DNA of 64,000 nucleotides from the NCBI GenBank assembly GCA_036768485.1, contig JAVLUZ010000223.1:4481893-4545892 (forward strand), given 5' to 3'. Position 1 is the first letter of the stretch; every line of letters starts with the position of its first letter. This DNA is from Mermis nigrescens (taxonomy: Eukaryota > Nematoda > Enoplea > Mermithida > Mermithidae). The position numbers and the translations under genes are program-made. Positions 1 to 64,000 of this stretch are shown piece by piece. The notes below the pieces were generated by a model. The model did not search any database, had not been told where the DNA came from, and saw only the letters and a list, made by a program, of their open reading frames with translations.

Positions 1-2330
1 CAACTGAGTATTGATGACTCGAAGGACTGAACAGGATAGGATAATAGAGAGATGAATTCTACAGACGACACTTTTTTTGTTTCTTGAAATTCGCATTAGT
101 TATCGAATGGCAGTGTAAAGAGTACGAAAATCTGGGGGTGAAAAAGCACTTTTTGGTCGAGTTTTCAACCTGCCTATGTCCGATACTAACTCCGGTTATG
201 AGTTTTTTAAAATGTTTTCTGACAGAAATGTAGAGCGGATCAAGGGCTACATTCTGCATATAAGCAAAGTCTTCTATGCTCTATGGTGAGTCAGATCCTG
301 GGGTTTAAAGTTTACACTCTTGTGGATGGTGTAAAAAAACGGATTTTAACTAAGATTTCTCTGCCAAATTTTTCCGCTTATGAGTCAGTGTAAATCGAAG
401 ACAGCACTAATAAAGTGCCTCTCAGGGGCTAAACATCGCAGCAAACCGCATTTAAAAAAACGCAATATTGAGTTATTTATGGGGGTGTAAAGTTCGAAAT
501 CAGAGGTAAAAAATGGGCGAAAAAACACGTTTTTTCCGAAGTTTGATTGATAAATCATACCAAATAATTTTTGCAACAGAATTTTGGCACACAGGAATGT
601 ACTACGATTTAAAAGCTACAAATTGTACCAAACCGAATTTCTTTAAACTCAATGGGGAGTTCGGTACGGAATTTTAAAGTTTACAGTGTTCTAAATGATG
701 GAAAATACGTTTTTGTTGCGTTTTTTGTTCGCCACTTGCTCCGTCCAGAAGTCGGGATAAGTCTAATAGAATAAAAATAAAGTGCTTTATATCGGGTGCA
801 TGTCAAAGCAAATTGTCTATACATTAATATTTAGCGAGTGTAAAGTCAAAAAATTGGAGTTTAAAATGCGTTTCTGTCTTGTTTTTTCTGCCTGCTTCTC
901 CGGTTACGAGTCAGGGACACGTTTATCAAGTCTAGAAATGGACCAGGAACCAAATTTGTTATGCCAGTCTGGCGCATATGTTTACACTCTACGGTGTTGT
1001 AAAGTAGTCCACACCAATTGTTAGTTTGCCCATAGAACATTATGTAGACTTAATTTTTTCATAAATATTAATCGTAATATCGGAACAATATCAAAATTAC
1101 GAATCTGACTAAAATGTTCTTTACACTAGGCGTTTACATGAAGTTTACACTACATATGTATTTATGTTCGTTTTTAAGCATTCCAGAAACCTAATCTTTT
1201 CCTGGAGTCTAAAAGTTTTCAAAGGATCAAATGTGAGACGTCACGTAGGCGCGTTTGTTTACATCCAACAGTGATGTAAAGTAGTTTACACTCATTGTTT
1301 ATATATCCTCAGACCATTGTAGAGACATAATTTTTTATGAATGTTGATCATAATATCCGAGTAATTTTTTACACTGCATGTTAGCCTTTGTTCTAGAGCA
1401 TTGCAAAAACCGAAATTTTTTCCTGAGATATAAAAATTTACAGGGAATGAAATATATACGTCAGTTGGACGCGCTTGCTTACACTCAGCAGTATTGCAAA
1501 GTGGTTTAAACCTTATGTTTATTGTCTTTAAAACATTATGAGACTCATTTTTAAATAAATGTTGAAAGTAATATCGGAGCAATATCAAAATTACGAATCC
1601 GACTAAAATATTCTTCACGCTATGTGTTTGTGTAAAGTTTACATTACGTGTTAACCTTAATTCGATAGACTTTCAGAGACTTTGTAACTGAAGTCAAGAA
1701 ATTTTCAAGGATTCATATGTGAGACATCAATTAAGTGAGTTTGTTTACCCTCAAAAGTAATCTAAAGTGATTTAAAAATTATGTTCATGTGTCCTTAGAT
1801 CATTGAAGAGATGTAATTTTGTCTTAAATGGGTTGCATTAAAGTTAAATCCTTCTTAGCCGTGTTTATAATATGTTTCACAAAATCTTGCACATGGAGAG
1901 CTATCGTTTAATTGATGTAAATTGCCTGCAAAAGTGGTTTAAAATGAACCAGCAATCACACTACTGCGAACAGAAGTCGACAAAGATATGCAGCTTTATT
2001 GTAATCATGTACATTAATAAGCCGTAAACTGTTAGTATTCTCTACACCTAGTAGTTGTGTAAAGTTTGCACTATTCATTTGTTGTTAATATGTAGTCTAT
2101 ACTACAAATTTATTTTACTACCAAATCAAAGCGTTAGTGTTCCTTACATTTGATATTTGCGTGAAGTTTTTGAATTTTTGCCGAAAAACTTTGTCTTCTA
2201 ATTTACCAACATCCCGCCTTTTCCATTTTCTTAAAGTTTAAAATCTTTTATAATTCTCTTAATAATTTAATGGTAGGTTTTAACTTTAAGTTTCTCTTGG
2301 TTTACAACTCTCGCTTAGCAAGCTCATTTT
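1..2330. repeat. Diverged satellite-like region rich in GTTTACAC/GTGTAAAG
   Basis: The motifs GTTTACAC, GTGTAAAG and TGTAAAGT recur dozens of times. Between about 992 and 1860 the sequence can be cut into four related units that begin near 992, 1271, 1490 and 1744 (spacing 279, 219 and 254 bases). They share blocks such as 'CAATATCAAAATTACGAAT' and 'TAATATCGGA'. The part before 990 holds looser versions of the same motifs. Unit divergence is high, so this looks like an old tandem array. No credible gene was seen on either strand. Confidence 0.6.
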
Positions 2331-2462
2331 TCAAAACTTTTTCATAGTGATCAGATTAGTCGCGTTTAGTTTGGAATTGGTGGACGGCCCTTATTTTATT
2401 ACTCGGCTAAAATAAACCAAGTGACTATCTTTTGATTATTTTCTTTATCGCAAATTCAAACA

Positions 2463-2541
2463 CCCAATTTTCAATTTGAAAATTGACTTAATTTTCAATT
2501 TGAAAATTGATCCAATTTTCAATTTGAAAATTGAAAATTGG
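2463..2541. repeat. Short palindromic tandem repeat
   Basis: The unit AATTTTCAATTTGAAAATTG is itself nearly self-complementary and is repeated about three times with 7-8 base spacers. It can form nested hairpins. An open frame on the minus strand through it gives a low-complexity peptide and is not considered coding. Confidence 0.8.
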
Positions 2542-2851
2542 GTGTTTTCAATTTCAAAAGTCACAACACATTGTGCTTGTGTATTGATTGAGTGAGGATT
2601 TGCAATGTGAATTCGTTGGTTAAATATTTGTGCTTGATTATAAGTGAACTGCACATTAAGAAGAAATAACTTAATGGAGTTTTAATTTGAAAATGGATGG
2701 TGTCAATAAGGTTGTCTTGTTTAAAAAGGATAATGCTGATGTTAAGAACAATATTGTTTTCCGCGTTCTCGGACTGTTGTCATTATTGTGGCATGTTACT
2801 GATTGTGTTTACTGACTGATGTACTGAAATCACGCTAATTAAAAGTAGTGT

Positions 2852-3619
2852 ACTAGCAAAGAAAAATGCTCCGATGGAACAAAAAAGATGAATATACTTG
2901 GAATTGTGGATTATTATGGATGTAAAAGGAGGGGACTAGGAAAAATCTACCTAAAGTCGGAAAATCTGCTAAAAATCACACTTTCTCTAAGCAACGCAAA
3001 AAATCGATGTATATTCTGCGGCCTCTAAAAAAGTGTCTTTTTTAAATAATGTTCGAAGTTTCAGATAAGAGTGTATAAACGAAATCTATCAAGGTTACTT
3101 TTTTTAATTGCTGGCACCCTGATTGATAGAAAACTAAGAGGTATTGTATTTAAAGTTGTTTTATTTTGTTATGAGCATTATAGCAAGCAAAGCAGGAGCC
3201 GATTGATTAGTGCACACAATCGTTTCGGGCATGCTAGTGTATCTACATTTAGTCTGTTTCAAGTCAACTTACGCGTTTCCTACTGTTTTAAACCAACCAT
3301 GTCTTCAATTGTCTTTGATGTTTGCTATTTCATTCAATTGGCTTGGAAGACTGTTAGTTTACTTAATATCATTTCCCATAGCTACTGCATAGCTAACGTG
3401 CTGCTGTTTCAATCATTGTTATGGTTGAATATTTATTTTAATCTGTTGGCCGCAGAATATACATCGATTTTTTGCGTTGCTTAGAGAAAGTTTGATTTTT
3501 AGCAGATTTTCCGACTTTAGGTAGATTTTTCCTAGTCCCCTCCTTTTACATCCATAATAATCCACAATTCCAAGTATATTCATCTTTTTTGTTCCATCGG
3601 AGCATTTTTCTTTGCTAGT
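2852..3619. mobile_element. 768-bp non-autonomous element with ~172-bp terminal inverted repeats
   Basis: The ends ACTAGCAAAGAAAAATGCTC and its reverse complement bound the element. The arms (about 2852-3024 and 3448-3619) match almost base for base, with one clear mismatch near the inner part. The middle (3025-3447) is unique AT-rich sequence. A 137-codon open frame (3071-3484) runs from the middle into the right arm, has no recognisable domain and is probably incidental. No target duplication is clear. Confidence 0.8.
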
Positions 3620-4637
3620 TATTTATATACTTATGGTGCGCAAAATTCCAAATCATTTATCGCTAGTCATTTTGAGTGTCTCATTCAAGTTCTTTACAGA
3701 GTGTTCCATGCATCTATCCACAACTTTATCCCAACAACCTTCAATTTTTGTAAATAATAAACGATCAAAACATAGTCAAAGCCAAAGAGTTTTTCGTCAC
3801 AAGACTTTGAGCATTATTTCAGTGAAATTCGGACATATACCTTCAGGCTATCGTTGTTAAACGTTAACGTTATTTAAATATCGCTATTTTTAAAACGTGT
3901 TTTCAGCTTAACATCCCTCATAAATTTTTGTAATCTTTACACATTCGGGTAGAGAATTTTGCGCTAAAGCTTAAAATGCAGTTTAAAATCCACTAACATT
4001 AATATTAAGATCAAAAAACGAAATTAACGTTATTTCTAATTTTTCGCTTCGACGGGAAAAATCAAAACATTCTGTCACTGTGAAAAGTATCCACCAAAGT
4101 TTCAAGAAGAAACGATTAACAACTCTTCAGGCGCAGATCCTGAGGGCGGGGGTCCCTAAAACCTTTTTTTGAATATTTGCTGAGCAGCAGATATACGATG
4201 GTAAGCGCCCAAAATTGAGTTTAAAACGCAAAGACGTCAAAAATTTTCGGCTTTGCGCCGAATTATTATTATTTTTCTTATAGTGTTCCATCATTTTGTT
4301 TAGAATCCTGAAGCAGCTAAAATTTCCAGCGCTTCACACTAATTCAATGATTTATAGTACTATTTGTCGATAAAAACTCTAAACATTGGTTGGACATTGT
4401 AAAGGGGTGTGAAAACCATTTTGTGCCGGTTCAATAATTTTCCGTTTCGTTTTTTTAAGTTCAGGACGCATTTCACATTAATTAACAGCAAGTGTTTGGA
4501 ATGGTTTGTACGTATGAATGAGCTGGTTAAGTTCAACTGCTATTAGACTGAGCTTGCAACCATAATTCGGCCGATTTTGGGAAAGCTTTAACCTTACAAT
4601 TCAACATTTCATTCCACAGAATTTTCCGGGCTCTGCC
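3620..4637. other. No gene seen
   Basis: AT-rich sequence without a supportable exon. A relic of the GGCGC..GCGCC palindrome (GGCTTTGCGCCG, near 4250) suggests decayed element sequence. Confidence 0.5.
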
Positions 4638-4826
4638 CGGGACCTTTTGAATAATTCCCCCGCCACCTTTTTCAGAGACGAAATAAAGATACAGAAATCA
4701 AATTTTAGGTATGAATGTAAACAACCTTTATTGACTTTTGCAGTTGTATGTAAAGTTTCGTTACTGCATCTATTATGGATCGGCTAAAAAACGGTGGCGG
4801 GAAACTGTTCAAAAGGTCCCTGCCCC
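4638..4826. mobile_element. Family D MITE
   Basis: The terminal inverted repeats are about 28 bases: GGGACCTTTTGAATAATTCC at the left, matched by GTTCAAAAGGTCCC at the right, each followed inward by CCGCCACC and TTTTTT. A second copy with the same interior (GAATGTAAACAACCTTTATTG) lies at 61,438-61,641. Confidence 0.7.
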
Positions 4827-5934
4827 GGACCCCGCGGGGCGCTTGAACGCGTCACCCCAAATCCCAGCCGTAAAGACGAGGGTAGTTCATGCATTCTTTT
4901 TTTATCTAAGTCAATCAAATGATCGTATTATGCACAAATGTGTAACCTGAACAGTGGGAGCGTTCCGCACAATTTCCAAAATGGAAAAAATCCTTTTTCT
5001 CACATAAGTCCCTCAAAGGAAAAATGAAAAATTCTCGAATTGCGTCTAATAATTCGCCAAAAGAGGTTTTTAGCGTACTTTTAGGCTACTGAATGCAAAA
5101 TTTACGGTGCTTCGCGCAGGATTATTGTCAATGTAAATGTGGTAGACATAGAGAACATAATGAATTTTTCCGCCGAATAATTCATTTTTCCATGCTGTTT
5201 TTCTTCGCAAAACACATTGATTGCAAATTTCAAGATTAACAAGCTATTCAAGGATTAGATGATTAGAAATCAGTTGTGTAGACATACGAGTGCATGAAAA
5301 AATTGAAAAATTCTTTGAAATTCTGGAAGTTTTCCCTCAACATTGTATAGAGATTGTCGAGAAATGCTCAAAACTACCTTTATTTTGTCTATCTCAAATG
5401 ATTCCCCAGATATCTGACTTTAAGCTTTCGGTCCGCCCCTCCCCAAATTTTTTCCTGGATTCGCTATTGGAGACCATTTAATACTTTTCATCCTAATATC
5501 AGCTGTTATTTGGTTTAGTGAATCGAAAATGCGACCCATTGACAATTAATGTTTACTATTAGTTGATTTGTGGGCTATGAACTTTATAAACGCAGAATCG
5601 CATTTTCAGCAACCTCAACGAAATAACAGTTGATGTTGGGGTTAAAAGAATAAAACGTCGTCATATTTCTCTGAAGTTTACGAAAATAATGCTCGTAGAA
5701 TTAATGTCTACTTTTCGTGAATTTACGTCAACAATTAAAACTTTGTGACAAAAAATTCTTCGGCTCTGACTATTGTTTTGACAAAGTTTCATTTAATCTA
5801 AGCAAAAATTGGAGGTTGGCGCTGGAGTAAAACCGTTGCATTTATCCGACAGCTAAGCATCAGATACATAAATAAGCACCGTAATTAGCTTACACAGTGA
5901 AAGTGTTCATTTACAAACAAACATACACAACACA
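4827..5934. other. No gene seen
   Basis: AT-rich sequence with short open frames only. One GGTGCTTCGCGC motif near 5107 hints at old element sequence. I looked here on the minus strand for the missing cyclase catalytic exons and found none. Confidence 0.5.
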
Positions 5935-6320
5935 ATATTGGGATTCGGGGCAAGGGTGTAAAATTTTAGAATGCCTTTTTTGGGCCATAAAATGGTGGAT
6001 TCGCGTTAAAAAAATCGTTTTTGGCGTTTCTGACCATAGTATATCTTGCTAAAACGTAAAAACCTAAAAAACTTAAGAAAAATAAAAAATTCTAGTAAAT
6101 TGGACAACATATAATCAAAAAAACGAGTAGGTATATGGCGCGAAGCGTCAAAAATGCGTAAATTTTGAACAATCAAAGCTAAAAACGCTTTGAAAAGTAC
6201 ATTCTCTGCGAATTTTTCGAAAAATCATAAATTCTGGAGGGGTGGGTGAAACAATTCCTGGGGGATATAAATGTTTCTATGGTGGATGAGGTTGAAACCC
6301 CCTAAGATCATGTATATTCT
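5935..6320 (+). repeat. Dispersed repeat, partner of 60,455-60,870
   Basis: The segment shares an ordered series of blocks with 60,455-60,870: a GGGGTGAAA/TTCTATAG-like start, GGCGCGAAGCGTC, TTTTTCGAAAAATC, AATTCTGGGGG..GGGTGAAA, and a final GTGGRTGAGGTTGAAACCCCC. It is likely a non-autonomous element. Confidence 0.6.
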
Positions 6321-7075
6321 AGGAAAGAGGCGTGGCTATTCATCCATATAAAATGCAATTGAGTTTTAATGTGAGTAAACTTGATTGTTTCAATACTTAT
6401 GGATCGTGGCATTGCTCTTAAGTGAACATTTCAAGGCAGGCTATATTAGTATTTTTTCTGTTTATAATTCAACACCTTCACGGGACAAAAATGGAAGTAG
6501 ACGCATATTGTTTTCGAGATACTATTATGCAAAAGATAACAAAAAATATGCTCGTTCCGACGACAACGGCGGATGCAATATTTTATAAAGTCATGTCATA
6601 TTCATGTCAGAAAAACTTAACTCTTTATCTTGGACAAGGAAGGAAAAGCGCTTTTTTAATTTGAAAAAGTGCGACTAGTATGTTAATGCCACAATATCAG
6701 CCGACATGGATAATACGGTATACATAAGTAATTTTAAAAAAATCAAGGAAACAAAAAAACCAGCCAGCACAGTCAGTCCCCCGATACTGTAGGCCAACCG
6801 AATCTTTCAGTCAGCCTGTCGGTCACTCTGAAACCTTTTAATTGGCATAATTGTACCATTTGTTGAACACCCAGAATTGTTGGTCACCCGAGACTGGATG
6901 GGACCCTAATCCAGGCAGGAAATACATTAATATGATCTGTATTAAGTACCGCATTTACTCATACTTTGACCGAGGTGCATGATAAAAAGATTTTAATTTA
7001 AGTTTGTAAGCTTGCTGAAAAGTCTCTGAAAATAAAAACTTATTCACATGCTCAGCAGAGTAGGACGGATATAAG

Positions 7076-7314
7076 CACACGTGGGCGTAGGGGGGGTTCG
7101 GGGGTATGCACCCTCCAGAAACCAAAATACCCTCCATCAGAATTATATTTTTGAATTTTTTTGTTTTTTTTTCGCAATTTTTTTCATGTCAATGGATAGT
7201 GCTTGATGAGAAACGTTGAGAAATGGTATTTTTTAGCCATACAACCGTTTTTAAAATCATTTTTTGAACTTTGAAAAATCTTGCCCCCCCGAATTTTGGT
7301 GCTGCACACCTATG
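7076..7314 (+). mobile_element. Family A MITE with perfect 8-bp target duplication
   Basis: The element starts CACACGTGGGCGT and ends TGCACACCTATG. It is flanked by GATATAAG on both sides (7068-7075 and 7315-7322). The interior has the family hallmarks: CCCCCAGAAACC-type stretch, AATTTTTTT..TCGCAATTTTTTT, TCAATGGATAGTGCTTGATG, then TTTTTAGCCATAC. An 8-bp duplication with CA..TG ends fits the hAT superfamily. Confidence 0.88.
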
Positions 7315-7560
7315 GATATAAGCATACAAGTAAGATATCAAATTCAAATCGGAATTTCGAGCCGAGGGTCCCCGGCCATTTTAGGGAAAGGGGGCAAAAG
7401 ACCTTCAATTTTTGGCCAAAAAACACCTAAAAATGGTCAGAAACGCAAGTTTTTCTTCCTAGAAATCGGGGAATGAGTCTAAATTTTCTGGTCTTGGGGG
7501 TAGAGGGATGACCAAATTTGGGTGGGGGATCCCCCACCCCCTGTTTCATGTACAGACATA
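7315..7560 (+). repeat. Family E dispersed element
   Basis: Shares the order 'CGAAATT/GAGCCGAGGGTCCCCGGCCATT..AGGG..TTTTTGGCC..AAAAA..GGTGGGGGATCCCCCACCCCCTG' with segments at 16,160-16,385, 41,590-41,830 and 58,600-58,770. No coding content. Confidence 0.6.
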
Positions 7561-7639
7561 AAAGTCTGTTAATCTATGGTTCAAAGCTTAAGAAATTTTA
7601 GTAGGACGAATTAAGTATATCTTAATAATTATAGCGAGG

Positions 7640-7935
7640 TACGACCGTAGGTGGGCAGCATCAAACTTCTGAGGGTGTGCAAGATTTTTTAAAGATCAAA
7701 AAATGGTCTTACAAATGAAGGTATGGCGAAAAACGCCATTTTTTAACGTTTCTAAGCGAGCACTATCTATTGGCATCAAAAAATCGCGAACAACCCAAAA
7801 ATTTTTAAAATTGAATTCTTGCGAATTCCAGACCTTTTTGCAATTTTTGTCGTTCCAAAAATCTTTGTACTTGTACACAGACGGTCCCGAAAAGTCTTTG
7901 TATATCGGGAAAAATCTTTGCCGAGTACAAAAAAA
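7640..7935 (-). repeat. Truncated family A MITE next to a second dispersed repeat
   Basis: From GTAGGTGGGCAGCATC (7649) the family A sequence is read on the minus strand up to about 7840, where it ends without its other terminus. The next block (AAAATCTTTG..GACGGTCC..AAAAGTCTTTGTA, 7855-7935) recurs at about 44,650-44,735 and, in part, at 21,700-21,745. Confidence 0.6.
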
Positions 7936-8532
7936 CACTGCTTCACAGTACTAATTAAAATTAGATATACTGTAAATAACTTTCCATGAAAAAGATCTGC
8001 ACACAGACACAAAATGGTGTATTTTAATACAATGGATCCGAAAAAGCACTTTTCTATGCTTGGTTTTCTTAGTGGGGCACCATTTGCATTAGAATGCCAT
8101 CATCAACATTTATGTACCTTTGAAGATTATTCAAAAATTATTCTCCAAACCTTCCGTCATTAACTTTGTTCCTAACTAAACATTGTGCGACAATGTGATA
8201 GTTGCAAATAACACAAATATGTAGCAGATGTATTACAAGGACAAAAGGAAAAATTTCCTGGAAAAGAAACAGGACTGTAAGTTGATCTATGTAGTTTCTA
8301 CGCAATTAATGTTTGTACAAAAATTTTTAGGTGATTTTTGAACTCTCCGACATACTGACTCCCACATAGACCATAGTGTGCAGTGTGCACTCAAGATGAT
8401 TGCAATTAAAAAATCCAAAATACGAATGTAATAAATATTAATTTAATTCGATAATTTTTCGGTAGTCGTCATTTTATACTCAGGTCATGAAATAAAATAC
8501 GTAAAAAGATTAGCTAACAAATCTCGACTAAC

Positions 8533-8764
8533 ATACAAAGAAATATTGCAGGATATCACCTTTAATGTTCCACCAACCAAAAATTCATAGCACAAGTTTG
8601 GTGGCATCAAATGCCTGAGATATCTAATGGCCTTGCATTGCTCGTCGAGTAGGTCTTTATTTTGCTTGCTAAACACTTGCATGACATTTCGAGACGCTTT
8701 ACATAAACGCTTATTGGTGTTGAAAACCACGTCTATGTTCTTCTTTTTTACAAAAGTCTGCAGT
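8533..8764 (-). CDS. Receptor-cyclase-like gene, exon 8 (linker to cyclase domain)
   Basis: Acceptor AATGCAG (phase 2) completes the Glu codon of the previous exon. The exon encodes a charged helical stretch (SKQNKDLLDEQCKAIRYLRH), then LMPPNLCYEFLVGGTLKVIS and CNISLY, with donor GTTAGT in phase 0. In the family this linker reads 'LEEKRKAE.LLYQILPHSVAEQLKRG...FDSVTIYF|SDIVGFT', so the exon stops at the start of the catalytic core. Confidence 0.75.
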
Positions 8765-11700
8765 CTGCATTTTTTAATAAAAAACTTTATTCCGATATCT
8801 TGACAAAAGAGAATGTTGAAAGACCTTATTTTTAACCAAAGCACAGAATACACTGGAAGATTTCGAATTTTCTTCGTAGTTAATGCAGATTTTTCTTGTG
8901 TCACAAGCAGACGTGGGAAAGGGTTCGACGAGGATAGAATATTCGAAGGAGAAAAGGGAAATTTTTCCTAATAAGAAAGGAAATGAAGCCAAAGAAGGGA
9001 AAGCAGAAAAATTATCCCTATTTGCTCCAAATCACTAATAAACTGAGAACAATCTTTCGTTATTTTAATCCGCTCTGAGGCTCCTGTAACTCAATAACGC
9101 TCTCTGATTGACCTTCAGATAAGCTATGCTCTGTATCAATGTTTATATGTTCTTGCGTGGCGCTTAGATTTCTACACCCCTAAGACAAAAAACATGTTCA
9201 AGAAAAGCCGTACACCGCTTTCCCTTCCACCACATACACACCTATGCATGTAAACACATTATATAAATTTGTTTTAATTACGATTTCTATTTAGATAAGT
9301 ATTTCATGAAGAAATTTCTTAATGGCCCTAGGAAAAGACATAGGTACATTAGTTATAGTGTGTTTTACACAAGTTTGGTCATAAATTTTAAAAACTATCT
9401 CCAACAATAAGCTGACAGATTGCGATTATAGCATTGATTTGATGTATACTTATCGTAATCCGTCGGCTTACTTTTCGAAAAAATTCTTAAAATTTATGTC
9501 CAAACTTATGTGAAACAGGCTATAGGTATGCATACAAAACATTGTCGTACGATTAAAGACTTTTCTCTCTCTTTTTGAACTTACTCGTGTAAATCCTTCT
9601 ATTTACGATTCCTTGAGGAGAAATATCGAAAAAGGAGCTCTGTACCTTTAGTCTGTTTCATATACTCGTAGCTTTGAAAGTAAATTTTAAGAACTTATAT
9701 AAACAGTAAGCCGACAGTTTAAAGTAATTGTGGATCTACTCGATGGATTATCGCAATCAATCCGCTCGTTGTCGGCAAATATTTTTAAAGTTCATGCCGC
9801 ACTAGAGCATGGGGCTCAGGGGGTATTACTCCCCCTAAGCTTTGAAAAACTGAAGCTATATTGCCATTTTGGCTGACAAAAACACTGCCATTTAGCTTTT
9901 TATGGGGTTCAGTAAAATAACTATATAGCCTTTTTGGGGCTCAGAAAACTAGCTATATGGCCTTTTTTGGACTCAGAAACATACCGTGTGAGCACAGAAA
10001 TGCTATATAGTTGTTTTTTTCTGAGTTTTGAAAGGATATATAGCTATTTTCTCGACTCCAAAAAGGGCTAAATAGCTATTTTTAGTCCAAAAAGGCTTTA
10101 TAAATACGTCTGTAAGTTCAAAAAGGATATTTATTTTCCGAAAATGCTCAAAAATGATGGTTTCAAAGCGATACCATCGTTTTTTGCTATAGAACCGTTT
10201 TTTACAAAGCATATATCTATCTACCAATTGTTGGTTTTCAACTCCCCCCTGAAAGTTTGACCTTGCAAACCTATGTTTCATGCCCAACTTATGCAAAACA
10301 GGCTATAAATAGTTTTTGTTCTGCCAACCCATGAAGGCATTTCTTATCGTAAGAAACTCGAGAATAGTCAAAAATGGCTGGATAGCACAATAATGCGGTG
10401 TCACCGCACAAAAAGATTTATGCGGGAAATTTTGGCTACTGTTGTAACCTGTCTTAGAAATGCAGGACAAGATACTTGCCGCGTACATTTGTAATATATG
10501 TACATAACCATACGATCTTAGGGGTAAAGGGTTTTTCCATCCACTCCTAAAACTTTTTCACCCCATGCAAAATATCTCCAACCCCCTAGAATTAGTGATT
10601 TTCAGAAAAACTGTAGAAAACGTCCCGTTATAAGCTTTTTAGCGATTTTTCAGTCCAAAAGTGCCAATTTGTTTCTTTTGCTTCACGCCAAACAGCTATT
10701 TTTGACTATAATTCGCTGAATTTTATTAAAAATTTCGTAATTTCTTGAAATTTTTCATGTTTCTATTGACTAGGAAGAAATAGCATCGTCAGAAACGCCG
10801 AAAAATGTTTTTAACGAGCCCAAAAAGGCACTTCAGACATATTTTACGGTGTCACCGTTATCACTTTACGGCTGTTCTTAAATCAAATGGTCGCCATGTG
10901 GTATCACATTCTTATAACTCCTGATTAAAACAGTATACGATGCTTCAGTCTGGTTTGCTTTTGAATAAAGCGCTAGGGCTGCAAAGCTTATTTGGGACCC
11001 AGCACACAAACATCAGGGTTGTGCTTTACACTCCGAAATTCGTTGCATTATAGAGTGCTGTTGCTGCGCAACCATGGAAGGCGGAGCAGAAAAATCTCGT
11101 GAGAACATGCCAAACTTTTTTGCGTGCAAGGGAATGTGAATGACCATGGGCAAATTAAAGGGGCGCCCCCATTGGCCTAAAATAATTGGCGAGATAAAGA
11201 ATGGATTTGTAATTTACAATGATTTTGGTCTTCAGTGATTATAATTCCTCAAATTTTTCCGGCGCTTCAAGCCGGATAATAGCTATTAATGACATTTATT
11301 TACTTTCTTGGAGGTCCGGAAACCGTATTTTTGCTTAAGGAATATGTTTAAAGACGATTTCAAGGGCAGAAACAGTTTAGCATAGGTTTCTTCTATTTTA
11401 AACAGAACTTTTGAAAATTTTCGACGTTCTGCTTCAAATGCTCTAAATACAGGAGATTGAGCAGTATTTCAAGCTTCTAAAGGTTCTTTCGTCTTAATTT
11501 CATAAACTTTCCGACGCTTCGTGCCAGATATTCGTTAAAATCAAAAAAAGCTTAGTGATTTTTTCGAATTGTCAAAATTTTTAAAACTTTTGGGAAAAAA
11601 TATTGCGCCGGAAGCGATTTTAAATAAACGTAGACAATGCAAAACGCCAAAAAAAACTCCATTTCAAACGTAATGGGCAAATTTTTGAACTATTTTCGAC

Positions 11701-14700
11701 TGTTTTGGGAAAATTCGAGTGCCGCCCCTTTAGTAAAATCCTAGATCCGTCAATGTGAATGAATCCACAGTATGCAAGTATGCTTTCCGCCAGCAAGGAT
11801 TACGTTAGAATAGCACAAAACAGTAGAATTTGATTTTTTAAATCATAAAAGACCGTTCCGAAATGATGTTTACCTCGAAATTTCTGATGAATAACGGTCT
11901 ACAGAAACATCTAAGTCTATTGTTATTCCTTAGCCTATTTCTAGCCACAATTTTTAAGTCATTTTTAATACGTCGCTTCTGCATCTAAACTTCTTGAAAT
12001 AGTGATCGATTCAAAATGATATAATAAGGTAATATGGAATAATAATGTGGAACAAAGCAATACAGTGAAAAACTTACTCATGCAAGATGGCCGATATGGT
12101 AGGTCTTTTAGAGGGTTCATTGGCCCAACACCTGTTCATCAGGTCACCCAGATCTCTCAGATCTGCTCTATTATATGCCCAGGCTGGCACTGAAGGCCTA
12201 AGATTCACGTTGGTTTTTCGCAAATGGATCTGAAAGCGAGAGAAATTGGAAATAATATCTCAAAAAGATTTGTTATAAAGTGATTTGAAACAATTTTTAT
12301 TCAAAAAGTTGTGCAGTTTTGTGTTTTTGCACAGTGCACACTTTTCTGGCCTCTTAGGAAGAAAAATTTTTGGAATTTGTCCACTATGCAAAGAAAAATA
12401 TACGAATAATTTATATACTCGTAAAAATGTTATTTTTTAAACAGCGGCTTTTAATTATCAATTATCCAAAAATTTCGACGCTATTATGTCGTTAATCACT
12501 TTTTTACTCACGTATACTTAATCTGCATTGCAAATGCATAGCGACACGAGCCTTTGAATCCTCTTTAGCAGAATCAATTTTGTTTTAACAAAGATTTAAC
12601 AACTGCTGACTGACTCGTATTAAAATATATGAAAATAAATGCTTTCGATGAAACGCTAAAAACTTTGGCGCTGCACTTATTAGCCTTACTTTATCATATT
12701 TTTTCTATTTTTTACCTTAAGTAAACGAATAACACACGTTTTACAACTATTAGTGAGCTTTTCGCATAACACAGTGCCTTTTTAGGTTGTTTGAAATTGA
12801 GCCAATCTGTAATTCAAATTTTAATCAAATTTTGAGGTCAAATAATTAAAATCAAATTTTTGGTTTAACTTTTAATGTTGGAATTTTTCAGGAGCTAAAA
12901 CCATGAAGTTATTTTTGTACGTCTATTTCCAAGCCGCAGTCATTTCCACATCGGGCTTATTGCTCACAGTACCAAAAACAATTCTTTAAAGCACAATAGA
13001 AAATAGGCAAGAGTTATGTATGTACACAGAAACGACTGAGAAACATGCGTTTTCAATGGGTTTGGCATTAAAATCAGATGGAAAGAATTTGAAATCGAAT
13101 AAATTTGTGGCCGCAGATTTAGTAAATAGCGATTTTCTCATTGTAAACTTAGTGTGAAAGATATGATGATTAATTAATTAATAAAATCAAAGGCGCAAAG
13201 CGCGGAAAATTTTTGTATATGTATAGTACAAGAAAATTTTCGGTCGCACAAAAGGAATTTGGGGAGGTTTTTTCGCGTGGTGCAACGAGACCCGCGCAAA
13301 AAACACTGCTAGCACGTGTCTCTATCGTTAAGGTTCATACATCAAGCACTCTTGTCTTTCCTGAACATTTAGAAATCATGCCATTAAAATAATATACAGT
13401 TAATCATTAAGCTAAGATTTGTGATGTTCTAGTATTAAATAACAAAAATGATGAAATCTTCTGGCTGGTTGTAAAGAAAAGGTGAAGGAGTTATTATAGA
13501 TACCACTTTCAGAGCGCAGCTCAGATCGAGTGGTTCTATAGCAGGACGTCGACAAATAGAGGCAGGAACGGGTGGAATGGCCGAAGTTGATTTGCTCGAC
13601 CAAAATTCAATTTCGTGCTTCTGAACAAAACAAATTAGATATTAAAACCAATGATAGTTTATAATAAGACTCATTATCTTGTAAAAAAATATATAAACGC
13701 CCATTTTTTGATTCTTTATCTCTTCAAACAAACACGAATAAGACCTAATTCGTGCTGAAAATTTCACGACATACATAAATCTGACGAAGTCGAGTTTAAG
13801 TATACAGGTAATTGACTTAATTTCAAGCAATATGGGGTAATTTAAAAGTTTTTGAATTGTTTGTTTACATAAATCCATGCAAACGTCGTAACAGTCAGCT
13901 TAAGCTTTACTGAACTTTTTACTGCTCGAACGAAATGATGAATTTTTCGACACAAGCTAATACTTCACAATACAAAGAAATCTACAAGAAATTAATTAAT
14001 ATTCCACAATTATAAAAATGTTTTCATACCTTATGTACGTTTTCGATATAGAATGGCCCCTTTTGATACACGATTTCGTGAAGTATAACACCAAAACTGT
14101 ATGAGTCACAAGACGGAGTTGGTTCTTTCTGTGGACTGACCAAAAGCTCAGGAGAGGCCCACAGCAAGCCTGAGTTTTCGTCTATTCGTCCTGTCTTGGT
14201 GACTTCAAATCGGCTCTTAAAGCATTGAAGACTATTGAATATGCAAAGGAGGCAACGCTTTGTGTATTCGAAATTTTATGCTGATTCTGATCGTATTCAG
14301 GTACGTTGCTAATCTCGTACCTACCTACTGAAATTAGGAAAGAAATATGTTGTAGCAGCCAGAAGAACGGAACGGATCGACATTAGAAATTTTATTCAGT
14401 TAGCACAGACACGAAATTTATTTTACCATCGTAGCTAAGCAATCCAAATCCCACACTTGTTGGAACAACATCACGGCAATTTTGGAGCTTTTTATGCCTT
14501 TCAAGTGAAAGTCGAAAAAGTTTAGGTGCTTCACGTTTAATACCTTAATCATTATCTATTTAGCTCCAAGCGCGCGGTTTAAACACTTCGCAATAAATCT
14601 TTTACAGCGTCTAAAACATTTTGCGTCCATCTTGTTTTTCAAAGGATTGTGCAGGAAATAAGATATGTTTGCAAAAATTAGCTTATTTTTGTTTTTTTGC

Positions 14701-17700
14701 ACAAATCATACGCTAAGACGTCTATTCATTGATTCAATAAACAGCATCGCAGTACAATTTCTGATTTTCTATTTTTAGAATTTTCTCAATTTCTAATTCT
14801 TTAAAATTTTTGTATATTAAAAAAATTCTTTTTAATTTCATAATTTTCTATTTTCTATTTTTAAGCTCGAAACCCAGTTTACATTTCGCTGAAAAATCGT
14901 AAAAGAACTTGGGATTTTCTAATTTAATTTAGGACAAAACAACATCGTCTCAGACAACATGTGGTTCGTGGCTTATAGGCTATTTAGTCGAAAAAATAGT
15001 ACCTATATTTAAGACTATTCATGGGCCAAAAAATGGATGGCATATTGGTTTTTATAACTTTTTAAATACTCGGTCATACATGATCCAGCAAAAGTGGTTT
15101 TTTCGAGCAGTTTAAAGAGTAATTGACGAAACTCAACCGCTTTGGTAACTCTGTAATTCTTGAGCACAGCAAAAAAATCTAATGGCCGAGGCATTATTTG
15201 TACTACCAGCCAACTACATTCTGATCAATTCAATGTTTTTATCAAAAATATTTGGATCTGTCTGGAATAATTGTAGTTTTACAGGTTACTTTGTTTTCGC
15301 ATTATAGAACAAGAGTACTTCCAAAATTTTGACAGTAATTATATGAAGATTAGAACAAAATCGAATAGTGCAACTTGTGTTTTTTTATCATTTTTTATGA
15401 TAAAAAAAGACAAGTTTGTAGAGAGACATTGGAAAGAGAGAGACAAACGGCTATACAATTCTCAGTTTCAGGACTTGCCTTAAATCAGAAGCGAATGAAA
15501 CTTTTTTCACATTAGAATCTATGATTTGCGTGTCTCATAATGCCTGCAATTCGCGCTTACAAAATAAAAGGATATTAAATTCATCTTACTACTGTTGATC
15601 CTCGTAAGCCATTCCGGGAAGATATGGCCGGTAAACGCGTTACAGCAACGCGCAAGACGAATCTATCGTCCAATATACATCGATCGCTGCGTAAGTCGCC
15701 ATGACATTTTATGAAACTTTTATGTAAGAAGTCGAGAGCCATAGCCAGATCCCGAATAAGGGAATACTGAAAAACGCAATAAATAGCTGTAAATTTGTTT
15801 TAAAAGAGACAAAATGGCATCAAGTGAAAAACAAATTGCCTAAATTTTACATTTAATTGCAATTATCCTAAAAACAATTATCCATGCGATATTAGTTCAA
15901 TTTTTAGATTTTCGCTTTTTCTTTTTCTTGATTTCCGTCTTCTTAATCTTCTTTTTCATGCAGAATAGGTTCTCATTAACGTCATTCATCTTCTCTTTCG
16001 GAAAGGGCTTGGTTGGAATGGATGAGAATATTTCTCTACCACACAAACAACGACCTTATTCGCACAAAACATCGCCCGTTGACCCAAAATAGTTGACGAG
16101 TGAAAGATGGGTATGTACTCGTACTTTGCAATAATTTATTTTCTAGTGCTAAGTAGGAGATCAGACCGAACATACATGTGAAGGCTCGAAACTTCGGGTG
16201 GGGTTGTCGGCCATTTATAGGAGGTTTGGCCAAAAATAACAAAAAGGACCTGCAAATGGTCAAAAAGCGCAAGTTTTCGCCAAAAGTCAGGGAGAGGGTC
16301 GAACATTTTCTGACTTGGGGCGATGAGGGGGACGACCGTTTTTGGATGAGGGATTCCCCATTTCCTGTGTTAGAGGTACGGTCAGAAGTGAAAACTAACT
16401 TTTAAATCTATCTGAATCGGCACGCGTCTGAGCAAATGAGTCAAAACGGTGCCTATGCGAAACGAATATACGAAGCGACAGCAGCCTGGATGAGAGATGT
16501 CAACTCCCAAGAACTTCACAAGGTAATCGCTTTCACGCGTCAGACGCCTCAAAGTGTTAAGTTGGTTTTGTGTCTGTACGATTCGAAGAACTTTGTTAAT
16601 ATCTTTTACAATAAAGCTGTGCATGCAATGCACTTCAGTAAGAAGGAATTTTGTAACTAGATGTTTTTTTTTGATATAGGCTATGTAGTCATCAATAATG
16701 AACGTGCATACTTGGGCCCGCATCCACGATTGGCCAATGGGGGGTGAGGGGGCCGGATCCAACATAAATTGGTCAATATCGTTGGAAATTCGTCGGGATA
16801 GCTCTCAAAAACTGCATTTTTCGACGTTTTTTGACATTCTCTATTCGTTAAGAGCATAAAATTCAAACCTTAAAAATTTGTTTCCTACTTAAAATTGCCA
16901 TGAAAAGTATTATTGTTTGGTCGCGCTTGAGCCAAAATTATAGAAAACACTTCATATCTGGCGCGAAGCGCCTAAATTTGAAGATTTTACGTCAAATACA
17001 GGCAATTTTTCCATATTTCCGTGCATTGTCTTACTTTTCAAACAAAAATTTTTCCGCCGAAGGAGGGGGCTCGCCCCCGCACCCCTAAATACGGCCATGC
17101 GTAGTATATTTTTCTGCGAAGTCATTTTTGAGCCTTATTCATTTCAAATGTACAGAAAATCGACTTTAAGATGGGGATATACACATTTATATTGAACTTC
17201 AGTCAGATTAGCTAGAAAATTTTACCGCGAAAATAAGGCAAATTGCAAATAAAAATCAATTTCTTTTTGCATGCTTGAAATAGCCAGAAATCGTGTTTTT
17301 GCGCTATTTCAACTTTTACGCTAGCTTATTCTAAAGGCTAAAGTTTTCCACTTAAGTCTCTGACTGAGTGACCCACAGATCGGTCAACTTGTTCGTCTCT
17401 GATCACAAATGCAGCACATTGCAAAAATTAAAGATATACCTACCTACCTATTGATGTATTCATATGAATGCAATAACATAAGAGCGCCTTATTTTCGAGG
17501 AAAAGCAGAAACACATTCGCTTTCAGCATTACATTGTGATCGGGTCAACTCTACAAATCGTTTTTCGATGTTTTACGGAGTAGGTATGTAGCTAAAATAA
17601 ACATTTAAACCTCGTGTTACCAAGGGGTCACGCACCCTAAAAATACCAAGGGCTAGATCAAAAATCTATTCATCAGGGAGATAACAAAAACCAATAAAAA

Positions 17701-20700
17701 TACATATTTCTTGTAGCCGAGAACATGAGAATTTCAAAAATGTCATTAATTTTGCAAGAAACTGAAAATCAATTGAAAAAAAAACGTATTTGAACATTCA
17801 AAAATGTGTAAAAAACGATCTGCAACACGCGCAACACATGTTATAAAATCATGAAATCAAGCTTTTCTAAGAAAATATAGGTCAATACGTTTTCTTTTGC
17901 TAATAAAACATGTGTTCCAGTAAGAAAAGAGGGTACTGAGAAGCTTGCCACATAAGGATTTATGGTCTTACAGAAAACTGCAGAAAACAGGCAACTAGAC
18001 CACGGATCTATAGCTGGGTAAAGTAGGGTTAATGGCATCATGTATTTATATTTATTTAAATTATTCAAATTTAAATTATTAAGTTGCTCCTCTTCTATTT
18101 ACGCCTTGGTCTTTCCATTTTCAACTGATTTGTTATATGCAAACATTTACACAGCCGAATGAATCTGCACGAAATTAATCGCGAGGTAAAATCCACCACT
18201 TTTTGAATTTACAAAAATTATAAGCTTCAAGAAAGTAAAAAAACACAGGCTTACTTTACTGTCGTGTAACTCTTTAAGCTTCAGTTTTGCTATGGGCACG
18301 TCATATGCTACAAATTTTTGTGTTTTGCGGAACCAGCCAAAGTTGGGCACCGCTCCGAGAACTGTGCAGCCTCTGGGAATGATGGGTGGTAGGGGAAAAC
18401 GAAGTTTCTGTGTAAACCCTTGATTTGTTATTGAAGCTGACCCTTTAAAGTATTAAATAATTTGAGAAGACGAATTTTCGTATTTGCTTTGATAAAGGAC
18501 TCATACATTTACACATTAAGCAAAAGTAAAAACAACAACCATTCAAAACAAATTTAATTTTGTGAATCCATGTATTTTTTGCTAAATTTAACTCGGAACC
18601 ACACGTGGGCGTGGGGGGATTCGGGGGAATGACCCCTCAGAAGGCCGAATACTTCCAGAAACAAAATACCCCAGAATTCAATTTTTGAAATTTTTTTCTC
18701 GCAAGTTTTGATGCCAGTGGATAATGCTCGATGAGAAACGTTGAAAAATGGTGTTTTTTCGCCAAGCACCATTTTTTGACTTTTAAAAAATCTTGCACAC
18801 TCCCTCCAGAATTTTGGTGCTGCCCACCTATGCTCGGAACTATATAGTCTGTTTCATTTAACTTTGCGGTTTTCTTTTAAATTTTTCCGCAAGAATCAGG
18901 CTACAAAAGTGGTTTAAAATTTTGATGCAATATTACTGCTTAACAATGACATACGTCTCCATATGACTCGATACACTGTAGAATATCATATTTACCGCAC
19001 TAGTTAAAAACACTTTTGTAGTCACTTTAAATTTTTGCAAAACCTCAAAGCTAAATGAAACAGACTATAGTCTGTTTCACACAAGTTTGGGCATAAATTT
19101 TAAAAGTATGTCCGACAATAAGCCGACAGATTGCGATTATAGCATTGATTTGATTTATAATTATCGTAATCCGTCGGCTTACTTCCGAAGAAAATCTTAA
19201 AATTTATGCCCAAACTTATGTGAAACAGACTATAGTGTAATATAAACTAAGTTTCTAAAAGACTATTCGAAAAATGGAAATATGGAATCGATTAATTATT
19301 TTAGAAGCTTCCTTGTTGTTTAAATAAAGTGATGAACGGAGGTATGATACAGCTGACCACACATGGGCGTAGGGGGTTGTACCCTTAGAAGTTACACCCC
19401 CCAGATTACTGTAGACCCTCAGAATTTTATTTTTAGTAACGTTTTTGGCAATTTCACCCATACTGGCCCCCCAGAATTTTCTTGATGCTCACGTATGCAC
19501 CTGACCCCTGCATTCGAGTCACTCTCTCAGAACTCCACAATGAAATTCTATAAATTTTTTCGCGATTTTTCGCAATTTCGACGCACGAAACTCCCGAAAT
19601 TCGCATGCTGCCTATCTATCGTGAAGCCTCATATGCTGGTTGAGCAAGGTCCAAATCAATATTGAAGATCCTTTAATATAGAATTCTCAAATTGTCCTCA
19701 AATGTACGTCTTAGAAGGAATTTAACCCTTTTATTCATTTTTCTTCTTATCAGTCGCCATTTCGAAGCTTTTTAAACAAAAGTGGTGGTTAAATAGACTT
19801 TTAATTTACTGCAAATTCATTATGTTTTTAATGGGCTTTTTAAGGTGTGTCGCCTTTTATGTTTAGGTTAATCGATATGCTTGTAAGTTGTGGGTGATTC
19901 CCTAGCAAACGGTGACGCGACCAGACATGTATGTGGAGAGGAAGGTTTGGGGGATCTAGACACCCCGGAATCGTAAAAGTGAAAATTTTTCGGGAAGCAT
20001 GAGGCAAAATGAAGGCCAAAAATAGATGAAAATTGCAAATTTTCTTCAAAATTGCTTCAAATTGACTTGAAACTGTGTAATAATGTAGTTTTAACGATTA
20101 TACCAATTTCTAAGGTCATTTTGGCCAGAAAAAACTCATTTTTTGAACCTTCCAGACCGGCTGACTCCCCCACCCCCCCCCCCGATCGGCTATACTATGC
20201 ATCTAAGGATATGAACACGCTTGTGTGTGGACGTGACACGCTGTATGTGTATCTATGAATGCAAGTTGTAGCAGAGTACAACCAGCTAAGCTTTGTTGCC
20301 TCCTATTCCCCATACCGCCAGTGTCTAATTTGACTATCCGCTAAATTTTTGCACGTAAGTCTTTTTCTGACTTTTTCATGTTTTTTTAAAATTTTTATTG
20401 AGATTATGATTCCTGAATCCTAAGTAATGAGAAATATGACTTATAATTATCAGGTGAATTGCTCCCGAATTCCGATTCAATAATGATAAAGTGAAATTGA
20501 CGATAGTCATTTGAAAATTTACCTATAGGCTTGGCCTTTGTCAGATCCGACGGATTCAAAAAGATACGTCTAAAAATTCTGTAATTCAAGTTAGCGCGCA
20601 GAATCATTAGACTGAAAAACGCTATCATAGAAATTATCATGAATCCGCCAAAGTAAATATAAAAAGTCTTCCCGAACTTCCATTTATTATGATAAGGCAC

Positions 20701-23700
20701 TTTCGTGAAGCAAGTTTTAGTGCACTTAAACTCAATATCAGTCGTTTCTGGATCGTTCTGGGACGGATTTGACGTTACTTTAGTGCGATAACGGGGTGAC
20801 ACGACACCAGCCATTTTATGAGCTGTTTGGCGTGACAGTGTTGGCCTGCGAAAAATGACAACTCTGCTGGCAAATAATGGAATTACTGAGCTGATAGAAG
20901 ATAGGTTAGGGTGGGTAAGAGGTAAAATCAGAGGAACCCAGATCAGTAAATTTAGTGTTCATGCTTTTTGCTAATGGAATGACAAAATTATTTAAACAGC
21001 CTAATAAAAAAGCGGTTTTTATGTCGTAAAACCGGGTTTTTCGAAGCATTTAAGTCTATTTTTACTTCATTATGTGACTTTAAGCGATAGAAAATATGTA
21101 AATTCATTAATTCGGCGGAGAACTTTTGATCTTTTAGACGCGCGCTTTTTGAATAAATCAGATAGGGTCATACATTTGCCTCCCCGCTACAGAATAAAGC
21201 AGAAAACGGACTAAAACGAGTAATATGCTATTTTATGCAGAATTCGAAACGGAATTAATTCATGTAAATTCTGCATCCAGTATGTTTAATTGAACTTTGA
21301 GAATAAGTTCCAAAATTTCGGCACGATTTTCTTCCAATATCTCATTTATCAGTCCCGTATATCACTAGGGCCTCGATCTTATTTACTGATCGATTCAATA
21401 TTTTTTGTCAAGCTTTTATCATAGTTCATATGAAGAATTAGCTGGTATGTATGCAAGAAGTTTTATCATATAGATAAAACCCACAGCTGTCAAAACTAAT
21501 GTTTCAGTCATCCAAAATAAGAAGAAATGACATTTTAAGAAAGAATGGTGTGACGAAAAGAGCGCCTATATCAGGATTTGCCATGTTTTTTTCACGATGC
21601 GCATCGATTTTTGGTCAATGGCAATAGCGTCTATGCAAGCGAGATTCCGGAAGAGTTTACAATATTGCTCAGAATTAGTAATGTCTCCTACACTGTTTTG
21701 TACGGGACAAAGATTTTTGGGCTCGCACAAAGATTTTTGGAGCCATCTTATATCCTCGTTTGTATACAAAGTATAGGCAGTTTTTGGCCGATTTTCGATT
21801 GTACAAAAAAAAAATTCGAAGTAAACAGTGGTCTCCTAGTTTGCACACCTGACTTGATCATTCAGAAGGCTCTATTTGTGTGACTGATAGAATAAAAAGT
21901 TCATGTGCAGCAGCCAGCAGGGACTAAACAAAGGGAATCCTATTCAATTCAATTATGCAGCCAATTATTTATTGTTAGTTTTTGTACGCTATGGCCGCCA
22001 ATAAAAAAATTCTATATGCTAAATTTATAGTCGACAAGTTCTAAACTGAATAACCTAAAGAAATGTATGAAACTTATTATTCTACCATTTGCGGTTTTCT
22101 ACAAGGAGAAAGGCAAAGGTTATGTATGCATGACCCGATACATGTACATGCATTAGGATAATATACCTACATGTATGCCGCGTATTAGCTGACCATATAA
22201 ATATTTGAATTAGAACCTAATTTAAAAGAATTATGTACTTCGCTAATTATAAGAAAAAGAGCTAGCAGGTGCCAAGCATGACCTCTGAAGTCAGAATCAT
22301 CCCTTTACAGTAAGCTGATTTTGTAGTCGATTATCAGTTATTCATCGACTATGTGCAGGCTTTTGTTAAACAAAACAGGAAGGGATTCTAGGATTGTCTT
22401 ACATCCATTTTAACTTCGCAAGTGGTATGTAACACCTGAGCTAATATAAGGGGCACTTGACTCCTAAATCATCTTAACAATGAAAGCGCCATTAGTGGCG
22501 GATCTAGGATTATCGTAAGAGGGGGCGGTATTTCAACCTTTCTATAAATATTCGAAAATAGTTTCACAAATTTGCCCTTCACTTGTAAAACAGCGTTTTT
22601 CGGCATTTTACGTTGTCTAATTTATTATATAATCGCTTTTAATGTAACATTTTTCTAGAAATTTTAAAACTTTCGACCATTCTATGCAAAAAAATTATCA
22701 AATCATTTTGACTTTGTCAAATAAGTTGTACAAGGGCCCAATTAATTAGAAATCTAAGTGGAAAGACATTTAGAAGTTTGAATTACTGCTCGATTTCCTG
22801 TATTTGTAGCATTTAATGCGGAGCGTCGAAAATTTTTAAAATATGCTGGAATAGCTATTGCTGTTCTTGAAATCGTTTTAAAAACTATTCCATGAGCAAA
22901 AATATGGCTTTCAGGTCGTCAAGAAAATAAATAAATGTCATTGGGTATTATCCGACGTAAAGTGTTGAAAAATTTTTGAGAAATTATGATCAACGACGAC
23001 CAAAAATCATTGCAAATTATATGTATAATTTCTTTATCCCGCCTACTATATTGGGCCAATGAGAAGAGCGGCCGCCGCCCCGACACTCTGAAAACCGATC
23101 CTGAGTGTATGATAAATTTAACCTCTGATAAGTATAGGTAGGTACAAACTAATTATAGATGCCCATCTCTGCAAAGAATTTATGTACCTACTACATATCA
23201 TACGTAGGTATAGGTACCTACTTTGTTACCTGCGGCAATGTTTATATTGTGAACGTTGGCGTGAGGCAGTCTAGACTCCCCCGGAGAAACTCGGTAAGTC
23301 CCCAAAATTGAATTTTTGACATGTTTTTTGGATTTTTGTCGGTCTTCGGAACCCCCAGAATTTGGCTGCTGTCGATGTTTGGTCATGGCTGTTTCGCTAT
23401 CTGTATAAGTACAAACCTTATCTAAGTTTTATTTCGAAACACCTACCTACCTATTTTAGGTAGAATACTTTAATGCATATATAAAACCTTTCACTTTTGA
23501 CAACGTCATGTGAATAACCGTCTTAAATTTACTCTTTTGAAATCGTAACCGTCTTCGAATCCCTTTCTAAAAATTGCAAATTCACTATCATCCAAATGCC
23601 TCTTGAATACCTAATTGACGCGATCATGCTTTTAGAGTTTCTCAAGCAGCATTACGAAATCAGTTATGAACACGGCTTACTTGAATCACAAAAATTGTAT

Positions 23701-24413
23701 CAAATCTACACGATTCAACTTGACAATGAATATTTTTATATACATAGAACCAAACGTGGGCAGCAAGAAAATTCTGGGGGGTGCAAGATTTTTCGAAGGT
23801 CATCTGAGAGTATTTTGATTTCTGGGGGGTATTTTGGTTTCTCGGGGGGGGGTTGTATACCCCAACCCCCACGCCCAGGTGTGCATAGAACCTTCAATAA
23901 ACAGGTATCTAAAATTCAAGCTACAGCTCACCAGTCAGTGTTAGCGAATCGCGTGAATGTGATGAAACAAAACCAGGCAAGCAATATCGTATTTTATGAT
24001 AATAACTTGCGCAGAGGATTCGGTCGTGTCAGACTGCACCTGAATTGTCTTCTCCAATTTTGATTAAGAATAAAATCAAATTTTCTTATGCTGTTTGCTT
24101 ACTGACGTTTAAAATTCTTAGAAGGAAAGCGCGTAAAACAATTCTACGAATTTCAATTCTAAAATTGCGATTTGTATGTCTCATGCAAGCATTTTTAATG
24201 TTGTCTCGACTCCCGGTCATAACTCGCTTTTTAGCAAACAACGCGAAAAATCCATTGTGTTTGGCTTGTCTAACTTCTGAAATTTAAATTTCCGCTAAGG
24301 ACGAATCGAATAAGCGCTCGAACGAATATAATTTCGCTTAAGACTTACGCATCTTCCACGGGAACCATGCACCAGACAAAGGAGGCGAGACTGAAAGCGC
24401 CAAGGAACCACAT
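8533..24413 (-). CDS. Divergent receptor guanylate-cyclase-like protein (eight exons; cyclase catalytic part not found)
   Basis: Exons (minus strand): 24413-24349, 20845-20523, 18361-18255, 16573-16400, 15766-15644, 14215-14030, 12229-12078, 8764-8533. All junctions are AG/GT with compatible phases and give 454 continuous codons. Order: signal peptide (1 to ~20), a short ectodomain of about 60 residues with two cysteines (63, 67), a membrane segment (~83-104), a kinase-homology domain (~130-375), then the amphipathic linker before a cyclase domain (LMPPNLCYEFLVGG, like the family's LLPxSVAxxLKRG). Kinase landmarks are LVKFLGVDISHPGCC, HGDLRSDRCIL, GLLWASPELL, SYSFGVILHEIVYQKGPFY and RCWANEPSKRPT. 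The pattern is that of membrane guanylate cyclases rather than tyrosine kinases. The ATP-site lysine (VAYD instead of VAVK), the DFG motif and the glycine loop are missing, so it is a pseudokinase. The usual ~450-residue ligand-binding ectodomain is absent. The last exon ends exactly where the catalytic 'YFSDIVGFT' segment should begin, and I could not find that exon further left. Confidence 0.85.
9354..9524. mobile_element. Family C MITE
   Basis: Terminal inverted repeats of about 40 bases: TATAGTGTGTTTTACACAAG at the left, and its counterpart ending TTATGTGAAACAGGCTATA at the right. The interior has the pair 'AATAAGCTGACAGATTGCGA' and 'CGTAATCCGTCGGCTTAC'. It lies in intron 7 of the receptor gene. 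Confidence 0.85.
9644..10307. mobile_element. Family C MITE interrupted by another element
   Basis: The left part (TTTAGTCTGTTTCATATACT..GTAAGCCGACAG..) runs to about 9798 and the right end resumes at about 10,277 (TTCATGCCCAACTTATGCAA..GGCTATA). The inserted segment 9799-10,276 is flanked by TTCATGCC on both sides (9791-9798 and 10,277-10,284). Its interior repeats 'GGGGCTCAG' and 'CTATATAGC' blocks several times. Confidence 0.7.
11144..11754 (+). mobile_element. Family B hAT-type non-autonomous element, 8-bp duplication
   Basis: Flanked by GTGAATGA at 11,136-11,143 and 11,755-11,762. The right end reads CCTAGATCCGTCAAT, a version of the family end CCTAGATCCGCCACTG. The interior holds GGCGCTTCAAGCC and GACGCTTCGTGCC and, like the copy at 25,862, 'GGGCGCCCCCATTGGCC'. 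Confidence 0.8.
12078..12229 (-). CDS. Receptor-cyclase-like gene, exon 7 (end of kinase-homology domain)
   Basis: Starts after TTTCAG and encodes a stretch with NVNLRPSVPAW, DLRDLGDLMNRCWANEPSKR and PTISAILHE. 'RPSV', 'LM.RCW.E.P..RP' are the closing motifs of the kinase-homology domain. Donor GTAAGT, phase 2. Confidence 0.9.
14030..14215 (-). CDS. Receptor-cyclase-like gene, exon 6 (APE helix to alphaF)
   Basis: Encodes SGLLWASPELLVSPQKE, then CDSYSFGVILHEIVYQKGPF and YIENVHK, the hallmark 'LLWTAPELL..GDVYSFGIILQEI..RSGPFYVE' block of membrane guanylate cyclases. Donor AAG|GTATGA, phase 0. The 5' boundary is least sure: TTTAAG|AGC keeps phase 0, but a better pyrimidine tract precedes TAG at 14,231. 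Confidence 0.85.
15644..15766 (-). CDS. Receptor-cyclase-like gene, exon 5 (C-lobe start, catalytic-loop equivalent)
   Basis: Forty-one codons, phase 0 on both sides. YSLIRDLAMALDFLHKS then CHGDLRSDRCILDDRFVLRV aligns closely with the cyclase-receptor pattern '[37 protein letters not shown]'. The Asn that binds metal in active kinases is an Arg here. Confidence 0.9.
16160..16385 (+). repeat. Family E dispersed element
   Basis: Begins near CATACATGTGAAGGCTCGAAA and continues with the family order (GGCCATTTATAGG, CCAAAAATAACAAAAAG, GACGACCGTTTTTGGATGAG, GGATTCCCCATTTCCTG). It sits directly downstream of receptor exon 4. The open frames through it are not coding. Confidence 0.6.
16400..16573 (-). 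CDS. Receptor-cyclase-like gene, exon 4 (N-lobe beta4-beta5 and hinge)
   Basis: Fifty-eight codons, phase 0 on both sides. SDYLVKFLGVDISHPGCCRF matches the family pattern 'ENLVRFLGVCTDPPNCCI', and GTVLTHLLRRVPIQIDLK matches 'RGSLQDILENESI.LDW'. Acceptor TTCTTCGAATCGTACAG, donor GTTAGT. Confidence 0.8.
16690..17095. repeat. Dispersed element with GGCGCGAAGCGCC palindrome
   Basis: GC-rich edges (GATTGGCCAATGGGGGGTGA at the left; GGAGGGGGCTCGCCCCCGCA at the right) enclose AT-rich sequence with a perfect GGCGCGAAGCGCC at 16,960-16,972. It resembles family B elements in layout. No target duplication could be assigned. Confidence 0.5.
18255..18361 (-). CDS. Receptor-cyclase-like gene, exon 3 (kinase-homology N-lobe)
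   Basis: Encodes LGAVPNFGWFRKTQKFVAYD and then VPIAKLKLKELHDSK. This aligns with the beta2-beta3-alphaC part of membrane guanylate cyclases (..YKGNLVAVKRV..ELTRKV..), with aspartate where the lysine should be. Donor GTAAGC, phase 0. The acceptor is my choice of GCACAG because it alone fits phase 1. An upstream CAG|AAACTTCGT would add 16 residues but breaks the phase. Confidence 0.7.
18600..18832 (+). mobile_element. Family A MITE with perfect 8-bp target duplication
   Basis: CACACGTGGGCGTGG..TGCCCACCTATG, flanked by CTCGGAAC on both sides (18,592-18,599 and 18,833-18,840). It lies in intron 2 of the receptor gene. Confidence 0.9.
18843..19234. mobile_element. Two adjacent family C MITEs
   Basis: The first runs from TATAGTCTGTTTCATTTA (18,843) to its inverted copy ending AGACTATA (about 19,069). 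The second starts at the same TATA (19,066) with TATAGTCTGTTTCACACAAG and ends with the inverted copy at 19,234. The second has near-perfect repeats of about 38 bases, the first a different, longer interior. Confidence 0.85.
19358..19497 (+). mobile_element. Short family A MITE (140 bp)
   Basis: CACACATGGGCGTAGG..GCTCACGTATG, flanked by CAGCTGAC and CACCTGAC (19,350-19,357; 19,498-19,505; one mismatch). It is an internally deleted version of the 240-265 bp form. Confidence 0.85.
20523..20845 (-). CDS. Receptor-cyclase-like gene, exon 2 (short ectodomain and membrane segment)
   Basis: A strong acceptor (pyrimidine tract then TTTTTCGCAG) opens a 323-base exon. It encodes a basic, hydrophilic stretch with a CTKTC pair, then the hydrophobic segment IYFGGFMIISMIAFFSLMIL followed by RANLNYRIFRRIF, i.e. 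positive residues on the inner side, and NPSDLTKAKPI. Donor GTAAAT, phase 1. This is the juxtamembrane arrangement expected before a kinase-homology domain. Confidence 0.75.
22490..23105 (+). mobile_element. Family B hAT-type element, degraded ends
   Basis: The left end TAGTGGCGGATCTAGG matches the family end. The right end (CGATCCTGAGTG) is a diverged inverted match. The interior repeats the family blocks (GGGGGCGGTATTTC; GAGCGTCGAAAATTTTTAAA; TAATAAATGTCATT). No clear target duplication. In intron 1 of the receptor gene. Confidence 0.65.
23596..24063 (+). other. Open frame with an in-frame MITE; coding status doubtful
   Basis: A 155-codon ATG frame crosses a family A MITE (23,751-23,883). 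MITE plus one duplication copy equals 141 bases, a multiple of three, so the frame is open with and without the insertion (about 108 codons without). No domain is recognised. The frame lies antisense in intron 1 of the receptor gene. Probably chance, listed because both states are open. Confidence 0.2.
23751..23883 (-). mobile_element. Family A MITE (133 bp), perfect 8-bp target duplication
   Basis: CAAACGTGGGCAGC..CGCCCAGGTGTG read on the minus strand, flanked by CATAGAAC on both sides (23,743-23,750; 23,884-23,891). It lacks the middle part of the long form. Confidence 0.9.
24349..24413 (-). CDS. Receptor-cyclase-like gene, exon 1 (signal peptide)
   Basis: Encodes a start Met followed by a hydrophobic stretch (WFLGAFSLASFVWCMV) typical of a cleaved signal peptide, then PVEDA. 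It ends in a consensus donor GTAAGT in phase 2, which fits the phase of the acceptor at 20,845. The 150 bases upstream (24,414-24,500) are GC-richer than the surroundings and probably the 5' leader. Assigning it to this gene rests on phase, strand and the need for a signal peptide. Extra exons between could exist but none was seen. Confidence 0.65.
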
Positions 24414-25230
24414 ATTCGGAGACAGACTGCTTCAACAGGTCGATGCGAAAGTTGGTTGGGAGAGCAAAGCGACCAACGGACCGAACTAGATGAGCAAATG
24501 AGCAAATGTGTGTAAAGAATTTTAAATAATTTTACATCGACTGATTTTAAAATTCAATTTAAACAATTTTCGGTCTTCTTTAAAAGTTATCTCATCGACA
24601 AATTCGATTTTTAGCGGTTTCGATTCTAATTTTACCCTAATTGTCCAGATAAGCGCTTGAAGGTGAATTTAAAATTCCGAAAAAAATAGTTGTCATCTCG
24701 GGCGCCCCGTTTTCGATATGTTAAATCGTTTTCATTTTAGATAATAAAATCGTTAACTTTTTATTTTTGTTTATTTTCCATATACATATATAAGCATTTT
24801 ATCATAAGTGTGAATTATCATTAATGTGTTCATCTATTTTTATCCAAGTTAATTAATTTTTTAAAGTTTTAACTAACTGCATCTCTCATGTTAATATGCT
24901 CATAGTTTTTCTAATATTTGTTCGTGATTTCTTTATTGACTTAAGTTCTGATCAATTAAAATGGCGTTTTTTGACAACGGATGACAGAACTGTGGACGTC
25001 GGAAACGCTTGAAAATTGGAGATGGGTAAAAACCCTAACTATAGTAAGAAGTCTTATTCACCCTATCAAGCGAGAGATTTATCTAATGATGGTCAGAAAC
25101 GTTATTGGAAATATCGATAGCTGCTTGTTTCAACTGGCGATCATGTACGGCCAAGCAATCTTTTCGATCGACCTACCCTTTTAAATGACTCAAATTTATG
25201 ATCCATGTTCAAAGATTAGTGCAGTATAAC

Positions 25231-25490
25231 CATACCTGGGCGTGGGGGTTTGGGGGGTATGCACCCCCAGAAACCAAAACACCCCCACCCTCAGAAACCA
25301 AAATACCTCTCCAGAATTCAATTTTTAAAATTTTTTTTATTTTTTTCGCAATTTTTTTGATGCCAATGGATAGTGCTCGATGAGAAACGTCGAAAAATGG
25401 TGTTTTTTCGCCATACCACCATTTTTAGGGTCATTTTTTGACCTTCAAAAATCTTGCACCCCCCCAGAATTTTGTTGATGCCCACGTATT
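25231..25490 (+). mobile_element. Family A MITE, full-length form
   Basis: CATACCTGGGCGTGGGG..GATGCCCACGTAT with all interior hallmarks (GATGCCAATGGATAGTGCTC; TTTTTCGCCATACCACC). The flanks do not show a duplication, so one end may have changed. Confidence 0.8.
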
Positions 25491-25784
25491 GTTGTGATAT
25501 TCTACAGCATATCAAGTTATGCTGAGATGCTTGCTATTACCAAACCGCACTACTGCATTAAAAGTTTAAACCACTTTTGCGGCCTGATTTATGCGGATTA
25601 AATTCAAAAGAAAACCGAAAATTTAAATGAAAAAGAGTATAGTTTCCGTTTCCGGCGTTTACCCATCATTTCCGTTTCCATTTCCGGATTTTACCCACCC
25701 GCGGTTAATGACCCAATTAAATAATGCAGTCAAAAACGACTCGTTTGTCATCAAATTAATTTCAAAGAGATATAGGTACGACCT

Positions 25785-26540
25785 ATGTCTGTTTCACATA
25801 ACTCGTGCATAAATTTCATGGATTTTCATGGACGCCGATAGTTACGATAATTATATATCAGATCAGGGGCGGATTTAAGGGGGCGGGGGCGGCCGCCCCC
25901 TCCCCCATTGGCCAAAATATTTGGCGTGATAAAGAATGGATATGCAATTTGCAATGATTTTTAGCCGTCATTGACCATAATTTCTCAAATTTACGCGCCG
26001 AATGATACTTATTAATGACATGCATTTACTTTATTGACGAACTGGAAGTCATTTTCTGTTCATGTAGCTTTCAAAACAATTTTAACAGCAGAAACAGCTA
26101 TTTTCGCATAGTTTTCTCCTATTTTCAATGAAAAATTTTGGTGTTTCGCGTCGAATGCTATGAATACAGGAAATCAAACAGTAAATCATGCTTCTAGACG
26201 TTTATCCGCCTTATTTTCACAAATTTTCCGGCGCTCCGCGCCAGATTTTTTGTTAAAGTCAAAGAAATTTAATGATTTTTTGGCACAAAATTGTCGAAAA
26301 TTTTGAAATTTTCAAGAAAATATTGCGTCAAAAGGGATTTTATGTAAAAGTATACAATGTAAAACACCGAAAAAACGCTATTTCGCGCGTTAAGGGCAAA
26401 TGTTTGAACCTATTTTTGACTGTTCTTGGAAAAGTTGGGATACCGCCACTGTACAATGCTATAATTGCAATATGTCAGCTTATTGTCGCTGATTGTTTTA
26501 AAATTTATGTCCGAAGTTGTGTGAAACAGACTGTAACTGA
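25785..26540. mobile_element. Family C MITE split by a family B element
   Basis: The left part reads GTCTGTTTCACATAACTCGT..GATAATTATATATCAGAT and the right part TACAATGCTATAATTGCAAT..GTGTGAAACAGACTGTA. Joined, these follow an intact family C copy (compare 19,066-19,234, minus strand). The split is caused by the element at 25,862-26,454. Confidence 0.75.
25862..26454 (+). mobile_element. Family B hAT-type element inside a family C MITE
   Basis: Ends CAGGGGCGGATTTAAGG and ATACCGCCACTG. The interior has GCGGCCGCCCCCTCCCCC near the left and GGCGCTCCGCGCC at 26,230. The expected 8-bp duplication is not visible, so a small flank change must have followed insertion. Confidence 0.75.
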
Positions 26541-26676
26541 TAGACATGTGACCATGAAGTACAAACATATGTAATGTATTCCAAATTAGCAGTTCAAGCT
26601 CATATGCAAAGAATTGTAGGTATCTACAGCAAGCATGCACGTGGGGGTTAGGGCCGCCTAGGGGTCGGATCGGGAC

Positions 26677-26938
26677 CACACGTGGGCGTGGGTGAGGGAG
26701 TTTGGGGAGTATACACTACTCAGAGGGCTAAATACCCCCAGAAACCAAAATACCCCATCCCCAAGAATTCAGTTTCGAATTTTTTTTTGTTTTTTTCGCA
26801 ATTTTTTTGATGCCAATGGATATTGTTCGATAAGAAACGTTAAAAAATGTGTTTTTTCGCCATACCACTATTTCTAAGATCATTTTTTTGACCTTTGAAA
26901 AACCTAACACCCCAGAATTTCGGTGCTGCCCACCTATG
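26677..26938 (+). mobile_element. Family A MITE, full-length form
   Basis: CACACGTGGGCGTGGG..GCTGCCCACCTATG with the complete interior. No clear target duplication. It lies only 73 bases from the left end of the giant foldback element. Confidence 0.8.
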
Positions 26939-27181
26939 GTCAGTATGTACGTAATACTAAAGTAATAGCATTCTCAGACGGATAAAGTTTTTGCAACCAC
27001 TTTCTTGTGTGAGTAGTTAGGCGTGTTTCCCTAGGGCGCAACGTTATAACATAGCCTGTGTTATAGCATAGGCGGAGGGGCTCAGAATCTGCGCCCTGGC
27101 TTTTCTCAGGGCGCAAGAATTGGGCTTGCCCGGTCCTGCCCGGGGAGGGGCGCGCACCAGCCCGGGGCCAGGGGTTCAGGG

Positions 27182-27443
27182 CACATCTGGGCGTGGGGGA
27201 GGGTTTGGGGGTATGCACCCCCCAGAAACCAAAATACCCCCCCAGAAATCAAAATGCCCCCTCCAGAATTCAATTTTTGAAAATTTTTTTCGTTTTTTTC
27301 GCAATTTTTTGATGCCAATGGATAGTGCTTGATGAGAAACATCGAAAAATGGTGTTTTTATCGCCATACCACCATTTTTAAGGCCATTTTTTGACCTTCA
27401 AAAAAATCTTGCACCCCCAGAATTTTCTTGCTGCCCACGTATG
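27182..27443 (+). mobile_element. Family A MITE in the left arm of the foldback; empty site in the right arm
   Basis: CACATCTGGGCGTGGG..GCTGCCCACGTATG, flanked by GTTCAGGG and GTCCAGGG (27,174-27,181; 27,444-27,451). The right arm carries the uninterrupted site with a single GTCCAGGG (minus strand, 36,993-37,000). This proves element boundaries and the 8-bp duplication and shows insertion after the arms were paired. Confidence 0.93.
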
Positions 27444-27459
27444 GTCCAGGGCCAGGGAG

Positions 27460-27525
27460 GGGAAATTTCCACGGGGCAAATTTCCATGGGGCAAATTTCC
27501 ATGAGGGAAATTTCCATGGGGGAAA
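27460..27525 (+). repeat. 17-bp tandem repeat AAATTTCCATGGGGC
   Basis: About four units of AAATTTCCAYGGGG(C/G). The inverted counterpart lies at 36,918-36,990 in the other arm. Confidence 0.8.
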
Positions 27526-27589
27526 ACTTGAAATAACTATAACTCAAGAACCAGCACTCAGATCAGGCTGAAATTTTCTCAGGTTGTTA

Positions 27590-28330
27590 AGTATATGCTA
27601 GGTATGATATATACAAAATTTTAGCGCGCAACCTACAGTATACAGCATTAGTTTACACTTTTGCATAACTCGAGAACCAATGACCGGATTTTGGTCAAAT
27701 TTTCAGCATATGATGTATATAGGCGGGGCATGCTGCGCACAGAAGTTTAGCGCGCAGTCTACAGTATACCAATTTACTTTACACTTTCTCATATAGCACT
27801 GTATCTCAAGAACTATAGGGCGGATTTAGCTCAAACTTTCAGGGTAAGATATATAAATTGTTTGCTGCGCTATGTACAAAATTTTAGCGCGCAGTCTACA
27901 GTATACCACTTTACGTTACACTTTCTCGTATAGCACTCTATTCCAAGAATCACTAGCCGGATTTTGTTCAAATTTTCAGACTATGACGTATAAACCGAAG
28001 CTGTGCTATGTACAGCATTTTAGTGCGCAGTCTACAGTATACCAGTTTACTTTACACTTTCTCATATAGCACTATATTCCAAGAAACACCAGCCGGATAT
28101 TGTTCAAAATTTTAGAATATGACGTATAAACCTTAGCTGTGCTATGTACACAATTTTAAAACGCAGCATACAGTATACTAATTTACTTTACACTTTCTCG
28201 CATAGCACTATATTACCAGAACCGCTAGCCGGATTTTGTTTAAATTTTCAGGATATCACATATTAAGCTTAGCTTTCCTATGTACAAAATTTTAGCACAC
28301 GACCTACTATATGCTGATTTTTTATTTGCA
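27590..28330 (+). repeat. ~125-bp tandem array in the left arm
   Basis: About six diverged units, each with TTTTAGCGCGCAGTCTACAG, TTTACTTTACACTTTCTC, a 'TAGCACT.TATTCCAAGAA' block and 'AGCCGGATTTTGTTCAAATT'. The inverted copy occupies about 35,990-36,880. Confidence 0.8.
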
Positions 28331-28624
28331 TTGTCTTTATAATGCTTGATTTTTTAGCAGTACCTGTCTTATGATGCCATTAGGGATTATTTTTGCCAAA
28401 AAACGAGCAACTAGTATAGGCAAACATTGCTTCAAATTTAATTATCATGCTATTTTGAGCTTCTCAAAGTTTATCAGAAAACGCCCGAAAAAGGGCGATC
28501 TTTGCCTGCTGTTCAACTTGTGGTAATTTTTAAAACCTGAGCTAGCGTTTACTTTATGAACCTCCACACAAAATTTATTAATGAACACGTAACTTCATCC
28601 ATGTCATCAGTATTGATCTAAAAA

Positions 28625-29757
28625 TTAGCTAAGTTTGGAATATTTTTTGTAAAGTTTGGAATATTTTTTGTAAAGTTTGGAATATTTTTTGTAAAGTTTG
28701 GAATATTTTTTGTAGAATTTGGAATATTTTTTGTGAAGTTTGGAATATTTTTTGTAAAGTTTGGAATATTCTTTGTAAAGTTTGGAATATTTTTTGTAAA
28801 ATTTGGAATACTTTTTGTAAAGTTTGGAATATTTTTTGTAAAATTTTTTAATAAACTTTACATGCTTAAGCATAGTACTTTTGTAAAGTTTGGAATATTT
28901 TTTGTAAAGTTTGGAATATTTTTTGTAAAGTTTGGAATATTTTTTGTAAAGTTTGGAATATTTTTGTAGAATTTGGAATATTTTTTGTAAAGTTTGGGAT
29001 ATTCTTTGTAAAGTTTGGAATATCTTTTGTAAAATTTGGAATATTTTTTTGCAAAGTTTGGAATATTTTTTGTAAAATTTGGAATAAAGTTTACATGCTT
29101 AAGCATAGTACTTTTGTAAAGTTTGGAATATTTTTTGCAAAGTTTGGAATATTTTTTGTAAAGTTTGGAATATTTTTGTAGAATTTGGAATATTTTTTGT
29201 AAAGTTTGGGATATTCTTTGTAAAGTTTGGAATATCTTTTGTAAAATTTGGAATATTTTTTTGCAAAGTTTGGAATATTTTTTGTAAAATTTGGAATAAA
29301 GTTTACATGCTTAAGCATAGTACTTTTGTAAAGTTTGGAATATTTTTTGCAAAGTTTGGAATATTTTTTGTAAAGTTTGGAATATTTTTTGTAAAGTTTG
29401 GAATATTTTTTGTAAAGTTTGGAATATTTTTTGTAGAATTTGGAATATTTTTCGTAAAGTTTGGGATATTCTTTGTAAAGTTTGGAATATCTTTTGTAAA
29501 ATTTGGAATATTTTTTTGCAAAGTTTGGAATATTTTTTGTAAAATTTGGAATAAAGTTTACATGCTTAAGCATAGTATTTTTGTAAAGTTTGGAATATTT
29601 TTTGCAAAGTTTGGAATATTTTTTGTAAAGTTTGGAATGTTTTTTGTAAAGTTCGGAATATTTTTTGTAAGGTTTGGAATGTTTTTTGTAAAGTTTGGAA
29701 TATGTTTTGTAAAGTTTGGAATATTTTTTGTCAAATTTGGGAATTGTTTTGTAAAGT
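28625..29757 (+). repeat. 21-bp minisatellite with a higher-order period
   Basis: The unit is GTAAAGTTTGGAATATTTTTT (21 bases), roughly 50 copies. A spacer with ACATGCTTAAGCATAGTA recurs at about 28,860, 29,095, 29,308 and 29,572, giving a higher-order unit of about 210-265 bases. The long frames on both strands (up to 223 codons, KYSKLYK-type repeats) arise from the 21-base period being divisible by three. Confidence 0.9.
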
Positions 29758-30224
29758 GTCAAATTTTATATATCTAATCTGCATTTCTCAAGCATCGTTG
29801 ACTCTATTTTATATGCCCGGTGCAACGCATGCTCCTCTTTTGCACCTGTAAGGATTGATTTTTCGCTTGTGAACACTATAAAGGTCACATCACGAAATTT
29901 GTAGACTAATCCATGAATCTGTTCTACTTCATACATTCATTTCCTTATCGTCAGTTGATAAGATTTGCAAAGATTTATGCGGATCCCTCAAGTTGCCAAA
30001 CCTGCAAACATATGAGGTTTCACCTTTAAATCATCTTTTTTAGTATATAATGCATTAACACGCCAAGAAAACGGCGATCTATGCCTGCTGTTTAACTAGG
30101 GGGTGGGAATTCTTAAGCCCTGAGGCTAGGGATTACTTTGCAAACCTTCACGCATAAGCGATTGATGAATACATAACTTCATCTGTGTCATCAGTATGGA
30201 TCTAAAAATTTCTAACGCTTCAAA

Positions 30225-31220
30225 AATTTTTTGTAAAGTTTGGAATATTTTTTTGTAAAGGGTAGAATATTTTTTGTAAAGTTTGGAATATTTTTTGTAA
30301 AGTTTGGAATATTTTTTGTAGAAGTTTGGAATATTTTTTGTGAAGTTTGGAATATTTTTTGTAAAGTTTGGAATATTCTTTGTAAAGTTTGGAATATTTT
30401 TTGTAAAATTTGGAATATTTTTTGTAAAGTTTGGAATATTTTTTGTAAAATTTGGAATAAAGTTTACATGCTTAAGCATAGTACTTTTGTAAAGTTTGGA
30501 ATATTTTTTGTAAAGTTTGGAATGTTTTTTGTAAAGTTTGGAATATGTTTTATAAAGTTTGGAATATTTTTTGTCAAATTTGGGAATTGTTTTGTAAAGT
30601 GTCAAATTTTATATATCTAATCTGCATTTCTCAAGCATCGTTGACTCTATTTTATATGCCCGGTGCAACGCATGCTCCTCTTTTGCACCTGTAAGGATTG
30701 ATTTTTCGCTTGTGGACTAATCCATGAATCTGTTCTACTTCATACATTCATTTCCTTATCGTCAGTTGATAAAATTTGCAAAGATTAATGCGGACCCCTA
30801 AAGTTGCCAAACCTGCAAACATATGAGGTTTCACCTTTAAATCATCACTTTTAGTATATAATGCATTAACACGCCGAGAAAAGGGCGATCTATGCCTGCT
30901 GTTTAACTAGGGGTGGGAATTCTTAAGCCCTGAGGCTAGGGATTACTTTGCAAACCTTCACACATAAGCGATTGATGAATACATAACTTCATCTGTGTCA
31001 TCAGTATGGATCTAAAAATTTCTAAAGTTTCAAAAATTTTTTGTAAAGTTTGGAATATTTTTTGTAAAGGGTAGAATATTTTTTGTAAAGTTTGAAATAT
31101 TTTTTGTAAAGTTTGGAATAAATTTTGCTTGTTTAAGCATAGGAATTTTGCTAAGTTTGGAATATTTTTTGTTAAGTTCGGGAAATTTTTTGTAAAATTT
31201 GGAAAATTTCTTGCAAAGTT
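30225..31220 (+). repeat. Further 21-bp arrays around a duplicated 410-bp segment
   Basis: Arrays at about 30,225-30,600 and 31,030-31,220 flank the segment 30,601-31,020, whose near-identical copy is 29,758-30,200 (both start TCAAATTTTATATATCTAAT). The right arm has only one copy of this segment (34,915-35,335). Confidence 0.85.
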
Positions 31221-32913
31221 TGGATAATCTTCATTTAATATGGCATTGCTCCAGGATTGCTGACAAATTTTGTAGGCTATACATACACTAGCATACAGAG
31301 AATGCAGAAAAATGACAAAAACTCGACAATGGTCAATATCCCGAAATGATCTACTTGAATAAAGTCATGTTCCTCACAGTATAAAATGCGTGATTAGATT
31401 TAAATTTGGAAAATTGCATGTATTTTCTGCACGTACACAAATGGCTTAGTGTTTGTCTCATAGCCATGGAATTTCATTGATATTTATGTATGGTTTGCTT
31501 CAGCCTGTCATATAATTTCTCAAATACCGTGTGAAACAAACATAGTTCTTTCCACAAAGTAAATGAATCAAATGAGTCATGCAAAATCTAGCCATATTTT
31601 ATCAGAGATTGTAGAGTATATGAATAGACTATGCAAAATTATCATGCTTCTTTGTGTTTTGAAGTAATTTTTGACAAATATACCCCAAATTTGAAGTAAA
31701 AATTATAGAAAATTGCATGAAATTTAGAAATTTGGGCAAGTTAATTCACAGAAAACTTCCGCCTCTTTGATAGAGGAACTCCAAGACTTCAGTACTTTCC
31801 AACTATTTTCTACATATTTTTACCCTCCTACAGAAGATTTCTATCAAAAAGCTAGGGGGCTATGATATTAATAGAGAGGGTACATGTTTGATAACTTTGA
31901 TATATGCAGCTTCTGCTGGATTTCCCAACAGCTTCTGAGGTATAAGCCAATGAAATAATAATATAATAATAATATAATTATATCCAGCTATTGCTTAAAT
32001 TTAAGAAAGATAGCTTTTTTGATAGGTTTTTTAACATTTTAACACTGTAAGCTTCTTGAGACTGGAGCAATGGCCGAAAAACTCTTCTGTACTAGTGTTA
32101 TAAGTACAATGCATCAGCTTGCGGGTAAACTGGAATTGTCGGCTGTTTTAGTACTTAAGTAAAAACTTGGAAAAAGCAATCCAACAAGTCAAAATGGCTC
32201 TTTATTCTGAAATAAGGCACAATTTGTGCTCTGAGGAGCACCCCATTAGGAGTGAATCCTGCTGCAGACACTGCCGAACATCAAGTAAATCAGCTCATGC
32301 ATGAATTAAATTTACCCGATGTCTGATGAAAACAGAAATTCAAGCAAAAAGTGCAGATAATTTTATTTCTGTTGTGTGCACTCATACTTTGTGTGCTATT
32401 ACATATTAGAGGAAAATAGTCAAATACTGTATCTTTGTCTTGAAAATATTATGCTAAGTTCTGAAAACTTCTCAATCCATCCAAGGGTTTGTGCCTCAAA
32501 CCATAAATAAACATACAGAAAATAAGTAATTTTCGTAGTTTATCCACATTGAGTAGATGCATGCTTTCCCATGTGTTTTTTAAGCAAATAACTGACTAAG
32601 GTGCTTCATCTTTATGACAATTTTATCATTTGTTACACCAAACAAAAATAATATTTACTATCCTCTCTTATTTTTTAGCTAAATGTAGAGCTATTTATGC
32701 AAAGATGCTAATTTATCCTAATTTTCACACTAGATTCTAGCATAATTTGGTATGTCTTGATCCTAGATATATAGTAGGGGTAATCTGAAAAGGGTCAAAA
32801 TTGAGCTTTTATTAGGGCTTAAGCCCATACAATACCAATCTACTAATTTTTCAGAATTTGTTTTTACTCTATTGATTTTAAAATATGCATGACCTCATTC
32901 AAGCTATATTAGT

Positions 32914-33030
32914 TTTATTTTATTTTTATATTTTATCTTATCTTATTTTATTTTATTTTCATATTTTATTTTATTTTATTTTATTTTATTTTATTTTCAT
33001 ATTTTATCTTATTTTATTTTATAAAACTAA
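32914..33030. repeat. AT-rich loop of the giant palindrome
   Basis: Runs of TTTTA/TTTTATTTTA between the two arms, bounded by AAGCTATATTAGTTTTATTT and its inverted copy. This is the centre of symmetry. Confidence 0.85.
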
Positions 33031-34709
33031 TATAGCTTGAATGAGGTCATGTATATTTTAAAATCAATAGAGTAAAAATAAATTCTGAAAAATTGGTAGA
33101 TTGGTATTGTATGGGCTTAAGCCCTAATAAAAGCTCAATTTTGACCCTTTTAGATTACCCCTACTATATATCTAGGATCAAGACGTACCAAATTATGCTA
33201 GAATCTACTGTGAAAATTAGGATAAATTAGCATCTTTGCATAAATAGCTCTACATTTAGCTAAAAAATAAGAGAGGATAGTAAATATTATTTTTGTTTGG
33301 TGTAACAAATGATAAAATTGTCATAAAGATGATGCACCTTAGTCAGTTATTTGCTTAAAAAACACATGGGAAAGCATGCATCTACTCAATGTGGATAAAC
33401 TACGAAAATTACTTATTTTCTGTATGTTTATTTATGGTTTGAGGCACAAACCCTTGGATGGATTGAGAAGTTTTCAGAACTTAGCATAATATTTCAAGAC
33501 AAAGATACAGTATTTGACTATTTTCCTCTAATATGTAATAGCACACAAAGTATGAGTGCCACAACAGAAATAAAATTATCTGCACTATCTGCTTGAATTT
33601 CTGTTTTCATCAGACATCGGGTAAATTTAATTCATGCATGAGCTGATTTACCTGATATTCGGCAGTGTCTGCAGCAGGATTCACCCCAATGGGGTGCTCC
33701 TCAGAGCACAAATTGTGCCTTATTTCAGAATAAAGAGCCATTTTGACTTGTTGGATTGCTTTTTCCAAGTTTTTACTTAAGTACTAAAACAGCCGACAAT
33801 TCCAGTTTACCCGCAAGCTGATGCATTGTACTTATAACACTAGTACAGAAGAGTTTTTCGGCCATTGCTCCAGTCTCAAGAAGCTTACAGTGTTAAAATG
33901 CTAAAAAGACCTATCAAAAAAGCTATCTTTCTTAAATTTAAGCAATAGCTGGATATAATTATATTATTATTATATTATTATTTCATTGGCTCATACCTCA
34001 GAAGCTGTTGGCAAATCCAGCAGAAGCTGCATATATCAAAGTTATCAAACATGTACCCTCTCTATTAAAATCATAGCCCCCTAGCTTTTTGATAGAAATC
34101 TTCTGTAGGAGGGTGAAAATATGTAGAAAGAGTTGGAAAGTACTGAAGTCTTGGAGTTCCTCTATCAAAGAGGCGGAAGTTTTCTGTGAATTAACTTGCC
34201 CAAATTTCTAAATTTCATGCAATTTTCTATAATTTTTAGTTCAAATTTGGGGTATATTTGTCAAAAATTACTTCAAAACACAAAGAAACATGATAATTTT
34301 GCATAGTCTATTCATATACTCTACAATCTCTGATAAAATATGGCTAGATTTTGCATGACTCATTTGATTCATTTACTTTGTGGAAAGAACTATGTTTGTT
34401 TCACACGGTATTTGAAAAATTATATGACAGGCTGAAGCAAACCATACATAAATATCAATGAAATTCCATGGCTATGAGACAAACACTAAGCCATTTGTGT
34501 ACGTGCAGAAAATACATGCAATTTTCCCAAATTTAAATCTAATCACGCATTTTATACTGTGAGGAACATGACTTTATTCAAGTAGATCATTTCGGGATAT
34601 TGACGATTGTCGAGTTTTTGTCATTTTTCTGCATTCTCTGTATGCTAGTGTATGTATAGCCTACAAAATTTGTCAGCAATCCTGGAGCAATGCCATATTA
34701 AATGAAGAT

Positions 34710-35687
34710 TATCCAAACTTTGCAAGAAATTTTCCAAATTTTACAAAAAATTTCCCGAACTTAACAAAAAATATTCCAAACTTAGCAAAATTCCTATGCT
34801 TAAACAAGCAAAATTTATTCCAAACTTTACAAAAAATATTTCAAACTTTACAAAAATATTCTACCCTTTACAAAAAATATTCCAAACTTTACAAAAAATT
34901 TTTGAAACTTTAGAAATTTTTAGATCCATACTGATGACACAGATGAAGTTATGTATTCATCAATCGCTTATGTGTGAAGGTTTGCAAAGTAATCCCTAGC
35001 CTCAGGGCTTAAGAATTCCCACCCCCTAGTTAAACAGCAGGCATAGATCGCCCTTTTCTCGGCGTGTTAATGCATTATATACTAAAAGTGATGATTTAAA
35101 GGTGAAACCTCATATGTTTGCAGGTTTGGCAACTTTAGGAGTCCGCATTAATCTTTGCAAATTTTATCAACTGACGATAAGGAAATGAATGTATGAAGTA
35201 GAACAGATTCATGGATTAGTCCACAAGCGAAAAATCAATCCTTACAGGTGCAAAGAGGAGCATGCGTTGCACCGGGCATATAAAATAGAGTCAACGATGC
35301 TTGAGAAATGCAGATTAGATATATAAAATTTGACACTTTACAAAACAATTCCCAAATTTGACAAAAAATATTCCAAACTTTATAAAACATATTCCAAACT
35401 TTACAAAAAACATTCCAAACTTTACAAAAAATATTCCAAACTTTACAAAAGTACTATGCTTAAGCATGTAAACTTTATTCCAAATTTTACAAAAAATATT
35501 CCAAACTTTACAAAAAATATTCCAAATTTTACAAAAAATATTCCAAACTTTACAAAGAATATTCCAAACTTTACAAAAAATATTCCAAACTTCACAAAAA
35601 ATATTCCAAATTCTACAAAAAATATTCCAAACTTTACAAAAAATATTCCAAACTTTACAAAAAATATTCCAAACTTAGCTAATTTTT
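34710..35687 (-). repeat. 21-bp arrays in the right arm
   Basis: Inverted counterparts of the left-arm arrays (34,710-34,910 and 35,336-35,687), separated by the single 410-bp segment. Fewer repeat units than in the left arm. Confidence 0.85.
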
Positions 35688-35989
35688 AGATCAATACTGA
35701 TGACATGGATGAAGTTACGTGTTCGTTAATAAATTTTGTGTGGAGGTTCATAAAGTAAACGCTAGCTCAGGTTTTAAAAATCCCCACAAGTTGAACAGCA
35801 GGCAAAGATCGCCCTTTTTCGGGCGTTTTCTGATAAACTTTGAGAAGCTCAAAATAGCATGATAATTAAATTTGAAGCAATGTTTGCCTATACTAGTTGC
35901 TCGTTTTTTGGCAAAAATAATCCCTAATGGCATCATAAGACAGGTACTGCTAAAAAATCAAGCATTGTAAAGACAATGCAAATAAAACA

Positions 35990-36990
35990 TCAGCATATAG
36001 TAGGTCGTGTGCTAAAATTTTGTACATAGGAGAGCTAAGCTTAATATATGATATCCTGAAAATTTAAACAAAATCCGGCTAGCGGTTCTGGTAATATAGT
36101 GCTATGCGAGAAAGTGTAAAGAAAATTAGTATACTGTATGCTGCCTTTTAAAATTGTGTACATAGCACAGCTAAGGTTTATACGTCATATTCTAAAATTT
36201 TGAACAATATCCGGCTGGTGTTTCTTGGAATATAGTGCTATATGAGAAAGTGTAAAGTAAACTGGTATACTGTAGACTGCGCACTAAAATGCTGTACATA
36301 GCACAGCTTAGGTTTATACGTCATATTCTGAAAATTTGAACAAGATCCGGCTGGTGATTCTTGGAATATAGTGCTGTATGATAAAGTGTAAAGTACACTG
36401 GTATACTGTAGACTGCGCGCTAAAATTCCGTACATAGCACAACTAAGGTTTGTACATCATATCCTGAAAATTTGAACAAAATCCGGCTGGTGATTCTTGG
36501 AATAGAGTGCTATACGAGAAAGTGTAAAGTAAACTGGTATACTGTAGACTGCGCGCTAAACTTTTGTACATAGCGCAGCAACAATTTATATATCTTACCC
36601 TGAAAGTTTGAGCTAAATCCGCCCTATAGTTCTTGAGATACAGTGCTATATGAGAAAGTGTAAAGTAAATTGGTATACTGTAGACTGCGCGCTAAACTTC
36701 TGTGCGCAGCATGCCTCGCCTATATACATCATATGCTGAAAATTTGACCAAAATCCGGTCATTGGTTCTTGAGTTATGCAAAAGTGTAAACTAATGCTGA
36801 TATACTGTAGGTTGCGCGCTAAAATTTTGTATATATCATACCTATCAAATACTTAACATCCTCAGAAAATTTCAGCCTGATCCCAGTGCTGGTTCTTGAG
36901 TTATAGTTATTTCAAGTTTTCCCCCATGGAAATTTCCCTCATGGAAATTTGCCCCATGGAAATTTGCCCCATGGAAATTTCCCCTTCCCT
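35990..36990 (-). repeat. ~125-bp and 17-bp arrays in the right arm
   Basis: Mirror images of 27,460-28,330, in the same order from the centre outward. Confidence 0.8.
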
Positions 36991-37169
36991 GGCCCTGGAC
37001 CCCTGGCCCTGGGCTGGTGCGCGCCCCCTCCCCGGGCAGGTCCGGGCAGGCCCAATTCTTGCGCCCTGAGAAAAGCCAGGGCGCAGATTCTGAGCCCCTC
37101 CGCCTATGCTATAACACAGGCTATGTTATAACGTTGCGCCCTAGGGAAACACGCCTAACTACTTGTGTG

Positions 37170-39460
37170 GTAGAGGTGGTACTGAAAGTTGATTTCGGAG
37201 GTTTGTAAAGCGCAGTTCTTCAAGCTTTTTTACATGCTAAATTACAAGCATTCGAAAACGAGAAGAAGATAAATTTACATACATATATAGCCTATTTAGG
37301 ACACCCATCAGTCGCTGTGTCTGGCGAGATAACCTCATATCTTCACACTTTGTGGACATAAAATATATGTATGTATTTTATTTATAATCCACCTATTTAG
37401 AAAAGTTAGGTAACACTTTGTTCCCGGCACAAATACTCCCTTTTCGTCGATTCAAAGAAAAATCGTTAAGAATCCTTATGAAAATTCTTCAAAGTTCTGT
37501 GACGCAATACGGGTGGGCGTTGTGATGTATGCTTCGTTTGCTGAGGCAGACACGTGACAGGCTGAGTAAGAAAGAACTAGAAAAAGTCCGTAAAATTCAC
37601 TTTTTAAACTTTTTTGTCCAGTTAAGTAAAATACAAGTCTGAGCAATTTATTTTTGCCGAATGTTGCGTATGCGGATTTCCGGAAGTTAGAACCAAGCTT
37701 AACTGATTGCGCGCGGCGTCTGCTCCAAATTATCGCATTTCCCACGAGTTTGAGGAGGATTCTTTAAAATGTAGGAATAATAAATGATTTCGACTGTGCA
37801 TGAAAAATGATTTTTGTGGCGAAACGCGCAGCGCCTTCTTATATATCTACATAAATTTATTACGGCAAGAGCTTATCAATTTTATCGCGTTACAATCGGA
37901 AGCAAATTCCAACAGTTTCAGTCACTTGATATATGTTACGCATATTTAATTTGGGAGATGCGTATCTACACATACATACTCGTACCTACACAACGAAAAT
38001 CAATGAAAATGTTCAACTTTCTCTGTTGTATTAGAAAAAGAAAAAAACAAATCCATTTTATTTTCCAAGTCTCTCATGTTGGTATGACCAGAGACGAAGT
38101 TAGGCACTTCAGCCCATTTCTGTTATATTTATGCATTGCGCATATCTGTGTTACGAAGAATCCGCTTAAGTATACGAATGTATAAAATGCGATGAAATCA
38201 GAAAAAATCAAGAGGAAGATTTTTATCAAAAAAATTATTGCCCTATCCGCAGGTCATATGTCGGAATATATAAGCCACATTGTTTAGAAATATGTTTAGA
38301 ACGTAGCGTTTAGCACATTTACGTCAAGTTCCATTTCATCGTAGCGGAAGTTATATGCTCTAACGTCTGAAACTTAATGGAAATGAAATTTAATTGTCGG
38401 CATTGCAGCTGGACGGGATCGCCCGTAGATTGTGTTATATGGTACAAGATTAGGATTACAGCGCGAGTCGCGTATTTTGAATCACAAGGAAGCTGTGTTG
38501 TCAATGGTCCTACACAGCTTTTCAATTTTTGGCATAATTGTCAATTCAAATACTATGTTGCTATGCGAAGAATTCAAAGAATTTTTGGTGTCTTACCAAA
38601 TAAAATCGCGAGTAAATAATATGTGGTCTAGCACTTGCGATAGGTACCTAATCGTTTAGATGAGGTAACAGTTGGCGGCAATTACCTCAACGAACTAAGT
38701 CTATTCATCGTTATTTATGCAGTTGTTCAATGCTGTTATATGTATACGTCGATTGTACCTAAAAATCGCTCGACATAAATTTTTACTGTTGTTAATGTGT
38801 AGAATTAGGGAAACATATGATTGTTTTTTCTGCCTTTTTCAGCAGAATCTTATTTTCGGCTAAGCTTTCCGATCTACGTCGATATACATGAGTAAGGTAT
38901 ATGCATCGATGATCCTTATTTTTATCCTTTTTTACTCTCTCGTGACGCATAAGCATTATTTTCGTAGTCAGCGAAGAAAACATGTTTTCAGTAACACTTC
39001 AGACGAATGGCATTATGTCACAAATTAATTTGCTTTCACGAGCAACTTGGTTCATATTCGTACCAACTTCTCGTTTCACTTGCTTCTAGGGTTCCTTTTG
39101 CTGACCCATCAATATTAATGTTTTTTCAATAAAGAGAATTTCAATCTTTCATGACTTTTCTGATTTGAAAATAACAGATTTTTTGGGGAATTTCAAAGTT
39201 AATCTTTATCAGTGAAAATCTGCTGATTCTATAGTGAGTACGTTAGAAATTACGTCAAACTAATTAATTCGAAAATCAGCGTAAATCGATCAAGTTAGCC
39301 AATTAAACCTGGTCGCAATTCTGGATATAATCTTGAACGATAAGAATGGCAAATATTTTTTCGTTTTCAGGCCATTAAGTTAAAATCATATAGAACGTGA
39401 GAAAAATTTTAACAAAGAGAAATACAGAATGTCGGATCGATTATTCAGGAGGCTTGATGG
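37170..39460. other. No supportable gene
   Basis: Unique-looking AT-rich sequence. Open frames at 37,476-37,745 (minus) and 38,377-38,619 (plus) have near splice-like edges but no recognised domain, and neighbouring frames compete. Nothing here can be assigned with confidence. Confidence 0.4.
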
Positions 39461-39470
39461 GTTCTGTCTG

Positions 39471-41015
39471 GTGAGCCGACATTATAGCGCAGCGACATTA
39501 GAGCGCAGTGACATTAGAGCGCAGCAACATTAGAGCGAGCGACATTAAAGCGCGCTACATTAGAGCGCGCGACATTAGAGCGCGCGACATTAGAGCGCGC
39601 GACATTAGAGCGCAGCCATAATAGATGTCTTTCACGTAACTTTACAAAACTTTTATGATAATAAATGGAAGAATTCGTCGGTTAAAGCTTCACGGACAAA
39701 ACGAGCATGCCTTTGAGAAAAGTCCCACTGTATATTACACTCGAGACAATTTGCAACGATTCATTTACTTTCCGATTCAGAATTGGATACGCTTTCTATT
39801 ATAACGGGACAAAGTTAAATACCTACGCATGAATATCTCGGTATCAGGTAGTGATAAATGCATGCGGTTTCCTTTGTTTTGTAAAGCAATGAACAGACTT
39901 TTGTATTATTTCTTTACTTTCTGCTTGAGTTGTACACTGGGTGAATCAGTGGACGTACGAAAGTAGAAATTTTGATTTTTTTATTTACCTTTGGAAAAAG
40001 GACAGTTACTTTTGAAGCAGTAGGTTTTGTATAACGCCATTATACCCTAATCACTTATTTTCTTGACACAGATTACGGTATTCCTTTTCACAATTTTTAA
40101 AATTGTGCGCATTTACTGTAACTTGTGCAAATCAAGCGTGAAATTTATTGCTGCAGTAAACAATCATAAAACTGCAGTTAATAAGCAAAAGATCAAAATT
40201 TGTGTAAACTTATTCTGCATTTCTGTGTCAAGAAAACAAGTGAAAAGGGTTTCCATTAGAAAGTGCATGAAAAGCTACAAATAATGTCCTAAAATGACAC
40301 CCTTACTACCGTAGTTTTAGAGCTGTAGGTGTTAGACTACAGATCAGTCTATTCCATTGCACAAGAGATCATTAAATAACGTCAAAATTTTTTCAAATTA
40401 GTAACACCTACAACTTTAAAACTAGTATAGCAAGGGGTCGTTTGTAGACACTGTTTTGCAGAGCATTTATGTCACTTACGAGCACACCTGGGCGTGGAGG
40501 GTTTGGGGGGTATGCACCCCCCAGAAATCAAAATAACCCCCCCCCCCAAATCAAAATACCCCCCCAGAATTCAATTTTTGAAATTTTTTTTCGTTCTTTT
40601 CGCAATTTTTTGATGCCAATGGATAGTGCTTGATGAGAAACGTCGAAAAATTGTGTTTTTATCGCCATACCACCATTTTTAAGGCCATTTTTTCGACCTT
40701 CAAAAAATCTTGCACCCCCCCCAGAATTTTCTTGCTGCCCACGTATGCTAACGAGCCACTTCTTAACCAAACAAGAAATTTAACTGATTTACGTAGTGTA
40801 TGTTAGGTGTATTTTTGTACACCAATTTTTAGAAACAAAAAGTAACAAATTTTTTTTGGGGAAGGAAAAGTCTATGTCTGCCTCCATGACGTACCATTGT
40901 AACTGCACTTTAATGTCGGCGCTCTAATGTCGCGCGCTCTTATGTCGCTGCGCTCTAATGTCGTTGCGCTCTAATGTCGGCGCTCTAATGCCATGCGCTC
41001 TAATGTCTGTGTGCC
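39471..41015. mobile_element. 1,545-bp element with inverted sub-terminal repeats and 10-bp target duplication
   Basis: Flanked by GTTCTGTCTG on both sides (39,461-39,470; 41,016-41,025). At the left end about nine units of 'GCGCGCGACATTAGA' (16-18 base period, 39,478-39,617) and at the right end about six units in inverted orientation (CGCTCTAATGTCG, about 40,915-41,008). A 9-10 bp duplication with sub-terminal repeats fits a Mutator-like (MULE) non-autonomous element. No transposase seen. The 73-codon frame at 40,063 is unrecognised. Confidence 0.82.
40483..40747 (+). mobile_element. Family A MITE nested in the MULE-like element
   Basis: CACACCTGGGCGTGG..GCTGCCCACGTATG, flanked by CTTACGAG and CTAACGAG (one mismatch). 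Confidence 0.88.
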
Positions 41016-41319
41016 GTTCTGTCTGACCTTTACTGAGAATGACTTGACTCCACGCAAAATACTGTTGACCCTGCAGAATTTCGCTTCTACAAAAAGTTTA
41101 ACAAATATGCTATTTTACGCATCATTGTGATTTTTCTGCTCAAATGTATGGATCTGTGGTGAGTCTTGTTTGAAAAAATATATCGCTCAGTAGATTTACT
41201 TCAAATTTTTTTTCAAATTTTAATGTTTCAGATTGGAGAAGAATAAGCAGATAAATTGACGTGTATCCACCGCTTTCCTACCCAAAATCGGCCTGATAGG
41301 TAAAATTTTGGGAGCTTAC

Positions 41320-41478
41320 CCCTTGCTGTAATGTTTGGTTAGACTTTGACAAATTACCAAAACTGTCGAATCCAAAGTAATAACAAAATCGGTAGAATTC
41401 CTCATAGAACACAATTATGGTCGGATGCATGTCATTTGTGCCTGGAACACGGCCACCACTATGACAAGGCCAAAAAGC
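41320..41478 (-). CDS. Orphan internal exon of an unrecognised gene
   Basis: A pyrimidine-rich acceptor (TCATCTTTTCCTCAG) and a donor GTAAGC bound exactly 53 codons, phase 0 on both sides. The peptide has FWPCHSGGRVPGTNDMHPT, then a tyrosine/phenylalanine-rich stretch (FYEEFYRFCYYFGFDSFG) and two N-glycosylation sequons (NLS, NQT), suggesting a secreted or extracellular part. The family is not recognised and no neighbouring exons were found on this strand. Confidence 0.4.
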
Positions 41479-41589
41479 CTGAGGAAAAGATGATGCAGTA
41501 ATAGTCCAACTGCGAATTAACTTAATCTTGATTAACTCGTTCAGAACAAGCTTCATTTGCACGCGACATAAATGAAAAAGTTCCTAAAA

Positions 41590-41830
41590 TTTCGAAGTAT
41601 AGACTTCGGTTGCACGGAATTTAGGATGGGGAGTCCCCGGCCATTCTCAGGGGGAGGAGCTAAATGACTCCAATTTTTGGCCAAAAATAACAGAAAGCAC
41701 CTGAAAATAGCTACGCCAAAAATGGGCGGGGGGTCAAAAATTTTCTATCTTTGTGATGATGCGGGACGACCAACTTAGGGTGGGTTGGAGCTACACCCAA
41801 AAACTAGTGTCATGAAGTGTGCACATGGCC
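41590..41830 (+). repeat. Family E dispersed element
   Basis: CACGGAATTTAGGATGGGGAGTCCCCGGCCATTCTCAGGG-type start, TTTTTGGCCAAAAATAACAG, GACGACCAACTTAGGGTGGG. It lies just before the plus-strand membrane-protein gene. Confidence 0.55.
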
Positions 41831-41904
41831 CCTATGTGGTTACGTTTCGGATTTACTGATAATTTATATCCTTAACTTTTCAGGATATTCCGCATTCTGC
41901 ACAC

Positions 41905-43512
41905 ATGGTACAATTTAACCGTTCCGGCAGGAGTTCAAGGGCTGCGTTTCGGCTGCCGCCGCCGAAACGCGATTTTCAGGACCCCGACCCACCACGAACA
42001 ATAGAAGAGTTGTACCAAAGATACAATCCTGCCATAGGTCTTGGCATAGCGCTAACTCTAGGCTCTTTCCTCTTCTACCTGTTAGCCAAGGTGGCCTTGA
42101 GATTTTTGTGGAGACAGGCGAAGAAAAAATTACAAACGACCAAACGATTTAGCAAGTATTTTCCGATCAAAGAATTGCCTCCACTACACGTGGCGAAAAA
42201 ATTCGCTCAGGAGAACGGTTTCGAAATACCCGAATCGATATTGGTCAAATTGAGGAGAGCTTCGACGTCGTCGTCGACGAATAACATATTTCAGTCGCTT
42301 AATACAGTAAAAACCAGATGCGGATTTCGAGGGGACGGCCGATATATGTTTTTGGGGGACGGTTTGACCCCCCAGAATGGCAACTGACCCCACAAAAATA
42401 ATTACGACCCCCGGAATTGTCAAGTTTTTCGTAAAAATTGTAGAAATGTGCCTGGTGTTTTTAGCTCAATTTTGGCTCAAAAGTCTCAAATTTTCGATAC
42501 ACATTTTCTGACTATATTTTGTTCAATGTACTCAATTTTTTTAAATTTTTCAATGTTTTTATGTTCTAGAAAGAACGAGCATTGTCCGAAACTTAAAAAA
42601 ACAGGGCTTTTGACAGGTACATATATACCCGTCGTTTTTCCCATGCTGTGCATGCATGGCACCTCCTCCCGTCTCAAAACAATAGTCGGGCGCGATAGAG
42701 AATGTGTATCTTTGATGATTGTTGCAATTTTCACAATTTTTGAAAATTTTTAGTGCTTCGCGCCGTTTAGTACTTATTAATGACTTTTACTGACTTTCTT
42801 CACGCTCTAAAAAATTTATTTGTACGTCAGAGAGTAGTTTATTTACAGAACAAGGTTTTTAGTTCTTACAATGATTTCTCTAGAATTTTTGGCGCTGTGC
42901 GCCGATTTTCGCACTAATTTCGCGCGTTTTTTGTCGAAAACTTTCGTAAATTTTTTATTTGTTTTGGATCACAAAAATTCCATCTATCAAAAGACGGCAA
43001 AAAAGTGATACTTTAAGCATAATGAACGAATTTTTGGGACAATTTCTGACACTGCTTGGAAAATTTGGGATTCCCCCCGTCAGAATATCCTAGATCCGCC
43101 ACTGGTAAAAACCTATAACGATCCGCAGCCGTCGTCGAACAATCCGCCCAAATTTTATCCAACTTTGATTAACTATAATTGGCGAGAGATAGAACCTAAA
43201 ATTTGCTCTTCTAATGCAATTTCGGCGGACGGCGAGCTAATTCAACAGTCGGATGAAGAGACTTCGGACGATGATAATCAAGCAACACAGATTACTGTAA
43301 ATATTATTTGCGCAACTCCTTTGATGACGCCGAATGTCAGCTGCGCCAAATTAGACAAATTGGGCACGGATCAAGTCGGTGGGTCGTTTCTGCTGGACGT
43401 CAGACGGCCCATGACCAATTACGATAGTAGCCGACTTATGGTACAACGGGCTCATTCTTTTTACGGTTTTCCCGAGCATTATAAGCGAGCTGGCTATGGA
43501 GGACAAGCTTAA
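41905..43512 (+). CDS. Single-pass membrane protein interrupted by a hAT-type element
   Basis: A strong acceptor (TATATCCTTAACTTTTCAG, ending 41,883) precedes the ATG at 41,905. The N-terminal part has about 45 hydrophilic residues (RSGRSSRAAF, PPPKRDFQDPDPPR), a membrane segment (GLGIALTLGSFLFYLLAKVA, about residues 46-66), a basic stretch (RQAKKKLQTTKRFSK) and a polar tail (RRASTSSSTNN). Coding stops making sense at 42,314, where an element is inserted (42,315-43,104). After it the frame resumes (TYNDPQPSSNNPPKF, acidic DEETSDDDNQ, stop at 43,510-43,512). Removing the element and one duplication copy restores one frame. Alternatively a donor at 42,307 (ACA|GTAAAA) and an acceptor at 43,083 (TTCCCCCCGTCAG) would splice 777 bases out in frame, giving 276 codons including stop. 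The protein family is not recognised. Confidence 0.65.
42315..43104 (+). mobile_element. Family B hAT-type element inside a coding exon
   Basis: Starts CAGATGCGGATTT, ends CCTAGATCCGCCACTG, flanked by GTAAAAAC on both sides (42,307-42,314; 43,105-43,112). The interior has GTGCTTCGCGCCG (42,755) and GGCGCTGTGCGCC (42,891) palindromes and family blocks (TATTAATGACTTTTACTGAC). No transposase. Confidence 0.92.
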
Positions 43513-43610
43513 CGTATTTCATTACTGAGTTACTTTTCTACCAAATTTTCGTCAGGCAGATATACATTAAATGATTTTACGTTCGTCGCATCGCATACAT
43601 AGGTGGGCAG

Positions 43611-46428
43611 CAGTGATCGGACCGAGGGTACTTTTTGGACCCTCGGCCTCGGCCGAGGCCGAGGCGACTTAAAATCCTTGCCTCGGCCGAGCAGGCCGAG
43701 GCCGAGGGTAATGCCGAGGGTCAAGCTTATATACCTATACCCATAAATAGTACTCTTAGAATATTTTGTGTGCACATGAGCTAGAGAATAATCGTAATAT
43801 TAAACACTTTATCGAATGTCAAACAATTCATTTTTATTTTCAATAATAGTTGATTAAATGTGTGAAGGATTTATTGAATAAAGTCAGCAGCATGAAAACA
43901 TACTTAATTTAACAAGTTGCCTTTGATGAAGACTTGGAAAAGTTTATAAAAAATATGGCTGAACAAGCACTTAAAAACTTTTATTACTATAAATAAGAAA
44001 ACAGTGTCGAAGAAATAAACGAACAAACGAAATAAGATAAGTAAAGACAGAACTGTAGCCATTGTTGTGCTCGCTTTTGCAGTAATGCATATTTAAACAC
44101 GTTTTTTCAGTCATCCAATTCTGGTGTGGCAGGTAATATGACGGAAACTGCACTGTACTTTCCGGTCATAGTTTCCCAAGGTCCAGAGATGAGGGAAGGG
44201 TGAAATCCCAAAATGGGGGACCAGTAAATTAAGTAGTGTCTTTGTATGAGCGAACAAATTTTTGTAGATATTTTATATAAATATATTTTTAAACATACAC
44301 ATTTTTACATACTGCCAGTGTGTGACCTGCAACTGGCATGCAGTCCTAAACAGTGTTTTTCTGTGCAAGATACCTTTTTACGTGTGCAAAGATGGTATCC
44401 AAAAGTCTTTGAACATTTTGTAAATGCAAATTTTTGTGTACTATTATAGTATTGTACAGTAGCGATTTAGTGTGGTAAAACAGGGTTTTTCGACCTCTGG
44501 TAGTGTATCTTAGCTAATTCCTGGGTTTCTGAATATTTGACATTTTTCCATTCTAAATGCAAATTCTACTATTTTAAAGATATATAGGACAGACAATTAC
44601 TGATGCGCCGAAAATTTTCGGAAATTTTAAACCTTTTTACAGTTTTTGTCTCTCCAAAAATCTTTGTGTATGTAGATGGTCCTGAAAAGATTCTGTACAT
44701 TATGAAAAATCTTTGCCGAATACAAAAAAACGTGGCCCTAAATGTGATAACTCGGCTTGAATTTAGTTGATAATATTAGTTCGGCGCGAAGCGCAGAAAT
44801 TTTTATCAGCTTTTGATGAAATTTACACATAAAATTCGACTGAGAAAGCTAAAACAACTTGTACTACAAAATCAGAAATATTACAGATATTGTAATATGC
44901 CAATTAAATCTTGTAATAAGCACTACTGTGCGTAGAAATCCAATGCAACATCAGGATAAATTAGTCAATTTTTTCTTTGAACGGCAAAAAAGTGCAAAGT
45001 TATTAAATAGTACTTATTTTGCATAAAATTTTTAAAAACAGTATAAATAGATACAAAACATTTTTAAATCTGCATAAAGATGCCTAGATTACACAAAAAT
45101 TGATTTTGGAGTGTTTATTTCCCCTGCTTCAATCTAAATACAGTATATTAGCGATATTTTGCGCGAAGCGCCGAAAATTTTTGAAATTTCCTAAAATATA
45201 CTGAAAAACGATATAATAAATATCACTTTGTCCAAGAAAGTATTTTAACATTGTATAAAAATGGCTCCAAAAAATGCACGAGCCGAAATTGATTTTTGGC
45301 AAAACCTGCATTTATTGGCCTTTTTTAGGTGCATTTTTGCGATTTTCGGCCGAAAATTCGTGATCATTTACGCCCTCTCCCATAAAAATGGCCGAAAACC
45401 ATACGTGTAACAGGGGGTTTGGGGAATTCCCCATTTACCCAGGGTTGGACATCCTCCCCACACCCTTCCCTCCAACGTCAACCCACCCTCCCCACTTTTG
45501 GCGAAAATTTGCGCTTTGTTGGCTATTTTTAGGTGCTTTTGCCATTTTTGACATAAGATTAGAGTCGCTAATCCCCCTCCTTCTAAAAATGGCCAGGGAC
45601 CCCTACCCGAAATTTCAAGCCGTTACATATATGCCGAGGAGCCCCTTACGAAAATTTTGAGCTGCTGCATGCATGCTTCATAGTGATAGTTTGTCTATTT
45701 ACTCTTGCTCACATTCAAAAATACTGTATCACTTCGTGAAATTCTAATAGTTAGCTGCACTTTATATAGTAAAAATTAACTTCAAAAATTATTCAAAAGG
45801 TTTGCACCAAAAATCGTCTGACAGTGACTTGAGTTTGTACCTTGAGAGGAGGGTTATAATAACCCTCCTCACCCCCCCCTTTGGGAATGTGTGTTTCCGA
45901 TCCATGTAGCGAGCATGAGAATTAAAACTAAGTCATCACATGAATAATAAATTGGCACTTTGCTGTATGTAACTTGGTGTAACTGGGTACGCGAGTAAAA
46001 CCATAAGAAAAGTCGGATCTAGTATACAATTTACCCACCAGCGTTTTTTAGCCGATCCATAATGTATTGTAATGTGTCATGTGTAATGTATAATGTGTAA
46101 TATGTACAATTTACACATTACTTATTACACACTACAAATGACACATTACGCAATACACATTACACATAACACATCACATATTACACACTACACAAAAAAC
46201 GGTGGTGGGTAAATTGTATACTAGATCCGAAAAGTCTATAGGTAAAAAATAGTCTGTGTACTGCAGATGTATTCTAAATAGTTAATATACAACGGATATA
46301 TTAAACGTATTCAAAATTTGATTTTAACCCTCGGCGCCTCGGCACTTTTTAGCTTCGCCCTCGGCGCCGAGGCCGAGGCTCCAAAAACGCCGAGGCTTGC
46401 CGAGGCCGAGGCCTCGGTCCGATCACTG
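43611..46428. mobile_element. 2,818-bp hAT-type element, 17-bp inverted ends, 8-bp duplication
   Basis: Ends CAGTGATCGGACCGAGG and its exact inverted form CCTCGGTCCGATCACTG. Both sides carry GTGGGCAG (43,603-43,610; 46,429-46,436). Just inside each end are GC-rich palindromes of CCTCGGCCGAGG type in an otherwise AT-rich body. No transposase frame was recognised. The interior holds two GGCGCGAAGCGC motifs (44,783 and 45,160) and another MITE (46,015-46,228). Confidence 0.88.
46015..46228. mobile_element. 214-bp hairpin MITE inside the 2.8-kb element
   Basis: Inverted ends GGATCTAGTATACAATTTAC followed by CCACC and a TTTTTT run, flanked by GAAAAGTC on both sides (46,007-46,014; 46,229-46,236). 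Between the arms is a run of 'GTGTAATGTGTAAT'-like repeats followed by their complement, so nearly the whole element can fold. Confidence 0.9.
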
Positions 46429-46828
46429 GTGGGCAGCACCGAAATTCTGTGGGGGGGGTGAAAAAATTTTTAAAGGTCAAAAAATGGTCTTAAAAGTGAT
46501 CGTATGGCGATGATAACACCATTTTTCGACGTTTCTCATCGAGCACTATCCATTGGCATCAAAAAATTGCTAAAAAAGCAAAAAAATTTTCTGGGGGGTG
46601 GTATTTTGATTTCTGGGGAGGGGGTATTTCAACTTCTGGGGGTGCATACCCCCAAAGCCCCCCACGCCCACGTGTGATCGCATATTATGATCGGTACTCT
46701 GCAGAACTAGAAAGTATTTCCGCTTAGTAGATCGAAAACTCCAACTGTGATTATAAAATGAACTTAAAGAACTTTATGCAAAATTCTTGGAGGATTCTTC
46801 GCGGAAAAATCGTGTAAAGGATGGTGAC

Positions 46829-47325
46829 CACACGCGGGCGTGGGGGTATGCACCCCCTAGAAGGCCGAATGTCCCCATAAATCAAGTTTTGAATTGTTTT
46901 TGTTTTTTTTTCGCGATTTTTTTTATGCTTATGGATAGTGCTCGATGGGAAACGTTAAAAAATGGCGTTATTTTGCCATATCACAATTTTTATGACAATT
47001 TTTTGACCTTTAGAAAATCTTGCATATCCCCCATCGATACCTGGGCGTGGGGGTTTTGGGGGTATGCACTTCCCGAGAAACCAAAATATCCCCCAGAAAT
47101 CAAAATATCCATCCCAGTATTCAATTTTTGAAATTTTTTTGTTTTTTTAGCAAATTTTCGATGCTAATGGATAGTGCTCGATGAGAAACACTGAAAAATG
47201 GTGTTTTTTCGCCGTAGCACCATTTTTAGGGCCATTTTTGACCTTTGAAAAATCTTGCACCTCCCAGATCTTTGGAGCTGCCCACCTATGCCCCCATCCC
47301 AGAACTGTGGTGCTGCCCGCGTGTG
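46829..47325 (+). mobile_element. Family A MITE interrupted by another family A MITE
   Basis: The outer copy runs 46,829-47,035 and resumes at 47,299 with CCAGAACTGTGGTGCTGCCC and ends GCGTGTG. The inner copy (47,036-47,290; GATACCTGGGCG..CCCACCTATG) is flanked by a perfect CCCCCATC duplication (47,028-47,035; 47,291-47,298). Confidence 0.85.
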
Positions 47326-47329
47326 TATA

Positions 47330-48950
47330 AATTATGTTTTTCCGCACTTCGGAACAACAAATCATTTATTGTCAAACATTTTATGACTGAATCGGTTCCC
47401 GAGCAACTTTCTATTGCATTATAAAATCTTGGTAGATGCCAAATACGCTCCATAGAATGTAAAGTTCGAGATTTAAAAAAAAATCGGGTACCACTCGTAA
47501 TTGTTGGTCTGGGAAGCCATTTCCCCTCGCAGAATTTCACAACCATTCATTGCTCCTTCCGAAAATGGCTATCAGCCAAAGTGTTTACATATTTAGAACA
47601 TTGTAAAATGAAGACATTGTATTTTTTACCCAAAATATCATTCTGTTAACATTTGTGCCTTCTAGCCCAACCTGACATTGTCTCATTGTGCAAAATAAGT
47701 TCTTACCCACTTGCATGAAAAGGTATCGATTTTGACATGGTAATTAGTAAACCTCTGTGTGTGCCTGATTTACGTCTAAATTTAAAACTTTCCGGCCAAT
47801 TTTGAAAAGACTAGTGTGTAGTGGCGGATGGGATGCCAGATGACTGATCGATTGTAAAAAAGAGTGAAGGAAAGAAATAAGTGTCATTATCGTTAATGGC
47901 ATCCCTAGCAAATCGGACCCTGTCTGCCTACAAGACGTTGAGTATTTGCACATATGACTTGCTTTGAAAGAAGCCTAATTGGTTAATTTTTTATCGGGTT
48001 TTGGTCGAATCGAATGATTGGCTTTTTGACTAGAGTTATGCACTTTAGAGTGTTTGTCTCGAATTTTAGTCACCACCATAGGTACACAACATGGCTGATC
48101 TGGGGGGTTAGCCGGTCTGGGAGTCAACAATTGAGCCTTTTTGGGCCAAAATGAGCTGAAAAACTGGTATAATCGCTAAAATAGTGTTTTAACCATGTAA
48201 TTACACCGTTCCTGGTCAATTTAAAATACTTTTGAAGAAAATTTTCATTTTTCACCCATTTTTGGCCTTCATTTTGCCTCTATTTCCCCAAAAAATTACC
48301 CATCTTACACGTGCATGTCCCACCCGTTGTTTCATTGTGACACGAACATGACTCGATCTTCCTAGTATTTTCTATCTACTTCTTGATGACAGACTTCTGA
48401 GGAATGAATAGCACCACTCTATTTGTGTAACATTGGGTTGTTCATTGTCCTAAAATTTTTGAATTGAAGGATAAGACTTTCATAGGCGTATCGCATTGCT
48501 CTGAAAAAGATATAAGCATCTAGCAAACCCCTAAAAAAGTGTCATTTGTCCATCACACAAGAAAACAAGTAGGTATGTAGCATTAAGAACTATTTAAAAC
48601 GTTGAAAACGTTTTCAATGCTAACCAACCACATGCCATTAGCCCCATCAGAAAAATCTTTTTATTATTATTATTAATATCTCATCCATCGTGGCTCTTTA
48701 CTTTTTACGCTACAGATAAGACGTTATCCGGAAAACATTCTTCGCGCCATTATTTCTCATCATAAATATGTTCGCAGTAATTTGTGAATCTTCGGATAAT
48801 TTTTTATTTTAAGCGTCAACCAAATTGACGTGTACATTTGCATAAATAGAGAAGACTAAATCGATAATTTTCTGCTTTAAAGATGTATTAGGTACCCATC
48901 TTTTCTGTTTCGATTCAAAAACAGTAGTTCTTAATAGGAGTGCCTCCGAT
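47330..48950. other. No gene seen
   Basis: Unique-looking sequence. The minus-strand frames at 47,286-47,546 and 47,744-47,953 show no domain and no convincing splice structure. Confidence 0.4.
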
Positions 48951-49079
48951 TAATTTTTTAGACAGGAGATATGTATAGCTCTCTCAGATTAACAAAATTT
49001 GAAAAAAGTCTACAAAAAGCAATCATGAAAAATGAATAGTTACCTGTGTGTGCATAGGTAGATAAGCTACGTTTCAGTG

Positions 49080-50660
49080 GCAGATATGGGATTTTCCTAA
49101 AGAAAGCGGTGAGCGTGGGGGCCTGGACCCCCTTGAGAATCCGGCGGATCCCCACAAAATCGATAGACCCCCAGAATTGTATTTTTGGTGCTGGCTATCT
49201 GCCCCATCGTACCTCCAGAATTCGGTTGCTGCCCGTGTATGGGAATCAGTACCCAAACTTTTCCAAAAACAGCCAAAAATATGTCAAAAATTCGCCCTTC
49301 ACGTGCAAAATAGTGTTTTTTCGACGTTTTGCATTGCCTACTTTTATTTAAACTCGCTTTGGTGTACTTTTTCGGAAAATTTCAAAATTTTCGACACAGT
49401 CGCTCTAAAAAATCATTATTCTTTGATTTTAGCGAAAATCTGGCGCGAAGCGCCATAAAATATTTGAAATAAAAGCGGAGGAACGTTTAGAAGCTTGAAT
49501 TACTGCTCGCGTGCAGTAGCATTGCGTGTGGAACGTCGAAAATTTAAGCTTGAAAAAGAAAGCTATGCTGAAACAGCTGTTTTGCTCTTTTTTCTGTTTT
49601 TCTCCAAAGTAAACAGAGATGCATTTTTTCAGGCAAGCCATTTTAGACAATTCTTGTACTGACTGTTTATGCCATAACTAATTATCTTAATAATTGTTGA
49701 TAAATTTCAACATACACATATGCTTAATTCGCAAAGAATGCTAATTTATTCAAGAGTAGTACATCAATATATTATACGAAGGTGACTGATGGTTCAAGGA
49801 CAAGAAATATTTCACGCCATATGCACACCTACGGATCGGATCAATTATATGCAACACTTGAAATTATAAGAGCGAAAATTGTAAAACAACAGAAAAACAG
49901 TGGTAGACAGACATACGGCTTATTGAGAATAGAGGGTTGGACCCACCTGAATGGCTGCTGAGTGCTGACCCCGCAAAACGGTCATGACCGGACGTGTTCT
50001 TGGAGGGAGGGCTTTGCGAGGGGGGGTTTACCCTCCCAGAATGGCAACTGACCCCCCGCAAAATGACTGCGTCCCCCCTCCAGCATGGCGTTTTTAGCTC
50101 ATTTGTGGCTCAAAAATCTCAAATTTCCGGCACTTCGCGCCATATGCACATTTTTTGACTATTTTGTTGAATTTACACAATTTTTCAAATTTTTTTCGAG
50201 ATTTCTTTTACGTTTTTATATTCTAGAAAGAGCGAGCTTTGTTTGAAACGCCAAAAACAGTGTTTTTGACGTGACCCATCGTTTTTTAGCCAAAAACAAC
50301 ACTTTAAAAATTTCTGGGCCTTACCTTCCCGCAGAATTCTATGCTGTACATGCATGTTACGACCACACATGGGCGTGAACACATGGGCGTGAAATAGAGC
50401 TTTACACCCCCAGAATCTGAACCCTACCCCGCCACAAAAAATCCGGAATCCCCAGAATTGAATTTTTGGCATGTTTTCCGGGATTTTCGACGGTTTCGGC
50501 CCCACCAGAATTTTGGAGCTGCCACCAGGCATGCTCGTAGGGGGGAGGGGGTCCTTACCACATGTGAGTGTGAGGGTGTTTGGGGGTATAGAACCCACAA
50601 GAAGGCTGAACACCCCAGAAACCAAATTACACCCACCCCTCCAGAATTCAGATCATAAAC
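49080..50660. repeat. Cluster of decayed dispersed elements
   Basis: Contains a perfect GGCGCGAAGCGCC (49,442-49,454), GGCACTTCGCGCC (50,119), blocks such as AGAATTGTATTTTTGGTGCTG, 'GAACGTCGAAAATTTAAGC' and a family A-like piece near 50,360-50,650 (CACACATGGGCGTG..CCCCAGAAACCAAATTACACC). Boundaries are unclear. Confidence 0.5.
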
Positions 50661-51234
50661 ATAGTCAGAAAATATAATTCAAAAATATTGAATAAATCTA
50701 TGCGCTAGGCAATGGTCAAAAGAATACCTTTGAAAAATGCGTCTTAGCATTAGACATGCACGTTAAGTAGGTTTGTGGCAGACCCCATAATGTGAAAAAG
50801 TAATTTCTCTGAAAAAATAAGGCAAAAAAATAAAAGAAATAAAAAAATTTTTCTCAAATGTCCATGAGATCGACCAGAAACTGTAGATTAACATGGTTTT
50901 TCCGATATTCTAGTATTTATTTTCTGGAACCATTTTGTTAAAAAAAGCTCTATGGAGGACCTTGCAGATTGGTCGACCCTCAGACTGGCCAATCTATGCA
51001 CTTAGACAGTCTTAATCTTACCTTTCTCCGACCACCTTATTCAACGCAATAATATTTGAGTACCTGATACCCGGCTTGAAAAGCTTCCTCTAATAATCCT
51101 CATTTAGTTCAATCTCCAAAAATTTCAATACTTTGCTTTTTGTAAAATCATCCAAGTGTTTGACTCCTTATTCTTAAAGTTCCACTTAAAAAGAATTCAC
51201 AAGTTTTCTATTTTCTAAATTATTCATATAATGT

Positions 51235-51458
51235 CTAGTCGTTAATCTGAATCTTCTTGTATAATTTATCGTAGCTCTGGCCGTTCTGTCCTCGCACTGT
51301 TTGCACCATACGATTGGGCGTTGCAAAGTCCAGGGTGCGCTCAGATTCTAAATCCTGGGAACTTGGATTACTGGCCAACGAATAAGCTTGTGAATAAGTG
51401 TTGGTGTTAAAATGTATGACGTTATTTGCGAAAGTACCTTCTTGGATTACGATTAAAC
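51235..51458 (-). CDS. EGF-ShKT-nitrobindin-like gene, exon 5 (barrel C-terminal half and stop)
   Basis: Acceptor CTATTTTTAG (phase 1). The peptide VIQEGTFANN..SLASNPSSQDLESERTL..MVQTVRG..LYKKIQIND aligns strand by strand with the family's 'VEEGEVNG..SIARIS..ITRKFRL..LEQTVSM..VTYKKV'. Stop TAG at 51,235-51,237. Confidence 0.85.
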
Positions 51459-54400
51459 CTAAAAATAGCTAATGTACATACGAGTACGAAATGTGAGCAA
51501 AGGTGTAACGGGCAAACATATAAGAGGAAGGATGGTGGATTCCCCACAAAAAGTTGGTCGTCCCCCATCCCTACTATAGTCGAAACATTTTCGACCTCTC
51601 CTCTCCGTTTTTTGGCAAATACTTGCATTTTTTGCCCAAAACTTGGAAGTCGTTCACCAACCCCCATCACCCTCAAAATGGCCGGAAGCAGAGAATATGC
51701 ATAGGCAGCGACCAAATTCTGGGAAGTCTGGGTGGTGTTAAACTGGCAAAAATCCCAAATAGTATGCCGAAAATTCAATTTTGTGGTCTATCGATTTCGG
51801 GGGGTCTACCGGATTCTGGAGGTCTGAACCCCCTCAAAGTCTCTTTCCCACACCCATGTGGCGGCGCCCCTGCCCAAAATTTCAAGCCGTCACATGTAGG
51901 GCAACAGGGCTTAGAAAAAATTATTAAATATAAATTGCGACATTTTAATATTTTTTAATGCATTCAAATTGCGAGAACATTCAGAAAAAATCAAAATATG
52001 ATAACAAAAATTCGTCAGCAAGTGCAAATTTTTTTAAAAATCAGGTGGAATAATTACAGATTAAATCTTATGATAAGTTTGATAATTCATTTCTATTCTA
52101 GCCAGAGGCAGTTATTAATTTTTCATGCTTACCAATGCCTCATTTTCTAATCAACGTTTCACATCTCACGCAACCACCCAGTTGCGCATTTTTCATTTCC
52201 CTGCGCGGGATTCAAATTATAATAGTTTTAACACAATAATATATCCAAAAAATTATTTTTTCCGATAGGTATTCCAGGCAATTCTATCGTTAATAAACAC
52301 GTGCATAAAATCAATTTCTTCGTAAATATGTTGCGTGGTACTCATTTTCCTCGTGTTTTCAAATACAAAACACGGGAAATTAGAAAGTAAGATGTAGCAA
52401 TTAAAATAAATTGAAAAATGGATAGAGTGGCTTCAAGGGATTTCCTTTCTGCGCACTTTCTACACTTCAAAAATAAACAATGACTTGCAGCTGTTATATT
52501 GATCATAACTGATAAAAAATCAACTGCATTTAAAAAATAGAAAAGGGAATTAAATTGATATTTAATCACCATTATTATGATGTTAATATTATAAATCACC
52601 CTGTCCAACTTGAATAGGTTTGAAACTCTTTTATATGAGATTATCCAGTTTCATATAAAAATCTGTGCTTTGTGCCAAATACACTGCCAGCTCTGAATGG
52701 AGATAAAAGTAGGACATACTTGTAGGTACCAGATTAAAAAGAAAAAGGCCAAGTCATAAAATGAATCATGTTGTTGTTGCTAGGTAGGATATAATTATCC
52801 GAGTGTAATATCTGATTATTCTAAAGCGGATCGGATAAATTTAGAACATCATAGAAAATTCTCCTAAATTAGTAAAAAGCACTCCAAAACAAATATTAAT
52901 GCATTATGGCCATTCTCCCAAAATTTTTCAGATTCTCCTGAATAATAAGTAATAAACGTAAAGTTTAATAATGTAAGAAAATTACCACTATTAGTCGTTA
53001 TCATGCAGCCTACTGGTCGTTCGCTGCTGTTTCCAGGTTTGATATAGATAAAGCCCAGTTCACTTTGAGAATCAAGTGGATCATCTAGCTTTTCGGCAAT
53101 AACGCTATAGAAACAAAAGAAGTTTTCACACTCCCCACCGAATGCATTTTTGTACGTATCACATGCCAAGACTGATATGACGGCTAAATCGTACACTTCA
53201 TCTCCGTCAATTTTGCATGAATTTTTTAAATTTGCCCGACTAACGTAAATTGAGTATTCTCTTTCTAAGATACCCAGAAACAAAAACTTATTTGTAAAAT
53301 AGCTTAAATTATTTTTCCACTCGGAAAGCAATATTTCAAACTGCTAGCTTAGGCGGAAAGTCACTGTCATTTATTAAACCAGGAGATTTAAAGTTTTATC
53401 TCGCATGAGACCCCCAGAAATCAAAATATCCATCCCAGTATTCAATTTTGAATTTTTTTTGTTTTTTTCGCAATTTTTTGATGCCAATGGAAGTGCTCGA
53501 TGAGAAACGTTGAAAAATGGTGTTTTTTCACCATGCCACCATTTTTAAGGCCATTTTTTACCTTTGAAAAAATCTTGCACCCCCTCTCCTAAAATAAAAC
53601 TTTGGTGCCGCCTACCTATGGTCAAAACCCAAAAAGACCAATGAATATTTAAATTCAGTGACATGTGCCAGCAATATAAAATGGTGAGACTCACGTATAA
53701 TTCAAAGAAGGAGTGTCGAAGCCTGGCACTTCGGCTACTGAAACTATGATTGTTTCCATGTAACCACCCGCAGAATTGAATTTCACAGGGTATCGATCTG
53801 GAAATGTGGTTTCAGTTTGCCAAACACCGACAAGATCTTTTATTGGTTCCAAAACCGGTGGCAATGGTAAGCCTTTTGGAACTGCAATTTCAAAATTTTT
53901 TAAACAATAACAGCAAATATTTCTGCGATACAAGTAAAAAGTGAATTCATCGAGCTAAGAAATGAACTTTGAAAATATTAATTTGAAAATTGAAGATCAA
54001 AGGAAACCAGCTCCACTAATTTAGAAGGTATTTCGCGAAAAGGACTTTACGTAGTACATATATGTAGGTTCTATTCTAAATGTAAGTATTTTGCGCAAAC
54101 ATATGGCTTTATTGCTGCAATACATCATTTTTCTCATTATTATTATACTTGAAAAAACACTAAAGTTATACGCTAACTTTATTTACACTACTAAATAATG
54201 AATTATTTAATACCTTTTAATCTGTAAATTACTTTGTATATTTATACAATTTTTTTCGTTCTGTATTTACGCCTTACATTATAAAGTTTATAACGTCGAG
54301 CCTTGTTCCTTGAAGTGGTTTTGATTTATTAATTATTTGAAATACTTTGTGGTTCTACTTTACCTATCTATAACGCTAAAATATTGGTTTTTTTACAGCT

Positions 54401-56547
54401 GTCAACACAGACCGGTCTCATACTACGAAAATGGAAACATTTTTATAAAAGTGCCACAAATGTACAAAAACTGCGAATTACGGTAATGCTCTGCTAACTT
54501 AATGTTCTGAGCTGTTTCCGAGATATTTCAGTCCTGCATAAAAAATAAAGAACCTAAATATTTTCACGGAATACCTCGGACCGACAATGCAGCTCCCTAT
54601 GCGAATGCCTGTCAGAAAAATTGCTCGCCGAATGCAATAAATCTCAAGTTTGTATTGTACTTTCACTATTTTAGTTTGAAATGCGTACTGTAATCACAGG
54701 TTACTTGTTTCCGATCGAAATTTACTTTTATAATCAATTATTTATTTTAGACTGATTAGGCAATTTTCAATTGCGGCGTAAAAGAAAGTATTTAGTTTAA
54801 TTCTTCAAATTTATTTAAAAATGTTCAATATTTTTATATGCTGGAAAATTTTTATTGAAAAAACACAAAATTATTAAAAGCATTTTATGCTTAATGCCAC
54901 GTGAAATGATGTGAATTCTAAAAATGAGTTTCTATTTAGATTTAGAGAGAAATGAATAGGTAAAGCGAAACACCTGTCGTTGGATCAAATCCGCATTGAT
55001 TGCACGTCACTGGACAATTTTCTAAGAAAAACGCGGATATACGACGGGGCCATTGACATCGACCTTCACTATTCCAGACATCGCAGCTCTTGTAGAAGTC
55101 CACACATGGCCCTATAAAATAAATAACAATTCGTCAATTAATAATAAAACTTATATCAAAAATAATTATACAATTCATAAATAATTAAAAATCATTATAA
55201 TAGTAAATGATAAATCGTTTACTATTATAATGATCTTTGATTAAATATGTCTAGGCTTAAGCCTAAGCCAGGCTTAAACCTGACTACATCGTTTAACCAT
55301 ACGTGGCCGATTTTGAGCCTGGCTTAAGCCCGACTTAAGCCAAGCTTAAACCCGGCCACGTATGTTTAAACATTGAAGTTAAGTTTAAGCCTGGCTTTAC
55401 CCTAAAGATATTGAAAACGGGCCCAGTCGTTTAGCATAATTTATCAGAGCAATGAGCACTAATTTAATTGATTAATCGATGAAAATATGCTCTTTTAACT
55501 ATCAAGTGGACTGCTGAAGTACTAAGATTAAGTAGCGCTCAGTTTATGTTTTTCAAGGGCGTATGGGGAAAGCGGAGGGGGCAAGTGCCCCCCTTAGCTC
55601 AAAAAAATTTGTGCTGGAAATTGGCATCTTTTCATTGGAAAATCTCAAAAGTTTCGGCGCTTCGCGCTGTAGGATTGTTATTTTCAATAAGTTTGTCTCA
55701 AGCGCGGCCACTTTTCATATCCTATTGAGAGAAAATAAATTTTTCTTGTGGAGAAATTTTGATTTTATGAACTTGATGGATAGAGTATGTTCGGAAACAT
55801 CAGATAATGCAATTTATTTTGTGCACCGGCGAGCATATCCCGAAATATATTGTCATCGATGCTTAAACCACCCCCTCTTAAGAAAGTCCAGTGTACGCCC
55901 CTGATAATATTACACTTTTCCCTCAAAATTTCTGGCATAATGATTGTTAAGAAATTCAAAATACGTAATCAGGTTCCACGATTATAATAATTGAGAATAG
56001 AAAGACTCTTGCTTTTGACCCAAACACAAACTTGTTACTTAGAGGCTTTGCCAAACAGCTCTTTTTTTAAACCTATCGATTTGTAAAAGCATTTTTGGAC
56101 TTTCTTGACTTTTGTTCTTTTCCAAATATTTCACTCCTACCCTTGTTTCCACTGAAAAAACTGTAGGTATCTTACTGTGCGCTAGCGACTATTTCAGTAA
56201 TCAGATCTAGTGAATAATGTTATTTTGTAAAACAAATACGACGTACAAGAGTTGTTTGAAATCATAAGAATCTTGTGTCAAAATATCTAACACATTTAAT
56301 ATCATATTCAATATTTAACAGGAGACTGCTAAAATCTTAAATTATTCTCTATCTGTTCGAAATGCAATGGCAGTGTCAGTGAATTTACGAATCGTTTCAT
56401 CGTGGTAGGTTACCTACTTTGACAGTGCAGTCCGGTCCAGCCAGTTGGACAGGCACACTTGTCATCTACGCAGGAACCGCTGTTTTGGCATGGACACTGA
56501 GCGCTGCATTGTGCAATTAAAAACACTAAAACCACAGAGCGTGACAT
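51235..56547 (-). CDS. Secreted EGF-ShKT-nitrobindin/THAP4-like protein, complete five-exon gene
   Basis: Exons (minus strand): 56547-56418, 55111-54974, 53881-53695, 53104-52986, 51458-51235. All junctions are GT-AG and phases match (1, 1, 2, 1), giving 265 residues. Residues 1-17 form a signal peptide (SVVLVFLIAQCSA). Six cysteines at 18-42 with CACPTGWTGLHC are an EGF-like module. Six cysteines at 46-83 (C-x6-C-x8-C-x13-C-x3-C-x2-C, with the CPVTCNQC signature) are a ShKT module. Residues ~90-265 match the nitrobindin / THAP4 C-terminal beta-barrel: PLPPVLEPIKDLVGVWQTE, YPVKF, SELGFIYIKPG, then a QEG turn, LASNPSSQDLESERTLDF, NRMVQTV and LYKKI. Known nitrobindins are intracellular heme proteins; here the barrel would be outside the cell. 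The histidine that holds heme in characterised members (in the segment aligned with GQSYDKLYKKI) appears absent, so heme binding is doubtful. No transfer or break is visible. Confidence 0.88.
51530..51900. repeat. Family E-like element in intron 4
   Basis: Contains GTGGATTCCCCACAAAAAGTTGGTCGTCCCCC-type sequence, TTTTTTGGCAAATACTTGCATTTTTTGCCC and, at the far end, 'CCAAAATTTCAAGCCGTCACATGTAGGG'. This is the family read in inverted order. Short open frames here are not coding. Confidence 0.55.
52986..53104 (-). CDS. EGF-ShKT-nitrobindin-like gene, exon 4 (barrel centre)
   Basis: Acceptor TTCTTTTGTTTCTATAG, donor GTAATT, phases 2 and 1. DSQSELGFIYIKPGNSSERP matches 'LHRECGFIRIKPGTN' of the family. 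Confidence 0.85.
53405..53621 (+). mobile_element. Truncated family A MITE in intron 3
   Basis: Lacks its left end (starts at GACCCCCAGAAATC) but has the full interior and right end (GGTGCCGCCTACCTATG). Confidence 0.75.
53695..53881 (-). CDS. EGF-ShKT-nitrobindin-like gene, exon 3 (barrel N-terminal half)
   Basis: Acceptor TTGAAATTGCAG, donor GTGAGT, phases 1 and 2. Encodes LVGVWQTETTFPDRYPVKF and VAEVPGFDTPSLNYT, the opening strands of the nitrobindin/THAP4-type barrel. Confidence 0.88.
54974..55111 (-). CDS. EGF-ShKT-nitrobindin-like gene, exon 2 (ShKT module)
   Basis: Acceptor TTTATAG; one whole ShKT module in its own symmetrical phase 1-1 exon (CVDFYKSCDVW, CQWPRRISAFF, CPVTCNQCG). Donor GTGTTT is a weak but usable site. 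Confidence 0.9.
55250..55400. repeat. Palindromic CTTAAGCC/GGCTTAAG repeats
   Basis: At least eight copies of GGCTTAAGCC-like sequence, arranged around an inner pair CATACGTGGCCG / CGGCCACGTATG. The block can form a large hairpin; it lies in intron 1 of the EGF-ShKT-nitrobindin-like gene. Confidence 0.75.
55552..55905. mobile_element. Short element with CAGGGGCGTAC-type ends in intron 1
   Basis: Left end CAAGGGCGTATGG, right end GTGTACGCCCCTG. Next to the left end are GGGGGCAAGTGCCCCCC and, at 55,655, GGCGCTTCGCGC. Probably a relative of family B. Target duplication not clear. Confidence 0.6.
56418..56547 (-). CDS. EGF-ShKT-nitrobindin-like gene, exon 1 (signal peptide, EGF module)
   Basis: ATG, hydrophobic leader and a compact EGF-like module end at CAA A|GTAGGT (phase 1). 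The motif CACPTGWTGLHC is a standard EGF signature (CxCxxGWxGxxC). Confidence 0.88.
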
Positions 56548-57238
56548 GAAATAAAACTTTAAATCTGCTTTATTGATAAAACAGGGCTTAGTATTGATTG
56601 ATAACTTTCAATCGAAAATTACCGAAAGTAAATTAGGTGATCCAAGACAAGATGTAATAAAGAATACACGTTTTCATTTAGTACTATTAAATCGCAAAAT
56701 ATGAACATCAATCGGAAGGAGTGTTGTCAGTGCGATTTTTGGAAAAAACCAGGACCGTTTTGTAATGCCTACTTCTAATGTTATTACGGAAACCGGTGAA
56801 CAGCAGGAGTCATCGTTCCATAATATTGGATTTACGCCATTATTTACGCCACTCAAATAACCACAGTGAAATAAATGAAGAGCATCAAAAAATGCGACTT
56901 CTGTTTTCTAGGACACGCACAACTTCCCGTGCAGAATACGCAACCCGTCAGAAATTCATTTTGAATCACGAATCAGTCCTACTTCGTGTACATGTATAAT
57001 TGTAAACAAATGTGAACTAACTTACGTTTAGACATGCTTTATTTGATAAGCATTCTTTAACCTTAGTTCTATCCTTCATTTCACGAAACTTGTGCATGCA
57101 AAATCAATCTTCAGTGCTCAACAAAGTAGATTAGCTAAGATAACTTGCAAATGTTACAATTTCGCTCAGTGAAATTTCTCCTGTAGGTAGGACCTACCAA
57201 GAAAGCATATAGATGAATGACGTCGAGTCGATGCAAAC

Positions 57239-57345
57239 CAGTGTCGGATCAAGGATTTTCGTGGGGTGGTACGGCACTCCAAATTTTCCCCAAACAGTCG
57301 AAAAAGTTCAAAAATCCGCTGTTCGCGTGCGTAATAGCGTTTTTC
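57239..57345 (+). repeat. Truncated family B end
   Basis: CAGTGTCGGATCAAGGATTT followed by the family's AAATTTTCC..AACAGTCGAAAAA and AATAGCGTTTTTCG, then unrelated sequence. Confidence 0.6.
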
Positions 57346-58490
57346 GATTAATCAAAGCGTTAAAATGAAGCAAAAACCATGATGCAGAACATAACAATCA
57401 ATTTACATATTATGCTTTTATGATTGCAAAACACTTTTTATCTTTCTCAAGTGCTGTGAATATATGCAAACCTTGCAAATACTATATACATATAAATTAT
57501 AGATACTATATATAAATTATAGATTATAGATAAATTATAATCTTAAATTGCGTTGCGGATTTACTGCAATGCAAGTGAAGTCTTTAAAATTATCTATGTC
57601 AAATGTTCTTTTTGAAGAACCCACGTTTTCGGCGCCTCTCGATCAAATCGGCAATAGTAGCACCTGTCAGCAATCCAGCGTAAATTCTTCGTTTAAATAT
57701 CTTCAGTTTGCATCCTTGGTTTAGCAATAGAGCTCTAACAATACCTACATATGTTTAGAATCGCCTTTAAGGAATGTGCAGGTTTGTCAATCATTCATTA
57801 CATCTGCTCTGCACGCTTCTTATAAATGTGGGCTATATCGCCTATTTTTGTTAGCGATATCGCGATGCGGACAAACATCTGCGATATCGACGGTATCAGA
57901 GCCTGAGAATCCATGCTGTTTATGGTGGGCCAAAAAAAGCTACATTTGCAGGTCATAACTTTGTTAAATAATGATAGAAAATTTTAAGTCACTTTCATTA
58001 AAAAATAAAAATGACTTTGTTTAAGTCGTGTACAAAATTTTGGTCATCTGCAAGCACTTCAGGCATCACAGCGACTTGTTTACACCCTACTTCGATATTG
58101 TTCAAAGCCGAAAAGCTTGTTTGGCTCTGTCATCAATTTGCTTACCCTTTTGGCGATATTTCTTAGTTTTTGCACCCAGTAGGGTGGAATACCCCCTCTG
58201 GGGTTCAACTAATGTGCTAATCATTTTTTGATTCAAGATATTGTCGCAAAAGGGTACCTATCTACAAACTCATTAAAATGAAACAGTGCAGGAAATGGGG
58301 GTTGAGAATATCACAGTAGGGTGTAAACTAAATCACCGTAGCGCGTGAACCACTGTCAGCTAGTCAGAAATTTTTACATGGTAAAAACAAGCACATGTTC
58401 ACCTATTGAATGCAACAAGTTTCAAAATTTTATCTTAAGATTAGCCAAAGTTATGATGCAATGTCGGAGCGTCGCCGTTTCTGGCCCACC
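57346..58490. other. No gene seen
   Basis: AT-rich sequence with a short ATAGATTATA-type simple repeat at 57,480-57,540. The plus-strand frame at 58,028-58,231 has no recognised domain. Confidence 0.4.
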
Positions 58491-58499
58491 CTGTATATA

Positions 58500-59150
58500 G
58501 CCCCTATAGGTCCAGGTCAGTTAGCCAGATAAACGATATGCACCGCAATGATTTTTGACCATCGATCATGGTAATTTCTCAAATCGCCGGTTAATACCCA
58601 TACATGTAACGGCTCGGAATTGGGGGGTTCCAGCCATTCTTAGGGGAAGGGGGTGAGTGAACTCCTATTTTTGGCCCATAAACGGCTGAAAAATTCGACT
58701 TCGTTCAAAAATTGAGGGATGTCCGACTTTGGGTGGGGGATCCCTCCCTATCCCCCTCTTAAAGGTATGGTAATACCCGTTCATTACGTTTATTCGCTTC
58801 CTTTGCGGTGAGTCATTTTTTATAGTTTTCCTTCATTTTTGAGCATAAATTCTGAACATTCTCTGCTCTTCGCGTTAAGTGGCTTCAATAGGCTTTGCTC
58901 CAAATGCTCAAACACAGGAATTAACAAAGTATTTCAAGTCTCTAGAGGTCCACTTAAAGAAACATAAGTACCTTTCCACTGAATTATTGAAAAAATTGAA
59001 AAATCTTTGCATCAGAAATCATTTTGACCAGAAGTAGACAATATAAAACGGCGAAAAAACAAAATTATGCGCATAAATAAGGGGTTTTTGGATCTATTTC
59101 AAAATGTTTAAAAAACGTTGGGGTACCGCCTATCCGAGATCCGCTCATAC
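58500..59150 (+). repeat. Composite family B/E element remnants
   Basis: Family E core (CATACATGTAACGGCTCGGA..TCCAGCCATTCTTAGGGG..TGGGTGGGGGATCCCTCCC, about 58,600-58,765) lies within sequence whose right end GGTACCGCCTATCCGAGATC resembles a family B terminus. Confidence 0.55.
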
Positions 59151-59159
59151 GTGTGTGTC

Positions 59160-60450
59160 CGCTAGCTACTACATATATGTATATAAATGTTATATAATAC
59201 TGTCAATAATTATGTGGAAATAAAATTGGAAAATTATTAAATATTTGAGATAAAAAATAAAATAAAAAATAAATAGAATAAAATTTTTAAAAAATTGAAC
59301 AAATATAAAAAAATACTCCGAAAATTATGCGAACACAGAATACATTTTTCGACTGGGGAAAAGTTTTGTTATGCCCTCATTCCTCAAGTTTTGTCCACCT
59401 GCCAGAAAAATCGATGGAAACATGAATTATAATTTTAATTTTTAAATTAATAATTATTTCATCAATTAAATAATTATTTTATAATCAATTTTAATTTATA
59501 AGTTTATTAATCTCAATTGACTAAGTTCATTTAATTTTTTTAGTCTACCTCATTTTGCTGCTTTTAAACTCATTAAAATTAATGGCATGTCAGAAAATTA
59601 CCAATTATTTAATGCATATGCATGCCATGCGCTTGCACATATGTATTTATTTTGTTTCACCGACTGCCCTATCCTTTTGTACGCAAATTGTCATCGATAT
59701 CGCAGAAAATTAGAATTGGATGCATGATGCAACTCCCTCGCTTTCAGTCGGTTGAACTGGTCAAAGCAGCGTAGAAGTTACCATAATTTAGAGTTTCTGG
59801 TTGATTCCATGCAATTTGGAAAAAAATACAAATTTGATTTTTTGTTGGCATTAATTTTGTCTTATTTTATCCAGAAGAATTTCCCTCCATCATTCTGAGC
59901 CCTTCTGTCAATCAAACCTCAAAATCTTCAATGTGCATGTCTGCTCAGGACACTCAAGAATAAGAAAAGGCAAGCTTCCCTGTCAAAACAAATTTGAGTC
60001 TAAAAAATGTAATTTTTGTATACACATTCTTGAAATCAAGTAAAAGCTGTAAATAAAGGTATTTTTGCGTCATTTTGATATTCACAATTTTCAAGGACAA
60101 TTGAACCCAGTAAACCATTCTGTCTAACCTTCCCCGGATCAGCTATGCGGTGCACTTGATATGTTGAAAACTCGTCAAAGCCTTGCACAACTTGTGCTAC
60201 GATTTTGACGCTGGGAATGAAGAATGGTCAGAAATGATTCGTAAAACAATCCTGAACTTCCGACAAAAAAATTACTATTTAGCGACTTCTAAACTTCCCA
60301 TATCTTTAAGAGTCAGTCGAATTATTGACAGCAGCTACATTCACTAAGCAAAGCTTTGTAATTGTACATAGGAACATTGATTTTCCTTCCCGAAAGTGCG
60401 AATGAGGAGAGAACTATGCTAAATAAAAAGGCCTGTTTTTTACATGAACA
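59160..60450. other. No gene seen
   Basis: Very AT-rich, including AAAATAAAATAAAAAATAAA-type low complexity near 59,250 and 59,430-59,520. Confidence 0.4.
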
Positions 60451-60454
60451 GCAT

Positions 60455-60870
60455 GTGTATTCTGGGGGGTAGGGGTGAAATTCTATAGTCCTTTTTTTGG
60501 GCTCAAAAATTGTAGGTACGCGTCAAAAACATCGTTTTTCAGCGTACCTGACAATGCTTTATCATTCTAGAGCATAAAAACATAAAAAATTCGAAAAAAA
60601 CAGAAAAGTCGGAAACAATTGAACAAAATATAGTCAAAACATGAGTATCATGGCGCGAAGCGTCGAAAATTGAGCACTTTTGAGCAAATAGATAGCTAAA
60701 ACGCTTTAAAAAAGCATCTTTCCTGAAAATTTTTTGAAAATTTTTGGAAACTTTGAAAAAATCGTTAATTCTGGGGGAAGGGTGAAAAAATTTTTCAGGG
60801 GAGTTGAAAATTTTCCTATGGAGTAGTGGGTGGGTGAAACCCCCAAAACCCGAAAATAATGCATGGTCCT
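60455..60870 (+). repeat. Dispersed repeat, partner of 5,935-6,320
   Basis: TTCTGGGGGGTAGGGGTGAA start, CTAGAGCATAAAAACATAAA, GGCGCGAAGCGTC at 60,650, AATTCTGGGGGAAGGGTGAA and a final GTGGGTGAAACCCCC. Confidence 0.65.
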
Positions 60871-61163
60871 GTTCGAGGAATATGTAGCTTCAAAGTGCTG
60901 CCCTAATTGAAGCCATATTTTTTGCAGCGAATTAATATCTTCAGACTGAAATGATTAATTCGTGTTAATTGTGTACCGTCATATCTTTGATAAAAATTTT
61001 TGTTTGTTGATTAGAAGTGGTTGAAATAACTTATTTAAATAGTGTGACGAACTTTTCAAATAATCTCTACCTCTAATCGTTATTGCTGTATATTCAATTT
61101 AGTGCAGTCTGCACTTCAACAATGCTCTTTCCTTTGAAACTTTGAAAATAAAATAATAATTTT

Positions 61164-61250
61164 GGTACCGGCCGGTACCTGGTATACCGGCAGCGGTACC
61201 GGCGCCGGTACCTGGTACTGGCGTTGGTACCGGTACCGGTACCAAGTTGC
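61164..61250. repeat. GGTACC-rich palindromic repeat
   Basis: About ten overlapping GGTACC/GGTACCGG units, ending in AAGTTGCACCCCTAAT. The inverted end ATTAGGGGTGCAACTTGGTA resembles a transposon terminus, but no matching second end was found. Confidence 0.75.
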
Positions 61251-61437
61251 ACCCCTAATACTTACATAAGACTCATTAGTGAAATACTGGATAGTTTCAA
61301 TATAAACTGGTTTAAGTCCGTAGAAAGGCAGTGTCCAATTTTGTCGTCGTATATTTTTTTGCCTGTGGAAGTTTAGAGAGCCTAGATTCCTTAGAAGTAC
61401 AAAATGTGAATTTTAAGGAAAAACAAATCGTATCTTT

Positions 61438-61641
61438 CGAACAATTTCCCCGCCACCATTTTTTAGAGACGAAATAAAGATACAGTAATCAAATTTCAGG
61501 TTTGAATGTAAACAACCTTTATTGACTTCTGCACAAAAAATTAGCAAAATACTATTCTTTAATTGTTGTGTGTAAAGTTTCGTTACTGCAGCTATTATAG
61601 ATCGGCTAAAAAACGGTGGCGGGGAAATTGTTCAAAAGGTC
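61438..61641. mobile_element. Family D MITE
   Basis: Left CGAACAATTTCCCCGCCACC, right GGTGGCGGGGAAATTGTTC. The interior matches 4,638-4,826 (GACGAAATAAAGATACAGTA; AATGTAAACAACCTTTATTG; GTAAAGTTTCGTTACTGCA). Confidence 0.8.
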
Positions 61642-61774
61642 CAACAAATCAACAGTGTAGTCGAAAAGAAAACAATTTCACGTTTATAGCAATTAGTTCC
61701 ATTAGTCTAAATGACCCCACAGATCGGTCTGATCTTAAAGCGGCAATGATCGGGGCCGTCTTAACATAGGCTTA

Positions 61775-63189
61775 AGGCTCATTCATACTTCATCCGATCC
61801 GACATCGGACGACACCGCATGTTGCATCCTGTCGGACGCATGTCGGACAGAGTTGGATGCGACTCTGTCCGACATGCGTCCGACAGGATGCGACATGCGG
61901 TGTCGTCCGATGTCAGATCGAGCATCGAATCCGACTTTCATTCATACTTCATCCGACATCTTCCGACTAAAAATCAATATTTTCGGCGCAACAAACATTG
62001 ATGTTTTTATATTGTCTCTCTGTCGAACAGCGTTTGTATTATAACTGGGCGTGGGGGGTTGGGGGCATACGTGGGCAGCAAGAAAATCCTGGGGGGAGGG
62101 GTGCAAGATTTTTTGAAGGTCAAAAAATGGCCTCAAAAATGGTGGTTTGGCGAAAAAAACACTATTTTTCGACGTTTCTCATCGAGCACTATCCATTGGC
62201 ATCAAAAAATTGCGAAAAAAACGAAAAAAAAATTTTCAAAAATTGAATTCTGGGGGGGGGGGGGCATTTTGATTTCTGGGGGGGATTTTGGTTTCTGGGG
62301 GTATTTTGGTTTCTGGGGGGGTGCATACCTCCCAAATCCCCCACGTCTAGGTGTGGTTGGGGGTATGTAACCCCCAGAAACTAGAATACCCCCCAGAAAC
62401 CGAATACTCCCCCAGAATTCAATTTTTAAAAATTATTTTTGTTTTTTCCTTAATATTTTGATGCCATTGGATAGTGCTCGATGAGAAACGTCGAAAAATG
62501 GTTTTTTTCGCCATACAACCACTTTTAAGACCATTTTTTGACGTTTATAAAATTTTTCACCCCCTCCAAAAATAAAAATTAAATGCTGAAAGTATCGAAG
62601 TTCGTTTCATGCGCCAATTTATTTAAACTTATTAATTTATTTAAAATTATTTCCCACAAATATGGATGTTCTTTAACAGCTATGATTAATAACTCCGTAG
62701 TGACGTCGTCAAAATCGCCATTGGCCATTTGCAATTAATTAAATTTCAAACCTGAAAAATACAATAAAATGAATTGACTGCAACAATAAATAGTACAAAA
62801 TAAACGAGACACGATATGCCACAGCGCTTTTAAACGACTAGTACAGAGAAACAAATTAATCAAAAATTTAAAGCTTGAAAAATGGAATAGCACAATATAA
62901 ACAAGGCGTGCAATGCGCTGCTACATGTCACGCCAATCTTCCTACACGCTGTAGTTTAAATTTCATGTGTGTCGGACGGACGAAAGTTGAAATCAACTCA
63001 ACTTGTCCGTTCCGACAAAAAAATCGCATTGTAAAACAGATTATGACGTCATGCGCAAAGAAAAGTCGGACGCGTGTCGCACGATGTCGGATAATGTCGG
63101 ACTCATGCCGGTGCGTGTCGGAGTGGATTTGTCAATTTTCGCATTCCGACACCAAATCGGACGGAGTCGGACGAAGTATGAATGGGCCT
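61775..63189. mobile_element. 1,415-bp element with PIF/Harbinger-type ends
   Basis: Ends AGGCTCATTCATACTTCATC and the inverted AGGCCCATTCATACTTCGTC, flanked by TTA on both sides (61,772-61,774; 63,190-63,192). A 3-bp TTA/TAA duplication with this kind of end is typical of PIF/Harbinger. The left part contains a ~100-base near-perfect palindrome (61,811-61,911) of GTCCGAC/GTCGGAC units. A cluster of family A MITEs sits inside. No transposase. Confidence 0.82.
62042..62575. mobile_element. Nested family A MITE cluster (end fragment, inverted copy, direct copy)
   Basis: CTGGGCGTGGGGGGTTGGGG (left fragment) is followed at 62,067 by CATACGTGGGCAGC, an inverted full copy to about 62,353 (CCCCACGTCTAGGTGTG). 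A direct copy without its left terminus runs from about 62,355 to 62,575. Confidence 0.75.
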
Positions 63190-63192
63190 TTA

Positions 63193-64000
63193 CCCATAAG
63201 TTTAAAACTGAAGTCAAATTTAAGCCTGTTTACGTATTTTCAATCAGCAATCATTTTGTTAATACGTGCACTTTTTCATTTTCAATCATGTTGATATTGC
63301 CCTTTATCGTCAAATTATCGATTTGTTTATTTTCCAAACGTAACCACTTTGATGGGCTTGCATAGATAGACACATAATCGTGCTCCGAACACGTGATATT
63401 GGTAGTAAAACTACGCTTCAAGTCGCACAAATATTAACACTTGGTATTTATTATTTATTATGTACGAGCCTACTACTTCGAGTAGACCGGTAGTTGCGAT
63501 TTACTTGAATTAGAGGTCGTTGAATCATAGTGTCTTTACTTGTTCATTCACAGCTCATTTAATTAACGGAACTGACATCATATTTCGAGAATTTTAACGA
63601 TGCTATTTATGAGCCGTGCTTACACTTGGAAATTAGTAAGCCTTTTAAAATAATTATTGTGCGAAGTACTTCCTTTTTTAAAAGGCAGCGAATTACTCTA
63701 TATTGTAATAGAATTGCAATGAATGCTTTGATATGGTACAGTAACACGTTATGTATAGTAAAAATATCAAAGCACCGAATATTTTTGATATTTTTACCGT
63801 TTTCATGTAGAATTTACGGCCTTTTAATTGAAACACAATTCGGAAATCATGAGTAGCTCAAAGCACCAAAAATTCGGTGATTTTTTTACTGCCCCTAACG
63901 TTTTGTAGCTCTGTGAATACTGATAGTCTGACAGAGCTGAAAATTATCAAATTTGTACAAAATAATTTTGGCATAATGCCATGAGTTCAGACTTCTTACA
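63193..64000. other. No gene seen
   Basis: Unique-looking AT-rich sequence to the window edge. The frame at 63,626-63,856 has no recognised domain. Confidence 0.4.

Follow-up and report, generated by a model that had tools for sequence, protein, structure and literature searches.

The window is a stretch of 64,000 nucleotides from contig JAVLUZ010000223.1 of the mermithid nematode Mermis nigrescens. At 27,012-37,163 lies the near-perfect palindrome of the original prediction, with AGTAGTTAGG/CCTAACTACT as its ends and 97% of its length in inverted repeat, flanked by a 6-bp target duplication (TGTGTG; left copy 27,006-27,011, right copy 37,164-37,169). The element begins AGTAGT and finishes ACTACT, an AGT repeat with the matching ACT repeat that is a feature of Polinton/Maverick transposons, and both the (AGT)2//(ACT)2 ends and the 6-bp duplications are described for vertebrate Mavericks (PMC8097293).

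Architecture and gene content of the palindrome

The outer 171 bp of the left arm (27,012-27,182, forward strand), carrying the AGTAGT end, recur throughout the genome, and the outer end of the right arm (36,992-37,163, reverse strand) is 97% identical to them. The inner part of the left arm (31,230-32,917, forward), common to about 20 palindromes, faces that of the right arm (33,022-34,706, reverse) across a T-rich loop of 104 bp (32,918-33,021), close to the 0.1 kb foreseen. A global alignment of arm against arm spans 4,041 columns at 98.1% identity, with 78 substitutions. Because this match extends over kilobases, a chance origin was rejected.

The arms are nevertheless unequal. The left one contains a 269-bp insertion (27,183-27,451, forward), a copy of an abundant interspersed repeat of about 265 bp that entered after the arms diverged, and about 1.6 kb of additional tandem or duplicated sequence (28,694-30,321, forward), while the right one has one additional 136-bp unit. 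Three kinds of tandem array are present, as expected, with units of 15, 136 and 21 bp. The 136-bp arrays occupy 27,684-28,296 in the left arm (forward) and 36,011-36,758 in the right (reverse); the 21-bp arrays lie within a stretch (28,365-30,055, forward) that is common to the interiors of gene-bearing Polintons, where it is found beside the integrase and TATA-binding-protein genes.

The claim that the element carries no gene held for intact genes and failed for broken ones. Three segments, at 29,772-30,059 and 30,709-30,891 on the reverse strand and 35,048-35,320 on the forward strand, retain 55-70% amino-acid identity to the C-terminal half of a TATA-binding protein that Polintons of this genome carry; the first and last are the same remnant in the left and right arms. 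No ORF of the element encodes a protein-primed family B polymerase, and comparison with PolB-end and other Polinton ORFs detected no match to one, nor any retrovirus-type integrase, capsid, protease or packaging ATPase gene, in agreement with the predicted lack of polymerase, integrase and capsid frames. Scans of the window for Rfam families and tRNAs gave no hits. The window copy is a deletion derivative that retains a broken piece of a Polinton gene. It differs from ordinary Polintons both in lacking any intact gene and in an inverted repeat that takes up nearly its whole length, compared with terminal repeats of 46-1,447 bp (mean 402) reported for intact vertebrate elements (PMC8097293).

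Same-end relatives in the genome

The same ends were found again across the 524-Mb genome. A query with the outer 171-bp end gave 1,162 first-look candidates; 40 were scored and all 40 matched, two being the window's own ends. A query with the arm gave 178 first-look candidates, again with 40 scored. The palindrome itself is present at about 20 places, with mostly different flanks where these were read, bearing out the suggestion of a non-autonomous class. In the near-complete palindromes the halves join at short loops, whose sequence and position vary from copy to copy. Some copies inserted elsewhere are wholly palindromic (L009, L011 and L026, over 1.00, 1.00 and 0.99 of their length), others are gene-bearing palindromes (L012, 0.91; L013, 0.78), and at C61:41.49-41.50M one-arm units stand in tandem. 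Two further Polinton subfamilies have inverted inner flanks, at 99.4% and 99.0%, and formed palindromes independently.

Other copies had been expected to show 6-bp duplications. Both outer flanks could be read for 14 elements with these ends. In 11 of them the 6-bp duplication is perfect, each different from the others, and one matches at 5 of 6 bp. The remaining two (C473, C714) show no duplication, contrary to the expectation; they belong to a single locus that is repeated on five contigs with one common flank (these two, C798, C420 and C64:8.85M), and in the last three the left flank is replaced by runs of N. This repeated locus indicates that palindromes trouble the assembly, as would be expected if hairpin or untrimmed long reads had been folded into contigs. 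In the window, however, 78 substitutions and several indels separate the arms, the outer flanks are unequal and the duplication is intact, and 11 of the 14 elements have perfect duplications, so that on the assembled sequence an artefact appears very unlikely.

Gene-bearing elements with the same ends, for which a search had been proposed, encode a rve-chromo integrase, an adenovirus-type protease, a capsid-like protein and the N-terminal domain of PolB, establishing the Polinton parentage of the family. Domain matches beside the ends include rve (E 3.6e-13 and 3.5e-15), Chromo (9.7e-9), Peptidase_C5 (1.4e-5) and TBP (1.3e-40). The integrase gene is present in L012 and L019, its homologues reaching up to 71%, and the protease was found in L010. 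The capsid-like protein has 612 homologues; the two that were scanned scored 24.2 and 24.7 bits against a double-jelly-roll model, below the cut-off of 27. A viral_contigs scan with this protein detected no relative, a PHROGs scan gave weak matches only, and packaging ATPase matches in the same-end relatives were likewise weak. For PolB, a 268-aa ORF aligns over 256 aa with the N-terminal part of the Polinton protein, at 38% (E 1.9e-64). Elsewhere the genome holds many PolB genes. In the same-end stretches that were read, only this N-terminal piece was seen, and a Polinton complete with PolB was not found among the elements with these ends. The TATA-binding protein carried by same-end Polintons was an unexpected cargo.

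The element shares both its ends and interior sequence with gene-bearing Polintons; its inner 2 kb or so (left arm, 31,230-32,917) matched nothing in the 14 gene-bearing or same-end loci compared. Galileo and other foldbacks likewise combine long inverted arms with tandem arrays inside them, the longest arms occurring in copies without transposase (PMC3573991), and the architecture could in principle be that of an FB/Galileo/Mutator-type foldback resembling a Polinton by coincidence. Galileo belongs to the P superfamily and is described with 7-bp duplications and with arms reaching about 1.26 kb (PMC3573991), whereas the present family has 6-bp duplications, arms of 4-6 kb and Polinton ends. 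Since the ends, duplications and interior stretches are common to elements with a Polinton integrase, and a broken Polinton-borne TATA-binding-protein gene lies inside the element, a foldback without Polinton kinship is most improbable and was rejected.

Arm co-evolution and palindrome centres

The history of the arms was followed through derived alleles. Of 19 copies, 17 were used, since C714 duplicates C798 and the left arm of C48 is rearranged. Outside the fold (776 columns), 89 derived alleles occur only in both arms of a copy, 39 are mixed and 5 are confined to one arm; over all 821 columns the counts are 95, 46 and 19. When arms were re-paired at random (300 shuffles), alleles restricted to both arms averaged 2.7 with a maximum of 40, against the 95 observed. 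The excess of 89 over 5 means that the arms evolve together, and the 39 mixed alleles show that this sharing is incomplete. By nearest distance the two arms are strictly mutual closest in 4 of 19 copies (C221, C311, C553 and C64:16.22M), and in each of the remaining 15 an arm of some other copy is as near, or nearer, to at least one of the two. An arm tree pairs the arms within 10 of the 19 copies, separates them in 6 and gives no resolution for 3. Simple transposition of a palindrome made once, with arms evolving independently thereafter, was rejected on the allele counts, the nearest-distance grouping being by itself the weaker argument.

Fragments of the terminal repeat were found at 3 of 20 palindrome centres (C64:16.22M, C51 and C798; E 1e-8 or better), and C510, a copy with a single arm, has one at its inner end. 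These fragments surround a self-complementary stretch of 21 nt, a plausible fold-back site; at the centre of C456 the match is only 14 nt long. Together with the tandem one-arm units, the fragments could also be taken as the seam between two ordinary Polinton derivatives joined head to head by insertion or recombination. Against such joining, 16 of the 20 centres have no terminal-repeat match at E 0.01, no complete Polinton end was seen in the centres inspected by eye, and changes are shared between the arms of a copy; we regard it as improbable. Palindrome formation also appears biased toward one end of the Polinton: with pairs counted by eye, 8 inverted pairs occur among 143 matches to the PolB-end ORF and 1 among 147 matches to the ORF of the other end (Fisher p 0.016 by pairs).

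Fold-back copying as the proposed origin

One end of the window element is duplicated around the palindrome. We propose that the element is probably a non-autonomous Polinton derivative in which one internally deleted end was copied head to head onto itself, and that this probably occurred by snap-back copying during strand-displacement replication, with integrase then supplied in trans. Copying of an end onto itself, originally offered as an alternative to a non-autonomous class, is thus the likely way in which the class arises and does not compete with it. In linear replication by strand displacement, a strand that bears one Polinton end would halt early and fold back on itself, and copying would yield a second, inverted arm. 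With an intact end on each side, such a product could serve Polinton enzymes supplied in trans as a substrate for both replication and integration, behaving like a snap-back defective-interfering genome. Repeated one-arm (hairpin) stages would maintain the likeness of the arms, which would decay separately once inserted. The replication step and the polymerase are inferred, as is mobilisation in trans, to which the differing 6-bp flanks point.

Adenovirus, which like Polintons uses a protein-primed polymerase, forms symmetric recombinants (SYREC) whose genomes carry the same end on both sides of a palindrome; these are not integrated transposons. Snap-back genomes of adeno-associated virus, found as defective-interfering particles, are self-complementary, duplicate one end symmetrically or asymmetrically, and replicate with helper functions in trans (PMC8235507). 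They are packaged parvovirus molecules, whereas the present family consists of chromosomal insertions with target duplications, for which copying in trans is inferred.

The main rival is chromosomal repair on the Galileo model, in which one arm templates the other after excision or breakage, synthesis-dependent repair runs past the terminal repeat, the inverted repeat extends inward until its two sides meet, and later gene conversion maintains the likeness of the arms, all without snap-back replication. Repair predicts derived bases common to both arms equally well, and one gene-bearing element, L013, has arms that are only partial (0.78). Galileo inverted repeats have been proposed to grow inward by repair, and the same paper mentions reports that inverted repeats expand in Polintons as well (PMC3573991). 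One-step copying is a better fit, however, for the near-complete palindromes with short loops and for the arms of C221 and of the C798/C714 locus, which show no difference in the columns compared (of 821); ongoing conversion would also be expected to erase the 269-bp and 1.6-kb differences between the window's arms. On balance we favor fold-back copying and consider repair unlikely, though less so than head-to-head joining.

If fold-back copying is correct, Polintons of this genome may regularly throw off snap-back satellites that are heritable and self-renewing, each copy passing through a single-arm hairpin; we suggest this tentatively, along with the possibility that they act as defective-interfering parasites. 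To our knowledge, Polinton DNA replication has never been directly observed. Arguments about its course rely on analogy to adenoviruses and tectiviruses (PMC8097293), and among the matches listed in the open-access literature there was no report of palindromic Polintons. The many chromosomal palindromes, whose arms share changes, whose folds vary and whose 6-bp duplications are mostly intact, would offer testable traces, perhaps fossils, of that replication in their fold-back points, end bias and one-arm stages. They add gene-less satellites to Polintons as a class, parallel to the snap-back defective genomes of viruses, and indicate that very long palindromes can persist in a chromosome.

Architecture of the element and its relatives

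The window element (27,012-37,163) lies on contig C137 (window, 4,481,893-4,545,892) of a 524-Mb, 860-contig genome and spans 10,152 bp, 97% of which is a symmetric inverted repeat that folds at a T-rich 104-bp loop and is flanked at either side by TGTGTG. Global alignment of the two arms gave 98.1% identity over 4,041 columns, with 32 transitions and 46 transversions. Unique to the left arm are an insertion of 269 bp and some 1.6 kb of additional tandem sequence; the right arm has one additional 136-bp unit. The insertion is one copy of a repeat of about 265 bp, many copies of which are dispersed through the window, and its empty site is present in the right arm, indicating that it was acquired after the arms separated.

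Judged against that empty site, the inserted copy has an approximate 7-8 bp duplication. The repeat occupies at least 10 places between 7,082 and 62,564 in both orientations (for example 25,236-25,492, 40,484-40,747, 47,041-47,290 and 62,066-62,301). A 15-bp unit (CGACATTAGAGCGCG) forms two arrays, at 39,477-39,613 and 40,903-41,007, that are mutually inverted about 1.3 kb apart; the pair (39,477-41,007) is perhaps another, smaller foldback element. The stretch at 61,795-61,920 (about 126 bp) is a near-perfect self-inversion (94%).

When the inner arm (31,400-32,900) was compared with the genome, 178 candidates were returned and 40 of them scored. These gave 68 matches, most of which form inverted pairs whose members are separated by a short gap; 24 such pairs were counted by eye. 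With the window added and duplicates collapsed (a locus found on five contigs and the mirrored C311/C162 pair, presumed to be one locus), these correspond to about 20 places with a palindrome of the window type. By eye, loops are unlike between the printed copies, the repeated locus excepted. Among seven whole elements, chosen for likeness to the window end and therefore not a measure of the genome-wide rate, inverted repeat makes up most of the length of the window element (0.97) and of five others (L009, L011, L026, L012 and L013; 0.78-1.00), and 0.07 of L010.

A search with the outer end returned 1,162 first-look candidates, and all 40 of those scored matched, including the window's own two ends. 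Twenty stretches were fetched, covering 17 of these places, and both outer flanks were readable in 14 elements. Perfect 6-bp duplications, no two alike, bound 11 of the 14 (TGTGTG, CATATT, ATGTTC, GGTATT, AGTGTA, CATGTG, CCGGCT, TTCAAG, GCTGAA, GCTATA and CACGCC); the duplication of the copy on C221 matches at 5 of 6 bases, and the copies on C473 and C714 have no target duplication. For C838 and C131, the right end alone was found within the stretches read. One flank is common to C798, C714, C473, C420 and C64:8.85M, and the left flanks of C798, C420 and C64:8.85M are N runs; the five are probably a single locus, duplicated by the assembly at the palindrome. The AGT-type end motif and the 6-bp duplication size agree with the description in PMC8097293.

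Polinton parentage

In gene-bearing elements with the same ends, the order is a by-eye composite of L013, L015 and L019: after one end come an ORF of about 264 aa and the integrase gene, then a 21-bp array, next the genes for TATA-binding protein, an ATPase-like product, a capsid-like protein and the protease, and lastly a 260-aa ORF before the other end. Pfam matches to rve, Chromo, Peptidase_C5 and TBP exceed the cut-off, while the ATPase match is weak and below it. The ORF of about 264 aa corresponds to the N-terminal part of PolB, the family B polymerase of Polintons (38% over 256 aa, E 1.9e-64). This genome is rich in PolB genes (1,062 candidates, 80 scored), and a PolB search of 14 control genomes found none.

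The arm of the window element consists of the terminal stretch, then the interval that lies between the integrase and TATA-binding-protein genes of gene-bearing elements, then a broken C-terminal piece of the latter gene. This order therefore resembles a PolB-side end minus the PolB piece and integrase, and the arm looks like such an end from which both were deleted. Its innermost 2 kb matched none of the 14 loci compared.

The N-terminal PolB domain forms an ORF of its own, about 264-274 aa long (L012:1297-2100, minus strand; 143 genome matches scored), uninterrupted in many copies at 65-75% identity, as if retained by itself without the polymerase domain. The Polinton-borne TATA-binding-protein gene (L019:2226-2768, minus strand; Pfam TBP E 1.3e-40; likewise in L013, L015 and L028) matched only 6 homologues at E<=0.001, the best at 56%, and the best-matching open-access literature on Polintons and TBP contains no apparent report of TBP in Polintons.

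Co-evolution of the arms

The arms of a copy evolve together. About the inner 1 kb was aligned for 19 copies (38 arms). Over the compared columns, of 821, arms are identical in C221, C798 and C714, the last two being one locus, and differ by about 0.1% in C838. In a tree, arms pair within the copy in C221, C61, the window, C64:16.22M, C599, C311, C553, C131, C210 and C48, do not in C268, C670, C73, C79, C255 and C11, and are placed neither way in C798, C714 and C838; by nearest distance, pairing is strict in 4 of the 19 copies.

Allele counts provide a stronger test. Among alleles present in at least two arms, the 776 columns that lie away from the fold yielded, in 17 copies, 89 that occurred only in both arms of a copy, 39 that were mixed and 5 that occurred in one arm only; over all 821 columns the counts were 95, 46 and 19, and random re-pairing of arms gave a mean of 2.7 and a maximum of 40 both-arms-only alleles against the 95 observed. 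A palindrome made once and moved whole, its arms never exchanging, predicts the opposite of these counts and was rejected. Most structural changes affect the two arms alike: of the gap runs, 35 occur in both arms and 16 in one, many of the 35 being one subfamily difference recounted across copies, and C221 carries an additional end segment at each side.

Recurrent formation and its possible route

Palindrome formation recurs. Both arms of the palindromes L012 and L013 contain PolB-end and integrase sequence, and the two elements fold at different points. Scored matches to the PolB-end ORF number 143, from 2,300 candidates, and include 8 inverted pairs. Two subfamilies at 72-75% identity are represented in these pairs; their inner flanks, when read, were inverted at 99.4% (470 bp) and 99.0% (476 bp). 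For the other-end ORF, the 147 scored matches (2,187 candidates) include 1 such pair; in both searches pairs were identified by eye. The bias towards the PolB end (Fisher p 0.016, by pairs) is suggestive, since the two queries are unequal in conservation.

The copy on C510 has a single arm followed by DNA dissimilar to it, and at C61 (about 41,495,942-41,502,710; L068 and L069) a head-to-tail tandem of one-arm units ends in an inverted terminal repeat. At a minimum, we infer that the palindromes went through a one-arm stage. The favoured setting would be protein-primed, strand-displacing replication with fold-back synthesis: a single end would suffice for copying to start, a stopped strand would fold back on itself, and the product would carry the starting end at both sides. 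The inner end of the C510 copy retains terminal-repeat positions 32-88, covering a self-complementary 21-nt stretch (positions 34-54) that is a possible fold-back site. Terminal-repeat fragments (within positions 32-85) were detected in 3 of 20 palindrome centres (C64:16.22M, C51 and C798), the C456 centre matches over just 14 nt, and 16 of the 20 contain no fragment at E 0.01.

Alternatively, inverted repeats may have grown inward by repair, as proposed for Galileo in PMC3573991, followed by conversion between arms, from which the same allele sharing is expected as from snap-back. Arms alike at birth and the uncorrected later differences in the window element weigh towards snap-back, though not decisively. 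Within the literature consulted, the AAV snap-back genomes described in PMC8235507 offer the closest documented parallel.
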